From assembly GCF_020180945.1 (NCBI RefSeq), contig NZ_JAIPUL010000001.1, positions 1,054,001-1,118,000 on the forward strand: a stretch of 64,000 nucleotides of DNA, given 5' to 3'. The notes below the pieces were generated by a model. That model was not told the origin of the DNA, did no database searches, and saw nothing but the letters and a program-made list of their open reading frames with translations. Source of the DNA: Lacticaseibacillus kribbianus. GTDB lineage: Bacteria > Bacillota > Bacilli > Lactobacillales > Lactobacillaceae. How positions within the stretch are numbered: the first letter of the stretch is position 1; each line of letters starts with the position of its first letter. This document shows positions 1-64,000 of this stretch, in pieces. The translations under genes and the position numbers were made by a program.

Positions 1-958
1 CCGGCAGGTCCAGCGCCTTGGCCTGAGTCAACGCGCTGTGGAGCCGGTCAAAAATCTGGGTCATCCGCGCCTCGATGATCTCGGCGAGGTATTTCTCGGA
101 GATCATCGCGGGCTCGGTCTTGCCGACCACGGTGACCGGGAAGCGGTTGCCCTCGGCGGCCGCCAGCGAGTCGGCGGTGCCGTAGTCGCGCTTGAGCTTC
201 TCGGCATCCTTGAAGTCGGTGTTCAGCACCTGGGAGATGTCCTTGGTGACGTACTCCCCGCCTTCCGGATCGACCGCGGTGAACTTCAGCTTGTGGTCGT
301 GAATCACCGCCGCGGTGGTTTGGCCGCCGCCGATGTCGATCAAAACGGTGCCGAAGTCCTGCTCGCCGTCGCTCAAGGCGACCTGCGCGGCCGCCAGCGG
401 CGCGACGACCATGCAGCGGATGGTCAGGCCGGCCTTTTCGATCGCCTTTTTCGTGTTATGTAGGACCGTCTTGGGCACCGTGAACAGCAGACCGTGCATC
501 TCCAGGCGCACCCCGACCATGTTGCGGGGGTCCTTGATGCCGTCGAAGCCGTCGACGATGAACTCGTCCGGTGTGAGCGAGAGGATCTCGCGCTCCGGTG
601 GCAGGTTGCGGACCAAGGCCGCCGCGGCCACCGCGCGCACATCCGCGTCCTGAATCTCCTTGGACTGATCGCCGACCGCGATCATGCCGGTGACCGGCTC
701 GATCTGCAGCGCGTTGGCCGGGACCCCGGCCACGACCTCGGAGATCTTAATCGACGCCTTCTCCTCCGCCTGGGCCACGGCCCCCTGGATGGCGCCCGCC
801 ACCTTGTCGATGTCGACGATCACGCCGCGGGACAAGCCCTCGGAACGCTGGCTGCCGACCCCAATCACGTTGAGGGACCCCTGCACAGACTCGGCCACGA
901 TGACCTTGATCGACGTTGTCCCGATGTCAAGACCGACGTATAAGTCGCGATTTCCCAT
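1..958 (-). CDS. ftsA: FtsA, actin-like divisome protein (3' part outside window)
   Basis: Cytoplasmic actin-like ATPase that tethers FtsZ filaments to the membrane and recruits the divisome. The 319 residues visible start at an ATG (958-956) behind AAGGAGG and carry the actin-fold phosphate motif GLDIGTTSIK (residues 9-18) and the second phosphate motif IDIGGGQTT (207-215), with the FtsA-specific 1C subdomain between them. The C-terminal membrane helix lies outside the window. It is the last visible gene of the dcw cluster, 131 bp after divIB; ftsZ would be expected next. Identification is by family motifs and gene order, and is secure. Confidence 0.95.
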   Translation of the reverse strand, partial: MGNRDLYVGLDIGTTSIKVIVAESVQGSLNVIGVGSQRSEGLSRGVIVDIDKVAGAIQGAVAQAEEKASIKISEVVAGVPANALQIEPVTGMIAVGDQSKEIQDADVRAVAAAALVRNLPPEREILSLTPDEFIVDGFDGIKDPRNMVGVRLEMHGLLFTVPKTVLHNTKKAIEKAGLTIRCMVVAPLAAAQVALSDGEQDFGTVLIDIGGGQTTAAVIHDHKLKFTAVDPEGGEYVTKDISQVLNTDFKDAEKLKRDYGTADSLAAAEGNRFPVTVVGKTEPAMISEKYLAEIIEARMTQIFDRLHSALTQAKALDLP

Positions 959-1089
959 GTCGACCGAACCTCCTTTACCAATCGTTATTGTTCTATGATA
1001 AATATGACTAGTCCAAGTTTACCACAGGGGCGGTTAGTTCGTACCCCGTCAATTCAGCAAACCCAATGAAAAATTGAATATTCTGCCGT

Positions 1090-1896
1090 TTATTTCGCGT
1101 AGGGGGTGAAAAACGCGCCCACCTCGAGGTCCACGGTCCCCTTCGTCTTCACCTGCGCCACGATGGCCGGGTAGTAGCTGATCTTCTTAGCCACCGTGCG
1201 CGAGTCCGCCACCACCGTGTTGCCGTCGGTCATGGTCAGGGTGATCTGGTAGGGATTGCCCCCGCCGCGCGTCGCCTTGACCTCGCTGACCGTCCGGCGC
1301 ACCGCCGCCGGGAACTTGCGCACCGCCTTGGCCAAGCTGGTCGCGGCCTTGGCGTCAAAGCCGGTGAACACCGGGTAGTTGTTGACCGGCGTCGCCGTGC
1401 TGTCTTGCATCAGCGCGCCGTTTTCGAGGATCAGGCGGTAGCGTCCCTTCTGCTGCACGTAGCCGACCGGGGTGTACTCCTTGACGTGAAGCACCACGCG
1501 GTTCAGGCCGCTGACGCTCACCGAGACTTGGCGCAGCTCCGGCACTTGGCGCGCGATCCGCTTCAGGAAGTCGCGGCGGTGCAGCTGCATTCCCAGGATG
1601 GTCTTGGCGTCGTCCAGCTTGCTGGCATCGATCACCGACTGGATCGGCACGTTGGTCGTGCCGGTGACGGACACCGAGGCGACGCGCGCCCACGGCGACA
1701 CCATGTAGCCGAAAAACGCCAGCAGGATCACCAGCGGCGTCAGCACCAGCGCGAGGTTGCGCTGGCGGTGTCTGGCCCGCAGCTGGCTGACCGCCGGCAG
1801 CTTGAGCTTCGCCGCCTTTTTTTTGGCCCGCGCCTGCTTGGCCTGGTAGGCCTCCCAAGGCGTGAGCGGGTCTTGCTCAGGCTTTCGTCTGCCCAC
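1090..1896 (-). CDS. divIB: DivIB/FtsQ cell-division protein
   Basis: Bitopic divisome protein of the FtsL-DivIC-DivIB complex that controls septal peptidoglycan synthesis. 268 residues: a basic Lys/Ala-rich cytoplasmic N-terminus, one membrane helix (about residues 51-70, core ALVLTPLVILLAFF), then a POTRA domain starting near RVASVSVTG and a beta domain. The start is taken as GTG 1896, 8 nt after GAGG; an in-frame GTG lies 9 nt upstream. Its place between murG and ftsA is the normal dcw order in lactobacilli. Confidence 0.92.
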   Translation of the reverse strand: MGRRKPEQDPLTPWEAYQAKQARAKKKAAKLKLPAVSQLRARHRQRNLALVLTPLVILLAFFGYMVSPWARVASVSVTGTTNVPIQSVIDASKLDDAKTILGMQLHRRDFLKRIARQVPELRQVSVSVSGLNRVVLHVKEYTPVGYVQQKGRYRLILENGALMQDSTATPVNNYPVFTGFDAKAATSLAKAVRKFPAAVRRTVSEVKATRGGGNPYQITLTMTDGNTVVADSRTVAKKISYYPAIVAQVKTKGTVDLEVGAFFTPYAK

Positions 1897-1916
1897 GCCT
1901 AACACCTCACTTACGT

Positions 1917-3008
1917 CTAATTCTTCTCGATCACTTGGTGCAACACCGCGATCAGGTCATCCCCCGCGGTCGGGGTGCCCAAAGCCTTGGCCGCCTTGGC
2001 CATCTGCAACAGCCTTGGATCGTCTTGCATCAGCTCGATGATCGTGTCGGCGAACTGCGCGTCAAGCTCCGGCTCGGTGATCACCAGGGCCGCCCCCTGG
2101 TCCGCCAGCGCGTGCGCGTTGACGAACTGGTGGTTATGCGTCACGTTCGGGCTGGGAATCAGCACGCTCGGCAGCCCCAGCGCCGTCAGCTCCGCGAGGC
2201 TGGTGGCCCCGGAGCGGCCGATCACCAAGCTGATGTCCGGCAGGATGCCCGGCATGTCGTCGACGTACGGCACGACCTGCACGTTGGCCGGCAGCGTCGC
2301 CGGCAGCTGGGCCTTGATGCGCTCGTAGTGCACGCTGCCGGTGACGAACAGGGTCTGAAAGTCCGCCTTGCCGAAGGCGTCAAGCGCGGCGAGTGCGGCC
2401 TGGTTGATCTTCGGCGCGCCGCGGGAGCCGCCGAAAATCAAAAGCGTCCGGCGCTTCGGGTCCAGCCCGAAGTCCGCCAGGCGGTCATTGGGCTTGAGGC
2501 CCGCGACCTGCTGAGCCCGCGGGTTGCCGGTGATCACGACCTTCTTGGCCGGAAAACTGGCGGCGACCTCCGGGAAGGTGATCGCAATCTTGGTCACGAA
2601 GCGCGCCAGGAACTTGTTGGTCACCCCGGCCACGGAGTTCTGCTCGTGAATCACCGTCGGGATGTGCAGCTGCGTGGCGGCGAACAGGACGCCCGCGGAC
2701 ACGTAGCCACCGGTGCCGACCACCACGTCGGGCTTGAACGCCCGCAGCAGCTGCTTGGCCTTTTTCAGCGAGGCGAGAAACAGGCGCACGGTCTGCACGT
2801 TCTCAAGCGTCAGGCGGCGCCTAAAGCCCTGAAGCTCCAGGGTCTCGAACGGAATGCCGGCCTTGGGCACGATTCGGCTCTCCAGCCCCTTGGCCGTGCC
2901 GACGTACAGCACCGCTTCCAGCTGGCCGGTCGCCTTGAGCCGCTCGATCAAAGCCAGCGCCGGGTAGATATGCCCGCCGGTGCCGCCACCGGAAATCATC
3001 AGTCGCAT
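1917..3008 (-). CDS. murG: MurG, lipid II-forming GlcNAc transferase
   Basis: Peripheral membrane GT28 glycosyltransferase that adds GlcNAc from UDP-GlcNAc to lipid I to give lipid II. 363 residues, normal family length. The N-terminal glycine loop GGGTGGHIYPA (residues 7-17) binds lipid I pyrophosphate; the C-terminal nucleotide-binding half has FGGSRGA and GRSGATSLAELTALG. It follows murD by one base, so the two are surely cotranscribed and probably translationally coupled. Confidence 0.97.
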   Translation of the reverse strand: MRLMISGGGTGGHIYPALALIERLKATGQLEAVLYVGTAKGLESRIVPKAGIPFETLELQGFRRRLTLENVQTVRLFLASLKKAKQLLRAFKPDVVVGTGGYVSAGVLFAATQLHIPTVIHEQNSVAGVTNKFLARFVTKIAITFPEVAASFPAKKVVITGNPRAQQVAGLKPNDRLADFGLDPKRRTLLIFGGSRGAPKINQAALAALDAFGKADFQTLFVTGSVHYERIKAQLPATLPANVQVVPYVDDMPGILPDISLVIGRSGATSLAELTALGLPSVLIPSPNVTHNHQFVNAHALADQGAALVITEPELDAQFADTIIELMQDDPRLLQMAKAAKALGTPTAGDDLIAVLHQVIEKN

Positions 3009-3009
3009 C

Positions 3010-4380
3010 TCAGTTCTCCTTTTTTGCGTAAGCCTCGACGGCGGCGATGAACAGGTCGCCGCGCGTCTCGAAGTTCGGGTACTGATCCCAGCTGGCCGCG
3101 GCCGGCGACAGCAGGATCACGTCGCCCGGCTGGCTGGCCGCAAAGGCCAACGGCACCGCCGTCTGCACGTCCTGGGTCACCTCGACCGGCACGCCGGCCG
3201 CCTTGGCGACGTCGACCAGCAGCGGTGCGGTCTCGCCGAAGACGATCAGATGGCGCACGTGCGCCTTGACCAAGGGAATCAGGTCGGCCATGGACAGCTT
3301 GCGGTCAAGGCCGCCGGCAAGCAGCACCTCCGGCTGGCTGAAGGCCTCAATGGCCACCGTCGCGGCCTCCACGTTGGTCGCCTTGGAGTCGTTGTACACC
3401 TTGCGGTCGGCCACCGTCTGCACGTACTGAATGCGGTGACGTACCCCGGTGAAGCGGCTCAGCACCGCCTTGATCGCATCGTCGGGCACGCCGGACAGCT
3501 TGGCCGCCGCGATCGCCGCCAGCGCGTTTTCAATGTTGTGCTCGCCGGGAATCTGCAGGTCGGCGGCCGCCATGATCGGTTGGCCGTCGAAGCACAGGTC
3601 GCCGTCAGTCAGGGTCGCACGGGCCCCGGCCGCGCCGAGGCGCGAGAACGGCACGATGGTCGCCTTGCTCTTCTTGGCCAGCTCGTGCATCTCCGGCAGG
3701 TCCCAGTTCATGATGAAGTAATCGTCTTTCGTCTGGTTCTGGGTGATGTGCATCTTGGCCGCCACGTAATGCGCGCGGTCGCCGTGGTAATCCAGGTGTG
3801 CCTCGTAGATGTTGGTCAGCACTGCGATGTGCGGGTGCAGCGTGGTGGTGCCGACCAGCTGAAAGCTCGACAGCTCGGCGACGATGGTGTCGCCGGCCCC
3901 CGCCTTTTGCGCAACGGCGGAGACCGGGATGCCGATGTTGCCGGCGTCGTAGGCGTGCCCACCCAGGTTGGCCTCGTTGAGCATCAGCCCGATCAGCGTG
4001 GTGGTCGTCGTCTTGCCGTTGCTGCCGGTGATGCCAATCCACGCCGCATCGGAGACCTGAAAGGCCAGCTCCGGTTCGGTGATGATCGGAATGTGGCGCT
4101 CCTGCGCGCGCTGGACCATCGGGTTGCTGTAGGGAATGCCCGGGTTCTTGACCATCAGCGCGAAGTCCTCGTCGAGCAGCTCAACGGGGTGGCTGCCGGT
4201 GATCACGCGGATGCCCTCGGCCAACAGCGCCTGGGCGTCCTTGTTGTCGTCGAAGTCCTTCTTGTCGTTGACGGTGACCAAGGCCCCCAGGCGGTGGAGC
4301 AGCTTGGCGGCGTTGACGCCGCTTTTGGCCAGGCCTAAGACGAGAACCTTCTTGTTTTGGTACGAGGTGATCTGTTTCAT
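3010..4380 (-). CDS. murD: MurD, UDP-MurNAc-Ala:D-Glu ligase
   Basis: Cytoplasmic ATP-dependent ligase adding D-glutamate to UDP-MurNAc-L-Ala. 456 residues with the Mur-ligase P-loop GSNGKTT at 119-125, preceded by a Rossmann-like N-domain (VLVLGLAKSG) and followed by the C-terminal ligase domain (YNDSKATN region). The ATG at 4380 is chosen because the family N-terminus (MKQ..YQNKKVLVLG) begins there; a longer in-frame extension would add 20 residues reading through the mraY end and is rejected. Confidence 0.97.
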   Translation of the reverse strand: MKQITSYQNKKVLVLGLAKSGVNAAKLLHRLGALVTVNDKKDFDDNKDAQALLAEGIRVITGSHPVELLDEDFALMVKNPGIPYSNPMVQRAQERHIPIITEPELAFQVSDAAWIGITGSNGKTTTTTLIGLMLNEANLGGHAYDAGNIGIPVSAVAQKAGAGDTIVAELSSFQLVGTTTLHPHIAVLTNIYEAHLDYHGDRAHYVAAKMHITQNQTKDDYFIMNWDLPEMHELAKKSKATIVPFSRLGAAGARATLTDGDLCFDGQPIMAAADLQIPGEHNIENALAAIAAAKLSGVPDDAIKAVLSRFTGVRHRIQYVQTVADRKVYNDSKATNVEAATVAIEAFSQPEVLLAGGLDRKLSMADLIPLVKAHVRHLIVFGETAPLLVDVAKAAGVPVEVTQDVQTAVPLAFAASQPGDVILLSPAAASWDQYPNFETRGDLFIAAVEAYAKKEN

Positions 4381-4399
4381 TATTGAACTGATCTTCTTT

Positions 4400-5365
4400 C
4401 TACATGAATAGTAACAGGTACAAGGCGCTGGCCACCGCACCGGTCAGCCAGAAAACAATGTCGATGCGCCACTCGGACCAGCCCGACATCTCGAAGCTGT
4501 GGTGAATCGGCGTCATCTTGAACACGCGCCGGTGGAAGAAGTGGTGCACGAACACCTGAATCATGACGCTGGCGGTTTCGGCGACGAACACGATGCCGAT
4601 CAACAGCAGCGACCACGGCCGGTTCAGCAGCAGTGCCACCACCGCGAGCATCCCGCCGAGCGCGAGGCTGCCGACGTCGCCCATGAAGATCTTGGCGGGC
4701 TTGTGGTTGAACAGCAGGAAGCCGATCATCGCGCCGATGGTGACCAGGCAGAGGATCAGGACGTCGGTGCGGTCCTGGCGCACCGCGATGATCGCGTAGC
4801 TGCCGAAGGCCACGATGTTCAGCCCGGCGCACAGGCCGTCGATGCCGTCGCTCAGGTTAACCGCGTTGGAGAAGCCGACCAGCCAAAACATCGCGAACAC
4901 GACGTAGACCCAGGCGATGTTCAGGCTGCCGACAAGCGGCAGCGCCAGCGTGTGCGGGAAGCCCTCGTGGAAGTAGGCGACCAGAAAGACCGCCGCGCCG
5001 GCCAGCTGGCCGAGAAGCTTCTGCCAGGCCCGCAGCCCGAGGTTGCGCTTTTTGACCACCTTGATGAAATCATCGAAGAAGCCAAGCGCCGCGTACAGCG
5101 CGAGGACGAACAGCCCGATCAGCAGGCTGACGGTCAGCTGGTTTTGCCACCAGCCGGTGAACAGGGCCGCGACAATGATGGCAACGACCAGAATCAGGCC
5201 GCCCATCGTCGGCGTGCCGTTCTTCTTGGCGTGCCACTTCGGGCCGATTTCGCGGATCGTCTGGCCTTCCTTGCGCATGCGCTGGTAGCCGATGAACAGC
5301 GGCATGGCGATCACCGTGATGGCAAAGGCGATCACCATCGGGATCAACATCTGTGTGAATTGCAT
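4400..5365 (-). CDS. mraY: MraY, phospho-MurNAc-pentapeptide translocase
   Basis: Integral membrane enzyme that transfers phospho-MurNAc-pentapeptide to undecaprenyl phosphate, making lipid I. 321 residues with about ten hydrophobic helices; diagnostic stretches are GTPTMGGL, the catalytic Asp pair GFFDDF, and NLSDGIDGL. It lies 12 bp downstream of the transpeptidase gene and 19 bp upstream of murD in the dcw operon. Confidence 0.97.
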   Translation of the reverse strand: MQFTQMLIPMVIAFAITVIAMPLFIGYQRMRKEGQTIREIGPKWHAKKNGTPTMGGLILVVAIIVAALFTGWWQNQLTVSLLIGLFVLALYAALGFFDDFIKVVKKRNLGLRAWQKLLGQLAGAAVFLVAYFHEGFPHTLALPLVGSLNIAWVYVVFAMFWLVGFSNAVNLSDGIDGLCAGLNIVAFGSYAIIAVRQDRTDVLILCLVTIGAMIGFLLFNHKPAKIFMGDVGSLALGGMLAVVALLLNRPWSLLLIGIVFVAETASVMIQVFVHHFFHRRVFKMTPIHHSFEMSGWSEWRIDIVFWLTGAVASALYLLLFM

Positions 5366-5377
5366 TATCCTACCCCA

Positions 5378-7561
5378 TTACTTAGTATTGGCGAACGTGA
5401 CGGTGACGGGATCGTCGCCCAGCAGCGCCCCGCTGGCCAGGCTTTGGTGACTCGCGTACCCCGTGCCGCTCAGTTTGAATTTTTTACCAGTCAATTGTGC
5501 TAATTTTAACACATCACTCTTGGACCAGCCAGACACGTCGGGCATGGTCATCGCGCCGTTGGTCAAAAGCAGCACGCGGGCGCCGGTCAAGGCCGCGGTC
5601 TTGGCCTGCGGCAGCTGCGCGACCACGCGGTTGCCGGTGCCGACCACCGCCGCGGCGAGCTTGGCCTCCGTCACCGCCGTCTGCGCGGTGGCGACGGCGT
5701 CGTTGGTCACCGCGGGCACGGTCGCCTGGGTGCTGGCACCGCTGGCCGCGGTGCTGGCGTCAAGCGCAAGCGCCCGCTTCAACAGCGGTTGGAAGACCTG
5801 GTTGATCTTGGTGGCGATCGGCACCTCGACGTTCTTTTGCGACTGCTGCAGGGTCACGTAGACGATGTACTTCGGGTTGCTGGCCGGGGCAATCGCCATC
5901 ACGCTGTGCAGCGCGTTGTCGCCCTCGGTCACGTAGCCCTTGCCGTCCGCGCGCGGAATCTGCGCGGTCCCGGTCTTCATCGCCATATCGACGCCCTTGA
6001 TCGCGTACGGCGCCCCGGTGCCGTAGTCCTCGGTGACAACCTTGCGCATCGCGTCGAGCACCTGCGTTGCGGTGTTCGCACTGATCGGCTGGCCGACCAC
6101 GCGGCGCTTGTAGGTGGTCACCTTGCCGGTCTTGGACACCGTCTTCTTGATCAGCCGGGGCTGGATCATCGTGCCGCCGTTGGCAATCGCCGTCGTCGCC
6201 TGCAGCATCTGCATCACATTGACCGAGATGCCCTGGCCAAAGGAGATGTTCAGCCGCTGCAGCGGGTTTTTAAGCGAGTACGTGCCGGCGTTCTCGTTGG
6301 GCAGCGCGACGCCGGTGGCCTCCGCGAAGTGGAAGGCCTTGAGGTACTTGGCCTCGTTGGCCTCGCCGAGCTCTTGCTCGATGCGCACCATCCCGGTGTT
6401 GCTTGAGCGAGTGAAGGCCTGGCTTAGCGGAATGCTGCCCCAGCCCTCGCCGTCGTTCCAGTCGGCCACCGTGCCGCCGGCCACCTTGATGCGGCCGGAC
6501 TGGTAGTACTCGTCCGGGCGGTAGGTGCCGGCCTCGATGGCGCTGGCCAGGGTGACGATTTTCATGACCGAGCCGGGCTCGTAGACGTCCTCGACCAGCG
6601 CGTTGCGCCAGGAGGTCAGCCCCTCGCGCGTGCTCGGGTCGAAGGTCGGCCGGGAGCTTGCGGCCAGAATCTCGCCGGTCTTGGCGTTCATCAGCACCGC
6701 GTTGAGCACCTTCGGCCGGTACGCGGTGGCGACCTTGGTCATCAGGGTCTCGAGGTAGGACTGCAGGCTGGCGTCCAAAGTCGTGGTGACCGAACCGCCG
6801 TTGACCGCCTGCTTGACCTTGGTCTTGGCCTGCGGCAGCTTGAAGCCGTACACATCGTACTGCGAGCTGGTGTAGCCGTCGGTGCCGGACAACAGCGTGT
6901 TGAACTGCTGCTCAAGCCCCATCACCCCAACCAGCGGGTTCTTGGTGCTGTTGTCCTTGGGCGGCGTGGCCAGGCCGATGGTGTAGCTGGCGAAGTCGCC
7001 GTTGGGGTACAGGCGCGACGGGCTGTCGGTGAAGCCGATGCCGGTCAGCTTGGCGGCCTCGATCTGGTTTTTGATCGCCAGCGACAGGCCGCGGCCTGCC
7101 TTGCCGAACTCGACCTGGTACGGATTGCCCTTGGGGTTGAGGTAGGCCAGAATCTGCTTTGCGGTCAGCGGCAGGTACTTGGCCAGCACCTGCGCGGTCT
7201 TGGCCTTATCCGTGACGTAGAGCTTGGTCTTGCCGTCCACGTTGGCCTTGCCGTCCGTCGTCTTTTTGCTCAAAACGGCGTAGAGGGTGTATGTATTGGC
7301 GTCCTCCGCAATCACGCTGCCGTGACGGTCGTAGATGGCACCGCGCTTGGCGGGCAGCACGGCATCGCGGTGGTACTGGTTGTTGCGGTAGGTCTTCAGG
7401 TCCTTGGAGTCGATGCTGCCGCCCAAGGCGACATACGCAAAACGACAAACGAATGCAAGACCGATGGCCGCAGTCAGACCAATCAGCAGAATGCCGAAAA
7501 GCTTGCGGTTGAACTCGGGATGTCTCGCATTCGTTTGTCGTCTGGAAAAAAGTTTTTTCAT
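5378..7561 (-). CDS. PBP2B, septal class B transpeptidase
   Basis: Monofunctional D,D-transpeptidase that crosslinks septal peptidoglycan (FtsI/PBP2B type). 727 residues: N-terminal membrane anchor (about 21-45), dimerisation domain, then the penicillin-binding domain with SVMK (331-334, active serine), SSN (386-388) and KTG (529-531). A single C-terminal PASTA domain (about 670-727) is typical of Firmicute PBP2B. An Ala/Thr-rich linker (about 600-650) precedes it. The start overlaps the ftsL stop by 4 bp. Confidence 0.95.
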   Translation of the reverse strand: MKKLFSRRQTNARHPEFNRKLFGILLIGLTAAIGLAFVCRFAYVALGGSIDSKDLKTYRNNQYHRDAVLPAKRGAIYDRHGSVIAEDANTYTLYAVLSKKTTDGKANVDGKTKLYVTDKAKTAQVLAKYLPLTAKQILAYLNPKGNPYQVEFGKAGRGLSLAIKNQIEAAKLTGIGFTDSPSRLYPNGDFASYTIGLATPPKDNSTKNPLVGVMGLEQQFNTLLSGTDGYTSSQYDVYGFKLPQAKTKVKQAVNGGSVTTTLDASLQSYLETLMTKVATAYRPKVLNAVLMNAKTGEILAASSRPTFDPSTREGLTSWRNALVEDVYEPGSVMKIVTLASAIEAGTYRPDEYYQSGRIKVAGGTVADWNDGEGWGSIPLSQAFTRSSNTGMVRIEQELGEANEAKYLKAFHFAEATGVALPNENAGTYSLKNPLQRLNISFGQGISVNVMQMLQATTAIANGGTMIQPRLIKKTVSKTGKVTTYKRRVVGQPISANTATQVLDAMRKVVTEDYGTGAPYAIKGVDMAMKTGTAQIPRADGKGYVTEGDNALHSVMAIAPASNPKYIVYVTLQQSQKNVEVPIATKINQVFQPLLKRALALDASTAASGASTQATVPAVTNDAVATAQTAVTEAKLAAAVVGTGNRVVAQLPQAKTAALTGARVLLLTNGAMTMPDVSGWSKSDVLKLAQLTGKKFKLSGTGYASHQSLASGALLGDDPVTVTFANTK

Positions 7562-7950
7562 TGATTCGTCACACGCTTGATGTTGCCCTCGATCACGGTG
7601 AAGCCGTGGGCCTTGGCAAAGTTCTCGAGCCGGCTAGAGTTGGACAGCTCCCCCACCGTCTGCTTGGCGTCCGCGACGCCCTGCTGCTGGGTGGTGGTTT
7701 CGCGCTGAACCGTCTGGTAGGTGCGGTTGAGCCCGGCCAGCTGCATCGTGGTTGTCAGGTAGCCGAGCGCAAACACCATCACAGCCAGGCCGCAGAGGCA
7801 GGTCAGCAGCCGTTCAAGCGGGCTCAGCGCCAGGCGCTTCTTGGGTGCGGGCTGAGCGGTTGGCGTCGGGGTCGGCACCACAGTCGGCCGCGGCTGGGGC
7901 TGAATGGCGGGCTGGGCGTAATCCAGCTGCCGTGCGGTACTATCCTGCAT
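7558..7950 (-). CDS. ftsL: FtsL cell-division protein
   Basis: Small bitopic divisome protein, partner of DivIC and DivIB. 130 residues: a Pro/Gln/Thr-rich cytoplasmic part, one membrane helix (about 55-77, [21 protein letters not shown]) followed by an extracellular coiled coil and the C-terminal region [16 protein letters not shown]. The ATG at 7950 overlaps the rsmH stop by 11 bp; family identity rests on size, topology and position between rsmH and the transpeptidase. Confidence 0.88.
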
Positions 7951-8899
7951 GAACGTCACCTTCCTTATCAAGCTTTTCAATCACGCGCAGCTTGGCGCTG
8001 TGCGCGCGGTGGTTGGCCGCAAGCTCCGCCTCATCGGGCAGAATCGGCTTGCGAACCGGAAGAACGAAGTCGGGCGTCAGCCCCGCCGGCACCACCGGCA
8101 GGTCGCGCGGCAGATCCGGCAAGGCGGTCGCCTCGCGAAACATCGTTTTGACCAGCCGATCCTCCAGGGACTGAAACGTGATCACGCTGATGCGCCCGCC
8201 CGGCGCCAGCAGCGTCAGGGCGGCGGTCAGCGAATCCTCCAAGGCGGAGAGCTCGTCGTTGACGGCGATGCGCACCGCCTGGAACACGCGCTTGGCCGGG
8301 TGGCCGCCGGTGCGTCGTGCCGCGGCCGGAATCCCGGCCTTGATCAGCTCGACCAACTCGAACGTGGTCTCGATCGGCTTCTCTGCCCTAGCCCGCTCAA
8401 TCTGGCGGGCAATCGGCTTGGCGAATTTTTCCTCGCCGTAGCGGCTGAAGATGCGCACCAGGTCCTGGAACGACCAGTCGTTGATTACCGTGCGGGCCGT
8501 CAGCGCCTGGCTCTGGTCCATGCGCATGTCCAGCGGTGCGTCGAAGCGGTAGCTGAATCCGCGCTTGGAGTCGTCGAACTGCGGCGAAGACACGCCGAGG
8601 TCGTACAGGATGCCGTCGACCTGCGTCACGCCGCGCTCGGCCAGCGCGTCCTTGATGGCTCTGAAGTTCTTATGTATGAGGTGCAGGTTGGGCCGGTCGC
8701 CGAGCGTCGCCTCAACCGCGGTGATGGCGGCTGCGTCCTGATCGAAGGCGTACAGCTGGCCGGTGGTTAGTGCGTCCAGGATGCGCCGGGTGTGGCCGCC
8801 GCGGCCCAGGGTGCAGTCGACGTAGGTGCCGGTGGGTTGAATGGCCAGGGCGGCCGTGGCCTCCTTGAGCAGCACTGTTTCGTGTTTGAATTCTGTCAT
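7940..8899 (-). CDS. rsmH: RsmH (MraW), 16S rRNA C1402 N4-methyltransferase
   Basis: SAM-dependent enzyme that methylates N4 of C1402 in the 16S rRNA decoding centre. 319 residues, with N-terminal HETVLLKEA and SAM loop [11 protein letters not shown] (about 30-40), the family signature [12 protein letters not shown] and the C-terminal FHSLED-type block, here ITFQSLEDR (Gln in place of the usual His). ATG 8899 begins the family N-terminus. Confidence 0.95.
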
Positions 8900-8900
8900 T

Positions 8901-9332
8901 TTACAGTCCAAAGTCCATTAGATTTTCGGAAATGTCATCGAAGTTGGCCTCGGCGTCCGTGGCGAAGCTCTCCCACTTCTCGTCGCTCCAGATTTCGATG
9001 CGGTTGGCAACCCCCACCAGCGTGCAGCCCTTCGTCAGGTCTGCGTGGGCAATCAGGGGCTTGGGGAGGTTGATGCGCCCCTGGCGATCGAGCTCACACT
9101 CGGTGGCCGCGGAGTACAGAAACCGGGTGAAGGTGCGGGCCTCCTTGCGGGTCAAAGGCAGCGTCGCCACCTTCTCCTGCAGCTTCTCCCACTCCGCCTC
9201 CGGGTAGCCGAAGAGGCAGCCGTCCATGCCGCGGGTGAGCACGAAACTCGCACCCAGCTGCTCGCGAAATTTGGCCGGAATGATCAGCCGGCCCTTCGCA
9301 TCGATGCTGTGATGAAACTCACCCATCAACAT
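8901..9332 (-). CDS. mraZ: MraZ, dcw-cluster transcriptional regulator
   Basis: DNA-binding repressor of its own dcw operon; forms a ring of SpoVT/AbrB-like domains. 143 residues with two repeats, the first beginning [20 protein letters not shown] and the second carrying [19 protein letters not shown] 9332 follows GGAGG closely. It is the first gene of the operon and a candidate operator with three TGG repeats lies just upstream. Confidence 0.95.
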
Positions 9333-9366
9333 GGCGACACCTCCCCTGATATTGTTATTTTCAGTC

Positions 9367-9391
9367 TACCACATCCCCCCACAATCCACCA
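9367..9391 (-). promoter_or_regulatory. Probable MraZ operator (three 10-bp-spaced TGGNN repeats)
   Basis: On the minus strand, TGGTG (9391-9387), TGGGG (9381-9377) and TGGTA (9371-9367) occur with exactly 5-bp spacers, 35-60 bp before the mraZ start. Known MraZ sites are direct TGGNN-type repeats separated by 5 bp upstream of mraZ, so autoregulation is inferred. The promoter hexamers are not clear. Confidence 0.6.
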
Positions 9392-9508
9392 CACAACTTC
9401 CCAAAATGCCCGCACAAAACTGTTGTTCGCCCTCTATAACGTTCGGCCGCCTTTTTGACCCGGCCGGCTTCCCGCGAGCGTGGCCCGCACCAAGCCCGCC
9501 GCGACGCC

Positions 9509-9542
9509 AAAAAGCCCCCGTGCCGCAGGCGGCACGGGGGCT
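9509..9542 (-). terminator. Strong rho-independent terminator
   Basis: A perfect GC-rich hairpin (AGCCCCCGTGCCGC loop, 13-bp stem) at 9513-9542 is followed on the minus strand by five T. It separates the DUF3397 gene from the mraZ promoter region. The rest of 9333-9632 contains only the MraZ operator and no convincing gene. Confidence 0.85.
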
Positions 9543-9632
9543 AGGTTCGTTCAATTCGTCTGAGGTGGGGCGCCGGCCCAGTTTTCGGGTGTCTGGGTGC
9601 GTCGTGGTGGCGCAGTGGGGCCTCGGCCCTGC

Positions 9633-9956
9633 TCAGCGCATGATCAGGCCCGTCACCCACCAAGCCGTGGTGGCGAGCAGCCAGGTGCGGGAGAGCCAGT
9701 GGGCGTACACCGGAATAATCAGGTCGTAGTCGCGGCTGACCCGGTCGATCACCAACAGGATGGCGATGGCGACCGCACAGAACAGCTCAAGCCAGATCAG
9801 GTTCTGGGTGGCGGCGGTCTGCGCCAGCCACGCGGCCAGCAGGTTGAAGCCGGTGGCGGTGAAGTAAAATAGGTTGTTGCTGAAGCGGAAGACCAGGCTG
9901 GCCACGACGAAGGCCCAGCCGACCACCGGTAGAATATAGATCAGAAGCGTTTCCAT
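9633..9956 (-). CDS. DUF3397 membrane protein
   Basis: 107-residue integral membrane protein with about four hydrophobic helices (residues 4-22, 29-48, 55-70, 86-105). The size, topology and location immediately upstream of mraZ match the DUF3397 family, conserved at this place in lactobacilli; its function is unknown. It has its own terminator downstream, so it is probably transcribed separately from the dcw operon. Confidence 0.75.
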   Translation of the reverse strand: METLLIYILPVVGWAFVVASLVFRFSNNLFYFTATGFNLLAAWLAQTAATQNLIWLELFCAVAIAILLVIDRVSRDYDLIIPVYAHWLSRTWLLATTAWWVTGLIMR

Positions 9957-10071
9957 GTCGCCCTCCCGTCAAAGCGCCGCGTGCGCGCGTTCTCCTTATC
10001 TTACCAGATTTTGATTTGCCCCAGGCACCAAAAACGGTTAAACTGATAAAAAAGACAAAGGTGGTGGGACA

Positions 10072-10179
10072 GTGAAGCAGAAGAAAACCAAGTTTTGGTA
10101 CATTACCCACATCGCCGCTTGGGCCATGCTCGTCGTCACGGTCTTCGGCGCAATTGCCGCGGCATTCGCAGCCTTTTAG
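10072..10179 (+). CDS. DUF4044-type 35-residue membrane peptide
   Basis: GTG-started ORF behind GGTGGTGGGAC. It encodes a basic N-terminus (MKQKKTKFWYITH) followed by a single membrane helix (AAWAMLVVTVFGAIAAAF). This layout and the position divergent from the mraZ/DUF3397 block fit the tiny DUF4044 family. Function unknown. A long perfect hairpin follows at 10215. Confidence 0.65.
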   Translation: MKQKKTKFWYITHIAAWAMLVVTVFGAIAAAFAAF

Positions 10180-10214
10180 CCGCCTCACCGACCTAGGGTG
10201 ATTGCTCGCCCACA

Positions 10215-10260
10215 GACACAAAAAGTGGTTCACACCATCGTGTGAACCACTTTTTGTGTC
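10215..10260. terminator. Bidirectional terminator, 20-bp perfect stem
   Basis: GACACAAAAAGTGGTTCACA is followed by a 6-nt loop and its exact complement; A-runs and T-runs on both arms let it serve the plus-strand DUF4044 gene and the minus-strand thiT gene, whose stop is 39 bp away. Confidence 0.9.
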
Positions 10261-10298
10261 CAAAGCCAAACGCCGCGCGCTTAGTCCATCACTTGGTT

Positions 10299-10907
10299 TT
10301 AGGCCGCGTGGCCCAGCCCCACCGTGCGCTTAGGCACGAAGAGCTGCTTGACGCTGGTGACCAGGACCGTGACCACGATCAGTGCGACCAGGCCGGACGC
10401 GATGGCCGAGCCACCGTTGATGGCCAGGGAGTACAGCCAAGCCGGCATACCCTTGGGCGCGTAAGAACCCCAGAATACCCAGCCGGCCAGGAAGTGGCAG
10501 AAGTACTTCGCCACCGTGCCCAGCACCACCGCGGCCCACGCGTAGCCGAAGACGCGGCCCAGCTGGCCGTCCTTGATTGCTGTCTGCAGCCGACCGGCGA
10601 AGATGCCGCCGAGCCCCGCCACGGCAAAGGCAATCGGGTACTCCAGCATGCCCTGGACGACATTCAAAAACGACCCTTCGCTGAAGCCGATCAGCAGGAG
10701 ATCGAGGACCCCCCAAGTCAGCCCGGCCGCCATGCCGGCGCCAGTGCCGCGCCGAAGCGCCAGCACCGTGATGGGAATGATGCCGTAGCTCATCTCGACG
10801 GACGAGATCCCGGTTTTGTGCGGAATGTACTCCAGCGCCATGGCGAACGCCGCAATCACGGCGATTTCAACGAGGATCAACAGCTTGTCAGAATTCTTGG
10901 ACAACAA
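10299..10907 (-). CDS. thiT: ThiT, thiamine-specific S component of an ECF transporter
   Basis: Membrane substrate-binding subunit that captures thiamine and works with the shared EcfAA'T energy module encoded elsewhere. 202 residues with six hydrophobic helices; the family signature around VEMSYGIIPITVLALRRGTGAG and the late KYFCHFLAGWVFWGSYAPKG block is clear. Start is a TTG (10907, with another TTG next to it) 6 nt after AGGAGG. The TPP riboswitch directly upstream supports thiamine specificity. Confidence 0.93.
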   Translation of the reverse strand: MLSKNSDKLLILVEIAVIAAFAMALEYIPHKTGISSVEMSYGIIPITVLALRRGTGAGMAAGLTWGVLDLLLIGFSEGSFLNVVQGMLEYPIAFAVAGLGGIFAGRLQTAIKDGQLGRVFGYAWAAVVLGTVAKYFCHFLAGWVFWGSYAPKGMPAWLYSLAINGGSAIASGLVALIVVTVLVTSVKQLFVPKRTVGLGHAA

Positions 10908-10965
10908 AAAGACCTCCTAGGTGATTTCCCTACCACAAAGAAGGTCGACAAGTCGACGTTCACAA

Positions 10966-11040
10966 TCCCTACGCTCGTATTAACGAACAGGTTCGAAGGG
11001 TCTGGGTCTCCCCACTCTCAGCCAATGGCTCCCCTTTGTG
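10966..11040 (-). promoter_or_regulatory. TPP riboswitch (THI element) controlling thiT
   Basis: On the minus strand the conserved blocks appear in order: GGCTGAGAG (J/P2), ACCCTTCGAACCTG (P3-side) and AATACGAGCGTAGGGA (P4/P5). A self-complementary GTCGAC-TT-GTCGAC hairpin followed by CTTCTTT lies between the aptamer and the thiT ribosome binding site and could be the off-state terminator. Binding of thiamine pyrophosphate would switch thiT off. Confidence 0.93.
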
Positions 11041-11169
11041 ACGGTTCCTCACAGATTTAATTGACATCCTTATATTAACAGGTCACCCCGGAATTGCAAA
11101 TCTCCGGTCTGTCTGAAAACGTATCCGAATTAGTCATTCGGGGCTAGACACATCCCCCGGCAGCGTCGC

Positions 11170-12606
11170 CTAAAGGATCGGTGCCAGGAGCCGAGACAGC
11201 TCCTCGGCCAGCCGCGTGCGCCGCGGCTTCACCTTGGCCATCGCGTGGGTGTAGCGCAGCGCCCTTTCCGTGTCCGCCGTGAACTGTGTCGCTGCCGCAA
11301 CCGCCAGTTTCTCATCGTAGACGAAGGCGGCAACCTCGAAGTTCAGCCGGAAGCTGCGGATGTCGAGGTTGGCCGTGCCAGTGACCAGATACCGCGAATC
11401 CACCACCATCAGCTTGTTGTGCAGGAACCCATCATGATAGTAGTAAATCTTGGCGCCGCGCTTCACCAGCTGGTCCAGGTAGTAGCGCGTCGCCCGCGCC
11501 ATCAGCGGCTGCGCGGTGGTTTTGGGCACCATGATGCGCACGTCGATACCGGCGTTGGCCGCGATGGCCAGCGCGTCCAGCAGGCTTTCGTCCGGCACGA
11601 AGTACGGACTTTGAATCCAGATGCTGTGCTTGGCCATCGCAATCAGGCGCAGGTACCCGAGCTTGATCGCCTCCAGCGGCTGCTCCGGCCCCCCGGACAC
11701 CACCTGCATCGTGACCGTACCCTTCGGCTCGGCCTTGGGGAAGTACGCGTGCGAAAAGTGGGCCTTCTTCACCCTGGCCGCGGTGTTCCAGTCCATGAAA
11801 AACCGCGCCTGAAGCGCCGCCACCGCCTCGCCGGCGACGGCCAGCGCCGTGTCGCGCGTGACGGCCACTCGCTTGGGGGATTGACCGATGTCAAAGCCGC
11901 CGAGAAAGCCTTGGCGGCCGTCGATCACCACCAGCTTGCGGTGGTTGCGGAAGTTGATGCGCGGGTTCGCCCGCCCCAGCCGGGTGGCGAAAAACGGCGT
12001 CACCATGCCGCCGGCGGTGCGCAGCGGCTGCCAAAACGCCGCGGTCAGCCGGTGCGAGCCGAACGGATCGTACAGCACCCGCACCCGCACGCCGGCTCGG
12101 GCCTTTTCGGCCAGCAGGTCCCGCAGCGCCAACCCGGTCGCGTCCGGCTCAATGGTGTAAGCCTCGATGTGCACGTGGTTGAGCGCACCAGACACCGCCG
12201 CGAACAGCCTGGCGTTGAAGGCCGCACGCGTCACAATCAGGTCGGCGGCGTTGCCGGTGGTCACCAGCGCGTCGTCGGCCACGAGCAGCGCGCGCACCAG
12301 CTCGGGCACCCCAACCGTCGCCTCCCCCTGACCGATCAGACCCTGGCCGCGGGCAATCGCCTCCTGCTGGCCGGCGACCGCTTGATCGATGCCCAGCCGC
12401 TGCTGGCTCGCCAGGTCCCGCAGCTTGCGCGCCGACAGCTTGCGCCCAAACAGCCAGTACAGCCCGAACCCCACCACCGGGATCAACAGCAGCACCAGCA
12501 GCCAGCCCCAGGTGGCGGAGATGTCTCGGGGCTGGCGAAACACGGTGATCAACGCGACCAGCGCGTTGACCCCCACCACGCTCCACAACACGACGCCAAG
12601 CCACAT
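11170..12606 (-). CDS. cls: Cardiolipin synthase
   Basis: Membrane phospholipase-D superfamily enzyme condensing two phosphatidylglycerols into cardiolipin. 478 residues: two N-terminal membrane helices (MWLGVVLWSVVGVNALVALI and a second near 32-52), then two HKD motifs, HRKLVVIDGRQGFLGG near residue 218 and HNKLMVVDSRYLVTGTANLD near 398. ATG 12606 is preferred over ATG 12612 because GGAGGG lies 6 nt upstream of it. Monocistronic. Confidence 0.93.
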   Translation of the reverse strand: MWLGVVLWSVVGVNALVALITVFRQPRDISATWGWLLVLLLIPVVGFGLYWLFGRKLSARKLRDLASQQRLGIDQAVAGQQEAIARGQGLIGQGEATVGVPELVRALLVADDALVTTGNAADLIVTRAAFNARLFAAVSGALNHVHIEAYTIEPDATGLALRDLLAEKARAGVRVRVLYDPFGSHRLTAAFWQPLRTAGGMVTPFFATRLGRANPRINFRNHRKLVVIDGRQGFLGGFDIGQSPKRVAVTRDTALAVAGEAVAALQARFFMDWNTAARVKKAHFSHAYFPKAEPKGTVTMQVVSGGPEQPLEAIKLGYLRLIAMAKHSIWIQSPYFVPDESLLDALAIAANAGIDVRIMVPKTTAQPLMARATRYYLDQLVKRGAKIYYYHDGFLHNKLMVVDSRYLVTGTANLDIRSFRLNFEVAAFVYDEKLAVAAATQFTADTERALRYTHAMAKVKPRRTRLAEELSRLLAPIL

Positions 12607-12760
12607 GATCATCCCTCCCTCCGTATGCCATCATTATACACGCCGGGCGCAAGCCGCGCCCACGCAACCGCCGGGACGGTGTCAGCCAAGGGCCGCAGCG
12701 CCACGGCCTGCCGGGCGCAGCCGCATCAGCCCCCGGTTGCAGCGTGCAGGGTCCGAACGC

Positions 12761-12790
12761 AAAACAGGCGCACCGTTGTCGGTGCGCCTG
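12761..12790 (-). terminator. Terminator of the ABC importer operon
   Basis: Hairpin CAGGCGCACCG / CGGTGCGCCTG followed on the minus strand by TTTT, 22 bp after the stop of the substrate-binding protein gene. The remaining sequence to the cls start (12607-12760) shows no gene. Confidence 0.85.
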
Positions 12791-12811
12791 CTTGTGAATG
12801 AACAACACGAC

Positions 12812-13615
12812 TCAGTTGCCGGTGCCGAACCACTTGGCCTGCAGCTTGGCGATGGTGCCGTTTTGCTCCAGCACCTTGAAGCCCTCGTTGATCTTGGCCT
12901 TGAGTGTGGTTTCGGACTTGCGCATCCCGACGGCGAAGGCCTCGGAGTCGAAATCCCCGGTCAGGATGCGGTACGACTTGGGATCCTTTTGGTGTGCCAC
13001 GTAGTACCGGGCGTACACCTCATCCATGAAAATGCCCTGGATGCGGCCCGCGTTCAGGTCGAGGAAGGCCTCGTTGAACGTGTCGTACAGCACCGGCTCC
13101 TGGTTCTTGATGTAGCGCTTGAGCAGCCGCGGCTGGGCGTCCAGCGCCGCGGCGCCGCTGGAGCCGGTCTGCACGCCCAGGCTCTTGCCCGTCATGTCGC
13201 TGAGCTTGGTCACGCCGTCTTTGACCTTGGTGACCAGGATCTGGTGGTTGACCAGGTAGTCGGCAGAGAAGGCGACCTGCTTTTTGCGCTCCGGGGTGAC
13301 CGAGTAGCCGTTCCAGATCAGGTCAATGGTCTGGTTCTTCATCTCGGTTTCCTTCATCGACCACTCAATCGGCTGAAAATCGGCCTTGATGCCGTACAGC
13401 TTGAAGACGGCGCGGGCCAGGTCGATGTCGTAGCCGGCCAGCTGCCCGTTCTTCTGGCGAAAACCCATCGGGACGAACGTGTCGTCCAGGCCAATCACGA
13501 CGCGCTTGTCCTGCTTGATGCGCGGCCAGGAGTCGGCCGCCTTCGTGCGCGCGCACCCCGCGGCGGCCACCAGGGTCACCAGGAGCGCGAGCACGGTCCA
13601 AAAGCGCTTGGTCAT
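12812..13615 (-). CDS. Amino-acid ABC importer, substrate-binding lipoprotein
   Basis: Extracellular family 3 solute-binding protein anchored by a lipid: signal peptide MTKRFWTVLALLVTLVAAAGC with the lipobox AAGC (Cys21). The mature part has the family pattern GLDDTFVPMGF, GYDIDLARAVF and LNAGRIQGIFMDE. 267 residues. It overlaps the ATPase stop by 4 bp. Ligand is inferred to be histidine from the T-box specifier upstream, not from the protein itself. Confidence 0.88.
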   Translation of the reverse strand: MTKRFWTVLALLVTLVAAAGCARTKAADSWPRIKQDKRVVIGLDDTFVPMGFRQKNGQLAGYDIDLARAVFKLYGIKADFQPIEWSMKETEMKNQTIDLIWNGYSVTPERKKQVAFSADYLVNHQILVTKVKDGVTKLSDMTGKSLGVQTGSSGAAALDAQPRLLKRYIKNQEPVLYDTFNEAFLDLNAGRIQGIFMDEVYARYYVAHQKDPKSYRILTGDFDSEAFAVGMRKSETTLKAKINEGFKVLEQNGTIAKLQAKWFGTGN

Positions 13616-14253
13616 TGGGCGTCACCCCCGAACTTCGCGACGGTGAACGTCGTGTCCGCGACGCTTTCGGCAAAGCCCATGTCGTGGGTCACCACCACCT
13701 GGGTCATGCCCTGTTCCTTCACGCGGTTGATCAGGTTGGCGACGCTTTGGCGCAGGTTCGGGTCAAGCGCGGACGTCGGTTCATCGTACAGCAGAATCTG
13801 CGGGTTCAGCGCCAGCGCGCGGGCGATGGCGACGCGCTGCTTTTGGCCGCCCGACAGCGAGAACGGGTAGGCGTCCGCCTGGTCGGCCAGGTCGAGCCGG
13901 TCGAGCAGGTCGCGGGCCGCCTTTGCCGCCTCCGCCGCGCCCTGGCCCTGAAGCGTCGGGGCCAGGGTGATGTTTTTGAGCACGGTCAGGTTCGGGAACA
14001 GCTCGAAGCCCTGGAACACGACCCCGATGACGCCGTCCTTGCGCAGGTGGGCCGGCGTGGTCGGCTGCCCGTTCCAGAGGAACTCGCCGGCGTCCGCCGG
14101 GGTGAGCCCGGCGATGATGCGCAGCAGCGTGGTTTTGCCCGCGCCGGACGGGCCGACGATGGCCAGGGTCTTTTGGTCGGCGATGGTCAAAGACAGGTTG
14201 TCCAGGATGACCTGGTCGTTGAAACGCTTGGAAACATTCTTGAGTTCTAACAT
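13612..14253 (-). CDS. Amino-acid ABC importer, ATPase
   Basis: Cytoplasmic ATPase subunit of a polar amino acid importer, 213 residues. Walker A GPSGAGKTT (about 34-42), signature LSGGQKQR, Walker B ILLYDEPTSALDP and switch His in VVTHDMGFA. It lies between the permease (19 bp gap) and the binding protein (4-bp overlap), so all three subunits are made from one transcript. Confidence 0.93.
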   Translation of the reverse strand: MLELKNVSKRFNDQVILDNLSLTIADQKTLAIVGPSGAGKTTLLRIIAGLTPADAGEFLWNGQPTTPAHLRKDGVIGVVFQGFELFPNLTVLKNITLAPTLQGQGAAEAAKAARDLLDRLDLADQADAYPFSLSGGQKQRVAIARALALNPQILLYDEPTSALDPNLRQSVANLINRVKEQGMTQVVVTHDMGFAESVADTTFTVAKFGGDAQ

Positions 14254-14272
14254 AATGGTGTGCCCTCCCCGG

Positions 14273-14950
14273 CTACTTGAAGTACGCGAACGACTTTTCG
14301 ATGCGGCGCTGAGCGAAGGTCAACACCAGCGTCATCAGCAGGTAGATTACCCCGACCAAGGCCAGCGGCAGCAGCGTGACGTCGCGCGCGGTGGCGATGT
14401 TGCCTGCCCGCAGCAGGTCGCCCAGCCCGATGACGTACACCAGGCTCGAGTCCTTGACCAGGTTGATCACCTCGTTGCCCATGGACGGCAGAACAATCTT
14501 GAGCACCTGGGGAATCACCACGTAGCGCAGCGTCTGCCAGCGCGTGAGGTTCAGCACCGTCGCGGCCTCGAACTGGCCGGTGGCGACGGCGCCGAAGCCC
14601 CCGCGGTAGATCTCGGCGAAGTAGGCCGCGTAGTTCAGCACGAAGGCGAAGATGGCGGCGTTGAAGCGGTCAAACACGATGCCGATCAGCGGCAGTCCGT
14701 AGAAGACGAAGATCAGCTGCAGCAAAAGCGGCGTGCCGCGGAACAGCCAGACGTACGCCTCGATGATCGCCTTGAGGCACTTGAAGAACCACTTCTTGAG
14801 CCAAAACTCGCCGGGCTGATCCCGATGCATCAGACCGACCGACAGGACCATGCCCAGCGGGATGGACCCAACCAGCGTGAGGGCAAAGACCCCAAGCGTC
14901 ATCTTGGTGCCGGCGAGCAGCGCCGGTAAAATCGAGATCATGTAAGCCAT
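14273..14950 (-). CDS. Amino-acid ABC importer, permease
   Basis: HisM/GlnP-type permease, 225 residues, five or six membrane helices. The ATPase-coupling EAA loop appears as EAATVLNLTRWQTLRYVVIPQ. It is the first gene after the T-box leader. Only one permease gene is present, so the transporter core is presumably a homodimer. Confidence 0.9.
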   Translation of the reverse strand: MAYMISILPALLAGTKMTLGVFALTLVGSIPLGMVLSVGLMHRDQPGEFWLKKWFFKCLKAIIEAYVWLFRGTPLLLQLIFVFYGLPLIGIVFDRFNAAIFAFVLNYAAYFAEIYRGGFGAVATGQFEAATVLNLTRWQTLRYVVIPQVLKIVLPSMGNEVINLVKDSSLVYVIGLGDLLRAGNIATARDVTLLPLALVGVIYLLMTLVLTFAQRRIEKSFAYFK

Positions 14951-15045
14951 AGTGATTCCTCCTAAAATGTGTGCCTCAGCGGCAGGTCAACCAGCATTCA
15001 AAACCGGAGCGGTGTGCGCCCCCGAACCGCAACGCCGGCGAAACG

Positions 15046-15415
15046 CCAAAAAGCGCCCTCCCATCCGTCACGGATAAGAGGACGCTTCTGCGTGGTGCCA
15101 CCTCAGTTCGCCGGCGCGTCACCACGCCGACCTCACGTGGTCAATAAGCTATGGCACCAAAGAGCGCCCCCACACAGCATCTGCTGTATGAGGGCGCATC
15201 GCGCGGTACCACCTCATGCTCGCCGCCCTGTCACCAAGGCGGCCTCACATGGTCTTATTGACCACAGCGATAACGAGCTCAACCGGCCCGGCCTACTGAC
15301 TTTCAGCGGGGCACTCGTGGATGTGAGGGGCAAGGATCAGCATCCGGCTTTCACCGTTCCGGACTCGCTAAGGCGTTTCGCTTGCCACATTTCCACTCAA
15401 CGTTTTGAATGATTG
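15046..15415 (-). promoter_or_regulatory. T-box leader with one Stem I and two antiterminator/terminator units
   Basis: On the minus strand a single Stem I (about 15415-15260; distal-loop GCGAGTCCGGAACGGTGAAAG) is followed by T-box 1 (AGGTGGTACCGCG, 15216-15201) with its terminator hairpin (15197-15159, CTCTTT tail), then by a second T-box (AGGTGGCACCACGC, 15104-15089) with a second terminator (15085-15047, TTTT). The segments before the two T-boxes also match each other, so the expression platform is a tandem duplication. The Stem I internal loop reads CCTCACAT; CAC followed by A (15325-15323) is the best specifier, predicting tRNA-His control. His-specific T-boxes on this transporter type are known in Lactobacillales. 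Confidence 0.85.
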
Positions 15416-15420
15416 GTTAA

Positions 15421-15449
15421 AGAATACTCACCGAATTGCCACTTGTCAA
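15421..15449 (-). promoter_or_regulatory. Promoter of the T-box/ABC operon
   Basis: TTGACA (15449-15444), 17-bp spacer, TATTCT (15426-15421) on the minus strand. It overlaps the last codons of minD, so minD transcription runs straight into the leader. Confidence 0.8.
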
Positions 15450-16246
15450 CCCTGCCGGTGAAATAATCTGGCCCAAAAGCCAACTTTTTTCTGCTCGAGC
15501 GTCATCAGTGGCACCGATTCGCCGAGCAGCCGGCGCGCGATGTTGCGGTAGCCCAGGCTGGCCGGGTCGTCCGGATCCATCACGATGGTCTCACCCTTGT
15601 TGGAGCTTGCGATGACCCCGTCGTCGTCGACGATGATGCCCAAGAGGTCGATGCCCAGGTGCTTGGTGATCTCGTCGACGTCCATCGCGCGGCCGTCCGC
15701 CATCATGTGCGTGCGGATGCGGTTGATCACCAGGCGCGGCGGAAACACCATGTCGCGCTGCTCCAGCAGGCCGACGATGCGATCCGCGTCGCTGACCGCG
15801 CTGATCTCCGGGGTGGTGACGACGATCGCGCCGTCCGCGCCCTCGACCGCGTTGCGGAAGCCCTGCTCGATGCCCGCCGGCGAGTCGAGAATCAGCCAGT
15901 CGAACTCCGGCCGCAGCTCGTCGACGATGCTTTGGACCTGCGCCGGCGTCAGCGCGTCCTTCTCCGCGTTTTGCGCCGCGGGCAGCACGTACAGCAGGTC
16001 GTCGAAGCGCTTGTCCTTGATCAGCGCCTGGTGCAGCTTCGCCCGCCCGGTGGTCACATCGACGATGTCGTAGATGATGCGGTTGGACAGCCCCAGCACG
16101 ACGTCGAGGTTGCGCAGGCCGATGTCAAGATCGAGCAGGCAGACGCGCTTGCCCTGAAGCGCGAGCGCCGTGCCGATGTTGGCAGTGGTCGTGGTCTTGC
16201 CGACACCACCCTTGCCCGAAGTCACCACTAATGCGTTTCCCATCAC
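15446..16246 (-). CDS. minD: MinD, septum-site ATPase
   Basis: ParA-family ATPase that binds membrane when ATP-loaded and recruits MinC to block polar division. 266 residues with deviant Walker A KGGVGKTTTT (about 11-20), VCLLDLDIGLRNLD and DWLILDSPAGIE, and a C-terminal amphipathic targeting helix (QKKVGFWARLFHRQG). Start overlaps the minC stop by 4 bp. Confidence 0.95.
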   Translation of the reverse strand: MMGNALVVTSGKGGVGKTTTTANIGTALALQGKRVCLLDLDIGLRNLDVVLGLSNRIIYDIVDVTTGRAKLHQALIKDKRFDDLLYVLPAAQNAEKDALTPAQVQSIVDELRPEFDWLILDSPAGIEQGFRNAVEGADGAIVVTTPEISAVSDADRIVGLLEQRDMVFPPRLVINRIRTHMMADGRAMDVDEITKHLGIDLLGIIVDDDGVIASSNKGETIVMDPDDPASLGYRNIARRLLGESVPLMTLEQKKVGFWARLFHRQG

Positions 16247-16899
16247 AATTCCTCCAGTTTCCGGAAAATCCGGGGCCGCAGCTGCGCCAGCTTGCCCAGC
16301 TCGCCGTGCTCCAGAATGTGCAGATCGTTGATGTAGCTGGTCGTCTGCGGACCGTACGTGTTCTTGTCGATGATCTCGACCGTGTCTGCGATGCGAATCT
16401 GCCCCGCCTGGCTGATGTCACCGGCGATGATCGCGCCCTGGTCGCCGGCCGAGCCGGCAATCAAAAGCCCCGCGGCACTGCCCATGACAAAAATGCTCCC
16501 GGTGGCCTTCAGCGTGCCGGAGCGGTGCAGCGTGCCGACGAACAGCACGTCGCCCTGCACCTCCTCCACCTGTCCGGAGCGGATGATGCCGCCCACCAGG
16601 TGCACACTTTGGGTCGCCACCCGGGCCAGCAGCGGTCCGACCAAGTCGACCTCCGCGTGGATGGTCTTGACCGTGAAGCGCGGGAACTGGTCGAACACCG
16701 CCTGAATCGACGCCACCGCGTCATCGGATAGCCGGCGGTCCCCGGTTTCAAGCGCGAAGTCGATATCGCCCTCCGGCGTGTCGCCGGCCAGGCGCGTCAA
16801 CAGCGTCTGCAGCTCGGCCGTGATGTCGGTAATCGACGCCCAATCCGCCAGCTGCAGTTCGAATCCCGCCTTGCGCCCCTTCAATGTGACTGCGTCCAA
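16243..16899 (-). CDS. minC: MinC, septum-site inhibitor
   Basis: Inhibitor of FtsZ assembly that works with MinD. 218 residues: N-terminal FtsZ-interacting domain, then the C-terminal beta-helix with repeats such as GGIIRSGQVEEVQGDVLFVGT and GSIFVMGSAAGLLIAGS. Translationally coupled to minD. Immediately upstream (16900-17123) there is no recognisable mreCD; that 220 bp holds no convincing gene. Confidence 0.9.
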   Translation of the reverse strand: MDAVTLKGRKAGFELQLADWASITDITAELQTLLTRLAGDTPEGDIDFALETGDRRLSDDAVASIQAVFDQFPRFTVKTIHAEVDLVGPLLARVATQSVHLVGGIIRSGQVEEVQGDVLFVGTLHRSGTLKATGSIFVMGSAAGLLIAGSAGDQGAIIAGDISQAGQIRIADTVEIIDKNTYGPQTTSYINDLHILEHGELGKLAQLRPRIFRKLEEL

Positions 16900-17123
16900 G
16901 TTTCCACCTCGTCTCCTCGCCGCTCGGGCGAAGTCTTTCTTACATTATCGCACAAAGCCCAGAGTGAGACAAAAGCCATTTGGCCGCCGGGCCGGCCTCT
17001 CGCTTGGGATTAACAAGTGTCAATGGCCGCGCGCCGACGCCTCCAGACGCCCCGCGTTAGACGATTCATCTCGCGAAAAACGCCGTGCGCCGCCCTAGGT
17101 TTCGTCGGGCTGCGCCCTAGTCA

Positions 17124-17150
17124 CAAAAATAGCCGCTGCGCAGCGGCTAT
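17124..17150 (-). terminator. Terminator of the 17.2-kb membrane-protein gene
   Basis: ATAGCCGCTGC / GCAGCGGCTAT perfect hairpin followed by TTTTTGT on the minus strand, directly after the stop codon at 17152. Confidence 0.85.
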
Positions 17151-17151
17151 G

Positions 17152-17475
17152 CTACTCCTTGGACAGGCTCAGCATCGTGATGAGCCAGTAAATCGGCATG
17201 AACCAGTAATTGTAATCCGCAAAGCGGAACCAGACCATGAAGCCAAACAGCACCGGCAGGCACAAGCTGTACCACCACGGCAGGTGGCCCTTCGCCAGCC
17301 AGCGGCCGATCAAAACGGCCAGAATCATGTTGATCAGGATGAACAGCAGTGCGAGGCGGTAAGCCACCTTCACGTGACCGAGCGTGAAGAGCCACGGCAG
17401 CACCATGGTTGCCGTGATGCTTAACATGATGATGCGGCCACGATAGGAACGTAACCAGGCCAGTATAGTCGTCAT
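17152..17475 (-). CDS. Four-helix membrane protein, unknown
   Basis: 107-residue protein with about four hydrophobic stretches (residues 17-34, 37-57, 66-84, 88-104). A lone RGR/RYR-free basic segment faces the cytoplasm. Start ATG 17475 follows GGGAGACGAC. I do not recognise a family beyond a generic small Lactobacillus membrane protein. Single gene with its own terminator. Confidence 0.6.
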   Translation of the reverse strand: MTTILAWLRSYRGRIIMLSITATMVLPWLFTLGHVKVAYRLALLFILINMILAVLIGRWLAKGHLPWWYSLCLPVLFGFMVWFRFADYNYWFMPIYWLITMLSLSKE

Positions 17476-17676
17476 TAAGTCGTCTCCCTGCAGTTGTCCG
17501 GCCTAGGCCCGACAAGAATTGTGGCAACCGGCGCGGGCCGCCGGTCGCACCCGCCGCCAAAACACGGCGTCACTTTCTCCCAGTTTAGCACTTTCCGCAC
17601 AAGCATTCAGCCGCAAATTACTGCCGGCAGGCCGAACTGCACGCCAAAACGCGCCGCGCAGGCCTGCAATCGGCCC

Positions 17677-18597
17677 TCACTCGGTCGGCCGCGCGGCACT
17701 CAGCGCGAACCAGTCCCCGCGCTGCAGCCGCGTCGTCACTTCCAGCCCACTGGCCGCAAGCGCCGCCTCGACGGCCGCCAGCTGGTCGTGAAAAATGCCA
17801 CTGAGAAGCACGGTGCCGTGCGGGGCCAGCCGTGCCGGCACTTGGGGAATCAGCGGCAACAGCACCTCCGCGAGAATGTTGGCGACGATCAGGTCGGCCT
17901 GATTCGTGATGCCGGTCAACAGATCGTTGGCCGCAACCGTGATGCCGGAGACGCCCGGGTTGAGCGCCAGATTTTTCTCGGCGTTGGTCACGGCGACCTG
18001 GTCGACGTCGGTGGCCAGCACCGAGTCGACGCCGAGCAGCCGCCCGGCCAGGGCCAAAACCCCGGAGCCGGTGCCGACATCGATCATACGCTCGCCGCCG
18101 CGGACGGTCGCCTCCAAAAGCTGCAGCATCATCGCGGTCGTCGGGTGCTTGCCGGTGCCAAACGCCATGTCCGGATCCAGCCGGATCACCATCTCCCCGG
18201 CCTGCGCCGGTCGGTAATCCAGCCAGTCGGGCACGATGGTCAGGTAGCGCGTCACCCGCAGGGGCTGGTAGTACTGCTTCCAGTTGTCCGCCCAGTCGGC
18301 CTCGGCGCCCCCCCTGATGGTGACGGTGCCGGCGCCGCGCGCCAGGCCGAAGTCCGGCAGCTGGGCAATTTTGGCGGTCAGGGCCGCGCGAATCGCGGTC
18401 TGGTCGGCATCGGGGGCAAAATAGCCGGTCACCGCGGCGCCCGCCGCCTGGTGCTGGGCGGCGATGGCGGCCGGCTGTCCGACCATGTCGGCGGCGTCGT
18501 CAATCGCAAGGCCCGAGGCGCTGAGCGCCATCAAGGCGGCGCTGATCGCGTCGACGGCCTCGCTGCTGGTGGTGACGGTCACAGTCAAGTAGTCCAT
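17677..18597 (-). CDS. prmA: PrmA, ribosomal protein L11 methyltransferase
   Basis: SAM-dependent enzyme that trimethylates ribosomal protein L11. 306 residues: N-terminal L11-binding domain, then Rossmann fold with FGTGKHPTTAMMLQLLE, MIDVGTGSGVLALAG and the catalytic-site VANILAEVL (NPPY-like position). It follows the DUF3013 gene by 8 bp and is probably cotranscribed with it. Confidence 0.93.
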   Translation of the reverse strand: MDYLTVTVTTSSEAVDAISAALMALSASGLAIDDAADMVGQPAAIAAQHQAAGAAVTGYFAPDADQTAIRAALTAKIAQLPDFGLARGAGTVTIRGGAEADWADNWKQYYQPLRVTRYLTIVPDWLDYRPAQAGEMVIRLDPDMAFGTGKHPTTAMMLQLLEATVRGGERMIDVGTGSGVLALAGRLLGVDSVLATDVDQVAVTNAEKNLALNPGVSGITVAANDLLTGITNQADLIVANILAEVLLPLIPQVPARLAPHGTVLLSGIFHDQLAAVEAALAASGLEVTTRLQRGDWFALSAARPTE

Positions 18598-18605
18598 GAC
18601 GGCGC

Positions 18606-19109
18606 CTAATACTTCGGGTACGGCAGGAACACGGCCTTGTTCGCCGCCGGCTGCGCGGCGTAAGCCTCGTCGAACTTGGCCTGATTGAAGGTCAAGGCGA
18701 AAGTCTCGGCGTCGCTGGTGCCGTCGACAAAGTCGAACAGGTCGGATTGACCGTCGTCCAGCAGCGTCTGCAGGTAGGTGAACAGTGCGTCCACCTTGGC
18801 CTGCTCGATGCCCTTTTTGCCCGCGAAGCCGACAACGGTCAGGTAGTTGTCCGCGTAGTCCGCCCCGTTCAGCCGGGTCTCGTCGTAAAACAAAATAGCG
18901 TCGGCGTAATCGACCTCGCCGCCGTCCTCAACGGTCTGGCCGTCTTGGTCCTCGACTTCGTAGCCCGCCGCGGCATCCACGTACATGGTCAGCTCGACCT
19001 CGAGCACGTGCGCCTCCTTGTCCCAGTTCAGGTCCAAGTCGCCGTCGAAATCCAGCGCGTCCATCTTGTCGCCGATGTAATCCAGCATGTTCTGTTCAAT
19101 CTTGGCCAT
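18606..19109 (-). CDS. DUF3013 family acidic cytoplasmic protein
   Basis: 167-residue, strongly acidic soluble protein (IEQNMLDYIGDKMDALDFDGDLDLNWDK at the N-terminus, given here in short segments: residues 3-30 hold most acids). Location directly upstream of prmA and the size match DUF3013 of lactobacilli and streptococci. Function unknown. ATG 19109 follows GGAGG. Confidence 0.75.
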   Translation of the reverse strand: MAKIEQNMLDYIGDKMDALDFDGDLDLNWDKEAHVLEVELTMYVDAAAGYEVEDQDGQTVEDGGEVDYADAILFYDETRLNGADYADNYLTVVGFAGKKGIEQAKVDALFTYLQTLLDDGQSDLFDFVDGTSDAETFALTFNQAKFDEAYAAQPAANKAVFLPYPKY

Positions 19110-19275
19110 CGTTATCCTCCAGTGGGCCCGCGTCTGCGCGGCCCGGTTCGGCGGCGCATTCGCCGCACTTCCGCTAACAGTTTATCGTAAAAACTCCGCG
19201 GGGAAAAGTGAAACCGCCCTGCAACTCCAGTATAATCGAGGGGCAACCAAGACTTGGCTCACAGGAGGTGATCAT

Positions 19276-19497
19276 TTGAAGCAATCAAGCGAACTGCGGG
19301 CCACCATCGCCGACGCCGCCGACACGTTGGTCGCCGCCCACTTCACCGAGGTGCAGCTCAGACAGCGCGCCGCCGATTGGCAAAAGGCGGCGCCGGACGC
19401 CGACCTCGCGCAGCAGACCGCGTTCATGCTCCAGGAGTCGCGCGCCTTCACCGAGGAGCTTTTGGCCGCGGTGCTCGAAAAGTGCCTCACCAAATAA
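19276..19497 (+). CDS. Small helical protein, unknown
   Basis: TTG start 6 nt after AGGAGGTG; 73 residues, predicted all-helical, charged (KQSSELRATIADAADTLV...). The ribosome binding site is strong and a terminator follows the stop by one base, which supports a real gene although the family is not recognised. Confidence 0.6.
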   Translation: MKQSSELRATIADAADTLVAAHFTEVQLRQRAADWQKAAPDADLAQQTAFMLQESRAFTEELLAAVLEKCLTK

Positions 19498-19540
19498 AAC
19501 AGGGTTCGCCAGGCGCATGAGCTTGGCGAACCCTGTTTTT
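19498..19540. terminator. Convergent terminator
   Basis: CAGGGTTCGCCA / TGGCGAACCCTG hairpin with TTTTT on the plus side and a short A/T run on the other; it ends the 73-residue plus-strand gene and the convergent minus-strand gene at 19540. Confidence 0.85.
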
Positions 19541-19950
19541 TAACTTGCGGCAACTTGAATGTGGGAGAACGCGGCGTCGATGGCATCGCGCGCCTGCTGT
19601 TGGGTGTTCACCCCGGCGTTGAAGAGCGACGCATCCAGCCGATCCGGCTCGATGGCCATGAGCGCCATCAAGACGCCGTTGCGAATGCCCTTCAACCCTT
19701 CGATCAGGCGGCGGTTGAACTCCTCGTAGCCCTGCGGCGCCGGGACCTTGGCGCACTGGTCGACGAAGCGGTTGTAGCGCAGGATGTTCTTGCTGAGGTA
19801 CAGGTGCAGCCGCTCGAAGCTCTCGCTTGCGTAGCAATTGCCCTTTTCGATGTTTCTGCACGTGTGGAAGTACTCCTTGAACACGGTCTCGAAAACTAAA
19901 AGGCGTTCCAACTCCTGGTTCACACATTGAACATACTGGTCTGTTTGCAT
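19540..19950 (-). CDS. 136-residue cytoplasmic protein, unknown
   Basis: ATG 19950 sits behind AAGGAGG and 45 bp after a clean promoter. The protein is helical and mixed-charge with three Cys (CVNQELERLL, HTCRNIEKGNCYASE) and a C-terminal QQQARDAIDAAF helix. No family recognised. Not part of an operon. Confidence 0.6.
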   Translation of the reverse strand: MQTDQYVQCVNQELERLLVFETVFKEYFHTCRNIEKGNCYASESFERLHLYLSKNILRYNRFVDQCAKVPAPQGYEEFNRRLIEGLKGIRNGVLMALMAIEPDRLDASLFNAGVNTQQQARDAIDAAFSHIQVAAS

Positions 19951-19994
19951 CGGCGGGCCTCCTTGCTCACACATTAACGTAGCTTACAAAAACC

Positions 19995-20023
19995 AGTTTA
20001 ACGCTTACAATTCTAATCGTCAA
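19995..20023 (-). promoter_or_regulatory. Promoter of the 19.5-kb unknown gene
   Basis: TTGACG (20023-20018), 17-bp spacer, TAAACT (20000-19995), minus strand. It lies in an AT-rich island (about 19975-20210) inside otherwise GC-rich host DNA; the remainder of 20024-20330 has no gene I can support. Confidence 0.7.
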
Positions 20024-20330
20024 TATAATTTGGCAAAAATAATTTGCAGGTAGATGTTATGTAATAAATCATGTACGAACCGTGTTTTTATAACACCAGT
20101 TATTTATTCGCAAGCTTGAATGCCGCGTTGTTAATGAGTTCCTGCATGGGATCGGTGACCGGGAATTTGGATCATAACCAAAACGTTTATAGTATATAAT
20201 TTGGTTTATGGCAATAACCTTTCACCTCAGAAGGAACGGCGATTGCGCTCAATCATTCACAGCCCGTGTCGTTCACTCGGGGCAATTGATTAGGCAGCCG
20301 CCATCCCACGACGGCGCTCACAAACAAACA

Positions 20331-20365
20331 CCGCCCCCTGCCCGACTGCTGCGGGCAAGGGGCGG
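20331..20365 (-). terminator. Terminator after the 52-residue gene
   Basis: CCGCCCCCTGCCCG / CGGGCAAGGGGCGG hairpin followed by TGTTTGTTTG on the minus strand, 7 bp after the stop at 20372. Confidence 0.8.
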
Positions 20366-20371
20366 TGAATA

Positions 20372-20530
20372 TCACGGCCGCTTCTTAGGTTTCTTCTTCA
20401 AGTCCTTGAAGGCGTCTTGCACCTTCTGGAAGTGCCCGCGGTCCTCGCGCGCCGACTTCACCATCTGGGCGAAGTCGTACTGAGCCGGGGCCTCCTCTTT
20501 TCTCTCGTGCTTTTTGCCAAACCAGCTCAT
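20372..20530 (-). CDS. 52-residue basic protein, unknown
   Basis: Begins MSWFGKKHERKEE and ends in a Lys-rich tail (KDLKKKPKKRP); soluble and highly basic. Its ATG overlaps the stop of the upstream membrane protein (ATGA), so it is translationally coupled. No family recognised. Confidence 0.55.
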   Translation of the reverse strand: MSWFGKKHERKEEAPAQYDFAQMVKSAREDRGHFQKVQDAFKDLKKKPKKRP

Positions 20531-20910
20531 TGCCTTACCTCCCCAATGCCGGGCTGCGGTGCCCGGTGGTAACCCATGATCAGCCCGACGCCAACCAGGT
20601 GAACCAACAGAATGATCAGGCTGTAGTTCGGGACCAGGGCGTAGGCGATGAACGCCCACAGGCACAGCGTGTTGCCCACCATCAGCCGCGGCCGGCGCAG
20701 TGAGCGCAGGTAGCCCAGCAGGTGCAGCACGCCGCCGATCAGGCTCAGCCACCACCAGCGGGCCTCCCACGCGAAAAGCTGGCGCGCGATGCCCGCGGTG
20801 GTGAGGCCGCCCGACCAGGTCGTGACCACAGCGGCGGCCAGCACCATGACGGTGAACAGAATGTAGACGACGCTGAACAGCGCCAGGATTTTGACGACGG
20901 AACGATTCAC
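20527..20910 (-). CDS. Four-helix membrane protein, unknown
   Basis: 127 residues from GTG 20910 (GGGAGTGG 6 nt upstream; an in-frame TTG at 20931 is less likely). Four hydrophobic segments: about 4-32, 53-66, 76-92 and 94-113. Forms a two-gene unit with the basic 52-residue protein. No recognised family. Confidence 0.6.
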   Translation of the reverse strand: MNRSVVKILALFSVVYILFTVMVLAAAVVTTWSGGLTTAGIARQLFAWEARWWWLSLIGGVLHLLGYLRSLRRPRLMVGNTLCLWAFIAYALVPNYSLIILLVHLVGVGLIMGYHRAPQPGIGEVRQ

Positions 20911-20983
20911 GGCTTCCACTCCCAAATTCAATTACCCTTAGTATACGCAGTCACCGCCCAAAAATAAAATCGCCCGAGGCGCT

Positions 20984-21011
20984 TTGCAAAATTCTCAAGA
21001 TTTGCTATACT
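20984..21011 (+). promoter_or_regulatory. tRNA-Ser promoter
   Basis: TTGCAA (20984-20989), 16-bp spacer, TATACT (21006-21011), ending 15 bp before the tRNA. Confidence 0.7.
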
Positions 21012-21026
21012 TGAACTCGTTGTTAC

Positions 21027-21114
21027 GGAGAGTTGGCAGAGTGGTAATGCAACGGACTCGAAATCCGTCGAACCGGCTAATACCGGCGCACGAGTTCGAA
21101 TCTCGTACTCTCCT
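21027..21114 (+). tRNA. tRNA-Ser(CGA)
   Basis: Complete type II tRNA: acceptor GGAGAGT/ACTCTCC, anticodon loop CTCGAAA with CGA at 21059-21061 (reads UCG), long variable arm with CCGG/CCGG, T-arm CGAG-TTCGAAT-CTCG. CCA is not encoded. The gene is the integration site of the element to its right: the half from the anticodon to the 3' end is repeated at 28657-28714. Confidence 0.95.
21056..21076 (+). repeat. attL core of the IME
   Basis: 21 bp spanning the anticodon loop and 3' anticodon strand of tRNA-Ser, identical to 28657-28677. Tyrosine recombinases often use tRNA anticodon arms as crossover regions. Short CAGTACCA/AGTACCAG repeats at 21207-21230 and 28554-28563 may be arm-type sites for the integrase. 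Confidence 0.8.
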
Positions 21115-21139
21115 GAATAAACGTTGATTTAACAGCGTT

Positions 21140-21168
21140 CCGCAGCCTTTCTGGGTTGCGGTTTTTTT
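21140..21168 (+). terminator. Terminator after tRNA-Ser
   Basis: CCGCAGCC / GGGTTGCGG hairpin followed by seven T, 26 bp downstream of the tRNA. It belongs to the element side of the attachment site. Confidence 0.8.
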
Positions 21169-21295
21169 GTTGCTTTCAAACACTTGTTTGGACCAAAATC
21201 GACCTTCCAGTACCAGTACAGTACCAGTTGAAAAAATCGGGCCGCCGGTTTGGGCGGTAAACGTGTCCGGAATTTCATGTGATTAGACCTTTCTT

Positions 21296-22414
21296 TTAGA
21301 AGAATTTGTCGAGGGCATCGGCAGTTTCGCGTTGCTTGTTTGGGAAAAGATGCCCGTAAGTGTCAATCGTTGTGACGATGCTGGCATGCCCCAGTCGTTC
21401 CTTGATGATCGTGTACTCTGTTTCTTGATCAATCAGCAAGGCGACGTGCGAGTGCCGGAAATCGTGAATACGAATCTGCTTCATCGTGGGATCACGTTTG
21501 CAGATACGTTTATAGCGCATGCGGATCGTGTGCTTGTTGCGGCGTATCAGCGTTGCTTGGAACATCGGCGTATCTTCGCTCCAGTCGAGGGCTAAGTCGT
21601 GCTTAAAGAGTTCCTGTTGCTGTTCACGCCACTGCAGGAGCAAGGCGATCATGCCTTGGTTGAGGCTGATGCGGCGATTACTAGCCTTGGACTTTGGCGG
21701 GGTGATGATATCCACGCCGCCACGTCGGAACACGGACTTGCTGACAGTCAGTTCCTTGCGTTTGAAGTCAAGATCCGACCAGTCCAGCGCGCAAAGTTCG
21801 CCGACCCGCAGGCCAGAAAAGAACAGCAACGAGAATAACACGTACCAGTCGAATTCTTCTGGCAGGTGAATCAGCTTCGTAAACGCGTGAAATTCATCTG
21901 GCGTGTAGAATTCCATTTTCTTGCGTTCGATTTTGAGCTTCTTCACGCCAATACAAGGATTTTCGACAATCACTTTCTCCTCAACTGCAACGTCGAGGAT
22001 CAGCTTCAACTCAATCAAGGTCTTGTTGTTGGTGTTGTTGCTCAAATCGCGTTCTTCGGTGAGCCATTCTTGAAAGTCGCGGATATGCTCGCTAGTCAGG
22101 CGCTTAATATCGGCATTGACGAAGAATGTCTGGATATAGCGCTTGTACACGGCGCGTTGAGACTGCAAATAGGACGGCTTGATGTGAATCTTCACGCGGT
22201 TCACGTACCGCTCGAACAATTCGTCGAAGGTGACTGTTTCCTGATTGAACAGTCGGTCGACGCTAGTACGCATCATCTCCTTTTCAACTTCGCGGGCAGA
22301 CGCCATTGAACGAATGCCTTGTTTCTTTTTGCGGCGACGCTTGCCGGTGACGGGATCAGTGCCAAAGGAGACACTGACAACGTAGGTGCCATTTGCTGCT
22401 TGAGTAATGCTCAT
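21296..22414 (-). CDS. int: IME tyrosine integrase
   Basis: Site-specific recombinase that integrates and excises the element, 372 residues. N-terminal AP2-like arm-binding domain (MSITQAANGTYVVSVSFGTDP), SAM-like core-binding domain, then the catalytic domain with R in FFSGLRVGELCALDW, HDFRHSH (His/Arg), LGHAS and the nucleophile Tyr in TIDTYGHLF. ATG 22414 is chosen because GGAGG lies 8 nt upstream and the conserved N-terminus begins there. Gene ends 180 bp from the tRNA, the usual attL arrangement. Confidence 0.93.
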   Translation of the reverse strand: MSITQAANGTYVVSVSFGTDPVTGKRRRKKKQGIRSMASAREVEKEMMRTSVDRLFNQETVTFDELFERYVNRVKIHIKPSYLQSQRAVYKRYIQTFFVNADIKRLTSEHIRDFQEWLTEERDLSNNTNNKTLIELKLILDVAVEEKVIVENPCIGVKKLKIERKKMEFYTPDEFHAFTKLIHLPEEFDWYVLFSLLFFSGLRVGELCALDWSDLDFKRKELTVSKSVFRRGGVDIITPPKSKASNRRISLNQGMIALLLQWREQQQELFKHDLALDWSEDTPMFQATLIRRNKHTIRMRYKRICKRDPTMKQIRIHDFRHSHVALLIDQETEYTIIKERLGHASIVTTIDTYGHLFPNKQRETADALDKFF

Positions 22415-22512
22415 TTCATACCTCCAAATAATTGAAGGCACGCTTGCTTTGGTCGTTGACCATGATATACTTGGCTTGTCTAGGGCAAAGTATCGGGTGC
22501 GTGCAATCACGT

Positions 22513-23739
22513 TCATTCGTTGCTTTGTTTTTTTTCGTTGTCATGTTGCGCTTGTTCGAGCACCTCCTTGAGTAACGTCTTTTGCTGCGGGGAGAATTCG
22601 GCTGCATTGATCATGTCCGCAATCATATCGGTGCCATTGAGTGAATCGACCTGTTGGACCATTTTCAGACTGGGTGCAACCTGTTTTTTCAGCCAGTTTA
22701 GCACGCTGTCCAACGTGATCGGTTCGGGCTGCATGGCGAGCTTCAAGTGATTGCGGTTGTCACCGATGAAAGTTTGCCAATCCGGGTCCAGTGGACAATC
22801 AGCCAAGTTCTTCGAGCCTTGTGGCGTCACGATCCGCAAGTAGTGGTTGATGATACCAAAGACGACCGCCTCGGCGTCTTGGCAGGCTAGTAGTTCCTTC
22901 ATGGCTTTTTGTGCCCGTTGGTCGCGAAGTCGGACTTCAAACCGGTTGAGAATTGGAGAATCTTCTGGGTAGTCGATTTTGTTTTTGAAATATTGCTCGA
23001 TGTCCTTTTGATAGCCAATCATTTGCACCAAACTTTGAGGTGAACCGAATTGAACGGTTTTCCCAACGCAGCCTTTCTTGATCGTTTCAATTGCGCCTTT
23101 GCTCTTAAACAGGCTCACTAGTTCGTCTTTCTCGACTTTTTGAATCAAGTGGGGAATGTCGATAATCCCGACGGTGTCATTGATGGCGAAGTCAACGCGT
23201 TTGTAGATGCCAGTTAAGTCATCACAGGCCTGAAAGAAGTCGAACCAAGTTAACCCGTCTCGGACAAGCACCGCCTCCAATTGACGGCAACCAGACCCGT
23301 GCATTTCAACTATTGTCCCAAGTTTGGTATTTGGGCCACCAACACGGGTACTCATAATCGAAATATCGCCGCGTTGAATCGTGTAGTCGTACCCGTAAAA
23401 TGCTTTTTCCGTTAAGGAGAAGAAGTCTCTGTTCATTGGAAATAGCTTCTTGAACACGTACTCGGCGTCTTGAGTATTGAACCGCACTCGCACGTAATCG
23501 ACTAAGATAAACATCGAATCACGGTTTGTCAGGCCAAGGAGCGCGTGTCCCAAGCGTCGTTGCATTTCTTCCGTTAGTGCACCGTTTCCATTTAACAGTC
23601 GATTGACATAGGAGCGGGTCATCCCTAATTGTGCCGCAAGTTGCGCTTGACTGATACCAGCACCAGTCATTTGTCGGCGAAATTCCACCAACCAGCCGTG
23701 CCCAGTATGATCACGGCCATTCATCATTGTTTTATCCAT
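22513..23739 (-). CDS. mobT: MobT-type relaxase (HTH + Rep_trans)
   Basis: Nicks oriT and starts rolling-circle transfer/replication of the element. 408 residues: an XRE-like HTH at residues 27-60 (ISQAQLAAQLGMTRSYVNRLLNG) joined to a replication-initiation-factor domain (VDYVRVRFNTQD ... YGYDYTIQRGDISIM ... DLTGIYKRVDFAIND). This two-domain plan is that of MobT relaxases of Tn916/ICEBs1/ICESt3 relatives. Start ATG follows GAGGTGAGCA. It is upstream of int in the same orientation with a 98-bp gap. Confidence 0.88.
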   Translation of the reverse strand: MDKTMMNGRDHTGHGWLVEFRRQMTGAGISQAQLAAQLGMTRSYVNRLLNGNGALTEEMQRRLGHALLGLTNRDSMFILVDYVRVRFNTQDAEYVFKKLFPMNRDFFSLTEKAFYGYDYTIQRGDISIMSTRVGGPNTKLGTIVEMHGSGCRQLEAVLVRDGLTWFDFFQACDDLTGIYKRVDFAINDTVGIIDIPHLIQKVEKDELVSLFKSKGAIETIKKGCVGKTVQFGSPQSLVQMIGYQKDIEQYFKNKIDYPEDSPILNRFEVRLRDQRAQKAMKELLACQDAEAVVFGIINHYLRIVTPQGSKNLADCPLDPDWQTFIGDNRNHLKLAMQPEPITLDSVLNWLKKQVAPSLKMVQQVDSLNGTDMIADMINAAEFSPQQKTLLKEVLEQAQHDNEKKQSNE

Positions 23740-23742
23740 TGC

Positions 23743-23844
23743 TCACCTCGTGTGCTCTGATTTCGCCGTCTGCGAACAGCGGATTACCGTGCATAGCGGC
23801 GAATCGCTTGTGTTTTCTGCCTCGTTTCGGATTGTTGTTGTCAT
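23743..23844 (-). CDS. Possible 33-residue ORF between oriT and mobT
   Basis: ATG 23844 follows GGGGGGTACAAA and the stop TGA lies 3 nt before the mobT ATG, so it could be coupled to mobT. However the apparent ribosome binding site is one arm of the oriT-like repeat, so coding status is doubtful. No family recognised. Confidence 0.3.
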   Translation of the reverse strand: MTTTIRNEAENTSDSPLCTVIRCSQTAKSEHTR

Positions 23845-23849
23845 TTTGT

Positions 23850-23872
23850 ACCCCCCTGTTAGAATACGGGGG
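23850..23872 (-). other. Candidate oriT (GC inverted repeat)
   Basis: Minus strand reads CCCCCGTATTC then TAACAGGGGGGT: a C-run/G-run inverted repeat enclosing CTAACAGGGGGGTAC. From memory this matches the nic region of MobT-family elements such as ICEBs1 (C-run, CTAACAGGGGGGT). It lies 110 bp upstream of the relaxase gene, the expected place. A very GC-rich palindromic tract (23873-23945) flanks it and could be part of the origin or a structured single-strand origin. Confidence 0.65.
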
Positions 23873-23952
23873 CTTGGGCGGCCGGCTAACGCCGACCGCC
23901 GCCGCTCGCGCTAGCGGCTTTCGCGCTGCACGCCGCGCGCAGCGGCGTGGTG

Positions 23953-24153
23953 TTACGTAACCATTGCCAGATCTTCAAATGGATTGAAGCCTAACAGACT
24001 GACAATGGCATGGAGTGGGACTTGACCGCACTTGCGGTTTGCATAGAAACCGTGACCGTCTGCGACCAAGTTCAATTTGCATTGATGGATAATCTGTCCG
24101 GCTTTGTAACCGGAAAAGCCAAGCTGCATAAGCATCTTCTTGTCGACTAACAT
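23953..24153 (-). CDS. DUF3173 protein (putative excisionase/DNA-binding factor)
   Basis: 66 residues with the family pattern LMQLGFSGYKAGQIIHQCK ... FYANRKCGQVPLHAIVSLLG. DUF3173 proteins accompany integrases and Rep_trans relaxases in streptococcal and lactobacillar ICE/IMEs and are thought to act as recombination directionality or transfer-regulation factors. Start ATG follows AGAGGTGATTAG. Confidence 0.75.
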   Translation of the reverse strand: MLVDKKMLMQLGFSGYKAGQIIHQCKLNLVADGHGFYANRKCGQVPLHAIVSLLGFNPFEDLAMVT

Positions 24154-24283
24154 CTAATCACCTCTTTTGGTTTATATTTAACAGGTATAGGTTTATGATC
24201 TGCTATGGCTGAATCATACCATCCTCCGAGAGATTTATCAACCTCTTTGGGTAAATTACAAACAGGTTTCGTTTAATTATTCC

Positions 24284-24312
24284 TTGACACTTTCAATGGG
24301 TTTCATTAAGCT
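24284..24312 (+). promoter_or_regulatory. Promoter of the IME XRE regulator
   Basis: TTGACA (24284-24289), 17-bp spacer, TAAGCT (24307-24312). Region 24154-24283 is the AT-rich divergent control region between the DUF3173 gene and the regulator; recurring GGTTT/AGGTTT elements in it may be operator half-sites. Confidence 0.6.
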
Positions 24313-24345
24313 TCAAGTAAGGCCACACAAAGGAGAAATCAACCC

Positions 24346-24864
24346 ATGTTTGGAAAAAGCGAAGAAGGTATCGACAAGAAGCTCGCTAGAAATATCAAGC
24401 GCATTCGCATGGAACGCGGTATGACGCAAAAAGACCTTGCTGATGCGATGGGGAGCATCGAGCAAAGTGTGTCTAAGTTTGAGCGGGCGATCTCTGCACC
24501 GTCTGCTAAAGCGATTATGCAGCTGTGTGAGGCGTTGCAAGTGACGCCTAACGACTTGTATCTCAACGATGCCGACTGGCGCAGCTGGCAGTCAGAGAAG
24601 CTTGAACACCAAGACCATTCCGTTAACGGTTTGGTCGATCACGTCGAAATGGTTCAAAAGATGTTTGCGGAGGCAGAACTGGCCCGCAAAGCCGGAGATG
24701 AGAAGCTAGAGCGTGCTACTCTAGATCAAATCATTCAGATGTACATGTGGACCAATGACCATTTCCGTGATGTCGCGCATTTACTTGATCGGCGGTATGT
24801 GACCGAGTACCTCGACAAGATGGAAAAGGAAACTCGTGAATCGATCATCGACAGTCAAAAATAG
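24346..24864 (+). CDS. XRE-family regulator of the IME
   Basis: 172 residues: N-terminal HTH (about residues 10-65, IKRIRMERGMTQKDLADAMG ... VSKFERAISAPSAKAIMQLCEAL) and a helical C-terminal half (residues 85-172) probably for multimerisation. ATG follows AAAGGAGA. It diverges from the DUF3173/mobT/int genes and is the likely repressor of element mobility. Confidence 0.85.
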   Translation: MFGKSEEGIDKKLARNIKRIRMERGMTQKDLADAMGSIEQSVSKFERAISAPSAKAIMQLCEALQVTPNDLYLNDADWRSWQSEKLEHQDHSVNGLVDHVEMVQKMFAEAELARKAGDEKLERATLDQIIQMYMWTNDHFRDVAHLLDRRYVTEYLDKMEKETRESIIDSQK

Positions 24865-24952
24865 CACTCTTGAGATTTACAGTATATAATCTGATTTGCT
24901 ATAACGCGGTCACATATTTGTTAATCGGTTCAATATATGGTAAAATCTAATT

Positions 24953-25324
24953 ATGGAAAAGCCAAAGTTTAGACCTTACAAGCGGCCGAACGGCCACATG
25001 GAATTCATTGAATTTCTTGATTCGCTGCCCCTCAAGGAACGAGCAAAATTACAGTTAGCCATCCATACTACGGAAGAACTCGGCTTACAAGAAGCAGCTC
25101 AACGGTTGCTGGTCAAGAAACTCACAACCAATTTATATGAGTTGCGTTCGCGGCAAGGAAAAACCTATCAGCGCGGTTTGTATTTTCACGTATTTGGCAG
25201 TGATTATGTCATCACCCACGGCTTCTCGAAGAAGACAAACAAGACGCCACAGCGAGAAATTGATCATGCAATCGACCTACGAGCTGAGTTCTATCAAACC
25301 TACAAGGAGGAAGACGACAAATGA
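24953..25324 (+). CDS. HigB/RelE-like toxin
   Basis: 123 residues, phage-derived Gp49-like RelE superfamily: conserved VKKLTTNLYELRSRQGKTYQRGLYFHVFGSDYVITHGFSKKTNKTP (here residues 61-107; core ELR..G..YR.. and HGF.KK). Expected to be a ribosome-dependent mRNA interferase. Toxin precedes antitoxin with a 4-bp overlap, the HigBA order. Confidence 0.87.
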   Translation: MEKPKFRPYKRPNGHMEFIEFLDSLPLKERAKLQLAIHTTEELGLQEAAQRLLVKKLTTNLYELRSRQGKTYQRGLYFHVFGSDYVITHGFSKKTNKTPQREIDHAIDLRAEFYQTYKEEDDK

Positions 25325-25641
25325 GTAAAGACATGCACGAATTCACGATGGAACACACCGGTGATCTCGACGCCTACTTCGCGGAAATGATGAAAGATTC
25401 CTCGTACCGTGAAGTCTACAATGAAGAAAAAAACAAAATGGCAAGTGCAATGGCGCTGCTCGAAGCGCGCGAGGAAGCTGGTTTATCCCAACAGAAGCTG
25501 GCGGACAAGTCCGGTGTTCCTAAGACAACAATCGTTCGTATTGAAAATGGTAACAACACTTCCATCGATACGTTAACCAAGCTTGCCAATGCGCTGGGTC
25601 GTCCGCTCAACCTGACGATTGGCCCAGCGAGCATGGCATAA
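25321..25641 (+). CDS. HigA-like XRE antitoxin
   Basis: 106 residues with a C-terminal XRE HTH (residues 48-97: AREEAGLSQQKLADKSGVPKTTIVRIENG). Neutralises the upstream toxin and represses the pair. The acidic N-terminal half (DLDAYFAEMMKDSS) is the probable toxin-binding part. The pair would stabilise the element. Confidence 0.87.
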   Translation: MSKDMHEFTMEHTGDLDAYFAEMMKDSSYREVYNEEKNKMASAMALLEAREEAGLSQQKLADKSGVPKTTIVRIENGNNTSIDTLTKLANALGRPLNLTIGPASMA

Positions 25642-25712
25642 AATCTAGCTTAATTTGATTGACGGCACCAACGTCATAAACTTACGATTGCGGCGTCCCT
25701 GTTTGGCAGACG

Positions 25713-25773
25713 CTTGAGGCCAGGGATTAGGAGAGATGGTAAAACCATCTTGAGCATTCGCTGGCTTTTTTGC
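25713..25773 (+). terminator. Probable terminator of the toxin-antitoxin operon
   Basis: GCCAG (25713) pairs with CTGGC (25763-25767) around an inner AGATGGT/ACCATCT hairpin, followed by TTTTTT. Confidence 0.5.
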
Positions 25774-25821
25774 GCAGACAGTTCATCAGCAACATCAAAC
25801 CAGAGTATTGGGGTATGGAAA

Positions 25822-26109
25822 ATGGAAAAGAATGCATTATTACAGCGGGCACTAACGTTTCAAAAGAACTGGCTTCCCTTAGTGGAACAGGGACATGTGA
25901 CCGAACGGCAGCATGATCGTGAATTTATGGCCGATTTTTATGAGGTTTTTGGAATCTCACGTTCTGTTAGTCGTGCTGGATATGAATGGCGAGTAAAAAT
26001 TGACGGACACGATAAACGGATTGACTCGCTACTACCAAAACTGCTGATTATTGAAATCCCGCGTTTTAGAATCAAGTTAGCCACCATCGCCTCAAATTTG
26101 AGACGATAA
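25822..26109 (+). pseudogene. MmeI-like DNA methyltransferase, N-terminal remnant cut by IS30
   Basis: About 80 residues of recognisable protein (ALTFQKNWLPLVEQGHVTE, DFYEVFGI, VKIDGHDKRIDSLLPKLLIIE) resembling the N-terminal domain of MmeI-type restriction/methyltransferase proteins, which normally run to 900 residues or more. The frame then reads into the IS30 left end and stops. No other part of the gene is found after the IS, so the insertion was accompanied by a deletion. Family call rests on this short segment only. Confidence 0.55.
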
Positions 26110-27307
26110 AAAACACCAAGACAAAAGTCCTGTTATCATTGAAGCTACCATACAAACAATGAAAGAAGGATGTCTTGATGCAAGACCAGCTTATCACGCC
26201 TCACGTTAAAGGTCACCACCTAACCCCATCTGAGCGTGGAGAAATCGCAGTTCTCCACGCGCAAGAAAAGTCCAATCGAAAGATTGCCGACCGCCTCGGT
26301 ATCAATCGCCAAACCATCGCCAACGAAATTGCTCGCGGGCAGACTGACCAGGTCGAGAAGGTCAACGGCAAGCTGCACTACTATAGTGTTTACAGTCCTG
26401 AAACTGCCCAGATACGTTATCAGGAAAACCGCCAGCGCTGCCGTCGTCCGCTTAAGCTCTCGAAGGTCCAGGACTTCATTACCTACTTTACAAGCCACTT
26501 TCAAGAGGATAGCTGGTCACCTGACGCGGCCGTTGGCCGCGCTAGGGCAGAGGGGCTATATTTGCCCGACGAAATGGTTTGTACTGCGACGCTTTACAAC
26601 TATATCGACGCTCAGCTACTGGAGGTGCGAAATATTGATCTGCTTGAGAAGCCTAGTAGACGTGTGAAGCATAAGGCCAACCACAAGTTCCAACGCATGC
26701 TGACGGGTCGCAGTATTGACGACAGGCCAAAGCGTGTGGACTCTCGTAGAGAGTTCGGCAATTTCGAGCTAGACACCATAGTTGGTAAGCGCAATGGCCA
26801 GGAGAGTGTACTGATGACACTGATTGAGCGCAAAACCCGCTTCCAGTTCGTGCGCCTGATTGATGGTCGTGATGCGGACTCGGTTAACTATGCCATGCGC
26901 GCTATCGTCAAGGACCACGGGGACATCATCAAGACCGTCACGGCGGACAACGGTTCAGAGTTCGCAGACTTGTCATTCGTACTCGACGGAGTCGCTGACG
27001 TATACTACGCCCATCCTTATCGCTCCAGCGAGCGCGGCACCAACGAAGCCCATAACCGGATGCTGCGACGGGACTTCCCCAAGGGCCTGTCTCTAGATAC
27101 CGTAGGCCCTCAGGAGGTGGCCGAGGCCGGACGTAAGATCAACGACCTCCCACGTCACATCCTGAAGTACCAGACCCCCACAGAACGATTCGTGGCGGAA
27201 TCCGCTCAGGTCCGACGCCGGGCGGCTAAAGCGTCGACGCCGACTAACTCACCAACTTCATAGATAACAGGCTTTCATACGCCGGATCGGGCCAGGTGGC
27301 TAACTTG
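26073..27307 (+). mobile_element. IS30-family insertion sequence (copy 1)
   Basis: Left end CAAGTTAGCCACC (26073-26085) is repeated inverted at 27295-27307, giving a 1.2-kb unit holding one transposase. Outer ends may extend by up to about 15 bp on each side, where similarity is weak; no target duplication is evident. A near-perfect palindrome at 26085-26106 lies before the transposase. Confidence 0.75.
26178..27263 (+). CDS. IS30-family transposase (copy 1)
   Basis: DDE transposase, 361 residues. N-terminal HTH (HLTPSERGEIAVLHAQEKSN), then catalytic residues in NFELDTIVGKRNGQ, VTADNGSEFADL and the IS30 signature ERGTNEAHNRMLRRDFPKG. It differs clearly from the copy at 45.1 kb, so the two are distinct elements. 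ATG 26178 follows AAGGA. Confidence 0.93.
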   Translation: MQDQLITPHVKGHHLTPSERGEIAVLHAQEKSNRKIADRLGINRQTIANEIARGQTDQVEKVNGKLHYYSVYSPETAQIRYQENRQRCRRPLKLSKVQDFITYFTSHFQEDSWSPDAAVGRARAEGLYLPDEMVCTATLYNYIDAQLLEVRNIDLLEKPSRRVKHKANHKFQRMLTGRSIDDRPKRVDSRREFGNFELDTIVGKRNGQESVLMTLIERKTRFQFVRLIDGRDADSVNYAMRAIVKDHGDIIKTVTADNGSEFADLSFVLDGVADVYYAHPYRSSERGTNEAHNRMLRRDFPKGLSLDTVGPQEVAEAGRKINDLPRHILKYQTPTERFVAESAQVRRRAAKASTPTNSPTS

Positions 27308-27317
27308 TTCTTGCAAT

Positions 27318-27354
27318 TTGCGGTACAACACTATTACATGATATAATGTAATAG
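27318..27354 (+). promoter_or_regulatory. cadC promoter with palindromic operator
   Basis: TTGCGG (27318-27323), 18-bp spacer, TATAAT (27342-27347). A perfect inverted repeat CTATTACAT-GATATA-ATGTAATAG (27331-27354) covers the -10 box, the arrangement expected for an ArsR/CadC-type metal-responsive repressor. The -35 lies within about 15 bp of the IS30 end. Confidence 0.75.
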
Positions 27355-27377
27355 ATTAATAAACGAGGAGTGATCTA

Positions 27378-27746
27378 ATGATACAAGTAGACTGTTGTCC
27401 GGGTAAACCAGATTTGGCTGATCGGGCATTGTTAAATGAGAATCAAGCCGCTGACATTGCTTTACTTTTTAAAGTACTCGCAAATAATACGCGGCTAAGA
27501 ATTTTACATTGCTTAACGCGTGAACCAGATATGGCCGTTAGTGAGATTGCTACATCACTAAATATGAAGGTCCAAGCCATCTCAAACCAGTTACAACGTC
27601 TAGTAGATCAAAAGATAGTTAAAGCGAAGCGTAATGGCAACTTCATTGAATATCAGATCATTGATGAATGTACGGCAATTTTATTAGAACGGGCATGGTG
27701 TTTAGCTGAAGATGCCGGAAAAATCAATGCTGGTGGGGGAAAATAA
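27378..27746 (+). CDS. cadC: CadC/CadX-like ArsR-family metal sensor
   Basis: 122-residue winged-helix repressor released by Cd(II)/Zn(II). N-terminal VDCCPGKP supplies Cys residues typical of CadC-type alpha-N metal sites; the HTH is AVSEIATSLNMKVQAISNQLQRL with wing IVKAKRNGNFIEYQI. The position that is ELCVCDL in staphylococcal CadC reads PDMAVSEIA and lacks both Cys, as in CadX-like variants, so ligand set may differ. Stop is 1 base before cadD. Confidence 0.85.
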   Translation: MIQVDCCPGKPDLADRALLNENQAADIALLFKVLANNTRLRILHCLTREPDMAVSEIATSLNMKVQAISNQLQRLVDQKIVKAKRNGNFIEYQIIDECTAILLERAWCLAEDAGKINAGGGK

Positions 27747-27747
27747 A

Positions 27748-28362
27748 ATGATCAGGACAATTATAACGAGTATTATTCTTTATACATCAACTGCAATCGA
27801 CTTATTAGTTATTTTAATGTTACTTTTTTCAAAATATCGTTCAACAAAGCATCGCCGACAAATTTATATTGGTCAGTTCTTAGGCTCATATACGCTCATT
27901 GGAATTAGTTTGTTTTTTGCATTTATTCTCCATTACGTACCCGCCAAATGGTTACTAGGTTTTTTAGGGTTGATTCCCATTGCCTTTGGAATCAAATATA
28001 TATTTAGCAAAGAAGATGAAGCCGCAGAAGTTGATCAGAAAATTGAAGCGCGTAAAAATAAGAATTTAATTGCAACGGTGGCTTTAATTACGGTAGCTTC
28101 TTGTGGTGCGGATAATATTGGCCTTTTTGTTCCTTACTTCGTATCATTATCACTGGTACAGCTAATCGTAACGCTGTTTGTTTTTACCATTTGTATTTAT
28201 TTTTTAGTTTTCCTTGGTGATAAGTTCTCACAAGTGAATTTTGTAAAGAACTTTCTTGATCGTTTTGGTGATTGGATCATGGCCATTATTTATATTGGTT
28301 TAGGCATCATGATCATTCTTGAAAGTGACACTATTAGGCATATTATGCAGCTATTATTTTAA
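27748..28362 (+). CDS. cadD: CadD, cadmium resistance membrane transporter
   Basis: LysE-superfamily CadD efflux protein, 204 residues with five or six helices; SCGADNIGLFVPYF and VFLGDKFSQ are characteristic. Expels or sequesters Cd(II). AT-rich (roughly a third GC) in contrast to its surroundings, indicating separate transfer. Cotranscribed with cadC. Confidence 0.9.
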   Translation: MIRTIITSIILYTSTAIDLLVILMLLFSKYRSTKHRRQIYIGQFLGSYTLIGISLFFAFILHYVPAKWLLGFLGLIPIAFGIKYIFSKEDEAAEVDQKIEARKNKNLIATVALITVASCGADNIGLFVPYFVSLSLVQLIVTLFVFTICIYFLVFLGDKFSQVNFVKNFLDRFGDWIMAIIYIGLGIMIILESDTIRHIMQLLF

Positions 28363-28396
28363 TTAAGCAGTAGTCGATATTTTTTATCATTCATTG

Positions 28397-28424
28397 ATCA
28401 TCTTCTTTTGAAGGTGATTTTTTT
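28397..28424 (+). terminator. cadCD terminator
   Basis: ATCATCTTC / GAAGGTGAT hairpin followed by seven T. Between here and 28656 there is no gene; the tract with repeated TTCAA/TTCAC elements is probably the right arm of the attachment site. Confidence 0.75.
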
Positions 28425-28656
28425 GCGTTTGGTGATAAGCATTGATGGTATTGATTTTATTGTCAATTTGAAGATTGTTGCTGAATAATAATGTTTAGCC
28501 ATACAAAAAGGCCGCCAACTAGTGACGACCAACCAAGTATATTGGCGTGCCAATTCAGTACCACTTCATCCAAATTCAGCCGATTTCAACCGTTTCAATC
28601 GTACCAAGAATGCCGTCAAATCAACAATCCGACGTCATTCAAACCGTCAGATTACA

Positions 28657-28714
28657 ACTCGAAATCCGTCGAACCGGTAATACCGGCGCGCAGGTTCAAA
28701 TCCTGTACTCTCCT
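28657..28714 (+). repeat. Displaced 3' half of tRNA-Ser (attR of IME, shared with prophage end)
   Basis: Begins with the 21-bp core (28657-28677) and continues to ACTCTCCT. Compared with the intact tRNA it lacks one base in the variable arm and has a different but still paired T-stem (CAGG-TTCAAAT-CCTG). No 5' half is present, so it is not a tRNA gene. Prophage genes begin 200 bp beyond. Confidence 0.85.
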
Positions 28715-28742
28715 TTCGTAGTACTTTCATGAGTTCGTTTGA

Positions 28743-28777
28743 ACCCCGAAAAGCCTGATATATAGGCATTCTGGGGT
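28743..28777 (+). terminator. Hairpin terminator next to the attachment site
   Basis: ACCCC...CCT / AGG...GGGGT hairpin followed by TTTTTGTTTT, presumably the original downstream terminator of a tRNA-Ser gene or of phage DNA. Confidence 0.6.
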
Positions 28778-28889
28778 TTTTGTTTTCGCTTGATTTTGTA
28801 TGTTTTGAAAAGTTTTGTGGGCAATTTGTGGGCAAATGCGGGCGGCGCAACCGCCGTGGTGACGGGGCTTTCGGTGGTTCGCGATACAC

Positions 28890-28911
28890 AAAAAGCGGGC
28901 CATCAGCCCGC
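28890..28911 (-). terminator. Terminator of the 28.9-30.0 kb lysogenic unit
   Basis: GCGGGC-TGATG-GCCCGC hairpin followed by TTTTT on the minus strand, abutting the stop codon of the AP2-like gene. Confidence 0.85.
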
Positions 28912-29376
28912 CTACTTCTCGTCATATCCCGGCCACCACTGCCGCCGCATCCGCTCGCGTAGATCAATCGCTTCTTCCAGCGTGTCGCAGATGCCGCCGT
29001 GCTGGTGGCGCTGGTAGACCACCGACACGCGATACTGCAGACGGCCGTATCGATGTGTAATCGAGATGTTGCGGTAGCCCGTCGCACTGTTCCGGCTCAA
29101 GGTGTCTCCCAGCTGGTCTAGGCGTGTCCCCTCTGGTGACTCCTGCCTGCGCTTCTCTTGCAGCTCTGGTAGCTTAGCCCGCTGCACGTGGCCGCAGCTC
29201 GTGATGGCACCTGACTTGAGCGCCTGCGTCCTGACGTGGGTCAGCTTGCCGCAGTCACACCGGCACAGCCAAGCTATCGCCCTAGACGAGCGCGTGCCGT
29301 CGTCCTTGATGACGGTGAGGTGCCCGAAGTGTCTTCCTGTGAGGTCAATAGCTAACCCAGCTCTTGACTCGATCAT
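28912..29376 (-). CDS. AP2-like DNA-binding phage protein
   Basis: 154 residues. N-terminal DLTGRHFGHLTVIKDDG with the zinc-ribbon pattern CRCDCGK and SCGH (residues 37-42 and 58-61), then an AP2-like C-terminal part (GYRNISITHRYGRLQYRVSV). The same plan occurs in phage AP2/HNH homing proteins, but no HNH motif is seen here, so it is probably a DNA-binding protein or an endonuclease relic. Last gene of a three-gene unit; overlaps the HTH gene stop by 4 bp. Confidence 0.7.
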   Translation of the reverse strand: MIESRAGLAIDLTGRHFGHLTVIKDDGTRSSRAIAWLCRCDCGKLTHVRTQALKSGAITSCGHVQRAKLPELQEKRRQESPEGTRLDQLGDTLSRNSATGYRNISITHRYGRLQYRVSVVYQRHQHGGICDTLEEAIDLRERMRRQWWPGYDEK

Positions 29377-29594
29377 AGTGCTTCTATCTTCTCAAGGTCG
29401 CGCATCACGGTGCTTGATGCTAGGCCCAGCGCTTCGGCCAAGGCCTGCACCTGGCTCACCTTCCACTTGCTGAAAGGCTTGTTGTTGACCGTCTGCCATA
29501 CTGACGCGCTGATGCCGGTCTGCTTGGCGAGCTGGTAGCGGGTCAGGCCGTGCGCTGATAGGTAGGTGTCGAGTGTGTTTGTGTCTTCTGCCAT
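29373..29594 (-). CDS. Small XRE-type HTH protein
   Basis: 73 residues, almost entirely a helix-turn-helix domain (LTRYQLAKQTGISASVWQTVNNK). ATG 29594 is chosen because GGAGGAG lies upstream; an in-frame ATG at 29627 would add 11 residues. Acts presumably as regulator of its own unit. Confidence 0.7.
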   Translation of the reverse strand: MAEDTNTLDTYLSAHGLTRYQLAKQTGISASVWQTVNNKPFSKWKVSQVQALAEALGLASSTVMRDLEKIEAL

Positions 29595-29610
29595 CCCGAT
29601 CGTCTCCTCC

Positions 29611-30003
29611 CTATCCCATGTCTCCACGGACGCCGTAAGCCTCTTGCTTCGTGGTCATGACGCGCATACCTTCGGTGAGCTCGATGTCCTTGTACTCAAC
29701 TACAAGCGGTGCGTCAGTGATCTGGTCGTGTGACAGCATTCCGGGCTCGACTTCAAGCTTCCAGCCGTGGTTTTGCTCCCGGTCAGCGGCGAAGACCATG
29801 CGGCCGACCATCGTGAATGGGTGCGCCGCGACCGTGAGGCAGGCGCCATCTTCAATTTTCTCGCCGTCGCTGTAGTAGTGACCGTCGGCGGCGTTGAAGG
29901 CCAGCGTGCCGTAGAAGGCATCGAAGTGGCGAACAGCACGCTGCTGAGCTGCGTTGAGTGGCTTATCAGTGGTACCGAACAGAAATTCCTTTGCGTCTGT
30001 CAT
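29611..30003 (-). CDS. Prophage protein of unknown function
   Basis: 130 residues, acidic, soluble, with no recognised domain (N-terminus MTDAKEFLFGTTDKPL; central HPFTMVGRMVFAADRE). First gene behind a well-formed promoter at 30050-30077, separate from the lysis genes, in the position where temperate phages carry lysogenic-conversion or superinfection-exclusion genes. Function not assignable. Confidence 0.7.
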   Translation of the reverse strand: MTDAKEFLFGTTDKPLNAAQQRAVRHFDAFYGTLAFNAADGHYYSDGEKIEDGACLTVAAHPFTMVGRMVFAADREQNHGWKLEVEPGMLSHDQITDAPLVVEYKDIELTEGMRVMTTKQEAYGVRGDMG

Positions 30004-30049
30004 GATGTATGCCTCCGTGGCTTTCTTTGCTGAATTACCCTACTCCTAT

Positions 30050-30077
30050 ATAATACAACTTTTTGGACTATGTGCAA
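30050..30077 (-). promoter_or_regulatory. Promoter of the lysogenic unit
   Basis: TTGCAC (30077-30072), 16-bp spacer, TATTAT (30055-30050), minus strand, 46 bp before the first ATG. Lies after the endolysin terminator, so it fires independently of the late operon. Confidence 0.75.
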
Positions 30078-30111
30078 CCCTTTTAGTCAAAAAACTTGCA
30101 TTAAGAGCAAA

Positions 30112-30140
30112 AAAAATAAACCCACCGCCCGAAGGCGATG
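30112..30140 (-). terminator. Late-operon terminator after endolysin
   Basis: CATCGCC-TTCG-GGCGGTG hairpin with a stable UUCG loop, followed by GGTTTATTTTTTTT on the minus strand, 11 bp past the endolysin stop. Confidence 0.85.
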
Positions 30141-30150
30141 AGCTTACTGT

Positions 30151-31083
30151 TTAGAAAGGCTTGCGCCCCGCGTTGAGTTCGCGCTGGATGTACATGACCA
30201 GCTGCGAGTGTACGGAGATGACCCCGTCGACCGGTGTGCCAGCCTTGCGCTGCATGGCCCTGATGGTGGCCGGCCCGAGCAGGCCGTCATCCTTGAGGCC
30301 CAGCGACCGCTGGATAGCGGCGATAAGCAGGCTGCCGGCCGGGTTGACCTTTTCGTACTTGAAGCCGGTCACGGCACCCTTGAAGCACGCCCACGGATAC
30401 TGACTGGACACGATGCCGTCGGCCGTAGTCTTGTAGATCACTTGCAGCCGCTTGGTCGTGGAAGCGCCCCAGTCACCGTCGACAGCAAGCTTGGTCGTCG
30501 TGGCCTTGGCTGCCGTGGTCTTGACAGGTACTGTTGGCTTGAGGACCGTCGCAGTAGCCGTAGCGGTCACGCTGGCGTGGCCCGCCTTGAGGTCAGCCGC
30601 AAGCTGTGCCTTGCTGATGCCGATGGACTGCAGATACGCGTACGGGTCGGTGTGGTCACTGCCGCCGTACGTCCGCGAGCACCAGTAGTGGCTCTTGATG
30701 CCGTTTGTCTTGTCGGTACTATCCAGGGTCAGAGGCACGCCGTACAGCTTGGCCTGTGCCACGGCCAAAGCGATAAGGTTATTGTACGCCTTGAGTGCGC
30801 GGACGCGGTCGCGGAATTGGCACAGCTCAATCTGGACTGGTGCCAGCCGGTTGACGTTGCCGGCACCCCAGGCCACGTAGCCCGTCGGTGCGACCTGGAA
30901 GGCGCCCTTGTCGTCCACGGCGAGATGCACGAAGGTCTCGGCACTGCGCCACGTCCGGTGCTCGTAGGACGCCAGGTTCGCCGCCGTGGCTTCGTAGTCC
31001 GCCGTCGCATGGACGACTAAGATGTGGCCGATGGTCTTGGCGGTGCCTGGAGCGATCATATATGACTTATTAATAGTAACCAA
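30151..31083 (-). CDS. Endolysin (N-acetylmuramoyl-L-alanine amidase)
   Basis: 310 residues. N-terminal Amidase_2 domain (residues 1-165) with zinc-ligand region GHILVVHATAD and KSHYWCSRTYGGSDHTDPY; an Ala/Thr-rich linker (170-195); C-terminal domain with peptidoglycan-binding-like repeats (VDGDWGASTTKRLQ and LGLKDDGLLGPATIRAMQ). No signal peptide, so release depends on the holin encoded directly upstream. Confidence 0.9.
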   Translation of the reverse strand: MVTINKSYMIAPGTAKTIGHILVVHATADYEATAANLASYEHRTWRSAETFVHLAVDDKGAFQVAPTGYVAWGAGNVNRLAPVQIELCQFRDRVRALKAYNNLIALAVAQAKLYGVPLTLDSTDKTNGIKSHYWCSRTYGGSDHTDPYAYLQSIGISKAQLAADLKAGHASVTATATATVLKPTVPVKTTAAKATTTKLAVDGDWGASTTKRLQVIYKTTADGIVSSQYPWACFKGAVTGFKYEKVNPAGSLLIAAIQRSLGLKDDGLLGPATIRAMQRKAGTPVDGVISVHSQLVMYIQRELNAGRKPF

Positions 31084-31368
31084 CTACTTTTCCTCCTTCT
31101 TCGGCGCGGTGTACGTCAGTGCCTGCGCGCTATCGCTGACCCCAGCAGTCGTCGGGTCATTGATCGCTGACCACGCTGATCCCAGCATCATTGCCACAAC
31201 ATATGGGTTGCTGAATGCTCGCCATAACAGGTCAAAAAACGCTTTCCACGTGCTCATGTCCTTGCCGTCTAGCCCGAAGTAGGCCAGAACCGGCAAAAAA
31301 ATAGCGAGCGCAATCTGCACCCACCACACCGGGTTCTGCACCCGGGCTTTCCAGTTAATCTTAGTCAT
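31084..31368 (-). CDS. Holin, phi-LC3 family
   Basis: 94 residues, NWKARVQNPVWWVQIALAIFLPVLAYFG at the N-terminus (residues 5-32; one hydrophobic helix), a second weaker helix near 50-62, charged C-terminus PKKEEK. Pattern VRxQNPVWW is typical of LC3 holins. Directly precedes endolysin. Confidence 0.88.
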   Translation of the reverse strand: MTKINWKARVQNPVWWVQIALAIFLPVLAYFGLDGKDMSTWKAFFDLLWRAFSNPYVVAMMLGSAWSAINDPTTAGVSDSAQALTYTAPKKEEK

Positions 31369-31669
31369 TATTCTGCTCCTTCCTGCGGAGGCCGACCTCG
31401 CTGTACAGCGTACCGATTTCCGCGTCGTGAATGCCGAGTTTGATGTCGTGACGATCCAGCCGCTTGTCGAAGGTGTTGTGCTCCTTAAGGCTGTTCGCCG
31501 TCAGGTCGTCAATCGCCTGTGTCAGCCCGGCAATCTGTTGGCTCAGCGGTTTGGCGATGTTGTCGCCAAAATTCTTTAGCAGCGACCTGATGCCGCCATA
31601 CACCGCCCCCACGATGCCGAGGACCGCCAACCACTCGGCCCAACTGAGGCCTAGCATTCCATGTACCAA
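31361..31669 (-). CDS. Small membrane/coiled-coil lysis-module protein
   Basis: 102 residues: N-terminal membrane helix (LSWAEWLAVLGIVGAVYGGI) and a long charged helix (residues 35-95), resembling haemolysin XhlA-type proteins. TTG 31669 or ATG 31657 may start it; spacing slightly favours the TTG. Overlaps the holin start by 8 bp, so likely helps membrane lesion formation. Confidence 0.7.
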   Translation of the reverse strand: MVHGMLGLSWAEWLAVLGIVGAVYGGIRSLLKNFGDNIAKPLSQQIAGLTQAIDDLTANSLKEHNTFDKRLDRHDIKLGIHDAEIGTLYSEVGLRRKEQNND

Positions 31670-31670
31670 T

Positions 31671-31790
31671 TCACTTCACTTCGCTTCCTGTGATTTTCTC
31701 GTATTCCTCCGCTGTTATCATCAGTCCCACGTACGGTGCAATGTCGATGCCCCAGGTGTAAAACTGTTCACACTGCTCAAAGTCTGTCAT
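31671..31790 (-). CDS. XkdX-family small tail-module protein
   Basis: 39 residues, MTDFEQCEQFYTWGIDIAPY followed by GLMITAEEYEKITG, the XkdX pattern. Starts inside the stop of the upstream gene (TGATG). Role unknown; always at the end of siphovirus tail modules. Confidence 0.8.
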   Translation of the reverse strand: MTDFEQCEQFYTWGIDIAPYVGLMITAEEYEKITGSEVK

Positions 31791-32092
31791 CAACCCGCCT
31801 CCAATTTTGCCAATTTCAAGGCCAGCGCCGCCAACATCTTCTGCTCAACAGTTGGATTAGGAGCTGGATTAGCTAGTTCTGCGCGCTTGGCCTCGTCGAT
31901 CACCAGCTGACCGTCGGTGTAGCGCGTGGCGCCAATGATGACAGTGGCCAGTGCAGCGGGTGCCAGGTCGACGGCGCCTGTGGTATCAAACGGCGCCTGC
32001 CACGCCGTGCCGTCCCAAAACCCAACCTGCCAGCCGATGATGTAGCCGTCGGCGTCGAGGTCGAACAGCACCTTGATTGTTTCCTTGTCCAT
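31790..32092 (-). CDS. Phage tail-module protein, DUF2977-like
   Basis: 100 residues. N-terminus KVLFDLDADGYIIGWQVGF and middle VDLAPAAL resemble short phage proteins that sit after the receptor-binding protein; C-terminal helix KMLAALALKLAKLEAG. Function unknown. Follows the tail protein stop by 11 bp. Confidence 0.6.
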   Translation of the reverse strand: MDKETIKVLFDLDADGYIIGWQVGFWDGTAWQAPFDTTGAVDLAPAALATVIIGATRYTDGQLVIDEAKRAELANPAPNPTVEQKMLAALALKLAKLEAG

Positions 32093-32103
32093 CTGATCAC
32101 CTC

Positions 32104-34551
32104 TTAGTCAGCCAGCACGGCGCGCAGCGTGTATTCGTTCTGCGGCGCCGTGCCGTTAGTGTCATGGCCTTGGAGCGTCGTGTTGGTAACGTACAGCATC
32201 TTGGTCACTGTCTTGTTGGTCGAGTAAGTCGTGAGCGAAAAATTGTATGACTTGCCGCTGAACATGGCCCCGAAGAATTTTGGTATCGACAGCGTTGCGA
32301 ACTGCGAGTCTGCGGCCGCGCCATTAGTATATCGGCTCCACAGGAGCTTCCAGCCATTCTGGCACTGATCCAGCGGCAGGGTTGGCGTGATCACGTGATT
32401 GGCCAACATCCACAGTGAGCCAGACCACAACAGTTTGTCGGCGTTGTTGATCTGCTGAAGCTTCTCCGAAGTGAGCGTCCCGACATATGCCGGACTCGCA
32501 TCGCTTTCTTTTGAGTACAAGGCGAGCTCGCCCATCGTCAGCGATGCACTTCTCTCCATGCCGAGATCCGACGTAACACGGTTGAACGCGCCCGAAGGGC
32601 CAACCTCAGTGTGAAAGGCTTCGCCAAAACTAGCATCGTCAATCTTGCCATCAATAACCAAGTATCCGTCGCCTAGGGTGGCCGTGCCCGAACCAGTCGT
32701 CGTCAGCTCTGACTGCACTCCTGAGGCATCCACTGACTGCCCTGAGAAGCTGCTGACGAATTTTGAGCCGTTAAACCGAACGCCGTTGAAGGTCAACCCG
32801 TTGAAAGTGGCTGCCGAAATGGCGGAAGCGCTGATAGGCTGTTCAACCCACTTTGTGCCGTCTGACTTGTAGAATTTTGTCGCGATGCCATCACCATCGA
32901 GGAGCCAGAATTGCGAATTGGCAGGCGGCACCGTGGATGGAATCACCGTTCCGCTGGCGTATGACGTGATGTCCTTGCCTGCCGGTCCCTGTGGCCCCTG
33001 CTCGCCTTTGGTGAGCTGCCAGATGTACTTGCTTGAGTCGGTGCTGTCAGCTTGCGTGTAGTCCGCGTAAGTGCCCAGATACGCTTTGTCAGCCGCATCA
33101 GTGAGCGAAAAGTCATTCTTCCCGTCCACGCTGTTCGCGTAAGCCTTGTGGAAGTATGGCGTGCGACCGTCTTCACCGGGCTTTCCGGGTTCGCCAGTGG
33201 CACCATCTTCACCGGTGACCTTCTGCCACTTTCCTGCGTAGTCGGCGGGATCATCACTCGGTGTGGCAGTCTTGCCCCACACTACTGCCATATACGACTT
33301 TCCTTCCGGTAGCGCGCTGATGCCCGTGCCATGGTCATCGTCAGCGTAGCGAACCCACGGAAACTGCTTAGCCGATGCCGACAGAATCTTGACTGTGTTC
33401 GCCAGATCGCGCAGCTCGGGGTCGATTGCGTTGGCCTCAATCAGATAGTCACCAAAGGTAGCTGCACGGGTGCCATTGGCGTAACTTGTCTTCAGCTCAA
33501 GCAATCGCGCAGACAAATTCAGGTCTTGCGCTTCATCGACCAAGTGCACCGTGTCGCCAACATTGATGCCATCCGGCAGGTAGGCCAGGTCGACCGTGTA
33601 GTTAACCGTGGCATGGTTGTACTTCTTGAGGTCGGCCAGTGCCGATTGCAGTAGCTCTGCTTGTGTCTTGGCCGTGTACGTCTTCACACGCTGGATATGG
33701 TGCTGCGTCGGGTTTGGGTTAGCGTTACTCAACGTTCGGGACCAGAGCTGGACCGCCACGCTGTCACGCAAGATACCATCCGATTTCAGCGTGAACCGCC
33801 CGTCCGGGTCCGTCCACTTGTAGCCTTTCAGCGTAATCGGCGCGTCTTTGCCTTCCGGTGTGTCACCGCTGGCGATCACTGATGTGTACAGGTCGTAGAT
33901 GTTAGACGTGGTCACAATCGAATTGATGTGCGTATTAACTTCCAGCCGCTCGCCCTTGTCATCGCCAATCTTCTTGTAGATATCGATGTAGCGCTTGACC
34001 ACTTGCAGTCCAGTGACCTCGAAGCGGAAGTCCAGCTCGGCGTCAAAGTTTGCGGCCACCGCCTCAACTCTCGCCAGCGCGGTTTCTTCCCCTTCCCACT
34101 CCAGTGTGCGCGTCAGGTTTGAGACTTCATTGATGCCGATGTCAAAGCCACTATCCCAGGTAAACACTGCCAGATAGTCGGCAATGGTCATCGCTTTAGC
34201 GGCCTTATATGCGCCGACAGTGTCGTTAATCAGGTCTACCCCACCGTTCTCGGCAGTGAAGTCAATTGTTCCGTCTAACGCGTTCAATTCGGTTTCCATC
34301 ATTGTTGCAAAGACGTAGCGGCCGCGGTCATCCTGATACAGCAGATAATTTCCGGCCTCAGCCAGCTTCTTGGCTGTGTCAATTTGTGCCGGTGCGAAGT
34401 TAATCGTACCGGCGTATGACCGGCCAACGGACTGTGGCACGATTTCCGTGTCCACATCGTCCGTGATGTAAAACTGCCCTGTACCGTCTGTGGAGGCGAC
34501 AGCGAGCAGGTTATACTTTCGGTCAGTAATGTAAAAGTCCACTAGTACCAA
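32104..34551 (-). CDS. Tail spike / tail-endopeptidase-like protein with collagen-like segments
   Basis: 815 residues. N-terminal 370 residues resemble the prophage tail endopeptidase/Tal fold (YNLLAVASTDGTGQFYITDD, INVGDTVHLVDEAQDLNLSARLLEL). Residues about 440-470 and 505-515 contain Gly-X-Y runs (GEDGATGEPGKPGED, GEQGPQGPAGKD); the C-terminal third is beta-rich and probably binds the host receptor. Overlaps the Dit gene by 10 bp. Confidence 0.8.
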   Translation of the reverse strand: MVLVDFYITDRKYNLLAVASTDGTGQFYITDDVDTEIVPQSVGRSYAGTINFAPAQIDTAKKLAEAGNYLLYQDDRGRYVFATMMETELNALDGTIDFTAENGGVDLINDTVGAYKAAKAMTIADYLAVFTWDSGFDIGINEVSNLTRTLEWEGEETALARVEAVAANFDAELDFRFEVTGLQVVKRYIDIYKKIGDDKGERLEVNTHINSIVTTSNIYDLYTSVIASGDTPEGKDAPITLKGYKWTDPDGRFTLKSDGILRDSVAVQLWSRTLSNANPNPTQHHIQRVKTYTAKTQAELLQSALADLKKYNHATVNYTVDLAYLPDGINVGDTVHLVDEAQDLNLSARLLELKTSYANGTRAATFGDYLIEANAIDPELRDLANTVKILSASAKQFPWVRYADDDHGTGISALPEGKSYMAVVWGKTATPSDDPADYAGKWQKVTGEDGATGEPGKPGEDGRTPYFHKAYANSVDGKNDFSLTDAADKAYLGTYADYTQADSTDSSKYIWQLTKGEQGPQGPAGKDITSYASGTVIPSTVPPANSQFWLLDGDGIATKFYKSDGTKWVEQPISASAISAATFNGLTFNGVRFNGSKFVSSFSGQSVDASGVQSELTTTGSGTATLGDGYLVIDGKIDDASFGEAFHTEVGPSGAFNRVTSDLGMERSASLTMGELALYSKESDASPAYVGTLTSEKLQQINNADKLLWSGSLWMLANHVITPTLPLDQCQNGWKLLWSRYTNGAAADSQFATLSIPKFFGAMFSGKSYNFSLTTYSTNKTVTKMLYVTNTTLQGHDTNGTAPQNEYTLRAVLAD

Positions 34552-36065
34552 GCCTCCCTATATTCAACCTTTGCGTCGAACGGGTCAGCCCACTCAGAGG
34601 CCACCGGCTGGATAACGGTCTCACCTGGCGCAAGCATGAAGCTATCCCACATGTTACCTACACGCTGCAGGGTTGGTTCCGGGACGCCGTTAACATAGAC
34701 CGTCTTCGTTGCCACGTCTGCCACCACCTCATCGCCGTCACTGAAGCGGTTTGGCTGGTCAGCCCAGGTCTCAACGTTGATCCAGTCCACGGACAGGTCA
34801 GTCCAAGACATGGCGGCCACTGGCGTCGATCCGTACTTCTCACACCACAGCGTGATGCCGTCGATGGCGGTGCTGCCGAGGCCCGGGATCGTCAGCGGCC
34901 ATGACCACACCGCGCTACTGTTGACCACGCCCTTCGAGCTGACTTCCTTGATTTGGGCGAAGCGGAAGGTCACCTCGTCGCCGTGGCGCATCATCTGCAC
35001 CTCGTCGAAGCTGCCGCCGAACTGCTTGGTGCTCAGCTGCTTAGTCTTGACCATCTTAGTGCCGCTCCAGAACTCGACCGTCTTGATGAGACTAGCGGCC
35101 GAGCTGTCGCGAACAACTACCGTCAGTAGCGGCTGACCTGCGGACTCCAGCGTAATCTCCATGCGACCCATCGACTTGAGCGCCGGCAGGAATCGCAGGC
35201 GTGCCTTGCACAGAAGGTCAGTCATGGCACCGGCTGCACTAGGCTTGATGTCGCCGTGCAGCGATGGCCCGTGCCAGACCTTGTCAGCCACGCTGGTAAA
35301 GACTGGAGCTGCCGCTTGACCACCAGCCACCACCTTACCGTCGGACCCGACGCCGTAGGTCATGGAGCCGGTCTGCTGGTTCGGGTAATCTTCACTATTT
35401 AGCCGCAACGGGTATGGCGTCACGGCGTTGGTGTTGAGCACAGCGTCGCTGGGCGCAACGGAGAAGCTCCAGCGCAGCGGCCGCTCATTGTTTTTGGCAA
35501 TGTAGCCGTCCACCTCGTCTGGGTTGCCGAACTGGAGCACACCACCACTGTTATTTGTCCACGCTACCAGCCCGTTGTCGCCGGTCATAGTTGCAGTTAG
35601 CACAGGTGCAGTTGGCGCGGTGCCGTTGTTAGACACGGTGATCGGTGCGCCGCTGGTGCCGGTGAGGACCGTGAGGTCGTTGGAATGTGCGACACTGTCG
35701 TAGCAAATGAATTCTAGCGCACCTGACGTTCTGAAGCCTTCAATCGTAAACTCGCCATTCTTTGGAATTGCAAGATAGTACCTGTCTGGTGTGCGGCCTA
35801 GAATTAGTTGCTTCGGTTCAGTTGTTGCAAGTGCTGCCGTTAACGCTTGACGTTTGGATTCACTTGGGTGGTGCATTTTGTACGGAATTTTAATTGTCTT
35901 CGCGCCGTATTTGCGACGTGAAAAGCGTTCGCCAATCGTGTCAACAAATGAAAGCACCGTGTCTGTGGCATCCGGAAGCAAGCCTGTGTCAGTGGCGAAG
36001 GAAGGCGTGATGTAGTCATTTAGTAAGACTCCATTAAAGGTGATTGAAAGCTCATTCTTATACAT
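34542..36065 (-). CDS. Distal tail protein (Dit), enlarged form
   Basis: 507 residues, about twice the classical Dit (~250). N-terminal Dit half (ITFNGVLLNDYITP ... IGERFSRRKYGAKTIKIPYKMH) and C-terminal DPFDAKVEYREAWY are conventional. Residues about 195-430 look like an inserted jelly-roll carbohydrate-binding module (GSMTYGVGSD, KVWHGPSLHGDI, RMEITLESAGQPLLTVVV), as in 'evolved Dit' proteins of Lactobacillus phages, which bind cell-wall polysaccharide. Confidence 0.85.
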   Translation of the reverse strand: MYKNELSITFNGVLLNDYITPSFATDTGLLPDATDTVLSFVDTIGERFSRRKYGAKTIKIPYKMHHPSESKRQALTAALATTEPKQLILGRTPDRYYLAIPKNGEFTIEGFRTSGALEFICYDSVAHSNDLTVLTGTSGAPITVSNNGTAPTAPVLTATMTGDNGLVAWTNNSGGVLQFGNPDEVDGYIAKNNERPLRWSFSVAPSDAVLNTNAVTPYPLRLNSEDYPNQQTGSMTYGVGSDGKVVAGGQAAAPVFTSVADKVWHGPSLHGDIKPSAAGAMTDLLCKARLRFLPALKSMGRMEITLESAGQPLLTVVVRDSSAASLIKTVEFWSGTKMVKTKQLSTKQFGGSFDEVQMMRHGDEVTFRFAQIKEVSSKGVVNSSAVWSWPLTIPGLGSTAIDGITLWCEKYGSTPVAAMSWTDLSVDWINVETWADQPNRFSDGDEVVADVATKTVYVNGVPEPTLQRVGNMWDSFMLAPGETVIQPVASEWADPFDAKVEYREAWY

Positions 36066-39000
36066 TGCCTAACCTCCGATTCTTTACGCGGATCGCCGAA
36101 TTAGTGATTTTCTGAATTTCTGGTTGCATCTTGCGCGCCCCTGCTTGCCAGTCAACATAGGCAGGAACGCCTTCTACTACTGCTGATAGTAGTTGTGCCA
36201 GCATATCGTTTTGTGCCTTGGCGTACGTCAGTTGTTGAGCAGTAGCGGCACCAATCGTGTTAGCCACCGCCGTCTGCACGTAGCCCATCAGCTCACTGAT
36301 TGGAGCGACTGCTTCTGGCCCTGCCTCGCCGACACCGTGGACAGCACCATCTCCGCCAGCAAACAGAGTTGGCTTGTTGAAGATGCCCCCAGCCGCGTGC
36401 CAGTTGATTGATAGGTGGGGCAGCTTACCTTTCAGAAGGTCGCCAATCTTCCAACCGGCAGGGCTAATGCCAAAATGAGGCATCGGGATATGTGGCCATG
36501 AGATTGAGAAGTGGAAGAAGCCTTTGATTGCATCGACAACCCGCTTCACAGCATCGCGTGCCGCATTGATTGGCGTCATGATGGCGTTCTTGATGCCGTT
36601 CCAGACTCTCGACGTCACCGACTTGATACCGTTCCAGACGTTCAATACAGTGGACTTCACGCCGTTGACGGCCTTCGTGACCACCGACTTGATACCGTTC
36701 CAGATGCTGGAGACGGTGGACTTGACGGCGTTGAAGACTGACGACGTGACGGAATTGATGCCATTCCAAACCTTGGATACCACTGACTTGATTCCGTTTA
36801 CGACGGTTGTTATCTTCGATTTGATTCCGTTCCAGACGGAAGACGTGACAGACTTGATAGCCCCCCACGCCTTCGAGATGAGGTTGCCGATTGCGGACAG
36901 AATCGGCCCAAAGAACGCCTTGATGCCGTTCCAGATTTTGACGATGACGCCTTTGATGGCTTTCATCACGCGGCCGATGGTGGCCTTCCATATCTCGACT
37001 CCCGTGCCGATGATGACGGCGACAATGGTGATTGCAGCTGTGAAGACGGATTTGATGCCTTCCCAGACGGAGCTGAAGAAGCTCGTGATGCCGCCCCAGA
37101 TTGTTTTGATGGTGTCCGAAATACTTTGGAAGATTGGTGTGACCGCGCCGGCAATCGCTTGCCCGGCAGCCGTGAAGGCGCTCGTGATTGACGTCCACAT
37201 ACCGGTGAAGAATGTGACGACTGAGTTCACACCGTCGCTGAATGCTTGCGAAATGGTCGCCCACAAGTCGGAGAAGAAACTGCTTACCGACTTCCACACG
37301 CCTTTTAGCCAATCGACTATCGCACCCCAGTGCATGATGGCAAGCACCACCGCCGAGATAACCGCGATGATGCCGACGATCACTGCAATAAACGGTGCAA
37401 GCGATACGTCGAGCGACATAAACGCCACCGCCAAACTGACAATGGCGGGAACCAGTGCGAGTACCGCGAGTGTCACGATACCAACAACAGCAGAGACTTG
37501 CTTGGCCGGGCCGCTCAGTTTGTTAAACCACTTCACCAAATCCGTGATCTTCTCAATGATCGGCTGAATGGCATCTGCAAGGCTGTCCTTGAGCTTCGCC
37601 ATATCAGCGGCCATCTGTTCGCCGGGTGATTTCTTATTGAGGCTATCTGCCGCACCGGCAACGTCACCCATACCGCCTTTCATGCTTAGCAACGCGATGG
37701 AGGCTTTGGTGCCCATATCCTCGTACTGAGTACCTAGCAGGCTGATCGCGGCCTGTTGTTTCTGAGGGTTCATACCGTTGAGGTCCTTGCCGACTGACTT
37801 CATCACGTCGGTCACGGTTGCCTTACCTTTCTGCCACTCGCCGAACATCTTCTTGGTATCACCGCTGAAGCTGCCGAGATTCTGCTTGAATGTCCCATCA
37901 CCGAGTCGAATCTGAAACTCCTTGACCGCATCGGCGGTCTTGTCAGTATTCATGGCGCCATTCTGCATACCGATTGCCAACATATCGGTGAACTCCCCGG
38001 CGCTAATACCAGCATTTTTCATCAGCGGTGAGTACTCGTTGATGGTGTCCAAGAAGTCATCGGAGTTGTTGAGACCTTGCTGATAGCCAGCAGTCAACAG
38101 GTCGAACGCGTCGTTCGCGCTCAAACCGAAGTTATCCATCAACTTTTTGGCCGCGTTCGCGTTTTCGCTGAAGTCGCCGCCAAAGGTCTTGGTCAGCGCC
38201 GCCAGCTTGTTTGACACGTCGGTCAGGTCGACTTGGTTCAATCCCCAGAAGTAGTTCTTTGCAGACATGACAGCGTCGCTGGCATCATCAAGATCTGGAA
38301 CAATGCCGTTCTCCATCACATCTTTGACGACGTCGGCAAGCTGCTGAGCAGAGTCAGCGCTCATGCCAAACGATCTTTCGGCGTTGGTCTGAAAGTCAGA
38401 CAACGACTTGGCGGTGTCGACCGCCTCACCGGCAAGCTCGCTGGCCTTATCAGTGATTCCGCTGAGCGAATCCGCCGCGTCCATGAGGTTGCCGGCGTCA
38501 AGCTTCTTACCGATGCCTTCCAACGCATCGCCGGTGCTATCCGCACTAGACGACAGTTGCTTCAGTTCGCCGCGTAACACGTCGATGGAGCCACCATCGC
38601 TGATGCCTTTGAGCGCGCCCTTGAACTTGTCGAAGTCACCTTCACTGTTAGTCACCGTGCGGCCAATCTTGTTGATGGCGTCGTTGAGCTGAGCGCTTGA
38701 TGCCTTGCCTTCCCTGACCGCGCTGGTGAGCTTCGGCCCGAGCACGTCGGTGAAGTCGCTCACATCCTTCCCCGACGCTTCGAAGTAAGCGCCGAGCTGC
38801 TTGGTAGAAGACTCAAGCTCGGCTTGTTCGCTCTTGCTGGCTGCTAATTGGCCTTGATATGACTTCAGTTTGCCTTCGGTTGCGACAATCTCGCGCTGAA
38901 ATGCGCGGTACTGATCTTCGCCGATGTCGCCGGCCTTGAACTGCGCCTCGACCTGGGCTTGGGCGTCCTTTAACGTCTTAAGCTTGGAACTGGTCTGCTC

Positions 39001-39195
39001 AATCTGTTTTGCCAGCAGTTGCTGTTTCTGCGCCACCAATTCGGTGTTTCCGGGGTTAAACTTTAGCAGATTGTCCACTTGGCGCAACTCTTTGTTGACG
39101 CTAGTGGTCTGCTTATTCACATCAGAAAGAGCCTTATCGAGTTTGGTTGTATCGCCATTAATTTCAATCGTGATGCCTTTAATATTTCCAGCCAT
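36058..39195 (-). CDS. Tail tape measure protein
   Basis: 1045 residues, coiled-coil N-terminus (TIEINGDTTKLDKALSDVNKQT), conserved TMP core near residues 240-430, a hydrophobic segment (about 520-560), then a Trp-punctuated repeat tract (about residues 740-910) with units of type VWNGIKSVTS, roughly every 11 or 22 residues. Length fixes tail length. Overlaps Dit start by 8 bp. Confidence 0.93.
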   Translation of the reverse strand: MAGNIKGITIEINGDTTKLDKALSDVNKQTTSVNKELRQVDNLLKFNPGNTELVAQKQQLLAKQIEQTSSKLKTLKDAQAQVEAQFKAGDIGEDQYRAFQREIVATEGKLKSYQGQLAASKSEQAELESSTKQLGAYFEASGKDVSDFTDVLGPKLTSAVREGKASSAQLNDAINKIGRTVTNSEGDFDKFKGALKGISDGGSIDVLRGELKQLSSSADSTGDALEGIGKKLDAGNLMDAADSLSGITDKASELAGEAVDTAKSLSDFQTNAERSFGMSADSAQQLADVVKDVMENGIVPDLDDASDAVMSAKNYFWGLNQVDLTDVSNKLAALTKTFGGDFSENANAAKKLMDNFGLSANDAFDLLTAGYQQGLNNSDDFLDTINEYSPLMKNAGISAGEFTDMLAIGMQNGAMNTDKTADAVKEFQIRLGDGTFKQNLGSFSGDTKKMFGEWQKGKATVTDVMKSVGKDLNGMNPQKQQAAISLLGTQYEDMGTKASIALLSMKGGMGDVAGAADSLNKKSPGEQMAADMAKLKDSLADAIQPIIEKITDLVKWFNKLSGPAKQVSAVVGIVTLAVLALVPAIVSLAVAFMSLDVSLAPFIAVIVGIIAVISAVVLAIMHWGAIVDWLKGVWKSVSSFFSDLWATISQAFSDGVNSVVTFFTGMWTSITSAFTAAGQAIAGAVTPIFQSISDTIKTIWGGITSFFSSVWEGIKSVFTAAITIVAVIIGTGVEIWKATIGRVMKAIKGVIVKIWNGIKAFFGPILSAIGNLISKAWGAIKSVTSSVWNGIKSKITTVVNGIKSVVSKVWNGINSVTSSVFNAVKSTVSSIWNGIKSVVTKAVNGVKSTVLNVWNGIKSVTSRVWNGIKNAIMTPINAARDAVKRVVDAIKGFFHFSISWPHIPMPHFGISPAGWKIGDLLKGKLPHLSINWHAAGGIFNKPTLFAGGDGAVHGVGEAGPEAVAPISELMGYVQTAVANTIGAATAQQLTYAKAQNDMLAQLLSAVVEGVPAYVDWQAGARKMQPEIQKITNSAIRVKNRRLGNV

Positions 39196-39213
39196 GTATT
39201 CGTCTCCTTTCTT

Positions 39214-39788
39214 TTAGAAGTTGTCGAAGTCAGCTTGAGTCGCTTTGCGTGACTTCTCGCCACCGCCCTTGTGTGCGTTGACATATTCGACACTCTGATC
39301 AAGCACCTGACCAATCGAAAGCTCATTGAGTTCGCTCACGCTGAACCCCATGACCTTAGACATATACAAGAACGAATCCGTGTCGATTGGTTCGTCTGAT
39401 TGATCGGTGCTGCTTAGTTTTTTGTCGTTGAAAATAGCTTCTGGATAAGCTCCATAACTGCTCCAAGCACAACGTCGAGCGGAAACTCATCAAACTGTCC
39501 AAGCCATTTGGTGAGGTCGCCGATTGAGCTGTCTGCATTTTTTGCGAAAGCCCAGGTCACTTTGTACAGCGTGGTCATGTCCAAATGCTTCAAGTCTTCG
39601 TAAGACAGTTCAGACATATCAAATTCATCACTGTCTGACGTGTCCTGAATAGCGCCAAACGTTTTCGCCAGCATGATCATGTCGGCAAAAAAGTCAGTGC
39701 CGAACTGATTCTTGTACAGGATTGCAGTTGCCGCGCTGGAGCGCAGCGCGAGTTGCTTGCCGTCTGGTAGGTCAACTACTTTTAGCAT
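39214..39788 (-). CDS. Tail assembly chaperone fusion gpG-gpT (by -1 frameshift)
   Basis: gpG alone is 39414-39788 (124 residues, LKVVDLPDGKQLALRSSAA ... FSTTKN). At its 3' end the heptamer A-AAA-AAC (39423-39417) precedes the stop; slipping -1 continues 67 more residues to a TAA at 39214 (LSSTDQSDEP ... QADFDNF). The G/GT pair wraps the tape measure protein during tail assembly. Region 39789-39881 is non-coding. Confidence 0.88.
39417..39423 (-). other. Programmed -1 frameshift site AAAAAAC (gpG to gpGT)
   Basis: A_AAA_AAC in the gpG frame, immediately before TAA (39416-39414); the -1 frame is open for 68 codons. Canonical X_XXY_YYZ heptamer. Confidence 0.9.
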
Positions 39789-39881
39789 CGTTTCCTCCTA
39801 TAAATGTGAGCCGCCCACAGGATCGTGTACTGTTGATTTCATAGGCGACTAGGTGACGGACTATCCTTCAGAACCGGCGGT

Positions 39882-40466
39882 CTATGGATTTGTAGGCGTG
39901 GTTTCACCCGGTACAACAACCTTGGTGAAGAAGTTGCTGTATGCCGGTGAACCTTCGGACACCTTGCCGTGGGAGCGATGTTCATACGGATCCGGTGCGG
40001 CAGTGAAGCTCAATTCCTGTGTGTTAACTTCAGTCTTGTCTTCCTTAGTCTTAGAACCAATGGAAGGCCGAGTTGCCGTGACGTTGAACATCACGTGGCG
40101 GGTGCGGTTCTTGTCGCCGCTGAACTCGAACAGCAGTGCGAACCGCTTTGGCTCTGCGTCCGTGTTGTCCACCTGCATCCCTGTGGTGGCATCGATAACG
40201 TCACCGAACACGTCCTGGTTGAATCGGTCATTCAGCCGGGCCACGGTCAACTTGCCGGAGTAACCTTGGTTGCTTACTGAAGTATAGTATTTAGTGTCAT
40301 CGGCGTAGAAGTCGTTGGACTCGCCTTCCGGGTCGATGCTCAATTCGGTTGCGCCTTTCAGCGCAACTGGATCGCCGTAGGTCAGCTTGGAACCGTCATC
40401 GGTTGCGATGGCGTAATAGGCGTTCTTGAGGCCGAACTCGACTTTGTTTTCTGTGTTTTCTGCCAT
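39882..40466 (-). CDS. Major tail protein
   Basis: 194 residues, tail-tube protein of the phi13/TP901 type: KVEFGLKNAYYAIATDDG, AGATELSIDPEGES-like block, FYADDTKYYTSVSNQGYSGKLTVARL. Forms the hexameric tube rings. Gene order with terminator upstream and chaperones downstream is standard. Confidence 0.92.
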   Translation of the reverse strand: MAENTENKVEFGLKNAYYAIATDDGSKLTYGDPVALKGATELSIDPEGESNDFYADDTKYYTSVSNQGYSGKLTVARLNDRFNQDVFGDVIDATTGMQVDNTDAEPKRFALLFEFSGDKNRTRHVMFNVTATRPSIGSKTKEDKTEVNTQELSFTAAPDPYEHRSHGKVSEGSPAYSNFFTKVVVPGETTPTNP

Positions 40467-40468
40467 GA

Positions 40469-40789
40469 TTATTCTCCTTTTTCAATGTAGTAGATGCGCT
40501 CGAACATCTTGTCAGCATCGAGGTATAGATCGCCATCGCATGCCCAGCCGATTTCGTTAGCATCAAAAAAAGACTCGATTTTCGTTTCTACAGTCGGGTC
40601 TTTGTGTTCAAAATAAAACTCCACGCGGTAGGTGCCGCGCTTGAGGTAGTGTGCATCATCTGCATAGAAGTCATCGGGGCCGGTGTCGAACACAATCAGG
40701 TACGGCAAGGGTTTGGCGTTTCCCGTGCCCCACGCGCCGTAGGTGGTCGGCATGATTGCCGACAGTCCAGTGATTAGGTCAGTCAGCAT
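40469..40789 (-). CDS. Tail terminator / minor tail component
   Basis: 106 residues, DLITGLSAIMPTTYGAWG and KRGTYRVEFYFEHKDPTVETKIESFF, a Siphovirus tail-completion pattern. Overlaps the upstream HK97 gp10-like gene by one base. Confidence 0.78.
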   Translation of the reverse strand: MLTDLITGLSAIMPTTYGAWGTGNAKPLPYLIVFDTGPDDFYADDAHYLKRGTYRVEFYFEHKDPTVETKIESFFDANEIGWACDGDLYLDADKMFERIYYIEKGE

Positions 40790-41139
40790 CAGCTCAGCCC
40801 CTTTCTGATTGCGGTCTCGAAGGTATCTGCGGCCGTTTTCTCAGCAGGAGCGATGTGTGGAATCGCACGGGTGCGACTGCCGTCACGGTTGGCGTGGCCG
40901 TACTCAAGTAGATGTGTAAGCTGCTTTTTGTTCTTGTTGTAGACTATCACACTCTTGCCATTCTTCTGGCTGGTCCAGCCTCGGTAGTACTTCTTGCCTG
41001 CTCGTGAATCACGCGGTGACGATGCAGTGAGCTCATCAACGGCCGCCTTGGCAGCCTTTTCTTGCGCTTCGTCCACGGCCTGCTGAACCTCTTCCTTGTA
41101 CTGGTCGAGTATTTTCGACAGGTCAAGTTCAATCGCCAA
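40789..41139 (-). CDS. HK97 gp10-like head-tail protein
   Basis: 116 residues; KKYYRGWTSQKNGKSVIVYNKNKKQLTHLLEYGHANRDG (residues 48-86) is the gp10 core. Part of the neck, acts at head-tail joining. Overlaps neighbours by 1 and 11 bp. Confidence 0.88.
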   Translation of the reverse strand: MAIELDLSKILDQYKEEVQQAVDEAQEKAAKAAVDELTASSPRDSRAGKKYYRGWTSQKNGKSVIVYNKNKKQLTHLLEYGHANRDGSRTRAIPHIAPAEKTAADTFETAIRKGLS

Positions 41140-41443
41140 TGTCGCTCACCTTCCTTTGCAAGTACAACTCCACCTCATCGGCGTTGCGCTGGTAGGTGCG
41201 AATCAAGGTGTACGTGTTTCCGCGCCATTTCATCGACTGCTGGCCGTCATACTCGAAAGCGTGGACAATCAACTCGACTTCTGGACGAATGCCAGCTTGG
41301 GCGGCCGCGTAGAACTCGCTCATCGTGAGTTCTTTCTTCCCGGCCTGCACCGTATTCTTCGTCTCTGTTGCGATTTGATTGCCATATTGGTCAGGTTCGT
41401 AGGCTTTGCCAATGAGCGTCACGTCTTCACTCCAGTCAATCAT
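41129..41443 (-). CDS. Head closure / head-tail adaptor (SPP1 gp16-like)
   Basis: 104 residues, IDWSEDVTLIGKAYEPDQYGNQIATET with C-terminal LIRTYQRNADEVELYLQRK, the phage head-tail adaptor fold. Overlaps both neighbours. Confidence 0.82.
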   Translation of the reverse strand: MIDWSEDVTLIGKAYEPDQYGNQIATETKNTVQAGKKELTMSEFYAAAQAGIRPEVELIVHAFEYDGQQSMKWRGNTYTLIRTYQRNADEVELYLQRKVSDIGD

Positions 41444-41708
41444 CAGCGCTCACCTGCCCAACCATCAGATTGTGTAGGCGGTACTGGATGTTGCGTGGCA
41501 TCGTACCTTCACCGCGATTGCGGAAGCGCCATGCGGCATAGTCAACCTGCAGCATGATTGCCGGGTTGTCTTCGTCACCAATGGTCACGCCAGAAGCGTT
41601 CAGCTCGCCCTCCACACTCGTTAGAATCGACTTCAAATATTGGTCACGCGCTTCTGACGTGATTCCGAGATTGGCCTTCAGCAGGCCGAGTTTGTCCAAT
41701 TCAGCCAT
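41436..41708 (-). CDS. Head-tail connector (gp6-like)
   Basis: 90 residues, LGLLKANLGITSEARDQYLKSIL and YAAWRFRNRGEGTMPRNIQYRLHNLMV, Phage_connect_1 family. Forms a ring under the portal. Confidence 0.85.
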   Translation of the reverse strand: MAELDKLGLLKANLGITSEARDQYLKSILTSVEGELNASGVTIGDEDNPAIMLQVDYAAWRFRNRGEGTMPRNIQYRLHNLMVGQVSADD

Positions 41709-41721
41709 TCAGGCCACCTCC

Positions 41722-42002
41722 CTACGCTGCCGCTGCAACGGTAACCTTTACGGTGCCAGTGAAGCTGCCGCTGGTCGCGGTGATTGTCGCCGTGCCCTCA
41801 GCCACCGCCGTGATAGTGCCATCGGCGGCAACCGTTGCGATTGCCTCATCGCTGGACGCGTAGGTGATTGCGCCGTTCACAGCAGCCGCATCATCGGCGT
41901 CAGCTGGATCAGCCACGGCGGTTACTTGCTTAGTTGCGCCGACTTTAATCGAAGCCGTTGCCTGGCTCATCTTGAGCCCGGTTGCCGGGTTCGGAGCCGG
42001 CG
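41722..42002 (-). CDS. Ig-like (BIG2) domain, -1 frameshift extension of the capsid protein
   Basis: The domain (SIKVGATKQVTAVADPADADDAAAVN ... ATITATSGSFTGTVKVTVAAA, given by ends) is a single bacterial Ig-like fold. An ATG exists at 41970 but has no ribosome binding site; instead the frame is open back through a Pro-rich linker (VTPAPNPATGLK) to the CCCAAAA heptamer inside the MCP 3' end, in the -1 frame. It is best read as a low-frequency MCP-Ig fusion decorating the capsid. Confidence 0.8.
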
Positions 42003-43199
42003 TTACGCTTTTGGGCCAAGCGTTACCAAGTAGCCAGCAGCAGTATCAGCAACTTCAGCATCGACGGAGATTGCCGCCAGCATCGCTTGTGCAAAGTTTT
42101 CGTTCACAGCCCAGCCAAGTTGTACTTCCTCGCGGTCGAACAGCTTGACGAAGCGCTTTGCATCCCCGATAAAGGCCAGTGCATCACCCGCAGCCTCGCC
42201 CAGCGCGGTGTCCGGAACGATGCCAATCTGCAGACCCAGGAAGCGGTAGCCGGTTGCGCTGGTTACGTCTGGCTGCATCAGGTAGCGGCCTTCGCCGTCT
42301 TTCAAGGTGTCGAGGAATTGGAACCCAGATTGGGTGGCAATGACAACCTTGTTGTAGGCGGGGTCGAGGTCAACGTTGATGATCTTCTTGATGCCGTCTG
42401 CATCAGTAGCAGAAGCAGCAGGAGCAGTCTTCAACTTTTCGGCAATCAAGCGGTTCTTGGTATTTAACACAACCTGGTCTAGCACGTTCTGTAGCAAGCG
42501 GTTCAGGTCGGTCGCATCACGCAGGGATTCATGGGAAGTGGTGATGGAACCACGGTAGGTGCCGGCGTTCCACTTCACGGTAATGAGTTCAGGCTTGCCC
42601 AGCTCTGGGTTAGCAGCCAGCTCTTCAACCGTGTGGAGGCTTTCGTCAGTCTTCTTAGCCACCACGTAGGTTCCGCCTGCTTGTTGAACACTGATAACAT
42701 CAGCAAACTTTGTCAGGTCATAGGTGGACTTGAGTTCGTCCTGTGCCTTGTACAAGATTTGCTGCGGGATGATAGCAGCAACGTCACCTGACACGATGCC
42801 ATCACGCTTCTGGCCTTTGCTGTTCAAGTAGTCAATCAGGCTACGTACTTCTGGGTTTTCTTTTTCAATCGTCTTCATACGGGTTTCCCCACCTTTCTTT
42901 GCGTTTGTCTGTGGTTCCTTTGGTTCCGCGGGTGTTTCGTTTGCGTCTTCCAGTTGCTTTTCTAAATCAGCGATTTTGTCCTTCAAGTCTTGGTTTTCTT
43001 TTTCAAGATCAGCCATTGACTTATCGTTCTCGTCGCTGTCAGCGGCCGCCTTGTCCAGGGCTTCCTGGTCAGCAGCTTCATCAGCAGCGCGCAAGATAAC
43101 TTGCTTTTTGCTTTCCAATTCGCCGCGTTTCGTTTCGTTTTCGGCCAAAGCCGCACGCGCCATCTTCAGGCGTGCGTTCAGAATGATTGGATTTTCCAT
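42003..43199 (-). CDS. Major capsid protein, HK97 fold
   Basis: 398 residues. N-terminal 110 residues form a coiled-coil scaffold (delta domain: ESKKQVILRAADEAADQEA, ADLEKENQDLKDKIADLEKQ) removed by the protease; mature part includes VVAKKTDESLHTVEELAANPE and DRLIAEKLKT-like segments and ends GYLVTLGPKA. ATG 43199 follows GAGGAG and overlaps the protease gene. A slippery heptamer lies 4 nt before its stop. Confidence 0.93.
   Translation of the reverse strand: MENPIILNARLKMARAALAENETKRGELESKKQVILRAADEAADQEALDKAAADSDENDKSMADLEKENQDLKDKIADLEKQLEDANETPAEPKEPQTNAKKGGETRMKTIEKENPEVRSLIDYLNSKGQKRDGIVSGDVAAIIPQQILYKAQDELKSTYDLTKFADVISVQQAGGTYVVAKKTDESLHTVEELAANPELGKPELITVKWNAGTYRGSITTSHESLRDATDLNRLLQNVLDQVVLNTKNRLIAEKLKTAPAASATDADGIKKIINVDLDPAYNKVVIATQSGFQFLDTLKDGEGRYLMQPDVTSATGYRFLGLQIGIVPDTALGEAAGDALAFIGDAKRFVKLFDREEVQLGWAVNENFAQAMLAAISVDAEVADTAAGYLVTLGPKA
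42009..42015 (-). other. Programmed -1 frameshift site CCCAAAA at the MCP 3' end
   Basis: MCP frame reads GGC-CCA-AAA-GCG-TAA, so C_CCA_AAA is in register. The -1 frame continues without stop into the Ig-like ORF. A hairpin CCCGG-CAA-CCGGG (about 41995-41979) follows and could stimulate slippage. Confidence 0.75.
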
Positions 43200-43768
43200 T
43201 TTTCTTTCAGCTCCTCCACGATCTTGTGCTTTCGTTCGTTGAATGCTTCTTCTTCGGCGTGTTCGTTGTCACGGCTACGTGCACCAATCTCGGTTGTTTC
43301 GTAGGCTGGGAAGGCCACCACAGATACCTCGAACAGGTCAACGTCAGTCAGCGTGTTGTGCCAGCCGTCATCGCGCTTCTCCACCTTTTGGTCTCGGATG
43401 TAGAAGCCGAATGATGCCTGCGACACGTCGCCGCGCTTTACTTTTGCGTAAATTGAAAGGGCCTCCGGGTCGTCGTCGTTAATCTCGACGGTTCCGAATA
43501 GCCCTTTGTCGTCTTTACGTAGCGTCATGGTGCCGGCGCTTGTACGCCCTAGCACCTTTCCGGTGTCGTGGTCGAACAACGCGCGGATATCGTGGTCTGC
43601 GATATCATCTGGGATTGCTTCTGGTGCTACGGTCTCAAACTGACCTCGATACAGTTCCGTTTCGTCGTTGAAGCGGATAAAGTAACCGGAAAGATACTTC
43701 TTGCCGCTATCGTCTTCGGTAGCTGCGCGGAAGTCAGCCGTTTTCGTCAGACTGGTTCTTTTCTCCAT
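43178..43768 (-). CDS. HK97-type prohead protease
   Basis: 196 residues, YLSGYFIRFNDETELYRGQFETV at the start, ALFDHDTGKVLGRTSAGTM (His in RALFDHD) and SFGFYIRDQKV (catalytic Ser). Cleaves the MCP scaffold. ATG 43768 follows GGAGGTGATAGCA. Overlaps portal by 35 bp and MCP by 22 bp. Confidence 0.9.
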   Translation of the reverse strand: MEKRTSLTKTADFRAATEDDSGKKYLSGYFIRFNDETELYRGQFETVAPEAIPDDIADHDIRALFDHDTGKVLGRTSAGTMTLRKDDKGLFGTVEINDDDPEALSIYAKVKRGDVSQASFGFYIRDQKVEKRDDGWHNTLTDVDLFEVSVVAFPAYETTEIGARSRDNEHAEEEAFNERKHKIVEELKEKWKIQSF

Positions 43769-44954
43769 TGCTATCACCTCCTTTCAATTTGGCCTGGTCG
43801 CCAAGTTGCGCGGTCGGCACATAATTCTCCAGGGTGATAAGTGATTCCATATCATCATCAGGCGGCAAGCCTACCCATCCACGCCACTCATTGCGACGCA
43901 TCGCGGTACGGTCAACCATTTCCTTGCCGGCATTTACCAGCTCAGCTAGGTCGTACTGGTACAGCGAACGTGGGTTGAAGCGGAAGTACCAGTTCGATGA
44001 GATGAGCACGTCACGCGTCAGCGCCTGCGCAATCATCTGGCCAAGGCCGGCAATGCGCGTGTTGACGAAGTTGTTGTATTCTTCGCGATTGAAGTCACCA
44101 ACGCCGAGCAAAAAGGCCGGTACTCCAAATAGTCCAGCCACGGTCTTCTTGTCGATTTCGATGCCTTCATTCAGCGCGATGTCCTGCAACGTCAACGGCT
44201 TGACCTGCTGCACCTCCAGTAGGTCTGCTGGGATAATCCACGGTTCCAACCCGTCAGAGTGACCAATATACTTATTTTTGACCTCTGTGCGACCTTCGTC
44301 ACTACTCAAGGCGTCACTGTCTGAGTCCACCTTGATAATGATATTCGGCATATACTTGCCACTCATAAAGACCGACTTCGTCTTCGCGGCCTGTGCCAAG
44401 TTGTTCAGTGTGGTGCTAAGAATCGTATCGAAGCCGTTGCCAATCAGCGGGTAACGTGGGTCCGGGTTGATGAGGAAATGCACCAGCTGAGCTGAGTCCA
44501 TTTCCTTGTCACCGTACCGGACGCGCAGGTCGGCAGTCTGCGAATCGTAGATGTAACTGACGTTCGCCATATCCAGCGGGCGTAACTCGGACAAGTATTC
44601 GCTACCTGGTTGCACGACAATCTGGCACAGCGAGTTGCCGTCACCATACAGGTACAGGTCACGAACAATCTTCGTCAGCCACGTCTTGCGGGTCATTCCC
44701 TTGGACGGGCTGACGTCAATCAGCCGTGACAGCTCATTGTTCACACGCTTGTCGCCCTTGTCGGTGTTCTCCAGCAAATGAATGCTCATCGAAGACACCA
44801 ACTCGGCAATCGTATTCACAGCAGACTGCACGTCCGGGTTGTCTGCCAGCCGCGTGTAGCCGCTAGTCTGCAATAGCTCTGACCACTGCGGTGAACCAAG
44901 TTGGACAATCGTTGGCGTGCTACGCTTTTCAGTTTTCCGTTTTAGTCCAAACAT
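43734..44954 (-). CDS. Portal protein, start codon separated from its RBS by IS30
   Basis: HK97-type portal, 406 residues, forms the dodecameric DNA entry ring. Motifs: NTIAELVSSMSIHLLE, LYLYGDGNSLCQIV, PLIGNGFDTILSTTLNNLAQ. The ATG (44954-44952) lies inside a 14-bp duplication; originally it followed terL with GGAGGTGATTAA directly upstream, now found at 46150-46160 beyond the IS. Upstream of the present ATG is IS end sequence with no ribosome binding site, so translation is probably poor. Confidence 0.9.
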   Translation of the reverse strand: MFGLKRKTEKRSTPTIVQLGSPQWSELLQTSGYTRLADNPDVQSAVNTIAELVSSMSIHLLENTDKGDKRVNNELSRLIDVSPSKGMTRKTWLTKIVRDLYLYGDGNSLCQIVVQPGSEYLSELRPLDMANVSYIYDSQTADLRVRYGDKEMDSAQLVHFLINPDPRYPLIGNGFDTILSTTLNNLAQAAKTKSVFMSGKYMPNIIIKVDSDSDALSSDEGRTEVKNKYIGHSDGLEPWIIPADLLEVQQVKPLTLQDIALNEGIEIDKKTVAGLFGVPAFLLGVGDFNREEYNNFVNTRIAGLGQMIAQALTRDVLISSNWYFRFNPRSLYQYDLAELVNAGKEMVDRTAMRRNEWRGWVGLPPDDDMESLITLENYVPTAQLGDQAKLKGGDSNGEKNQSDENG

Positions 44955-44958
44955 TTAA
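44945..44958 (+). repeat. Target-site duplication, left copy
   Basis: GTCCAAACATTTAA, identical to 46137-46150. Includes the complement of the portal start (ATGTTTGGAC on minus). Confidence 0.9.
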
Positions 44959-46136
44959 CCCCAGTTTACAATTCAAGTGCAACACCCTGACGACTAGACC
45001 AAAAAGGCCATGAAGACCTATTCTTGTTAGTACTAGCTAAACAAGAAAGCAGGAATCTTCATGACCCACTCTCAGACTAACACCCACAAGCATTACCAAC
45101 AACTCAGTTTTAGCGACCGTGCTACAATTCAGGCCCTTCGGGCTGCTGGTGACACCGCGACCGTGATTGCACAGAAGCTTCATCGCAGTAAAGCGACAAT
45201 CTCACGAGAAATCACGCGTGGATCTGTAACTCAGCTCGACTCGAAGCGTCACTCGCATCAAGTCTATCTTGCGGAAACTGCCCAAGCCATGCACGACCGT
45301 AAACGCGATAGAACCGGTCACTACGCCTTTCTTAAGACCGGCCGTGCGTTCTTCAAGGCTCTCGCCAGGGAGCTTACTCGTAAGCCGCGCGTACACAGCG
45401 TTGATAGCTTCGTACACTTCTATCGCGACCAGGGCAAGGCTTGCCCTTCAACGACAACTGTGTATCGCTACATCGACGCCGGGCTGCTTGAGCTAGACAA
45501 CATGACACTTCCCAAGAAGCTCCGACGCCGCATCAAAGGCTATAAGAACGCCCACAAGCGCAAGAATAAGAAGACATACGGCGACTCAATCGAGTTGCGT
45601 CCTGCGGCCGTGAATGACCGCACAGGCGTGGGACATTGGGAAGGCGACTTGGTCAAAGGTATTCGCTTAGCTGATGAGCCAGCATTAATGACGCTCACAG
45701 AACGGTACAGCCGGACTGAGATCATCGTCAAGATTCCTGACTATCATGCGGGCACCTGCCTTAAAGCCTTGCAAGACACGATTGACGACTACGGGGCCAA
45801 GGAATTTGAGAGTATCACTTTTGACAATGGTTCCGAGTTTGCCAAGTTATCAGAGATTGTTGGAACCCAGATTTACTTCGCACATCCGTACTCGCCTTGG
45901 GAGCGTGGCACAAACGAGAACGCCAATGGACTGCTTAGGGAATTCTTCCCGAAAGGGAAGTCTCTCAGAGCCGTTACCCTGGTTGAAATTCAAGCAGTCC
46001 AATCCGCACTGAACCATCGTCCCAGACGTATTCTGAACTATCTTCGCCCATGCGATTACTACCGATGCATGGCGTAACAGCCTAGACCACTATCAAGAAT
46101 TCGTTATCATCGTTGCACTTGACTTGAAAATTGAGG
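44959..46136 (+). mobile_element. IS30-family insertion sequence (copy 2), 1178 bp
   Basis: Terminal inverted repeats of 25 bp with 21 matches (left starts CCCCAGTTTACAATT, right end complement starts CCTCAATTTTCAAGT; both end in TCAAGTGCAAC). Flanked by 14-bp direct repeats. Inserted exactly at the terL-portal junction. Confidence 0.92.
45061..46077 (+). CDS. IS30-family transposase (copy 2)
   Basis: 338 residues: HTH (QLSFSDRATIQALRAAGDTA, IAQKLHRSKATISREI), catalytic residues in VGHWEGDLVKG, ITFDNGSEFAKL and ERGTNENANGLLREFFPKG. Complete, likely active. Oriented against the phage late genes. Confidence 0.95.
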   Translation: MTHSQTNTHKHYQQLSFSDRATIQALRAAGDTATVIAQKLHRSKATISREITRGSVTQLDSKRHSHQVYLAETAQAMHDRKRDRTGHYAFLKTGRAFFKALARELTRKPRVHSVDSFVHFYRDQGKACPSTTTVYRYIDAGLLELDNMTLPKKLRRRIKGYKNAHKRKNKKTYGDSIELRPAAVNDRTGVGHWEGDLVKGIRLADEPALMTLTERYSRTEIIVKIPDYHAGTCLKALQDTIDDYGAKEFESITFDNGSEFAKLSEIVGTQIYFAHPYSPWERGTNENANGLLREFFPKGKSLRAVTLVEIQAVQSALNHRPRRILNYLRPCDYYRCMA

Positions 46137-46150
46137 GTCCAAACATTTAA
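46137..46150 (+). repeat. Target-site duplication, right copy
   Basis: GTCCAAACATTTAA. On the minus strand a vestigial ATG (46146-46144) follows the native GGAGG and would give only a 17-residue peptide reading into the IS. Confidence 0.9.
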
Positions 46151-47877
46151 TCACCTCCTTTCAGCCAGGCCGCCGCATTCTCGTTCTTCGTGATGTCCTC
46201 AGACATCTGCACGCATGCGAACACGGACGCATCAAAAAGGTCAATGCGCTGGTTGCCTGACTGCCCGTCAATCTTGTCGTACTGAATTGCGTCGTCAACC
46301 TTCTCGACTGCAGCCACATTGGATACACAGTACTCATAGGCTTCAGAATGGCAATAATATAGTTCCTTGTTCTTGGCCTTCACTTCGATACGCCGGAAGC
46401 CTTCAGACTTCTTGAAGTAATACTGCGGCTGGTCAACGATGCGGAAGTGTGCCTTCTTCATCTTCATGAAAAACTCACGGCCAAACTTCTTATCGAAACC
46501 AATCTTTTGAATCTTGAAGCCCATGGCACGCATTTCTTCAAACCATTTCACGATGTCGTCGTACAGCACGGTCGCGGTGTTACTCATCGTCAGCCATCCA
46601 TCGTCTTCCCAACCAAACAGCGGGATGCCGTCCTTGTCTGCTTTCTCGTGTGCGGCTTGGCGCGGGAAGAACGCGTGCGTGATGATAATGTCCACATCAC
46701 CCTTGCGACCGTACAGAGCAGCGGCAGTGAGGTCGTGCAGTTTGGACAAGTCCGCTCCGCCGTACCACTTGACGTTCATCTTTGCGAGCTCTTCCAGTGA
46801 CCAATCGTATGAGCGGTCAGACGCCTTGAAATCTTCAATGTCGAAGTAGGCCTTTGAGCTGGCCGTGAAGACGTTCAGCGTCTTGTTGAAAAACTCCAGC
46901 CGCGTCTGCGGATCATTGAGCGCCATCTCAGCATCGCGCTTCAAGTCATCAAGTGAGACGGATACGCCCACCGACGGGTTCGACTTGATGAGCACCTCGT
47001 CGGACGTGAAGTCGTCCACATCGCCATCGTCGTTTTGGTCGGCCTGGCAGATGAAGAAGAAGTACTCATCATCCTCGATCGCGCCGGACAGCACCTTCTT
47101 GGCGTATTCCACGCGCTGAGCGAGGAAGCCGTTCGGAATATCGCCGGCGGTCGAGATGCCAATCAGCAGCTTGTTCCGATACGCCTTCTGCGCGTTCTTC
47201 ATCAGGATATATTTCTTCGCCGATTTGAACGCATGCAGTTCGTCCAAGATGAGCAGGTTCGCGTTCAGCGAGTCGAGTCTCTTTTCATCGCTAGCCAGCG
47301 CTTGGATATAGATCGAACCGTCTTCGCCAAAGTCCTTAGCAATCGAGTGCTCGGAGTTGTTGTCGCGAATCTGGTAGGTCGAATCGTGGAAACGGTCGAT
47401 GTTGAATTTCAACAGGCTGAACGATTCCATCGTCTGTTTCAGACTATTCGCTAACACATATAGCTTAGAGCCCGACCGCGCTTCGAGCAGCGACAGCGCG
47501 AACCCCAGCGCCGCGGCGAACGTCGTCTTCCCTTGCTTCCGCGGAATCATGATGAGCACTTCGTGGAAGCGGCGAAGGTCGGTGTCCTTACGGTAGAAGC
47601 ATAGCATGTTGACGATGCAAAACTTCTGCCAGTCAGTCAACAGCAGAGGCCGCCCACGCATTGGACGGCCTTCCAAGTCTTCACCTTGTTGATGTACGAA
47701 CACGTTCTCGATCAAGTTGATCACGAAGTCTGCATCTTCAGCGCGGATGTCGAATTCATCCGTTCGCTTCAGGTCGTCGAGAAACCGTTGACCTGCCTGC
47801 ACACGCAGCCGGTTGGCCGGAATCGAACCGTCAACCACACCACGAGCATAAGCAGTAGCAGTCTCGAAGTTATCCAT
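46147..47877 (-). CDS. terL: Terminase large subunit
   Basis: DNA-packaging motor, 576 residues. Walker A-like RKQGKTTFAAALGFAL (about 120-135), Walker B LLILDELHAF, and C-terminal RNase H nuclease with GGADLSKLHDLTAAAL and FGREFFMK. ATG 47877 preferred over GTG 47886; start overlaps terS stop. Stop TAA is contiguous with the original portal ATG. Confidence 0.93.
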   Translation of the reverse strand: MDNFETATAYARGVVDGSIPANRLRVQAGQRFLDDLKRTDEFDIRAEDADFVINLIENVFVHQQGEDLEGRPMRGRPLLLTDWQKFCIVNMLCFYRKDTDLRRFHEVLIMIPRKQGKTTFAAALGFALSLLEARSGSKLYVLANSLKQTMESFSLLKFNIDRFHDSTYQIRDNNSEHSIAKDFGEDGSIYIQALASDEKRLDSLNANLLILDELHAFKSAKKYILMKNAQKAYRNKLLIGISTAGDIPNGFLAQRVEYAKKVLSGAIEDDEYFFFICQADQNDDGDVDDFTSDEVLIKSNPSVGVSVSLDDLKRDAEMALNDPQTRLEFFNKTLNVFTASSKAYFDIEDFKASDRSYDWSLEELAKMNVKWYGGADLSKLHDLTAAALYGRKGDVDIIITHAFFPRQAAHEKADKDGIPLFGWEDDGWLTMSNTATVLYDDIVKWFEEMRAMGFKIQKIGFDKKFGREFFMKMKKAHFRIVDQPQYYFKKSEGFRRIEVKAKNKELYYCHSEAYEYCVSNVAAVEKVDDAIQYDKIDGQSGNQRIDLFDASVFACVQMSEDITKNENAAAWLKGGD

Positions 47878-48247
47878 CGCGACCACGGCTCTTCATGAAT
47901 TCTGCTAGTGGGTTCGCGTTGACGGTCGGCACCACTTCCACACTGTTTGATTTCGGATTCAGCTGTAGCCGATCGGAGTAGCTGGCGATGTCCTTACGGA
48001 GCGATTCAATCGCGTTGAGAATCGGCACCTTACGCTGGTTTGTGGCGCCGGCTTTGTTGGTGTAATCTTCTGTGACCTTGTAGCCCGATTCCTCATACTG
48101 GTGATTCAGTGCGGCATACTGGTCAAGCATTCCGGCATAGATCGTGATGAGGTCATCGTATGCTGATTTGTACACGCCCAGGTATTTCATCTGCTCAACC
48201 ACGCGGCGCCTGCGGTCCAGCGTGTCCACTCTTACTTCTTGTGCCAT
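47870..48247 (-). CDS. terS: Terminase small subunit, P27 family
   Basis: 125 residues recognising cos: VEQMKYLGVYKSAYDDLITIYAGMLDQY, SLRKDIASYSDRLQLNPKS. Start ATG follows AAGGGGTG. Lies between the HNH gene and terL. Confidence 0.87.
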   Translation of the reverse strand: MAQEVRVDTLDRRRRVVEQMKYLGVYKSAYDDLITIYAGMLDQYAALNHQYEESGYKVTEDYTNKAGATNQRKVPILNAIESLRKDIASYSDRLQLNPKSNSVEVVPTVNANPLAEFMKSRGRDG

Positions 48248-48323
48248 CCGCGGCACCCCTTTCACTTACAATTTCCGCGTAGTCGGAAAAAACTCCCACT
48301 GTCCCGTCTCCCGTAAGCCAAAA
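48248..48323 (-). other. Candidate cos region
   Basis: 76-bp non-coding gap between HNH and terS, containing a C-run/G-run (GAACGGGGGGGATCC near 48336-48350 on plus, partly in the HNH end) and ACGGGAGACGGGAC on the minus strand. In HNH-terS-terL phages cos lies here. The cleavage site itself cannot be read. Confidence 0.35.
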
Positions 48324-48677
48324 TTATTTTTGTGAACGGGGGGGATCCAAATTTTTATCGGCAAAAAATTTTTCAAACTCGCGTCGCCGTTTCTCTTGCC
48401 AGTACAATCCTGCGCCGGTCACTTCATCCGTGAGCCGGTCGTGCATCTTGTTGTGTGATGCAGCAGAGAGTGGCAACAGGTTCCACGTCTGCAAAGCCAG
48501 CATCGGATAGTCAGCCAGTGGATAGATGTGGTGGATCATCGTGGCTTGCGCCACCCGCCCGTATCGCTTGGCTTCTTGGTCCTCGTATTTGTACTTGCGC
48601 AGGACCACGGCGCGCTTGCGTTGCCAGCGTTGTGACTGGTAGAACGCGCGGTTACGCTCTCGGTTAGCCAAGAGCAT
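48324..48677 (-). CDS. HNH endonuclease next to terminase
   Basis: 117 residues. HNH motif residues: MIHHIYPLADYP, WNLLPLSAASHNKMHD. In HK97-like cos phages this HNH protein works with terminase for specific DNA cleavage and morphogenesis. Start ATG 48677 after AAAGGGTG; the tail of the preceding gene overlaps it. Confidence 0.87.
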   Translation of the reverse strand: MLLANRERNRAFYQSQRWQRKRAVVLRKYKYEDQEAKRYGRVAQATMIHHIYPLADYPMLALQTWNLLPLSAASHNKMHDRLTDEVTGAGLYWQEKRRREFEKFFADKNLDPPRSQK

Positions 48678-48909
48678 CACCCTTTGTGTACTGTTTAATC
48701 TTGTCCACTCGCATGTCTGACCAAGTGTCGTGCGTCCCGTCTGATTTGTAGACCGTAACGACTGGCATTGACTGGTAGCCTTGCTTGCGGAAACGTGCAT
48801 AGTCCCGCTCGTCAGCCATGATTGTTTGGACTGGCATGGCACGAGACAGCAGGTTGGCTGTCATGCGACACTTGGCACAGTTTTGTTTGGTATAAATGAT
48901 TGCGTGCAT
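48664..48909 (-). CDS. Glutaredoxin/NrdH-like protein
   Basis: 81 residues with redox motif CAKC (MHAIIYTKQNCAKCRMTAN) and cis-Pro SMPVVTV. Probable dithiol reductant, perhaps for ribonucleotide reductase during phage growth. In-frame upstream ATGs at 48999 and 48987 would add 30 or 26 residues (IRFDYGYVSSTEQAIIEKL); the shorter form matches the family. Confidence 0.75.
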   Translation of the reverse strand: MHAIIYTKQNCAKCRMTANLLSRAMPVQTIMADERDYARFRKQGYQSMPVVTVYKSDGTHDTWSDMRVDKIKQYTKGDALG

Positions 48910-48991
48910 ACGTTTCTCTTCCCTCGATAGTTTCTCAATGATTGCTTGCTCTGTGCTGCTGACGTAGCCGTAATCAAATCGGATCATGCGA

Positions 48992-50140
48992 TTAGACATA
49001 GTAGATTGCCCTCGTATCATGATCGCTGTATTCGACCAGCTCAAACGTTTTGTGGGCAACAACCCCGAGGTCATCAGTCCAGCGGTCATTAGGTTTTCTC
49101 GTTGATACTTGACGTTGTACGAAGCCGCCTAGGTCTTTGCTCATCTCTGAATGGAGATGCCCCGTAAACAATTCGCGGTTCTGTGCTGTGCCTAACATGA
49201 AGCCAAACTCATCAAGATACTTGGCCAGATAGTTGTTCTTGCCCTTGTCTCCGTGAGTGGCCCCAATGAAGTTGTGTCCCATAATAGCGCCCTTGTAGTG
49301 TTTTAGCGATATATCCCATGTGATGTTTGTTTGGTTGCTGTAGGCGCGTTTCAATAGGCGTGCGAACATATATCCAACTGACGGGTCGTGGTTTCCGGCA
49401 CAATACATGACCTCACACTCATTGGCGTTCTTAATGATTGCTTCAATCAGTGTCTCGAAGTATTGCTCCATTTCATTCACAGTTTCTCCTAGGTCGGTTG
49501 TTTCGAGCTGTGTGCCCTTTGCTGTGGTCGAGTTGATGTTGTCCACGTGAGCCAGGTCACCACCCAGAATGAGCAATATCTTTGCATAATGGCCGCGTTG
49601 TATGATATCTAGCTGCCGCTTCAAGGACTCTGCGTAAATATCAAATGTGTGCCCGTTGAAGTGTGTGTCAAATGCGGGAACGACAAGATATCGTTCTGAT
49701 GGTACAAAAATAGGAGCCTTGGCTTTATAGGGCTCCTTGTGTGTGATGATGTCATTCATCAATGATTCATATTGTTCGGCCGCGACCAATGGCCTAATTT
49801 GTATCTTGCTCTGGTACAGAGTAGCTTCGGGCGTCTGCTTCCAGAAATTGCTCGTGGCACGTACAAGCTCCCACTTGGTGTAATCGTACCCGTGAGCTTC
49901 TAGCACCTCTCTAGGCGTCATTTTGTGGCCCCTGACAACCTTTAGAATTGTCTGACTAGACTGTGTACCGTCTGAGTCATATTCATTAGTCATGGGTGAT
50001 TGAAACTCAATTCCAAGCCGCCGCGATTTCTTCTGGACTGCATCGTAACTAATTCCTAGCTCGTCTGCTGTCTCGCGTCTGGTAAATCCTTCAGAGGCGA
50101 GCTTCCTAATGCCACTGATTTGTTCATCTGTCCATTGCAT
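48992..50140 (-). CDS. Phage metallophosphoesterase with N-terminal HTH
   Basis: 382 residues. Residues 1-45 form a homeodomain-like HTH (RKLASEGFTRRETADELGISYDAVQKKSRRL). The rest is calcineurin-like: FDTHFNGHTFD, LGGDLAHVDN, AGNHDPS, ATHGDKG, TGHLHSE supply the two-metal centre. Substrate unknown; similar proteins sit before the packaging genes of lactobacillar phages. Confidence 0.85.
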   Translation of the reverse strand: MQWTDEQISGIRKLASEGFTRRETADELGISYDAVQKKSRRLGIEFQSPMTNEYDSDGTQSSQTILKVVRGHKMTPREVLEAHGYDYTKWELVRATSNFWKQTPEATLYQSKIQIRPLVAAEQYESLMNDIITHKEPYKAKAPIFVPSERYLVVPAFDTHFNGHTFDIYAESLKRQLDIIQRGHYAKILLILGGDLAHVDNINSTTAKGTQLETTDLGETVNEMEQYFETLIEAIIKNANECEVMYCAGNHDPSVGYMFARLLKRAYSNQTNITWDISLKHYKGAIMGHNFIGATHGDKGKNNYLAKYLDEFGFMLGTAQNRELFTGHLHSEMSKDLGGFVQRQVSTRKPNDRWTDDLGVVAHKTFELVEYSDHDTRAIYYV

Positions 50141-50303
50141 CTACTCGCCTCCGAAACTGTTCCAAGTCTTGCTTGGCAAGCCTACGTTCCATACGATGAA
50201 CTTGTTTGCCATTTCCTTGGAACTCATGTTTCCATTCGTCCCAATCCCAACATTTATTTGTTGCCTTCCATCGGTAAGGATCATATTTTCCTTTTGAATT
50301 CAT
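50124..50303 (-). CDS. 59-residue phage protein, unknown
   Basis: Basic, Trp-rich small protein (NSKGKYDPYRWKATNKCWDWDEW). ATG 50303 follows GGAGGCGAGGAC. Overlaps the metallophosphoesterase start by 17 bp. Confidence 0.65.
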   Translation of the reverse strand: MNSKGKYDPYRWKATNKCWDWDEWKHEFQGNGKQVHRMERRLAKQDLEQFRRRVDAMDR

Positions 50304-50329
50304 GTCCTCGCCTCCAAAAAATAAGTTGC

Positions 50330-50358
50330 TTGCAATATAACTCCAAATATAGGACAAT
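50330..50358 (+). promoter_or_regulatory. Probable promoter of csbD
   Basis: TTGCAA (50330-50335), 17-bp spacer, GACAAT (50353-50358), plus strand, opposite to phage late transcription. Confidence 0.55.
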
Positions 50359-50386
50359 GATGGTACACCAAAAGGAGGTAATATCT

Positions 50387-50596
50387 ATGAGCTTAGATGG
50401 TAAAGTTGATAGCACTAAGGACAAAATCTCCGGTAAAGCCAAAGAAGTTGAAGGTAAAGTTACTGGCGATAAGGCCCGTGAAGCACAAGGTAAGGCTGAA
50501 GGCGTGCTTGGCAAAGTAAAAGAAAAATTAGACGATGCCAAAGATGCCGTTAAAGATACCGTTGATGACGTAAAAGAAAAGTTCAATAAAGATTAA
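50387..50596 (+). CDS. CsbD-family stress-response protein
   Basis: 69 residues, Lys/Asp/Ala-rich repeats (SLDGKVDSTKDKISGKAKEVEGKVTGD). CsbD proteins are small general-stress proteins of unknown mechanism. Behind AAAGGAGG, with own promoter and terminator on the opposite strand to late genes: a typical prophage-carried accessory gene. Confidence 0.88.
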   Translation: MSLDGKVDSTKDKISGKAKEVEGKVTGDKAREAQGKAEGVLGKVKEKLDDAKDAVKDTVDDVKEKFNKD

Positions 50597-50603
50597 TCTC
50601 TTG

Positions 50604-50630
50604 GCCGGCATTTGCCGGCTATTTGTTTGC
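50604..50630 (+). terminator. csbD terminator
   Basis: GCCGGC-ATTT-GCCGGC hairpin followed by TATTTGTTT. Confidence 0.75.
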
Positions 50631-50673
50631 ACAAAAATAGCACCTCACCGTTTGGCGGAGTGCTTGCGTAAAT

Positions 50674-50692
50674 AAAAAGACGCCTAAGCGTC
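50674..50692 (-). terminator. Terminator of the secreted coiled-coil gene
   Basis: GACGC-TTAG-GCGTC hairpin followed by TTTTTATTT on the minus strand; another small hairpin (50639-50663) lies beyond it. Confidence 0.7.
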
Positions 50693-50707
50693 CTTGAGAA
50701 ATAAAAC

Positions 50708-51238
50708 TTATTGGTTATTTTGAACGGCCTGATCAGCTTTAGCGTGTGTCGCCTGAACATCACTCAATGCTTGGTTCATATCGGCATTGTTTTTGTTTTG
50801 CGCATCGGAAAGCTTTTGCTGTGCGTCTGCTAGCTGTTGTTGAAGATCGGAGACTTTCTTGTTGGCTGCATCAACCTCAGCTTGCTTAGCAGCAACTTTC
50901 TGGTTGCCTTCATCAATTTTCTGATTGATTTCGTTAATTTTTTCTTGAATCTCAGTCTGCTTGTCGGCATTAGCCTGAGTGAGTTGGTCCTGTAGGGCCT
51001 TAATCTGATCTTGGTAACCGCTAACGGAAGACTTGGCATTACCAAGGTCAGACGTCAACTGTGTAATCTGACTGTTCTTACTTTGGACACGACTGGCAAG
51101 TGTGTCAATGTCGGTGTTAATAGCTTCAACATCTACGTGCCCTGCCCAATAATCATCCGCAAAAGTTTTTACGCCAAATCCAGTTCCCAGTAGCGCAATC
51201 GCAACGGCGGAAATTACTAAGCTCTTTTTTAAATTCAT
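50708..51238 (-). CDS. Secreted or membrane-anchored coiled-coil protein
   Basis: 176 residues. N-terminal signal/anchor MNLKKSLVISAVAIALLGTG, then a continuous heptad-rich coiled coil (residues 45-165; SKNSQITQLTSDLGNAK, KVSDLQQQLADAQQKL). Cleavage after FGVKTFA is possible. ATG follows AGGAGG. It stands alone between the late RNA cluster and csbD; an extracellular role such as altered surface or superinfection exclusion is speculation. Confidence 0.75.
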   Translation of the reverse strand: MNLKKSLVISAVAIALLGTGFGVKTFADDYWAGHVDVEAINTDIDTLASRVQSKNSQITQLTSDLGNAKSSVSGYQDQIKALQDQLTQANADKQTEIQEKINEINQKIDEGNQKVAAKQAEVDAANKKVSDLQQQLADAQQKLSDAQNKNNADMNQALSDVQATHAKADQAVQNNQ

Positions 51239-51323
51239 GACGGGAGTTCCTCCTATGATTTGATTAGTAAACAGCAACGTGCAAAATATTAACACGTATG
51301 ACTAGGTTATGCAATGCTTTGAT

Positions 51324-51395
51324 GCAATCGGCTGGATTTGAACCAGCGACATACGTCGTTTAGGCGATGGCTCTACCATACTGAGCTACGATTGC
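51324..51395 (-). ncRNA. tRNA-like RNA with abnormal anticodon arm (element C)
   Basis: Acceptor GCAATCG/CGATTGC (7 bp), D-arm GCTC-AGTATGGTA-GAGC and T-arm GCTGG-TTCAAAT-CCAGC are perfect, but the anticodon segment (22 nt) offers at best CATCG-CCTAAA-CGACG with one mismatch and a 6-nt loop lacking the U33-N34-36-A37 pattern. Either a decayed phage tRNA or a tRNA mimic. CCA is not encoded. Confidence 0.7.
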
Positions 51396-51396
51396 T

Positions 51397-51461
51397 ATAC
51401 TGTCCGTCATCACGTCCTCAACGGTATGAGTGGCACGAAGGCCATATGCGTGATGCAGTAT
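51397..51461 (-). ncRNA. Structured RNA, three-way junction (element B)
   Basis: ATACTG/CAGTAT and ATCACG/CGTGAT form a stacked stem with a 6-nt bulge on the 3' side; the tip carries TGGC-CTTCGT-GCCA and CTCA-TACCGT-TGAG hairpins. Ends one base before the tRNA-like element C. Confidence 0.6.
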
Positions 51462-51494
51462 TTTTGAGTCGCTCGCTCGCCCAGTTTAGTATGG

Positions 51495-51565
51495 GGTCAT
51501 CGCAAGCTCTTCCCCGTGCCGGAATCGGACCGGCAGCCGTGCGTGGCTTCCATATCGGGGTGACC
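51495..51565 (-). ncRNA. Structured RNA, three-way junction with T-arm-like hairpin (element A)
   Basis: GGTCA/TGACC and CCCCG/CGGGG stack with a 12-nt bulge on the 3' side; tip hairpins are AGCC-ACGCAC-GGCT and GCCGG-TCCGATT-CCGGC. Same architecture as element B. The last hairpin followed by the 3' strand resembles a tRNA T-arm/acceptor, with no D-arm. Confidence 0.6.
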
Positions 51566-51604
51566 TGTCCATGGCTTTATCATCACCATAGACCGCCATA
51601 AACA

Positions 51605-51638
51605 AAGAAAGAAGGTGTGTCTTAGGTTCTCACCTTTG
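51605..51638 (-). terminator. Hairpin with U-rich tail upstream of the RNA cluster
   Basis: AAGGTG / CACCTT stem followed by CTTTCTTTGTTT on the minus strand. It lies after the late-type promoter and before element A, so it could act as terminator for arpU, or as a conditional attenuator for the RNA transcript. Confidence 0.5.
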
Positions 51639-51651
51639 GCACAATACAATA

Positions 51652-51680
51652 ATAACATGCAATTTCATGGTAGATGTCCA
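51652..51680 (-). promoter_or_regulatory. Late-type promoter downstream of arpU
   Basis: TGGACA (51680-51675), 17-bp spacer, TGTTAT (51657-51652). The -35 lies in the last, degenerate member of the 11-bp repeat array. Confidence 0.55.
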
Positions 51681-51727
51681 GTCTTTGTCTACTCTTTGTT
51701 TACCTTTTGTCCACTGTTTGTCTACTT
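51673..51727. repeat. 11-bp tandem repeat array (activator sites?)
   Basis: Plus strand: TTTGTCTACTC, TTTGTTTACCT, TTTGTCCACTG, TTTGTCTACTT at exact 11-bp period (51684-51727) plus a degenerate fifth (51673-51683). Overlaps the arpU 3' end. One helical turn per unit and position before the -35 suggest a bound activator, probably ArpU. Confidence 0.7.
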
Positions 51728-52155
51728 TTATTAACCAGCAATCCATGACTACCAACAGGCCATATACTGGCAAAAGCGTACAATGCCTCTTTGAGCGCGA
51801 TATAGTATCCGGCTTTACTATATCCAGAATCCGCAATCAAGAGTTCTACGGCAATGGGTCGCTTAATGTAATAGTCTCTCAGTATGTTTCGCCGAGCATC
51901 ATCTTCGATGCACTCGATTGTCTTTTCGCATACTTCTACGTACGTTTCATCATCCAAACGGTTGGTGATCTTTATCTCCATAACGTTGCCGATTGATGAT
52001 GATCTTGGCATACCGTCAAGTGATGGCGACTGGATAGAAGCCTTGACCCGTGACCTTTGTTTTCGTCTACGATAGTCTTCTAGCACATTGTCAGCTTCTG
52101 CTACAGACGCTTCATAATCCCACGGGCTCACAGCACTAGCTGTTGTCTTTCTCAC
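51700..52155 (-). CDS. ArpU-family late transcription regulator
   Basis: 151 residues from GTG 52155 (AAAGGAG upstream). Features: VSPWDYEASVAEADNVLEDYRRRKQRS at the N-terminus and a C-terminal sigma-like region (LRDYYIKRPIAVELLIADSGYSKAGYYIALKEALYAFA). ArpU/RinA-type proteins switch on the terminase-tail operon. Located at the end of the early operon, just before the late control region. Confidence 0.88.
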   Translation of the reverse strand: MRKTTASAVSPWDYEASVAEADNVLEDYRRRKQRSRVKASIQSPSLDGMPRSSSIGNVMEIKITNRLDDETYVEVCEKTIECIEDDARRNILRDYYIKRPIAVELLIADSGYSKAGYYIALKEALYAFASIWPVGSHGLLVNKSRQTVDKR

Positions 52156-52226
52156 TTGCGCACCGCTCCTTTCCCAATTAGCCCAGAACCACACGCCCAC
52201 CAAGGCTATGAACAGCATGACGGCAA

Positions 52227-52340
52227 TCAGCGATCATGCCACCAGTTGTAAATTAACCAGATAGCAAACGCGGTGAGGCCGATAATTGTAGTGATGGCCT
52301 CCCACCAGAGCTTGATTCCAAGATAATCATGCAGGCTCAT
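52227..52340 (-). CDS. 37-residue single-helix membrane peptide
   Basis: MSLHDYLGIKLWWEAI followed by a hydrophobic helix TIIGLTAFAIWLIYNWW. ATG follows GGGGGAGAACG. No family recognised. Confidence 0.6.
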   Translation of the reverse strand: MSLHDYLGIKLWWEAITTIIGLTAFAIWLIYNWWHDR

Positions 52341-52352
52341 TTCGTTCTCCCC

Positions 52353-52652
52353 CTATATGAAAAAGTGCAACACGAACATCATTAGCCAAACGTACAGTGT
52401 CGTGAGCATGGCGATTATTAGGTCTTCCCAAGTCATTCGACTGTCGTCAGAGAAGTCTTTTCTCTTCGTGATTAGGTAGTTGAAGAATACTAGAAGACCC
52501 CATGTACTTATTAACTTCAGCTTTGGTACTCCGAAAGCGCTGGCCACAAACGTGTTCCAGCCATACATCGAGACCACCGCATCAAGAAGCCCCAGAGGCA
52601 CAGTGACAAACAGCGCGCCCAGAATGTGAATTTCATGCCGTTTCTCTATCAT
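52353..52652 (-). CDS. Small phage membrane protein
   Basis: 99 residues with three hydrophobic segments (IHILGALFVTVPLGLLDAVV, LISTWGLLVFFNYLI, LIIAMLTTLYVWLMMFVLHFF). ATG 52652 overlaps the upstream stop (ATGA). Function unknown. Confidence 0.65.
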   Translation of the reverse strand: MIEKRHEIHILGALFVTVPLGLLDAVVSMYGWNTFVASAFGVPKLKLISTWGLLVFFNYLITKRKDFSDDSRMTWEDLIIAMLTTLYVWLMMFVLHFFI

Positions 52653-53044
52653 TTTCCCGTCCTCAGTCTCCGCCCACACATCGGACAGTATTTTATTGAT
52701 ATTGTTTCATCGACTTCCGCATTTTCGTACCCCACTGCCATAATGGTGTGAATAGCCCCACCCGGTGTCGGCTTTGGCGGTATGCCGTCCCAACCGTCAC
52801 CACCAGTCATACCAATGCGCAGAAAGTTGTCAGACTCACCGCCCCAACCAAACTCATCGTCTGTCGGAATTACCTTATGCGGTTCGTGGCAGTACGGGCA
52901 GCCTGGATCACTGTCTGTTGCGAGGGTATAACGATCAATGTATTGCCGCGGCGTGTCATTGCAAAACCGTCCACCGCTCGCAGCGGAGTCCGCATACGCG
53001 TCGACCAGGTCATAAAACACTTCCCGCTTCGTCTCATTGCTCAT
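52649..53044 (-). CDS. Zinc-ribbon phage protein
   Basis: 131 residues with two Cys pairs, CPYCHEPH (residues 49-56) and CPMCGRR at the C-terminus, forming a treble-clef type zinc ribbon. Early-operon protein of unknown role, found next to DUF1642 genes. Confidence 0.7.
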   Translation of the reverse strand: MSNETKREVFYDLVDAYADSAASGGRFCNDTPRQYIDRYTLATDSDPGCPYCHEPHKVIPTDDEFGWGGESDNFLRIGMTGGDGWDGIPPKPTPGGAIHTIMAVGYENAEVDETISIKYCPMCGRRLRTGK

Positions 53045-53582
53045 TGTCAGTCACCTCCACACGTTCGCAGTCGGTCAGTTCATAGTGCTCAATCTCGGCA
53101 GCGGTGAACCGTGTAGGTGGTTCTTTTTCCATATCCCAGACCGGAATCACCTCGCCGCTATCACATTTTTGGTAGTAGTAATGGCGGTTTGCGTGGGGTA
53201 CTCGGACGAAGTAGCGCTTCGGCTTCTCGACCTCCCAACCGTTGACGTAGGCGCGCATGAGGCGGTCTTCGGCCATACCGTCATCGTCATACTGGTCATG
53301 AGAGTTGACGAACCCGACAAGTAGCTCCGCTGGGTCATCATCACACTTTGCCTGCTCCAGCATCTCCGCTTCCTCTTCGCTCACCACGACCTTCTCCGGC
53401 GCTTCGACTAGCTCGACGACGTGGCCACCTTCCCGTTTGGCGATGGTCTTGGCAAGTTCCTCGTCTTCTTGATATGATCCGAACACAGCGCGAATGGCGT
53501 CATCGTCTCCATCACCATCTAGCCAGATACCTCTCACCGATAGAAACTCTTGATTATCATTTTCAATCGCCCAAATGCTCAT
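53034..53582 (-). CDS. DUF1642 phage protein
   Basis: 182 residues, acidic; C-terminal PKRYFVRVPHANRHYYYQKCDSGEVIPV is a hallmark of DUF1642. Function unknown. Overlaps both neighbours. Confidence 0.8.
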   Translation of the reverse strand: MSIWAIENDNQEFLSVRGIWLDGDGDDDAIRAVFGSYQEDEELAKTIAKREGGHVVELVEAPEKVVVSEEEAEMLEQAKCDDDPAELLVGFVNSHDQYDDDGMAEDRLMRAYVNGWEVEKPKRYFVRVPHANRHYYYQKCDSGEVIPVWDMEKEPPTRFTAAEIEHYELTDCERVEVTDNEQ

Positions 53583-53908
53583 CGCTCGTCCTCCTCAACC
53601 TTGACCAGCTTCGCGTGATAATCGTCGCCATCGTCCAGCTCGTAGATCACCTTGCCCCAGTCGTCGCTCATCGCGTAGGCCACGCGCTCGGCTTCACTTG
53701 TGCCGCGAATCGCCTGGTTCAGCGGATAGTGGCGTAGCTTAATCACATCGCCGTCAGCATAGTGTGACTTCGTGTTCCACTTGGCAGCGCCTTGTGCCGC
53801 AGCCTCCAGCGCCGCTTCCTTGCTGTCGAACACGCCGATAACGTACTCGGTGTAGTCTGAATACTCTCCTGACGTGTGAACCGGAATATAGATCATCTTC
53901 CCTGTCAT
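53579..53908 (-). CDS. 109-residue phage protein, unknown
   Basis: Acidic soluble protein, YIPVHTSGEYSDYTEYVIGVFDSKEAALEAA (residues 7-37) resembling short DUF7336-like phage proteins with an alpha/beta fold. ATG 53908 follows AGGAGGGG. Confidence 0.65.
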   Translation of the reverse strand: MTGKMIYIPVHTSGEYSDYTEYVIGVFDSKEAALEAAAQGAAKWNTKSHYADGDVIKLRHYPLNQAIRGTSEAERVAYAMSDDWGKVIYELDDGDDYHAKLVKVEEDER

Positions 53909-53921
53909 ATCGCGTCCCCTC

Positions 53922-54410
53922 CTAGAACGGCAGGTCATCATCGCTGATGGCCGCTGATGTGCCTGCGAACGGGTTGGCCGCTGCCGTGGCAGTCGCCGTC
54001 CACCCGACCGATTGTGCTGGCACCGTGGTGGCCGCCACCGGTTGAGCTGACGGTGCCGCTGCCGGCTGCGCTGCGGGCGCCGCCTGCTTCTGCCGGCTCT
54101 CCAGGAGCGCAAAGTTGTCGACCACCACCTCTGTCACGAAGACGCGCTGGCCCTGGTTGTTGTCGTAGGTGCGAGTCTGAATGTGACCCTCGATTCCGAT
54201 AAGCGAACCCTTCTTCGTGAAGTTGCTCAAGTTCTCCGCGCTCTTGCGCCAGATGACGCAGTTGATGAAGTCGGCCTCACGCTCGCCGCTTTCGCTCTTG
54301 AACTTACGGTCAACCGCCAGCGTGAACGAACCGACGGCGGTGCCGCTTTGCGTGTAGCGTAATTCGATGTCGCGGGTCAGACGACCCGTCAGTGAGACGT
54401 TGTTAATCAT
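53922..54410 (-). CDS. ssb: Single-stranded DNA-binding protein
   Basis: 162 residues. OB-fold N-terminus ([31 protein letters not shown]), Ala/Pro/Gln linker, acidic tail ending DDDLPF that docks replication and recombination partners. Protects phage ssDNA. Confidence 0.95.
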
Positions 54411-55198
54411 GCTTGTTCCTCCTTCTTGTCGTGACGCTGCCCCTTCTTACATTCGTGCCACCCGTGCGCACCCTGCCTGTACATCCCATATTCGATATGT
54501 GAACCATCTTTACCGTTGCTACGATCACGCCAAGTACTTTTAGGCTTGTATCCGTTTCGGATTGCCTCTTCGGTGTTGCGATAGTATTTGAAAGAACCAT
54601 CTGGCAGCACACGCTTTGCAGAAAACACCTCAAGCTCTTTGAGCCCATTTTCTGTCTCAATCTTGACCAGTGTGTTGCTGCTGCAATTCATCTGCTGAGC
54701 AACTTCGGTTCGTGACAGCCCCTCCGCGTACAGTTTCTCGACCGTCGGTGCCATCGCGTCACGCCGCTTGCGGTAACCAAGCCTGCGCGATTCGGTTGTC
54801 GTTCCGGTTCGCAGATCCTTGCGCCTTTTCGAGTTGTCTGCCAGCTTGTGGCCTTCACGAGCCGCGATTTCCGCCGCATCAATGGCCGTCATGACAGACA
54901 GCGACCTGCCAATACCGCAGAATGCGCGTTCCTTAACGTCTCTCGGCCTGACTCCGACGCTTTTCATACTGACGACGACACGGCCACAAGTGTCAATCTT
55001 GGTATTACGGTCAATCTCGCCTGGGTCAATCTCGACCATGAAACTGCACTCGTAGACATGGATAATCCGCCCGCTAAAGTTCTTCAAGGTGTGCCCCTCG
55101 TGCCACCCGTCCCCGTTTCCTTTCCACGTCGGGACCGTGATGTGATTACCGACGTAAATATCATCGGCGGTAATGCTGCTTTTCGTTGTCGTGCTCAC
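54407..55198 (-). CDS. Phage DNA-binding protein, unknown role
   Basis: 263 residues from GTG 55198 (GGAGGAACGACAAC upstream). An HTH lies near residues 165-190 ([25 protein letters not shown]); the N-terminal part resembles homing-type proteins with a short beta domain ([15 protein letters not shown]). Repeated HTH-like spacing suggests DNA binding. No nuclease motif seen. Confidence 0.6.
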
Positions 55199-55466
55199 GT
55201 TGTCGTTCCTCCATGCTTTCTTGGTATAGCTTGTCGCCAAGTTCGGTGACTTGCAGGGTACGCTGTTTCCAGCGATCCCAATCAATCAGTTTTGCTCGCT
55301 GCATCCTGGCCATGTTGTTGTGTACGGTTCCTACCGACAACCCGACGCCAGCGCAAATTTCACGGACCGTTGGGACATACCCGCGTTCGTCCAATGACTG
55401 CTCAATCACAGTGAGCAGGTCAAGCTCGCGCTCACGCCATTCTTTAGGCGTCATCATTCTTGGCAT
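55161..55466 (-). CDS. LexA-N-like winged-helix phage regulator
   Basis: 101 residues. REICAGVGLSVGTVHNNMARMQRAKLI is a LexA-type DNA-binding wing; no peptidase domain. ATG 55466 lies behind GGAGG within the rusA end. Likely an early-operon regulator. Confidence 0.7.
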   Translation of the reverse strand: MPRMMTPKEWRERELDLLTVIEQSLDERGYVPTVREICAGVGLSVGTVHNNMARMQRAKLIDWDRWKQRTLQVTELGDKLYQESMEERQREHDNEKQHYRR

Positions 55467-55890
55467 AATTCTCATCCTCCACGGTAATCTCGGCCCTAGG
55501 GCCACCGCCGTCGTCGTAGTACTTGGCGACGGTGATGGTCACGATTTGGTTGTCGTCCTCCCACACGATGCCGGTCAGCGCATCGCTAACGGCCTTGTAG
55601 TAGTTGTCCGCGTCAGGTTTCACGATTGGGCGGACGGTACCAGCATGTTTCGCCATTTTGAGCCGCTTTGAGCCGCTTTGCTGAATCGACCGGTAAATGG
55701 TCACGTTGACGGCTAACGGCCCGCTTAGCGGTTCTCCGTGCCACTGGCGCTGTGCCTGCTGCGACACCAGCGCTTTGTACTGGCGAGACTTCGCAGGATC
55801 GACCCCACGAACGCCACGCGGCGTCCGGTAGACACGCGGGCGTCCTTGCGCCACCGGCTCTCCAGGAACAACGATTCTGTATCTAGTCAC
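55444..55890 (-). CDS. rusA: RusA-type Holliday-junction resolvase
   Basis: 148 residues from GTG 55890 behind GGAGGAAAGC. Motifs GEPVAQGRPRVYRT and KPDADNYYKAVSDALTGIVWEDDNQI contain the Asp cluster that binds metal. Resolves recombination and replication intermediates before packaging. Confidence 0.92.
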   Translation of the reverse strand: MTRYRIVVPGEPVAQGRPRVYRTPRGVRGVDPAKSRQYKALVSQQAQRQWHGEPLSGPLAVNVTIYRSIQQSGSKRLKMAKHAGTVRPIVKPDADNYYKAVSDALTGIVWEDDNQIVTITVAKYYDDGGGPRAEITVEDENYAKNDDA

Positions 55891-56836
55891 TCTTGCTTTC
55901 CTCCAGTTTCTTGAGCGCCGCCAGACGTGCCTGAATCTCTTCCTGCTGGTCGTCAGTGACTGATACCTCCGGTGCCTTGTAGTCAGGCTTAGCCCAGTCA
56001 GGCGTCGTCTCCTGGCGTGCTTGCTTGCCATACCGTTGCGGACGCGGGGCGTTGGCTTTGGCAGTCTTCTCGTGCTGTTTTGCCTCGGCCTCCGCCTGTT
56101 CGACAGTCTTGATGTCCTGCTCACGGTACTGCGTCAACACACGATCGAGATATTTGTCGGCAGCCCTAGCCTGCACTGCGCGGCGGGCGGCGTAATCAAT
56201 CACCCATGTCACCAACTCGTCGCCGAACTCCGAAACCCAATCGGCAAGGTCTTGCTGGGCAACCGCGTTGGGGAATCCCCAGACTTCCTGCCAGCGACTA
56301 AACGCCGATTTCTCTTGCACGCGTCCGCCGGACAGACTGTCTTTGGTTTTATTTTCTTTAGTTTTATTTAGTTTAGTTTTATTGCCATCGGTTTCGGTTG
56401 GCATTGCCATAGCTTTGCTATCCGTTTCGGTTGGCATTGCCATAGCTTTGCTATCCGTTTTGGTTGGCATTGCCATAGCTTTGCTATCCCACCTCTTTGC
56501 AGCACCTTTTTTGCCAGCTTCGGAGCGCTTCGTTCGTTTTCCGTCCATGTGCGCCATGCGGTTGTTTAGGCTCTCGGAGTAGAAACACTCACCGTCATCG
56601 GTGAAGGAAAATAACCCGAAAGACTCAACCACATTTCTTACTTTCTCAGCGTCGGCATGTAGATCAAACCCGATTGCGTTGTAGTCCTTTTTAGCCGTAT
56701 AACTTGGCTCATCTCGAAGCCGCTCAATGATGCAGAAGTAAATCCCGTAGCCCTCCATGCCGTACTTCATTCGGAGGTTGATAATCTTGTCGTCGTTTCT
56801 GGCGTTGCTGTCATGTGAGAAGTACGAGCTTGCCAT
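55883..56836 (-). CDS. Replisome organizer / replication initiator with internal origin
   Basis: 317 residues. N-terminal Phage_rep_org_N domain (SYFSHDSNARNDDKIINLRMKYGMEGYG), then three copies of SKAMAMPT(K/E)TD encoded by 33-bp DNA repeats, a Lys/Asn/Thr linker, and a DnaD-like C-terminal part (FSRWQEVWGFPNAVAQQDLADW). Binds the phage origin, here inside its own gene, and loads host helicase. Confidence 0.88.
   Translation of the reverse strand: MASSYFSHDSNARNDDKIINLRMKYGMEGYGIYFCIIERLRDEPSYTAKKDYNAIGFDLHADAEKVRNVVESFGLFSFTDDGECFYSESLNNRMAHMDGKRTKRSEAGKKGAAKRWDSKAMAMPTKTDSKAMAMPTETDSKAMAMPTETDGNKTKLNKTKENKTKDSLSGGRVQEKSAFSRWQEVWGFPNAVAQQDLADWVSEFGDELVTWVIDYAARRAVQARAADKYLDRVLTQYREQDIKTVEQAEAEAKQHEKTAKANAPRPQRYGKQARQETTPDWAKPDYKAPEVSVTDDQQEEIQARLAALKKLEESKSD
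56347..56490. other. Probable phage replication origin (iterons + AT-rich tract)
   Basis: 33-bp direct repeats at 56406-56438, 56439-56471 and a partial copy 56472-56490 (plus a partial one before 56406), each holding ATAGC-TTT-GCTAT. Next to them, 56347-56385 is nearly all A/T. Iterons plus unwinding element inside a replisome-organizer gene is the usual origin layout in related phages. Confidence 0.7.
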
Positions 56837-57543
56837 TACCCCGCCCCCAATCCATCGAACCGGTCGAAGTCAGCGCATGTGTTTAGCCTAAGACTGATAA
56901 GCGTTGGCTCATCGAGCTTGACGGGCTTGATATGGTAGTGGTCGATGAACGCGTCAATCCCTAGATCGTGCCGGATGGTGTGGTGAACCCGGCACAGCGG
57001 GAAGAACTTGTATCTGCGATTGTCAATTTCGTTCCGGTTGCGCCCGTTCCCAATAGGTGGCTCATGGTCAATGTCTGCGTGCTTGCCGCAGATAACGCAC
57101 ATGCGATGTTTCAAGCATTGCATCATCAGCGGATAGTCGCTTGGAATTGAGTCCAGGTGCTTTGTCTGCCATGGAATGTCGTTGGCAAAACCAAAGTCAA
57201 TCACGTAGGACAAGAACTCGCTTGCCTTGCTCATGCTGCAATCGGAAAGCGAGAAGTAGTCGCTCCCAGTTTCCGCCATGTAGTAGGCCTTGACCCACGC
57301 TTCCATCTCAAGCGGGTTGTACCCGGTGAAGTCTGCGTAGTCGTTGAGCAGCGCCCACACTTTCCGCCGCTGCTCCGGGCTGATGCTCCGGCCGTCCTCA
57401 ACGTCAATCGACACAGACGGCCGCCTTCCTGCCGCAAGCTTGGCAACCCGAAGCGTATCGACGTCCCGGCCACCGGTTAGGCTTACTGTGATGGTCGCAC
57501 CGCTGATTGCGGTAATCTCGCCGTCAAACCGCACATTGCTCAC
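56836..57543 (-). CDS. HNHc recombination nuclease (NinB/Orf-like)
   Basis: 235 residues. N-terminal region resembles lambda Orf/NinB (SPEQRRKVWALLNDYADFTGYNP); C-terminal HNH: MCVICGKHADIDHEPPIGNGRNRNEIDNR and LCRVHHTIRHDLG. Thought to assist phage recombination. Overlaps the annealing-protein stop by 4 bp. Confidence 0.88.
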   Translation of the reverse strand: MSNVRFDGEITAISGATITVSLTGGRDVDTLRVAKLAAGRRPSVSIDVEDGRSISPEQRRKVWALLNDYADFTGYNPLEMEAWVKAYYMAETGSDYFSLSDCSMSKASEFLSYVIDFGFANDIPWQTKHLDSIPSDYPLMMQCLKHRMCVICGKHADIDHEPPIGNGRNRNEIDNRRYKFFPLCRVHHTIRHDLGIDAFIDHYHIKPVKLDEPTLISLRLNTCADFDRFDGLGAG

Positions 57544-58313
57544 CCCTCTTGCTTACTTGCCAGCTTAGCCTTTGACTGATTGATAGCCCGCAAGAGAAGA
57601 CCGTATTGATCAGCCGTAAGTTTATCCACCGGAACAACTTCTTCTGACTGAATCCCAACAATCTGTGCGCGGCGCTCAAGCCCGAGAAGTACCTGCTCGC
57701 ATGTGAACCCTTCCGTTCCACTCGCAATCTCGCATACCATCGTCCACGCGGCGTTTGCCTGGGTCTCGTCAACAACGTTGCGCGCGTTCGCTGCGGCATT
57801 TGCCGTGGCGCTCTCGTCAGCTTCTTGGCTCGGGAAGTCTTCACCGGCGTAGATGTACAAGCCGATGCCGTGAAGCGCCAGGGCTTTGACGAACGCGCGC
57901 TGACGCGTCTTGTTAATCTGCATCATGTCCGGGCGAAGCACCGCAGCATTCTTGAAGTCCATCACGGGCAGTGATTCGGTTTCACTGATTCCGTTGATGG
58001 TAACCGTGCATTCGACCAGCGCTCCTTGAGGGGTAATCAGATATGGTACCTTGCGTCCGGTAAGCTCTCCATTAGGCCCAACCTCGTCGAACATCGTGTA
58101 CTCGCGTGTCGCAGCCGGATCAGCCTTTTTCATCTCCGACCAGCCCCACACCCACGACAGGTAGGAAAGCTTGGCGCTTTTGGTCTCGACCTTCTGGATG
58201 TGGTCAGAAACGTTGAGGTGGCTCAGCATCTCGAACTGGCTTGGCTTCGTGCGTTCCTCTGCCGACCTAAGGACCTTCTTAGCAACATCAAGTTTTTCGG
58301 TTTTGTCAGTCAT
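57540..58313 (-). CDS. DUF1071 single-strand annealing protein (Rad52-like)
   Basis: 257 residues. KVETKSAKLSYLSWVWGWSEMKK at residues 41-63 and NKTRQRAFVKALALHGIGLYIYAGED are diagnostic of DUF1071/Sak-type annealing proteins. Works with SSB and RusA in phage homologous recombination. Overlaps Gp157 by one base. Confidence 0.87.
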   Translation of the reverse strand: MTDKTEKLDVAKKVLRSAEERTKPSQFEMLSHLNVSDHIQKVETKSAKLSYLSWVWGWSEMKKADPAATREYTMFDEVGPNGELTGRKVPYLITPQGALVECTVTINGISETESLPVMDFKNAAVLRPDMMQINKTRQRAFVKALALHGIGLYIYAGEDFPSQEADESATANAAANARNVVDETQANAAWTMVCEIASGTEGFTCEQVLLGLERRAQIVGIQSEEVVPVDKLTADQYGLLLRAINQSKAKLASKQEG

Positions 58314-58807
58314 CAGTTCACCCTCAATACGATTCCGCGGGGCTTGAATTCTGCCCCGACAACTTTGTGCCCTGCCGCCAAAGCGCGGCGAATCTTGTCT
58401 TTGTCAGGCCGCAGCTCGGTCTTGAACATATCAGCCTGCAAGTGGTCTCCATCAATGTTGATGCCGAGCTGACCACCAGCGTTTTGAATGTGCAGGTAGG
58501 TGTCGTCGGTCTCGATGGTCTTCAAGTCGTAGGCCTGCATTCGTTCCTTAACAATGGCGAACATCTTGTCAGCCAGTGCCTCGTTCTTTGCGGCACGGCC
58601 TGCCCACTCTTTGATTTTGTTGCGTTGGCCGAGTGCTAACGCCTTGGCGTTTTCTCCGATGTGTGCGTAAGCCACCAGTTTGTCTTGAAGCGAACCGTCA
58701 ATAAGCGAATCGACGCTGTCCTGGTAGGCCTGCTCGTCGATGTCCCCGGCCTGGAATTTTGCCGTTAGATCGGCAATTTTAGTCTCGATGTTGTATAATG
58801 TGTCCAT
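58313..58807 (-). CDS. Siphovirus Gp157 family protein
   Basis: 164 residues: helical N-terminal half (YNIETKIADLTAKFQAGDIDEQAYQDSVDSL) and KDKIRRALAAGHKVVGAEFKPRGIVLRV at the end. Gp157 regularly precedes the annealing-protein gene; a role in recombination or phage resistance has been proposed. ATG follows AAAGGAAA. Confidence 0.87.
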   Translation of the reverse strand: MDTLYNIETKIADLTAKFQAGDIDEQAYQDSVDSLIDGSLQDKLVAYAHIGENAKALALGQRNKIKEWAGRAAKNEALADKMFAIVKERMQAYDLKTIETDDTYLHIQNAGGQLGINIDGDHLQADMFKTELRPDKDKIRRALAAGHKVVGAEFKPRGIVLRVN

Positions 58808-58845
58808 GGATGTTTTCCTTTCTGGCCACCGGTTGCCCCCGGTGG

Positions 58846-59076
58846 CTATTTTTCGTCCCACGAGATCCACTGGCCGCCGCTGATTGGGTCTAGCGTGAAC
58901 CCGAGCGACGACAGCTCGATAATCTCCTGTGGACTGACGTCCTTCACGGTGACGCTGGACTGGCCTCTGAATGCGGCGCCGTGGATGGCTGCCATCACAG
59001 TGTCGGCGTGCTGCTTAGCGCGTGCATCGCGGGTGTAGGACTGAACCTGCTCGATTGTGGTGTCAAATAGTGTCAT
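58846..59076 (-). CDS. Early phage protein, unknown (76 aa)
   Basis: LFDTTIEQVQSYTRDARAKQHADTVM then a small alpha/beta part ending GGQWISWDEK. ATG 59076 behind AAAGGAGGTGAG; an in-frame GTG at 59175 would add 33 residues but lacks a ribosome binding site. Confidence 0.65.
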   Translation of the reverse strand: MTLFDTTIEQVQSYTRDARAKQHADTVMAAIHGAAFRGQSSVTVKDVSPQEIIELSSLGFTLDPISGGQWISWDEK

Positions 59077-59171
59077 GGTCTCACCTCCTTTCGTGTGAGA
59101 TAATTCACCTCGGATATGAAGCGGGTCGTCCAGAATCGCCAGCACGGAATCAGATAGCTTTAGAGAGCAAG

Positions 59172-59381
59172 TCACTGGCGGTTGGCTTGCTTTTTCATTC
59201 GGTCGTACAAGCGGCTGTGAAGCTCGCTGGTCAACATGTGTGGATCATCAAGATATTCGAGACCGTCCACCGCTTCGCCCCACGTGTCGGACATATCAAT
59301 AAGTTCGGACGCGATGGCATCGAGCTTCTTGCCGATGAGTTCATTCAGTTCTGCGTATTCTTTTACGATGTCACTTTTCAT
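59172..59381 (-). CDS. Early phage protein, unknown (69 aa)
   Basis: Helical acidic protein (KSDIVKEYAELNELIGKKLDAIASEL). ATG 59381 behind GGGAGGTG; GTG 59390 is an alternative. Confidence 0.6.
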   Translation of the reverse strand: MKSDIVKEYAELNELIGKKLDAIASELIDMSDTWGEAVDGLEYLDDPHMLTSELHSRLYDRMKKQANRQ

Positions 59382-59396
59382 TGCATTCACCTCCCT

Positions 59397-59699
59397 TCAG
59401 AACAGGCCGTCGTAGTCGTGGTCAATCTTCTCCCCGACCGGGTCAGGTTCCGGCTTCGGTTCTGGCGGGCCTTGACGAAGAATCACACTAGCATCGAACG
59501 GATAGTCAAATACGGTGCGATAGCTAACTTGGTCTTTCCGCTTTGGCTTTACGTGCCGGATCGGCTTTCCAACAGCCGCCGCGAATGGTGCAAGCAGTTC
59601 GTTGGCCTTCGTGTTCGACCTATCGAAGTACGTCACGCTGACCCGCGCGCCTTTCCGCATTGCTTCCACGACGGCGCGCTCCAGTGATGTTACTTCCAT
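59397..59699 (-). CDS. Early phage protein, unknown (100 aa)
   Basis: EVTSLERAVVEAMRKGARVSVTYFDRSNTKANELLAPFAAAV at the N-terminus (residues 2-43), Pro/Glu-rich tail. No family recognised. ATG overlaps the upstream stop. Confidence 0.6.
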   Translation of the reverse strand: MEVTSLERAVVEAMRKGARVSVTYFDRSNTKANELLAPFAAAVGKPIRHVKPKRKDQVSYRTVFDYPFDASVILRQGPPEPKPEPDPVGEKIDHDYDGLF

Positions 59700-59854
59700 C
59701 AGTCCGCCTCCTCTTTTGTGTTGTCCACCGCGCGCAGGTCGCCGGTGATGTCGGTCAGCCAGTGCGGCATCGGCTTGTCTTCGATGAACTCGGCGATGGC
59801 GCATAGGGCCGCCAGAACGGCGCCTAGGATGGCGCCGAATTGTAGGTAAATCAT
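59699..59854 (-). CDS. Small early membrane protein (51 aa)
   Basis: MIYLQFGAILGAVLAALCAIAEF is one membrane helix, followed by a charged tail. Overlaps both neighbours by 1-4 bp. Confidence 0.6.
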   Translation of the reverse strand: MIYLQFGAILGAVLAALCAIAEFIEDKPMPHWLTDITGDLRAVDNTKEEAD

Positions 59855-60159
59855 GATTGAGCCTCCTTTGCGATATTGCGGAACTCTGTCCGCATGAACT
59901 CCGAGAACGCCAGCGGCTCGAACCGCCAGCCGATGCGCCCACCGTAGTTGAATGCGAACCCGTCGAGCTGCCGCTGGAACCGTGGCTTGTCGAGTACGTG
60001 TGTGGACAGCCACGTCTGTGTCAGTCCGTATCGGTCGAGCACGTCGGCAGCCGACCACCAGCGGCGGTAGTCGGGTTCGTGCTGGAGACGTTCAGCCACG
60101 GCCTTGTCGACCGCTTGCTGAATCAGTTCTGGCGGAACTGAGATTGTGATTGGTGGCAT
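59851..60159 (-). CDS. DUF771 phage protein
   Basis: 102 residues. PPITISVPPELIQQAVDKAV ... WWSAADVLDRYGLTQTWLSTHVL resembles DUF771/excisionase-like phage proteins with a helix-turn-helix that start the early operon. ATG follows AAGGAGG. Confidence 0.75.
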   Translation of the reverse strand: MPPITISVPPELIQQAVDKAVAERLQHEPDYRRWWSAADVLDRYGLTQTWLSTHVLDKPRFQRQLDGFAFNYGGRIGWRFEPLAFSEFMRTEFRNIAKEAQS

Positions 60160-60224
60160 GGATCAGGCCTCCTTTCGTTTGAACCTCGCTTGGCGGATAA
60201 TGTGTCCGGGAAGGAGGTGTGAAA

Positions 60225-60590
60225 ATGAACATTGATGAATTCGATAAAGTTGCCGTCACTATCATGAAGGCTGTGTATTCCCACCCTCAGTCAGAGCCGG
60301 GCTTCACTCAGGTCGAAAAAATTTTTACGGCAGTCAAGCCAACGCCATACGAAGTGGTCTGGGGCTATCTAAAAACTCTAGATGCCGACGGTTGGCTCAA
60401 ACTTGACGGCGATTGGAGCGATGGCAAAGGCTTTTCTAACGACCTGGTCACCGCATCGCCAACTACAAAAGGCCGTACCTTTGCCGGACGTCACGAGCGA
60501 TTACAGCGAGCTTTCGTTGTAAAACATTTTGTGGCGCCATTCATTACAGGCGTCGTAACTGCCGTCGTGGCATATCTACTTTCCAGATAA
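60225..60590 (+). CDS. Plus-strand tail-anchored winged-helix-like protein
   Basis: 121 residues; residues 1-90 look like a small winged-helix (VKPTPYEVVWGYLKTLDADGWLKLDGD), the C-terminus is a membrane helix (FVAPFITGVVTAVVAYLLSR). Strong RBS GGAAGGAGG 6 nt before ATG 60225. It is the only plus-strand gene inside the minus-strand early block, so it is probably transcribed in the lysogen. Function unknown. Confidence 0.7.
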   Translation: MNIDEFDKVAVTIMKAVYSHPQSEPGFTQVEKIFTAVKPTPYEVVWGYLKTLDADGWLKLDGDWSDGKGFSNDLVTASPTTKGRTFAGRHERLQRAFVVKHFVAPFITGVVTAVVAYLLSR

Positions 60591-60725
60591 GAAGTAAATC
60601 GCAATGCCATACGCGACTCCCGTAAGAACAGACAACGCGATTGGTAGTACCCACTCGTGATTGATGTTGAAGTTGTCCGCCGCCTCTGTCAGGCGACCTT
60701 TTAGCTTGCGTAAGTGTCTCATCAT
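60576..60725 (-). CDS. Small membrane protein convergent with 60225 gene
   Basis: 49 residues, basic N-terminus MMRHLRKLKGRL and a C-terminal helix PIALSVLTGVAYGIAIYFL. Its 3' end overlaps that of the plus-strand gene by 15 bp, and both proteins end in a similar tail anchor. Confidence 0.6.
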   Translation of the reverse strand: MMRHLRKLKGRLTEAADNFNINHEWVLPIALSVLTGVAYGIAIYFLSGK

Positions 60726-60726
60726 T

Positions 60727-60870
60727 CTAGTAGTACCGGATAAGTGTTGCGTAGAGTTCCGCGATGGCTGCCACCATTGCGGGCTCTTTTTTTAGCTCTG
60801 GGTCGCGCAGTGTTTCGACGATATAGTTCGCGACTTCCTGGTTGACGTCGACCTCTTTTGTTTTTGACAT
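60727..60870 (-). CDS. Early phage protein, unknown (47 aa)
   Basis: MSKTKEVDVNQEVANYIVETLRD, acidic helical, ends YATLIRYY. ATG behind AGGAGG. Stop is 1 base before the next gene's ATG. Confidence 0.6.
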   Translation of the reverse strand: MSKTKEVDVNQEVANYIVETLRDPELKKEPAMVAAIAELYATLIRYY

Positions 60871-60881
60871 GGTTAGACCTC

Positions 60882-61040
60882 CTAGCCCGTGTAAAGCTCA
60901 AGCTCATGTGCGGCCCGGCCGAGCACGTCGCCCAGGCCTTCTGTGTCAAGGCCGGCTTCACGTGCGTCGTCTTCCGCGTCCCGAGCGTCCTCGATGGCGG
61001 CGAGCGCCTTATCCAGCGCCGCCTGCAGTTTTTTTGTCAT
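60882..61040 (-). CDS. Early phage protein, unknown (52 aa)
   Basis: MTKKLQAALDKALAAIEDARDAEDD, a single acidic helix. ATG overlaps the rha stop (ATGA); behind AGGAGGTAG. Confidence 0.6.
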   Translation of the reverse strand: MTKKLQAALDKALAAIEDARDAEDDAREAGLDTEGLGDVLGRAAHELELYTG

Positions 61041-61774
61041 TCGGCTACCTCCTGAAGCTTTCCGATTCTGATGGCCTCCTCCTTGATTGCAGCGACACCC
61101 TTGTCGAAGTACAGCCAATTCGGCGTCTCCTTCGGGCCGTGTTGCGACTTGTCAGCCGCCCAGCGGCCGTACTCGTTTTGGCCCGGCTGCTCTGCCTTGA
61201 GTCCCAACGTGTTGCAGATACGCCCGACCATCGCGCCAGATGAGATGCCCAACTTCTTAGCAACCTCACCGGCGGTGTACTCATCCTGCTTCATGACCGG
61301 GATCAGGCGCTCACCGGTGATGATTTCAGCGGCGCGGGACAGCATCTGCTCGCGTGCTGACTCGGATGTAGTTTTGTTGGCGATTCGATACAACGCGTTA
61401 GCCTGGGCCGTCTTGGCGCGGCTGATTGCCAGCTCCGCTTGGAGTACGGGATCGAGCTTCTTGGCCGGCACCTTCTTGAGCGTGGTTTCCATCGCGTTGA
61501 AGGCGTCGATGTACTGGAGCTTGAAGCTCATTGCCTTCTTACCGGTGAAGCCCATGGCCAGCAGACTGAAGCCGTCACGGTTCATGTAGTACATTGGGTA
61601 CTGTTTGCCACGGTTTTCATATGTGCCAGCAGCGAAGAATTTGGCGGCTGATTTTTCAGCCACGAGATTTTCAATACTTTGGATAACATTCTTGTGTTCC
61701 TTGCCGAATGTTTCGGCTACTTGCAGGCTTGATGTGACCGCCTGCTTGTCGTGCATGATGACTAAATTGTTCAT
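61037..61774 (-). CDS. Rha-family phage regulatory protein / antirepressor
   Basis: 245 residues. N-terminal pRha domain (VTSSLQVAETFGKEHKNVIQSIENL, YYMNRDGFSLLAMGFTGKKA) and C-terminal KilA/ORF6C-like domain (YTAGEVAKKLGISSGAMVGRICNTLGL). Antirepressor-type proteins regulate lysis/lysogeny. Follows cro by 2 bp. Confidence 0.88.
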   Translation of the reverse strand: MNNLVIMHDKQAVTSSLQVAETFGKEHKNVIQSIENLVAEKSAAKFFAAGTYENRGKQYPMYYMNRDGFSLLAMGFTGKKAMSFKLQYIDAFNAMETTLKKVPAKKLDPVLQAELAISRAKTAQANALYRIANKTTSESAREQMLSRAAEIITGERLIPVMKQDEYTAGEVAKKLGISSGAMVGRICNTLGLKAEQPGQNEYGRWAADKSQHGPKETPNWLYFDKGVAAIKEEAIRIGKLQEVAE

Positions 61775-61776
61775 TG

Positions 61777-62010
61777 TTAGGCCTCCTGCTTGGTGTTGGT
61801 TTCCGGTTTAACCGGAGCGTCGGGTAAAAAAATAAGATCTTCATAGCCGACACCCGTAACCTGCTTAATTCGTTCCAGAACCTTGATGTCTGGATAGGTC
61901 TTGCCTCGTTCGTAGTTGCGCACCGTGGTGTCGGTGACGCCGATACGTTTAGCAAACTCGGACTGGGTCAGCCCAACATTAACTCGTGCGGCTTTCAGTG
62001 TGATGCTCAT
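61777..62010 (-). CDS. Cro-like repressor
   Basis: 77 residues, XRE HTH at 4-57 (ARVNVGLTQSEFAKRIGVTDTTVRNYERG). ATG 62010 behind AAAGGAGGTGAG. First gene of the lytic operon, divergent from CI. Its 3' end contains an operator palindrome. Confidence 0.9.
   Translation of the reverse strand: MSITLKAARVNVGLTQSEFAKRIGVTDTTVRNYERGKTYPDIKVLERIKQVTGVGYEDLIFLPDAPVKPETNTKQEA
61803..61815. promoter_or_regulatory. Operator palindrome inside cro 3' end
   Basis: CCGGTTTAACCGG, the most symmetric member of the operator set, in a coding position 210 bp from the main switch region. Confidence 0.55.
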
Positions 62011-62038
62011 TGGCTCACCTCCTTTCTCAACACAAACA

Positions 62039-62067
62039 ATCATAATCCGGTTAGACCGGAAACGCAA
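62039..62067 (-). promoter_or_regulatory. Lytic (cro) promoter with operator in the spacer
   Basis: TTGCGT (62067-62062), 17-bp spacer, TATGAT (62044-62039). The spacer contains the operator CCGGTCTAACCGG (62059-62047), so repressor binding would block polymerase directly. Confidence 0.8.
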
Positions 62068-62075
62068 GAAGTTTT

Positions 62076-62088
62076 TCGACTTAACCGG
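62076..62088. promoter_or_regulatory. Second switch operator (half-conserved)
   Basis: TCGACTTAACCGG: one conserved half AACCGG, the other diverged. Lies between the two divergent promoters. Confidence 0.5.
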
Positions 62089-62107
62089 AAATATTTTCTG
62101 CTTTTCC

Positions 62108-62135
62108 TTGTATTTTTCCGGTACTGGTATATAGT
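62108..62135 (+). promoter_or_regulatory. CI promoter with third operator
   Basis: TTGTAT (62108-62113), 16-bp spacer, TATAGT (62130-62135), plus strand; CCGGTACTGG (62118-62127) sits in the spacer. Confidence 0.65.
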
Positions 62136-62157
62136 TACCTATAAAGAGGTGTCCAAT

Positions 62158-62826
62158 ATGTCAGACTTAGGAAATAAAGCAATCTTCGGCAAGAACCTAA
62201 CCGAAATGATGAATCAGAGGAAAATGTCGGTGACTGACTTGGCTTCTGCCCTTGGCTTCAGCACCTCAACCGTGTGGGACTGGGCGAACGGAAAGACCTA
62301 CCCACGTATTGATAAGATTGAAATGATGGCCAATTATTTTGGTGTTAAGAAGTCAGCACTGGTTGAGCACCACGATAACGGTGTTCCTCTACCAATCCAC
62401 ACCTACCCATACATCCCCGCCGCCATCTCTGCCGGTGCTCCTGCCACCGTGGACGCGATCACGCCTGACCAGCTCGAAGTCGTCGCGATTCCAGACGCCG
62501 TCATGGGCAAGTGGGCGGGGCACACCGACATCAAGCTCATGCGCGCCAACGGTGAGAGCATGAACCGCGTCATCCCGGACGGCTCCCTTATCGGTGTCCA
62601 CGCCGTGGACGACCCGGCAGACCTCAAGGACGGTGACATCGTGGTCTTCGACTGTGATGGTGAGTATGCCGTCAAGCGGTTCTTCAATGACCGCACGGGC
62701 CGCGCGTACATCTTCCAGCCCGACTCAAGCAAGCCTGGCTTCGCGCCGATTGTTCGCCGGTACGACGATCCAGACCTCACAAACATCGTCGGCAAGGTCG
62801 TCCTCTACGTGGTCGAACTCGCCTAG
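62158..62826 (+). CDS. CI-like repressor (XRE HTH + S24 peptidase)
   Basis: 222 residues. HTH residues 9-65 (NLTEMMNQRKMSVTDLASALGF); cleavage site Ala-Gly in AAISAGAPA; S24 dyad Ser in ANGESMNRVIPDG and Lys in EYAVKRFF. RecA-stimulated self-cleavage would induce the prophage. ATG 62158 behind AGAGGTG; GTG 62149 is an alternative. Confidence 0.93.
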   Translation: MSDLGNKAIFGKNLTEMMNQRKMSVTDLASALGFSTSTVWDWANGKTYPRIDKIEMMANYFGVKKSALVEHHDNGVPLPIHTYPYIPAAISAGAPATVDAITPDQLEVVAIPDAVMGKWAGHTDIKLMRANGESMNRVIPDGSLIGVHAVDDPADLKDGDIVVFDCDGEYAVKRFFNDRTGRAYIFQPDSSKPGFAPIVRRYDDPDLTNIVGKVVLYVVELA

Positions 62827-62902
62827 CCCACTCCAGCGGCAGGCCCGTGCAAGCCGGGCCGCGGGCGTCAGCTTCAGACCTTAACAGAATGGGGAGAACT
62901 AA

Positions 62903-64000
62903 ATGGTTGATAATACTAGCTTGGGCGCAGCCAAGCATGCCAAGAATGATGAATTCTACACACAATACAGCGACATTGAAGCTGAAATGAATGCTTATGT
63001 AGAATTTAACCCTGATGTCTTTCGTAACAAAACAATTCTATTGCCTTGCGATGATCCGGAGTGGTCAAACTTCACTAAATACTTTGCATCTAACTTCACC
63101 CGTTTTGGCTTAAAGAAGTTAATTTCCACTTCCTATGCCAAAAGCTCAGGTAGCCAGCAATTGACTTTATTTGAAATGGGCTCACCACTCTACGATGAGA
63201 AGCTGCACCCAGCTCATGGCAAGCTTTTCACGCTGACCCGTGATACGAACCATTCGGGCCAGATTGATACTGACGATATCGTGTTTTCTGGATATCTTGA
63301 TGGTGATGGTGACTTTCGGTCACCAGAGATTCGCAAATTACGAGATGAGGCGGACATTATTATCACCAATCCACCCTTCTCACTATTCCGCGAGTTTCTG
63401 GCATGGATTGTGGAAGCTAATAAGAAATTTATTATTATCGGAAACATGAACGCGATCACCTATAAGACTGTATTCCCACTGATTAGCCATAACCAGCTTT
63501 GGTTAGGATACTCAATTCATTCCGGCGACCGAAAATTTAATGTTCCTGATTCTTATCCGTTGAACGCGGCCGGTTACGGTATCGATTCGGACGGCAAGAA
63601 GTTTATCCGGGTCAAGGGGGTACGATGGTTTACCAACATAGACCATGGCAAGCGGCACGAACAACTGATCCTCGACACTGTGGAACATAATCTGAAATTT
63701 AACAAAAAATTGCGGAAGAAGTTTGAAAAGGACTATGGCAAGCTTGAATACCCCCACTACGACAACTACGATGCCATCGAAGTGCCCTTTACCGATGCAA
63801 TTCCGAGTGACTACGACGGCGTTATGGGGGTACCAATAACGTTTATGGACAAGTACAACCCTGAACAGTTTGAAATTATAGGCATGGCGGAAAACGAAGA
63901 TTTGTATAAACTAAAAACTAGGATTTATACTTCTGACGAAAAGAAAAATGCTTACTTTGCTAAATTTGGTAGAAATGGGCAGTACGATTTGAATGCGAGC
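62903..64000 (+). CDS. EcoRI-family adenine DNA methyltransferase (3' end outside window)
   Basis: At least 366 residues. Family features: AKHAKNDEFYTQYSDIEAEM near the start, LPCDDPEWSNFTKYF, and the catalytic IIITNPPFSLFREF. Methylates adenine, SAM-dependent. ATG behind GGGGAG, 76 bp after CI, plus strand, so probably expressed in the lysogen. No endonuclease is visible within the window. Confidence 0.88.
   Translation, partial: MVDNTSLGAAKHAKNDEFYTQYSDIEAEMNAYVEFNPDVFRNKTILLPCDDPEWSNFTKYFASNFTRFGLKKLISTSYAKSSGSQQLTLFEMGSPLYDEKLHPAHGKLFTLTRDTNHSGQIDTDDIVFSGYLDGDGDFRSPEIRKLRDEADIIITNPPFSLFREFLAWIVEANKKFIIIGNMNAITYKTVFPLISHNQLWLGYSIHSGDRKFNVPDSYPLNAAGYGIDSDGKKFIRVKGVRWFTNIDHGKRHEQLILDTVEHNLKFNKKLRKKFEKDYGKLEYPHYDNYDAIEVPFTDAIPSDYDGVMGVPITFMDKYNPEQFEIIGMAENEDLYKLKTRIYTSDEKKNAYFAKFGRNGQYDLNAS

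Follow-up and report, generated by a model that had tools for sequence, protein, structure and literature searches.

What kind of RNA unit lies between the late activator gene and the next open reading frame of a Lacticaseibacillus prophage? In the 64,000-nt stretch of DNA analysed here, to which we refer as the window, an initial annotation had placed three successive tRNA-sized structured RNAs, A, B and C, on the minus strand of the late control region and had considered a reduced relative of the large phage RNAs GOLLD or ROOL, a decaying tRNA array or a new class of RNA as explanations. We tentatively favour a late, largely noncoding RNA unit in which the tRNA-like elements serve as cutting marks for RNase P and RNase Z, freeing the modules J and B and sometimes ROOL, and we give this reading not quite an even chance. 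Among the titles and abstract openings from which we judged the literature, no prior description of this array was found.

The array lies behind a late activator gene

The window covers a segment of a Lacticaseibacillus chromosome that includes a prophage. Genes for tail, head and packaging proteins of this prophage are encoded on the minus strand, those for portal, large terminase, tape measure and tail fibre being recognised. The array is positioned on the same strand between the gene of a late transcription activator and a downstream ORF, confirming the assignment to a late control region by the activator gene and by a conserved leader, behind both of which the array lies. The equivalently placed gene of phage J-1 is annotated as ArpU family. 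The features are, in order along the minus strand:

51700..52218, minus: late transcription activator gene (ArpU-like; phrog_248, E 1.5e-23), upstream of the array
51671..51725, minus: iterons, five in number and 11 bp each (GTAGACAAACA type), preceding the leader, from the sequence
51649..51654, minus: probable -10 element TATTAT, just 5' of the conserved leader
51617..51647, minus: leader GTATTGTGCCAAAGGTGAGA..., conserved in relatives
51567..51593, minus: leader hairpin with loop GATGATAAA, from its fold
51511..51560, minus: element A, D-armless and tRNA-like, from covariation
51471..51508, minus: J module, a hairpin with outer helix GCTTGC/GCGAGC and inner helix CCC/GGG
51397..51461, minus: element B, a three-way junction with a pseudoknot between loop CCGT and bulge ACGG, from covariation (model R2, 71.6 bits)
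51323..51395, minus: element C, tRNA-like with acceptor, D and T arms and without a usable anticodon, from ARAGORN, RF00005 and a homologue
50708..51238, minus: downstream ORF (ATG 51238 with AGGAGG; phrog_5105, unknown function)
50695-50676, minus: terminator-like site behind the downstream ORF, the first such site on the array strand

The iterons (51725-51671) overlap the stop codon and 3' end of the activator gene. In related phages we read, by eye and within 130 nt upstream of the leader, other iteron sequences spaced again by 11 bp, as if the activator and its iteron site changed together; the types seen there are GGACA, TGCAACA, GAGAC, GCCCC and GCGAACTA. TATTAT probably acts as the -10 element, which in many relatives is TATGAT, and a consensus scan listed no sigma-70 site at 51649-51654. 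The leader probably represents the 5' end of the array RNA. The helix of the leader hairpin is kept by different bases in relatives, as read by eye. A snoRNA match of 12.5 bits in an Rfam search at E 10 is located in this hairpin, at 51562-51588 and thus just upstream of A.

The initial annotation had stated that no ORF explains the tract 51239-51699. This stands as far as the downstream boundary is concerned, the next gene starting with ATG 51238 behind AGGAGG, while two ORFs do overlap the tract: one, called mechanically, starts at GTG 51295, and the other, of 87 codons, is on the opposite strand, both being without support. A terminator scan found no intrinsic terminator between the array and the downstream ORF in the window, and the ORF is probably carried on the array transcript in this phage.

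Element C resembles a tRNA that cannot decode

C matches the tRNA model RF00005 with 48.3 bits at a gathering cut-off of 29, the fourth lowest score of the 49 tRNA matches in the host genome, and ARAGORN reports it as tRNA-??? with a 2-nt anticodon, in agreement with the description given initially. Its middle part, CATCGCCTAAACGACGTATGTC, cannot fold as a normal anticodon arm, and C (cluster row L183) lacks the combination of 5-bp anticodon stem, 7-nt loop, U33 and triplet found in 37 of 38 host tRNA sequences used as control. Compared to shuffled sequences it folds with z -2.83. YrlA is a bacterial RNA with a tRNA-like part, and a 19-nt part of the D arm of C matches this Y RNA-like family (RF02553) weakly with 14 bits (E 7.1), however far below its gathering score of 69 and with none of the other YrlA features seen.

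We identified a homologue of C in another Lacticaseibacillus species (locus L007), in which the acceptor is GCAATCG/CGATTGC compared to GCAACCG/CGGTTGC in the window and the T stem GCTGG/CCAGC compared to GCCGG/CCGGC, each differing by one compensated pair, and in which the middle part shares CGCCTAAACGACG with C. A sequencing error in C, which the initial annotation had left room for, is very unlikely because this independent homologue combines compensated stems with the same non-canonical loop; L007 and L183 are the loci on which this rejection rests. Matches of viral contigs to the loop pattern of C (L229-L231) turned out to be unrelated DNA.

Elements A and B are supported by covariation and differ in design

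The 71-nt element A of the initial annotation contains a 50-nt tRNA-like element, which we retain, fused to the first half of the separate module J. The outer helix GGTCA/TGACC proposed for it is not kept in relatives, the L. parakribbianus copy (G010), at 99% identity, having GGTAA already. With the revised boundaries A consists, from 5' to 3', of an acceptor, a linker of 7 nt (ATATGGA, with GG inside) that replaces the D arm, a hairpin of 4 bp, a T arm whose loop reads TCCGATT and an unpaired A. In the window its acceptor comprises 5 pairs followed by an A.A mismatch, compared to 6 pairs in each of the nine further sequences aligned. On its own A does not fold better than shuffled sequences (z -0.99). 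The alignment A3, comprising ten chosen A-type sequences and leaving out the commoner GTGGCA-type relatives, which MAFFT misaligned and of which at least two have weakened or hybrid acceptors (L075, L107), is paired to 98.7%, with 5 of 15 pairs doubly changed compared to 3.0 in shuffles (12/500 as high) and 18 doubly changed cells compared to 6.6 (0/500 as high), further pair types being fewer than in shuffles.

For B, the covariation was read by reference from an alignment (A4) of eight sequences, five of which are closely related, so that the independent events are few: 95.9% of the cells are paired, 11 of 25 pairs are doubly changed compared to a shuffled mean of 3.9 (0/500 as high), and the covariation score is 0.360 compared to 0.186 (0/500 as high). 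Slid versions of the alignment reach at most 3 doubly changed pairs; the further pair types are less striking (19 compared to 16.2, 23/500 as high). RNAalifold recovers the nested part of B unprompted, and the pseudoknot is paired in all 30 cells with letters, including one compensated change, CTGT with ACAG, in L174. B folds with z -2.18 relative to shuffles. It thereby shows, in eight sequences, the conserved secondary structure backed by covariation that is expected of a new RNA family. Model R2 has matches in 4 of the 301 Lactobacillaceae genomes, each from the window's genus, and at 20 places in the 67 loci searched, among which are the sequences used to build the model and some duplicates; a free-form script search for relatives of B returned mostly unrelated matches.

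On this comparative evidence A and B are real RNAs, because their helices covary in relatives. Three tRNA-sized structured elements on the minus strand are thus borne out by the folding of B and C and the covariation of A and B, the covariation in homologues having been suggested initially as a check. The common design attributed to A and B does not reflect descent, A being a D-armless tRNA-like element and B a three-way junction with a pseudoknot. The search with the tRNA model, suggested likewise, divides the elements, C matching RF00005 and A and B showing no match even at E 10. No Rfam family was matched by A, J or B at the thresholds used, for A and B not even at E 10, and of the explanations offered initially a new class comes nearest for B and J, which appear to be two new structured RNAs.

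Arrays of related phages keep the acceptor and T arm

Leader matches in IMG/VR comprise at least 120 plus 16 stretches, the array counts given here being samples. Deduplication left 137 arrays, of which five from unrelated bacteria were dropped by eye (L182, L187, L188, L190, L191); the 132 arrays kept include the window, and some are clipped by contig ends. The leader pattern matches 19 contigs, 12 of Lacticaseibacillus and 7 unrelated. The array of phage J-1 is matched by 45 phage records, all named Lactobacillus or Lacticaseibacillus, in which the matched stretch is annotated as nothing, as unknown or as hypothetical protein; the phages A2, J-1, PL-1, phiAT3 and Lc-Nu are among the array matches, as are three records of a plasmid collection, all from Lacticaseibacillus.

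J is the most conserved part of the array. It is present in 122 of the 132 arrays, one of the ten misses being an array of just 219 nt. Among 301 Lactobacillaceae genomes 7 contain J, each of them from Lacticaseibacillus. A sense ORF of at least 50 codons and of variable length crosses J in 64 of the 122 arrays and is absent from the other 58, which argues against a protein-coding array; J is too invariant for a codon test.

Scanning the 132 arrays for T arms yielded 224 places, which fall into 56 or 57 clusters less than 90% identical to one another. Acceptor helices with 6 or more pairs occur in 51 of 56 clusters, compared to a mean of 20.9 and a maximum of 29 if strands are swapped between clusters (200 swaps); chance acceptor matches are common, and the excess over the swaps is clear. 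With a limit of 5 pairs, 54 of 57 clusters have an acceptor helix and three have none. In 52 of the 57, 6 or 7 acceptor pairs adjoin a 5-bp T stem, i.e. the acceptor is stacked on the T arm as in mascRNA, window A having 5 pairs and a mismatch; 27 different acceptor pairs occur among these 52. In contrast, a canonical anticodon arm is seen in 2 of the 57 clusters, one being a true tRNA-Ile(UAU) and the other probably a chance stem, compared to 37 of 38 host tRNA sequences. The distance from acceptor start to T stem ranges from 21 to 190 nt across clusters. Applied to the 132 arrays at default settings, ARAGORN gives 27 matches, of which 15 show a two-letter anticodon, and an intact tRNA-Ile(UAU) lies amid anticodon-less elements in four arrays (L165, L174, L178, L185).

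CCA is encoded in none of 118 distinct tRNA-like elements and in none of 22 host tRNAs read, so it is no distinguishing mark; array elements and host tRNAs alike would need RNase Z-type 3' processing because CCA is not encoded. A copying of the elements from host tRNA acceptors was rejected, as none of 38 host sequences (from 30 of the 49 host tRNA matches) has one of the common acceptors GCAACCG, ATCGCTG and GTGAGAG.

The modules are closely packed. In the window A and J are separated by 2 nt, J and B by 9 nt with no tRNA-like element in between, and B and C by a single nucleotide. Of 121 arrays with J and sufficient sequence, 89 have a tRNA-like element whose end falls within -1 to 2 nt of J or of the hairpin preceding it; in 9 the element is over 12 nt off, and for 23 the scan detected none before J. 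After J, the next tRNA-like element starts at 1-3 nt in 50 of 121 arrays and at more than 12 nt in 27, none being detected in 44; the almost constant J is followed by 25 different 30-mers in these 50 arrays. In four of eight B-bearing arrays a script places the next element 1-2 nt after B, and in the other four an acceptor-like strand was seen by eye, the element failing the script rules. For 14 of the 51 distinct first-element sequences the placement by the script gives an acceptor of fewer than 6 pairs, four of these lying in arrays seemingly without an element. An intrinsic terminator follows within 700 nt of J in 90 of 110 arrays compared to 1 of 110 after shuffling in two-base blocks (one shuffle per array). 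The whole tract of the window folds better than shuffles (z -2.39).

Parts of the unit occur outside phage late regions

At L007 (L197 in G027, about 6828-6990, minus strand) A-, B-, C- and Ser-like elements are found in a row, and neither leader nor J was found within the 18 kb read. Next to them are genes for a rolling-circle replication initiator and a transglycosylase/endolysin-like protein, suggesting that L007 is probably an integrative or rolling-circle element rather than a phage. Parts of the Lacticaseibacillus phage RNA unit are thus, judged by these neighbours, present also in another kind of mobile element, and the set of A-, B- and C-like elements is not tied to phage late genes alone, because the neighbours of L007 point to a non-phage element.

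According to PMC12286853, ROOL and GOLLD are phage RNAs without a known function that frequently lie close to tRNA islands, GOLLD linkers sometimes contain tRNAs, and Rfam includes a GOLLD model. A term search of the L. salivarius ROOL paper (PMC5643018) finds tRNA in its reference list only. Neither the ROOL model (RF03087) nor the GOLLD model matched the window or 34 related loci at the gathering threshold, so the idea of a reduced relative of GOLLD or ROOL is not supported by the covariance search of the window. A link to ROOL nevertheless holds at another place. Phage Lbab1 (MT758689; Herelleviridae; host L. casei BL23) contains J at 96.8% identity with tRNA genes nearby, and cmscan identifies a complete ROOL, unannotated in the record, directly upstream of the same modules (L234:2147-2719, 201.5 bits); as read by eye, ROOL is followed after 19 nt by a long tRNA-like element, J and further modules common to temperate phages. 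The long tRNA-like element next to this ROOL is annotated as tRNA-Ser. In L251, from another genus, a minimal element of acceptor and T arm with a 17-nt body (1440-1487) ends about 13 nt before ROOL; four tRNAs accepted by ARAGORN are located after this ROOL. At the ROOL loci L248-L250 no element of acceptor and T arm was found on the ROOL strand within 1.5 kb, i.e. two of five ROOL loci looked at have such elements. ROOL occurs in 4 of 151 Lactobacillaceae genomes, none of these four being from the window's genus in that draw. The unit of the window resembles ROOL and GOLLD in being phage-borne and located beside tRNA genes, the ROOL of Lbab1 directly preceding an array of J and tRNA-like elements, whereas it comprises only about 330 nt without ROOL or GOLLD, and its B and J match no Rfam family.

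A proposed model for the release of J and B

We propose a model according to which the activator would bind to the iterons and transcription would start at the leader. Each tRNA-like element would then be cut by host RNase P at its 5' end and by RNase Z at its 3' end, and these cuts would free J and B, the ends of which often lie 1-3 nt from the putative cut sites. The freed RNAs would be the payload; at L007 the supposed payload would be B alone, because leader and J are absent there. We propose RNase P and RNase Z because both read the stack of acceptor and T arm with the elbow, which is kept while the decoding part is lost. Recognition of the tRNA elbow by both enzymes is described, with mascRNA as a precedent (PMC11693755, PMC4919913). 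According to PMC11693755, mascRNA and menRNA are tRNA-like substrates of RNase P and RNase Z setting the ends of long noncoding RNAs, mascRNA is not aminoacylated, and cleavage at its 5' side generates a long noncoding RNA end. The proposed release resembles the RNase P cut at mascRNA as described there, which makes the 3' end of MALAT1, and the elements share with the mascRNA of MALAT1 and the menRNA of NEAT1 an acceptor with T arm, a reduced D region and a non-decoding hairpin on the anticodon side. In contrast, mascRNA is a mammalian, single 3'-end element, whereas here several elements, with putative cleavage, would be present per RNA in bacterial phages.

The reading as cutting marks is favoured by the excess of acceptors over strand swaps, the near absence of anticodon arms, the abutment of J and B, the terminators, the covariation of A and B and the ROOL of Lbab1. 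It is weakened by the 9-nt gap between J and B without a tRNA-like element, by the only 5 acceptor pairs of A and the 14 first-element sequences with fewer than 6, by the many arrays without an element close to J, by the ORF in 64 of 122 arrays, by the ten arrays without detected J and by the lack of leader and J at L007. Going further, the anticodon-less mimics might be solely cutting marks of a tRNA punctuation in phages, releasing J, B and the cage-forming ROOL of Lbab1, with swappable payloads entering other mobile elements, and might form a bacterial counterpart of mascRNA, which we consider possible rather than probable. If the tRNA-like elements are cutting marks, the proximity of ROOL and GOLLD to tRNA islands would be simply explained by a release through tRNA-processing enzymes, and the presence of the small unit in well-known Lacticaseibacillus phages such as those named above makes this idea testable.

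Alternative explanations

A serious rival is a single uninterrupted ornate RNA resembling GOLLD or ROOL, the tRNA-like elements being structural domains that stay uncut. The discrete unit with leader and terminator, the folding of the whole tract, the ROOL adjoining the same modules in Lbab1 and the tRNAs reported within some GOLLD linkers (PMC12286853) are all compatible with it, whereas the mosaic order and content of the modules, with the 25 different 30-mers after J, argues against it, and no conserved helix between modules was noticed on inspection; we regard it as rather unlikely. Another serious rival is decoys, i.e. anticodon-less mimics occupying host enzymes that bind or cut tRNA, such as synthetases, EF-Tu, the CCA enzyme or tRNA nucleases of defence systems. 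That the tRNA face gripped by such proteins is kept and the remainder varied agrees with decoys, and the hypervariable middle parts fit an arms race. Decoys leave, however, the abutment of J and B and the position of J as the most conserved part unexplained, and enzymes requiring the anticodon arm would not be deceived by such mimics, making this explanation unlikely.

T4 with its stable RNAs is an example of a phage tRNA gene cluster, which the arrays resemble in their row of tRNA-like genes and in the normal tRNA-Ile(UAU) of 4 of 132 arrays, the difference being that nearly all elements here are non-decoding and interleaved with structured RNAs other than tRNAs. The decay of such an array, in which tRNA genes have lost decoding and drift while J and B are leftovers of recombination, would account for the broken elements (three of 57 clusters without acceptor, hybrid or damaged first elements), the variable stretch of 21 to 190 nt between acceptor start and T stem and the surviving tRNA-Ile(UAU). 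Decay should, however, strike acceptor, T arm and anticodon arm equally, whereas among the clusters, which were found by their T arm, 54 of 57 retain the acceptor and 2 the anticodon arm; the compensatory changes seen for A and for B, and the compensated stems with the same odd loop in C of the window and L007, likewise speak against the simple decaying tRNA array proposed initially, which we consider quite improbable. A leader of the late operon acting in cis, e.g. by processive antitermination through J with the tRNA-like elements as passengers, could draw on the position of the array at the head of the late genes, the strong conservation of J and the lack of a terminator-like site before the next ORF in the window. 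It is very improbable given the intrinsic terminator after the array in most relatives (90/110), J in the tRNA region of phage Lbab1 and the A-, B- and C-like elements of L007 beside rolling-circle replication and transglycosylase genes.

Further features of the window

Two transposase genes of one family (phrog_4646) are located on the plus strand at 45061-46077 and 26175-27263, the former lying, within the prophage, between the genes for large terminase and portal and pointing the other way. Within 21027-23739 a tRNA-Ser(CGA) adjoins the genes of an integrase (21296-22516) and of a replication-initiation-like protein (22513-23739), this region perhaps being an integrated element of its own. 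A TPP riboswitch is present at 10949-11045 on the minus strand.
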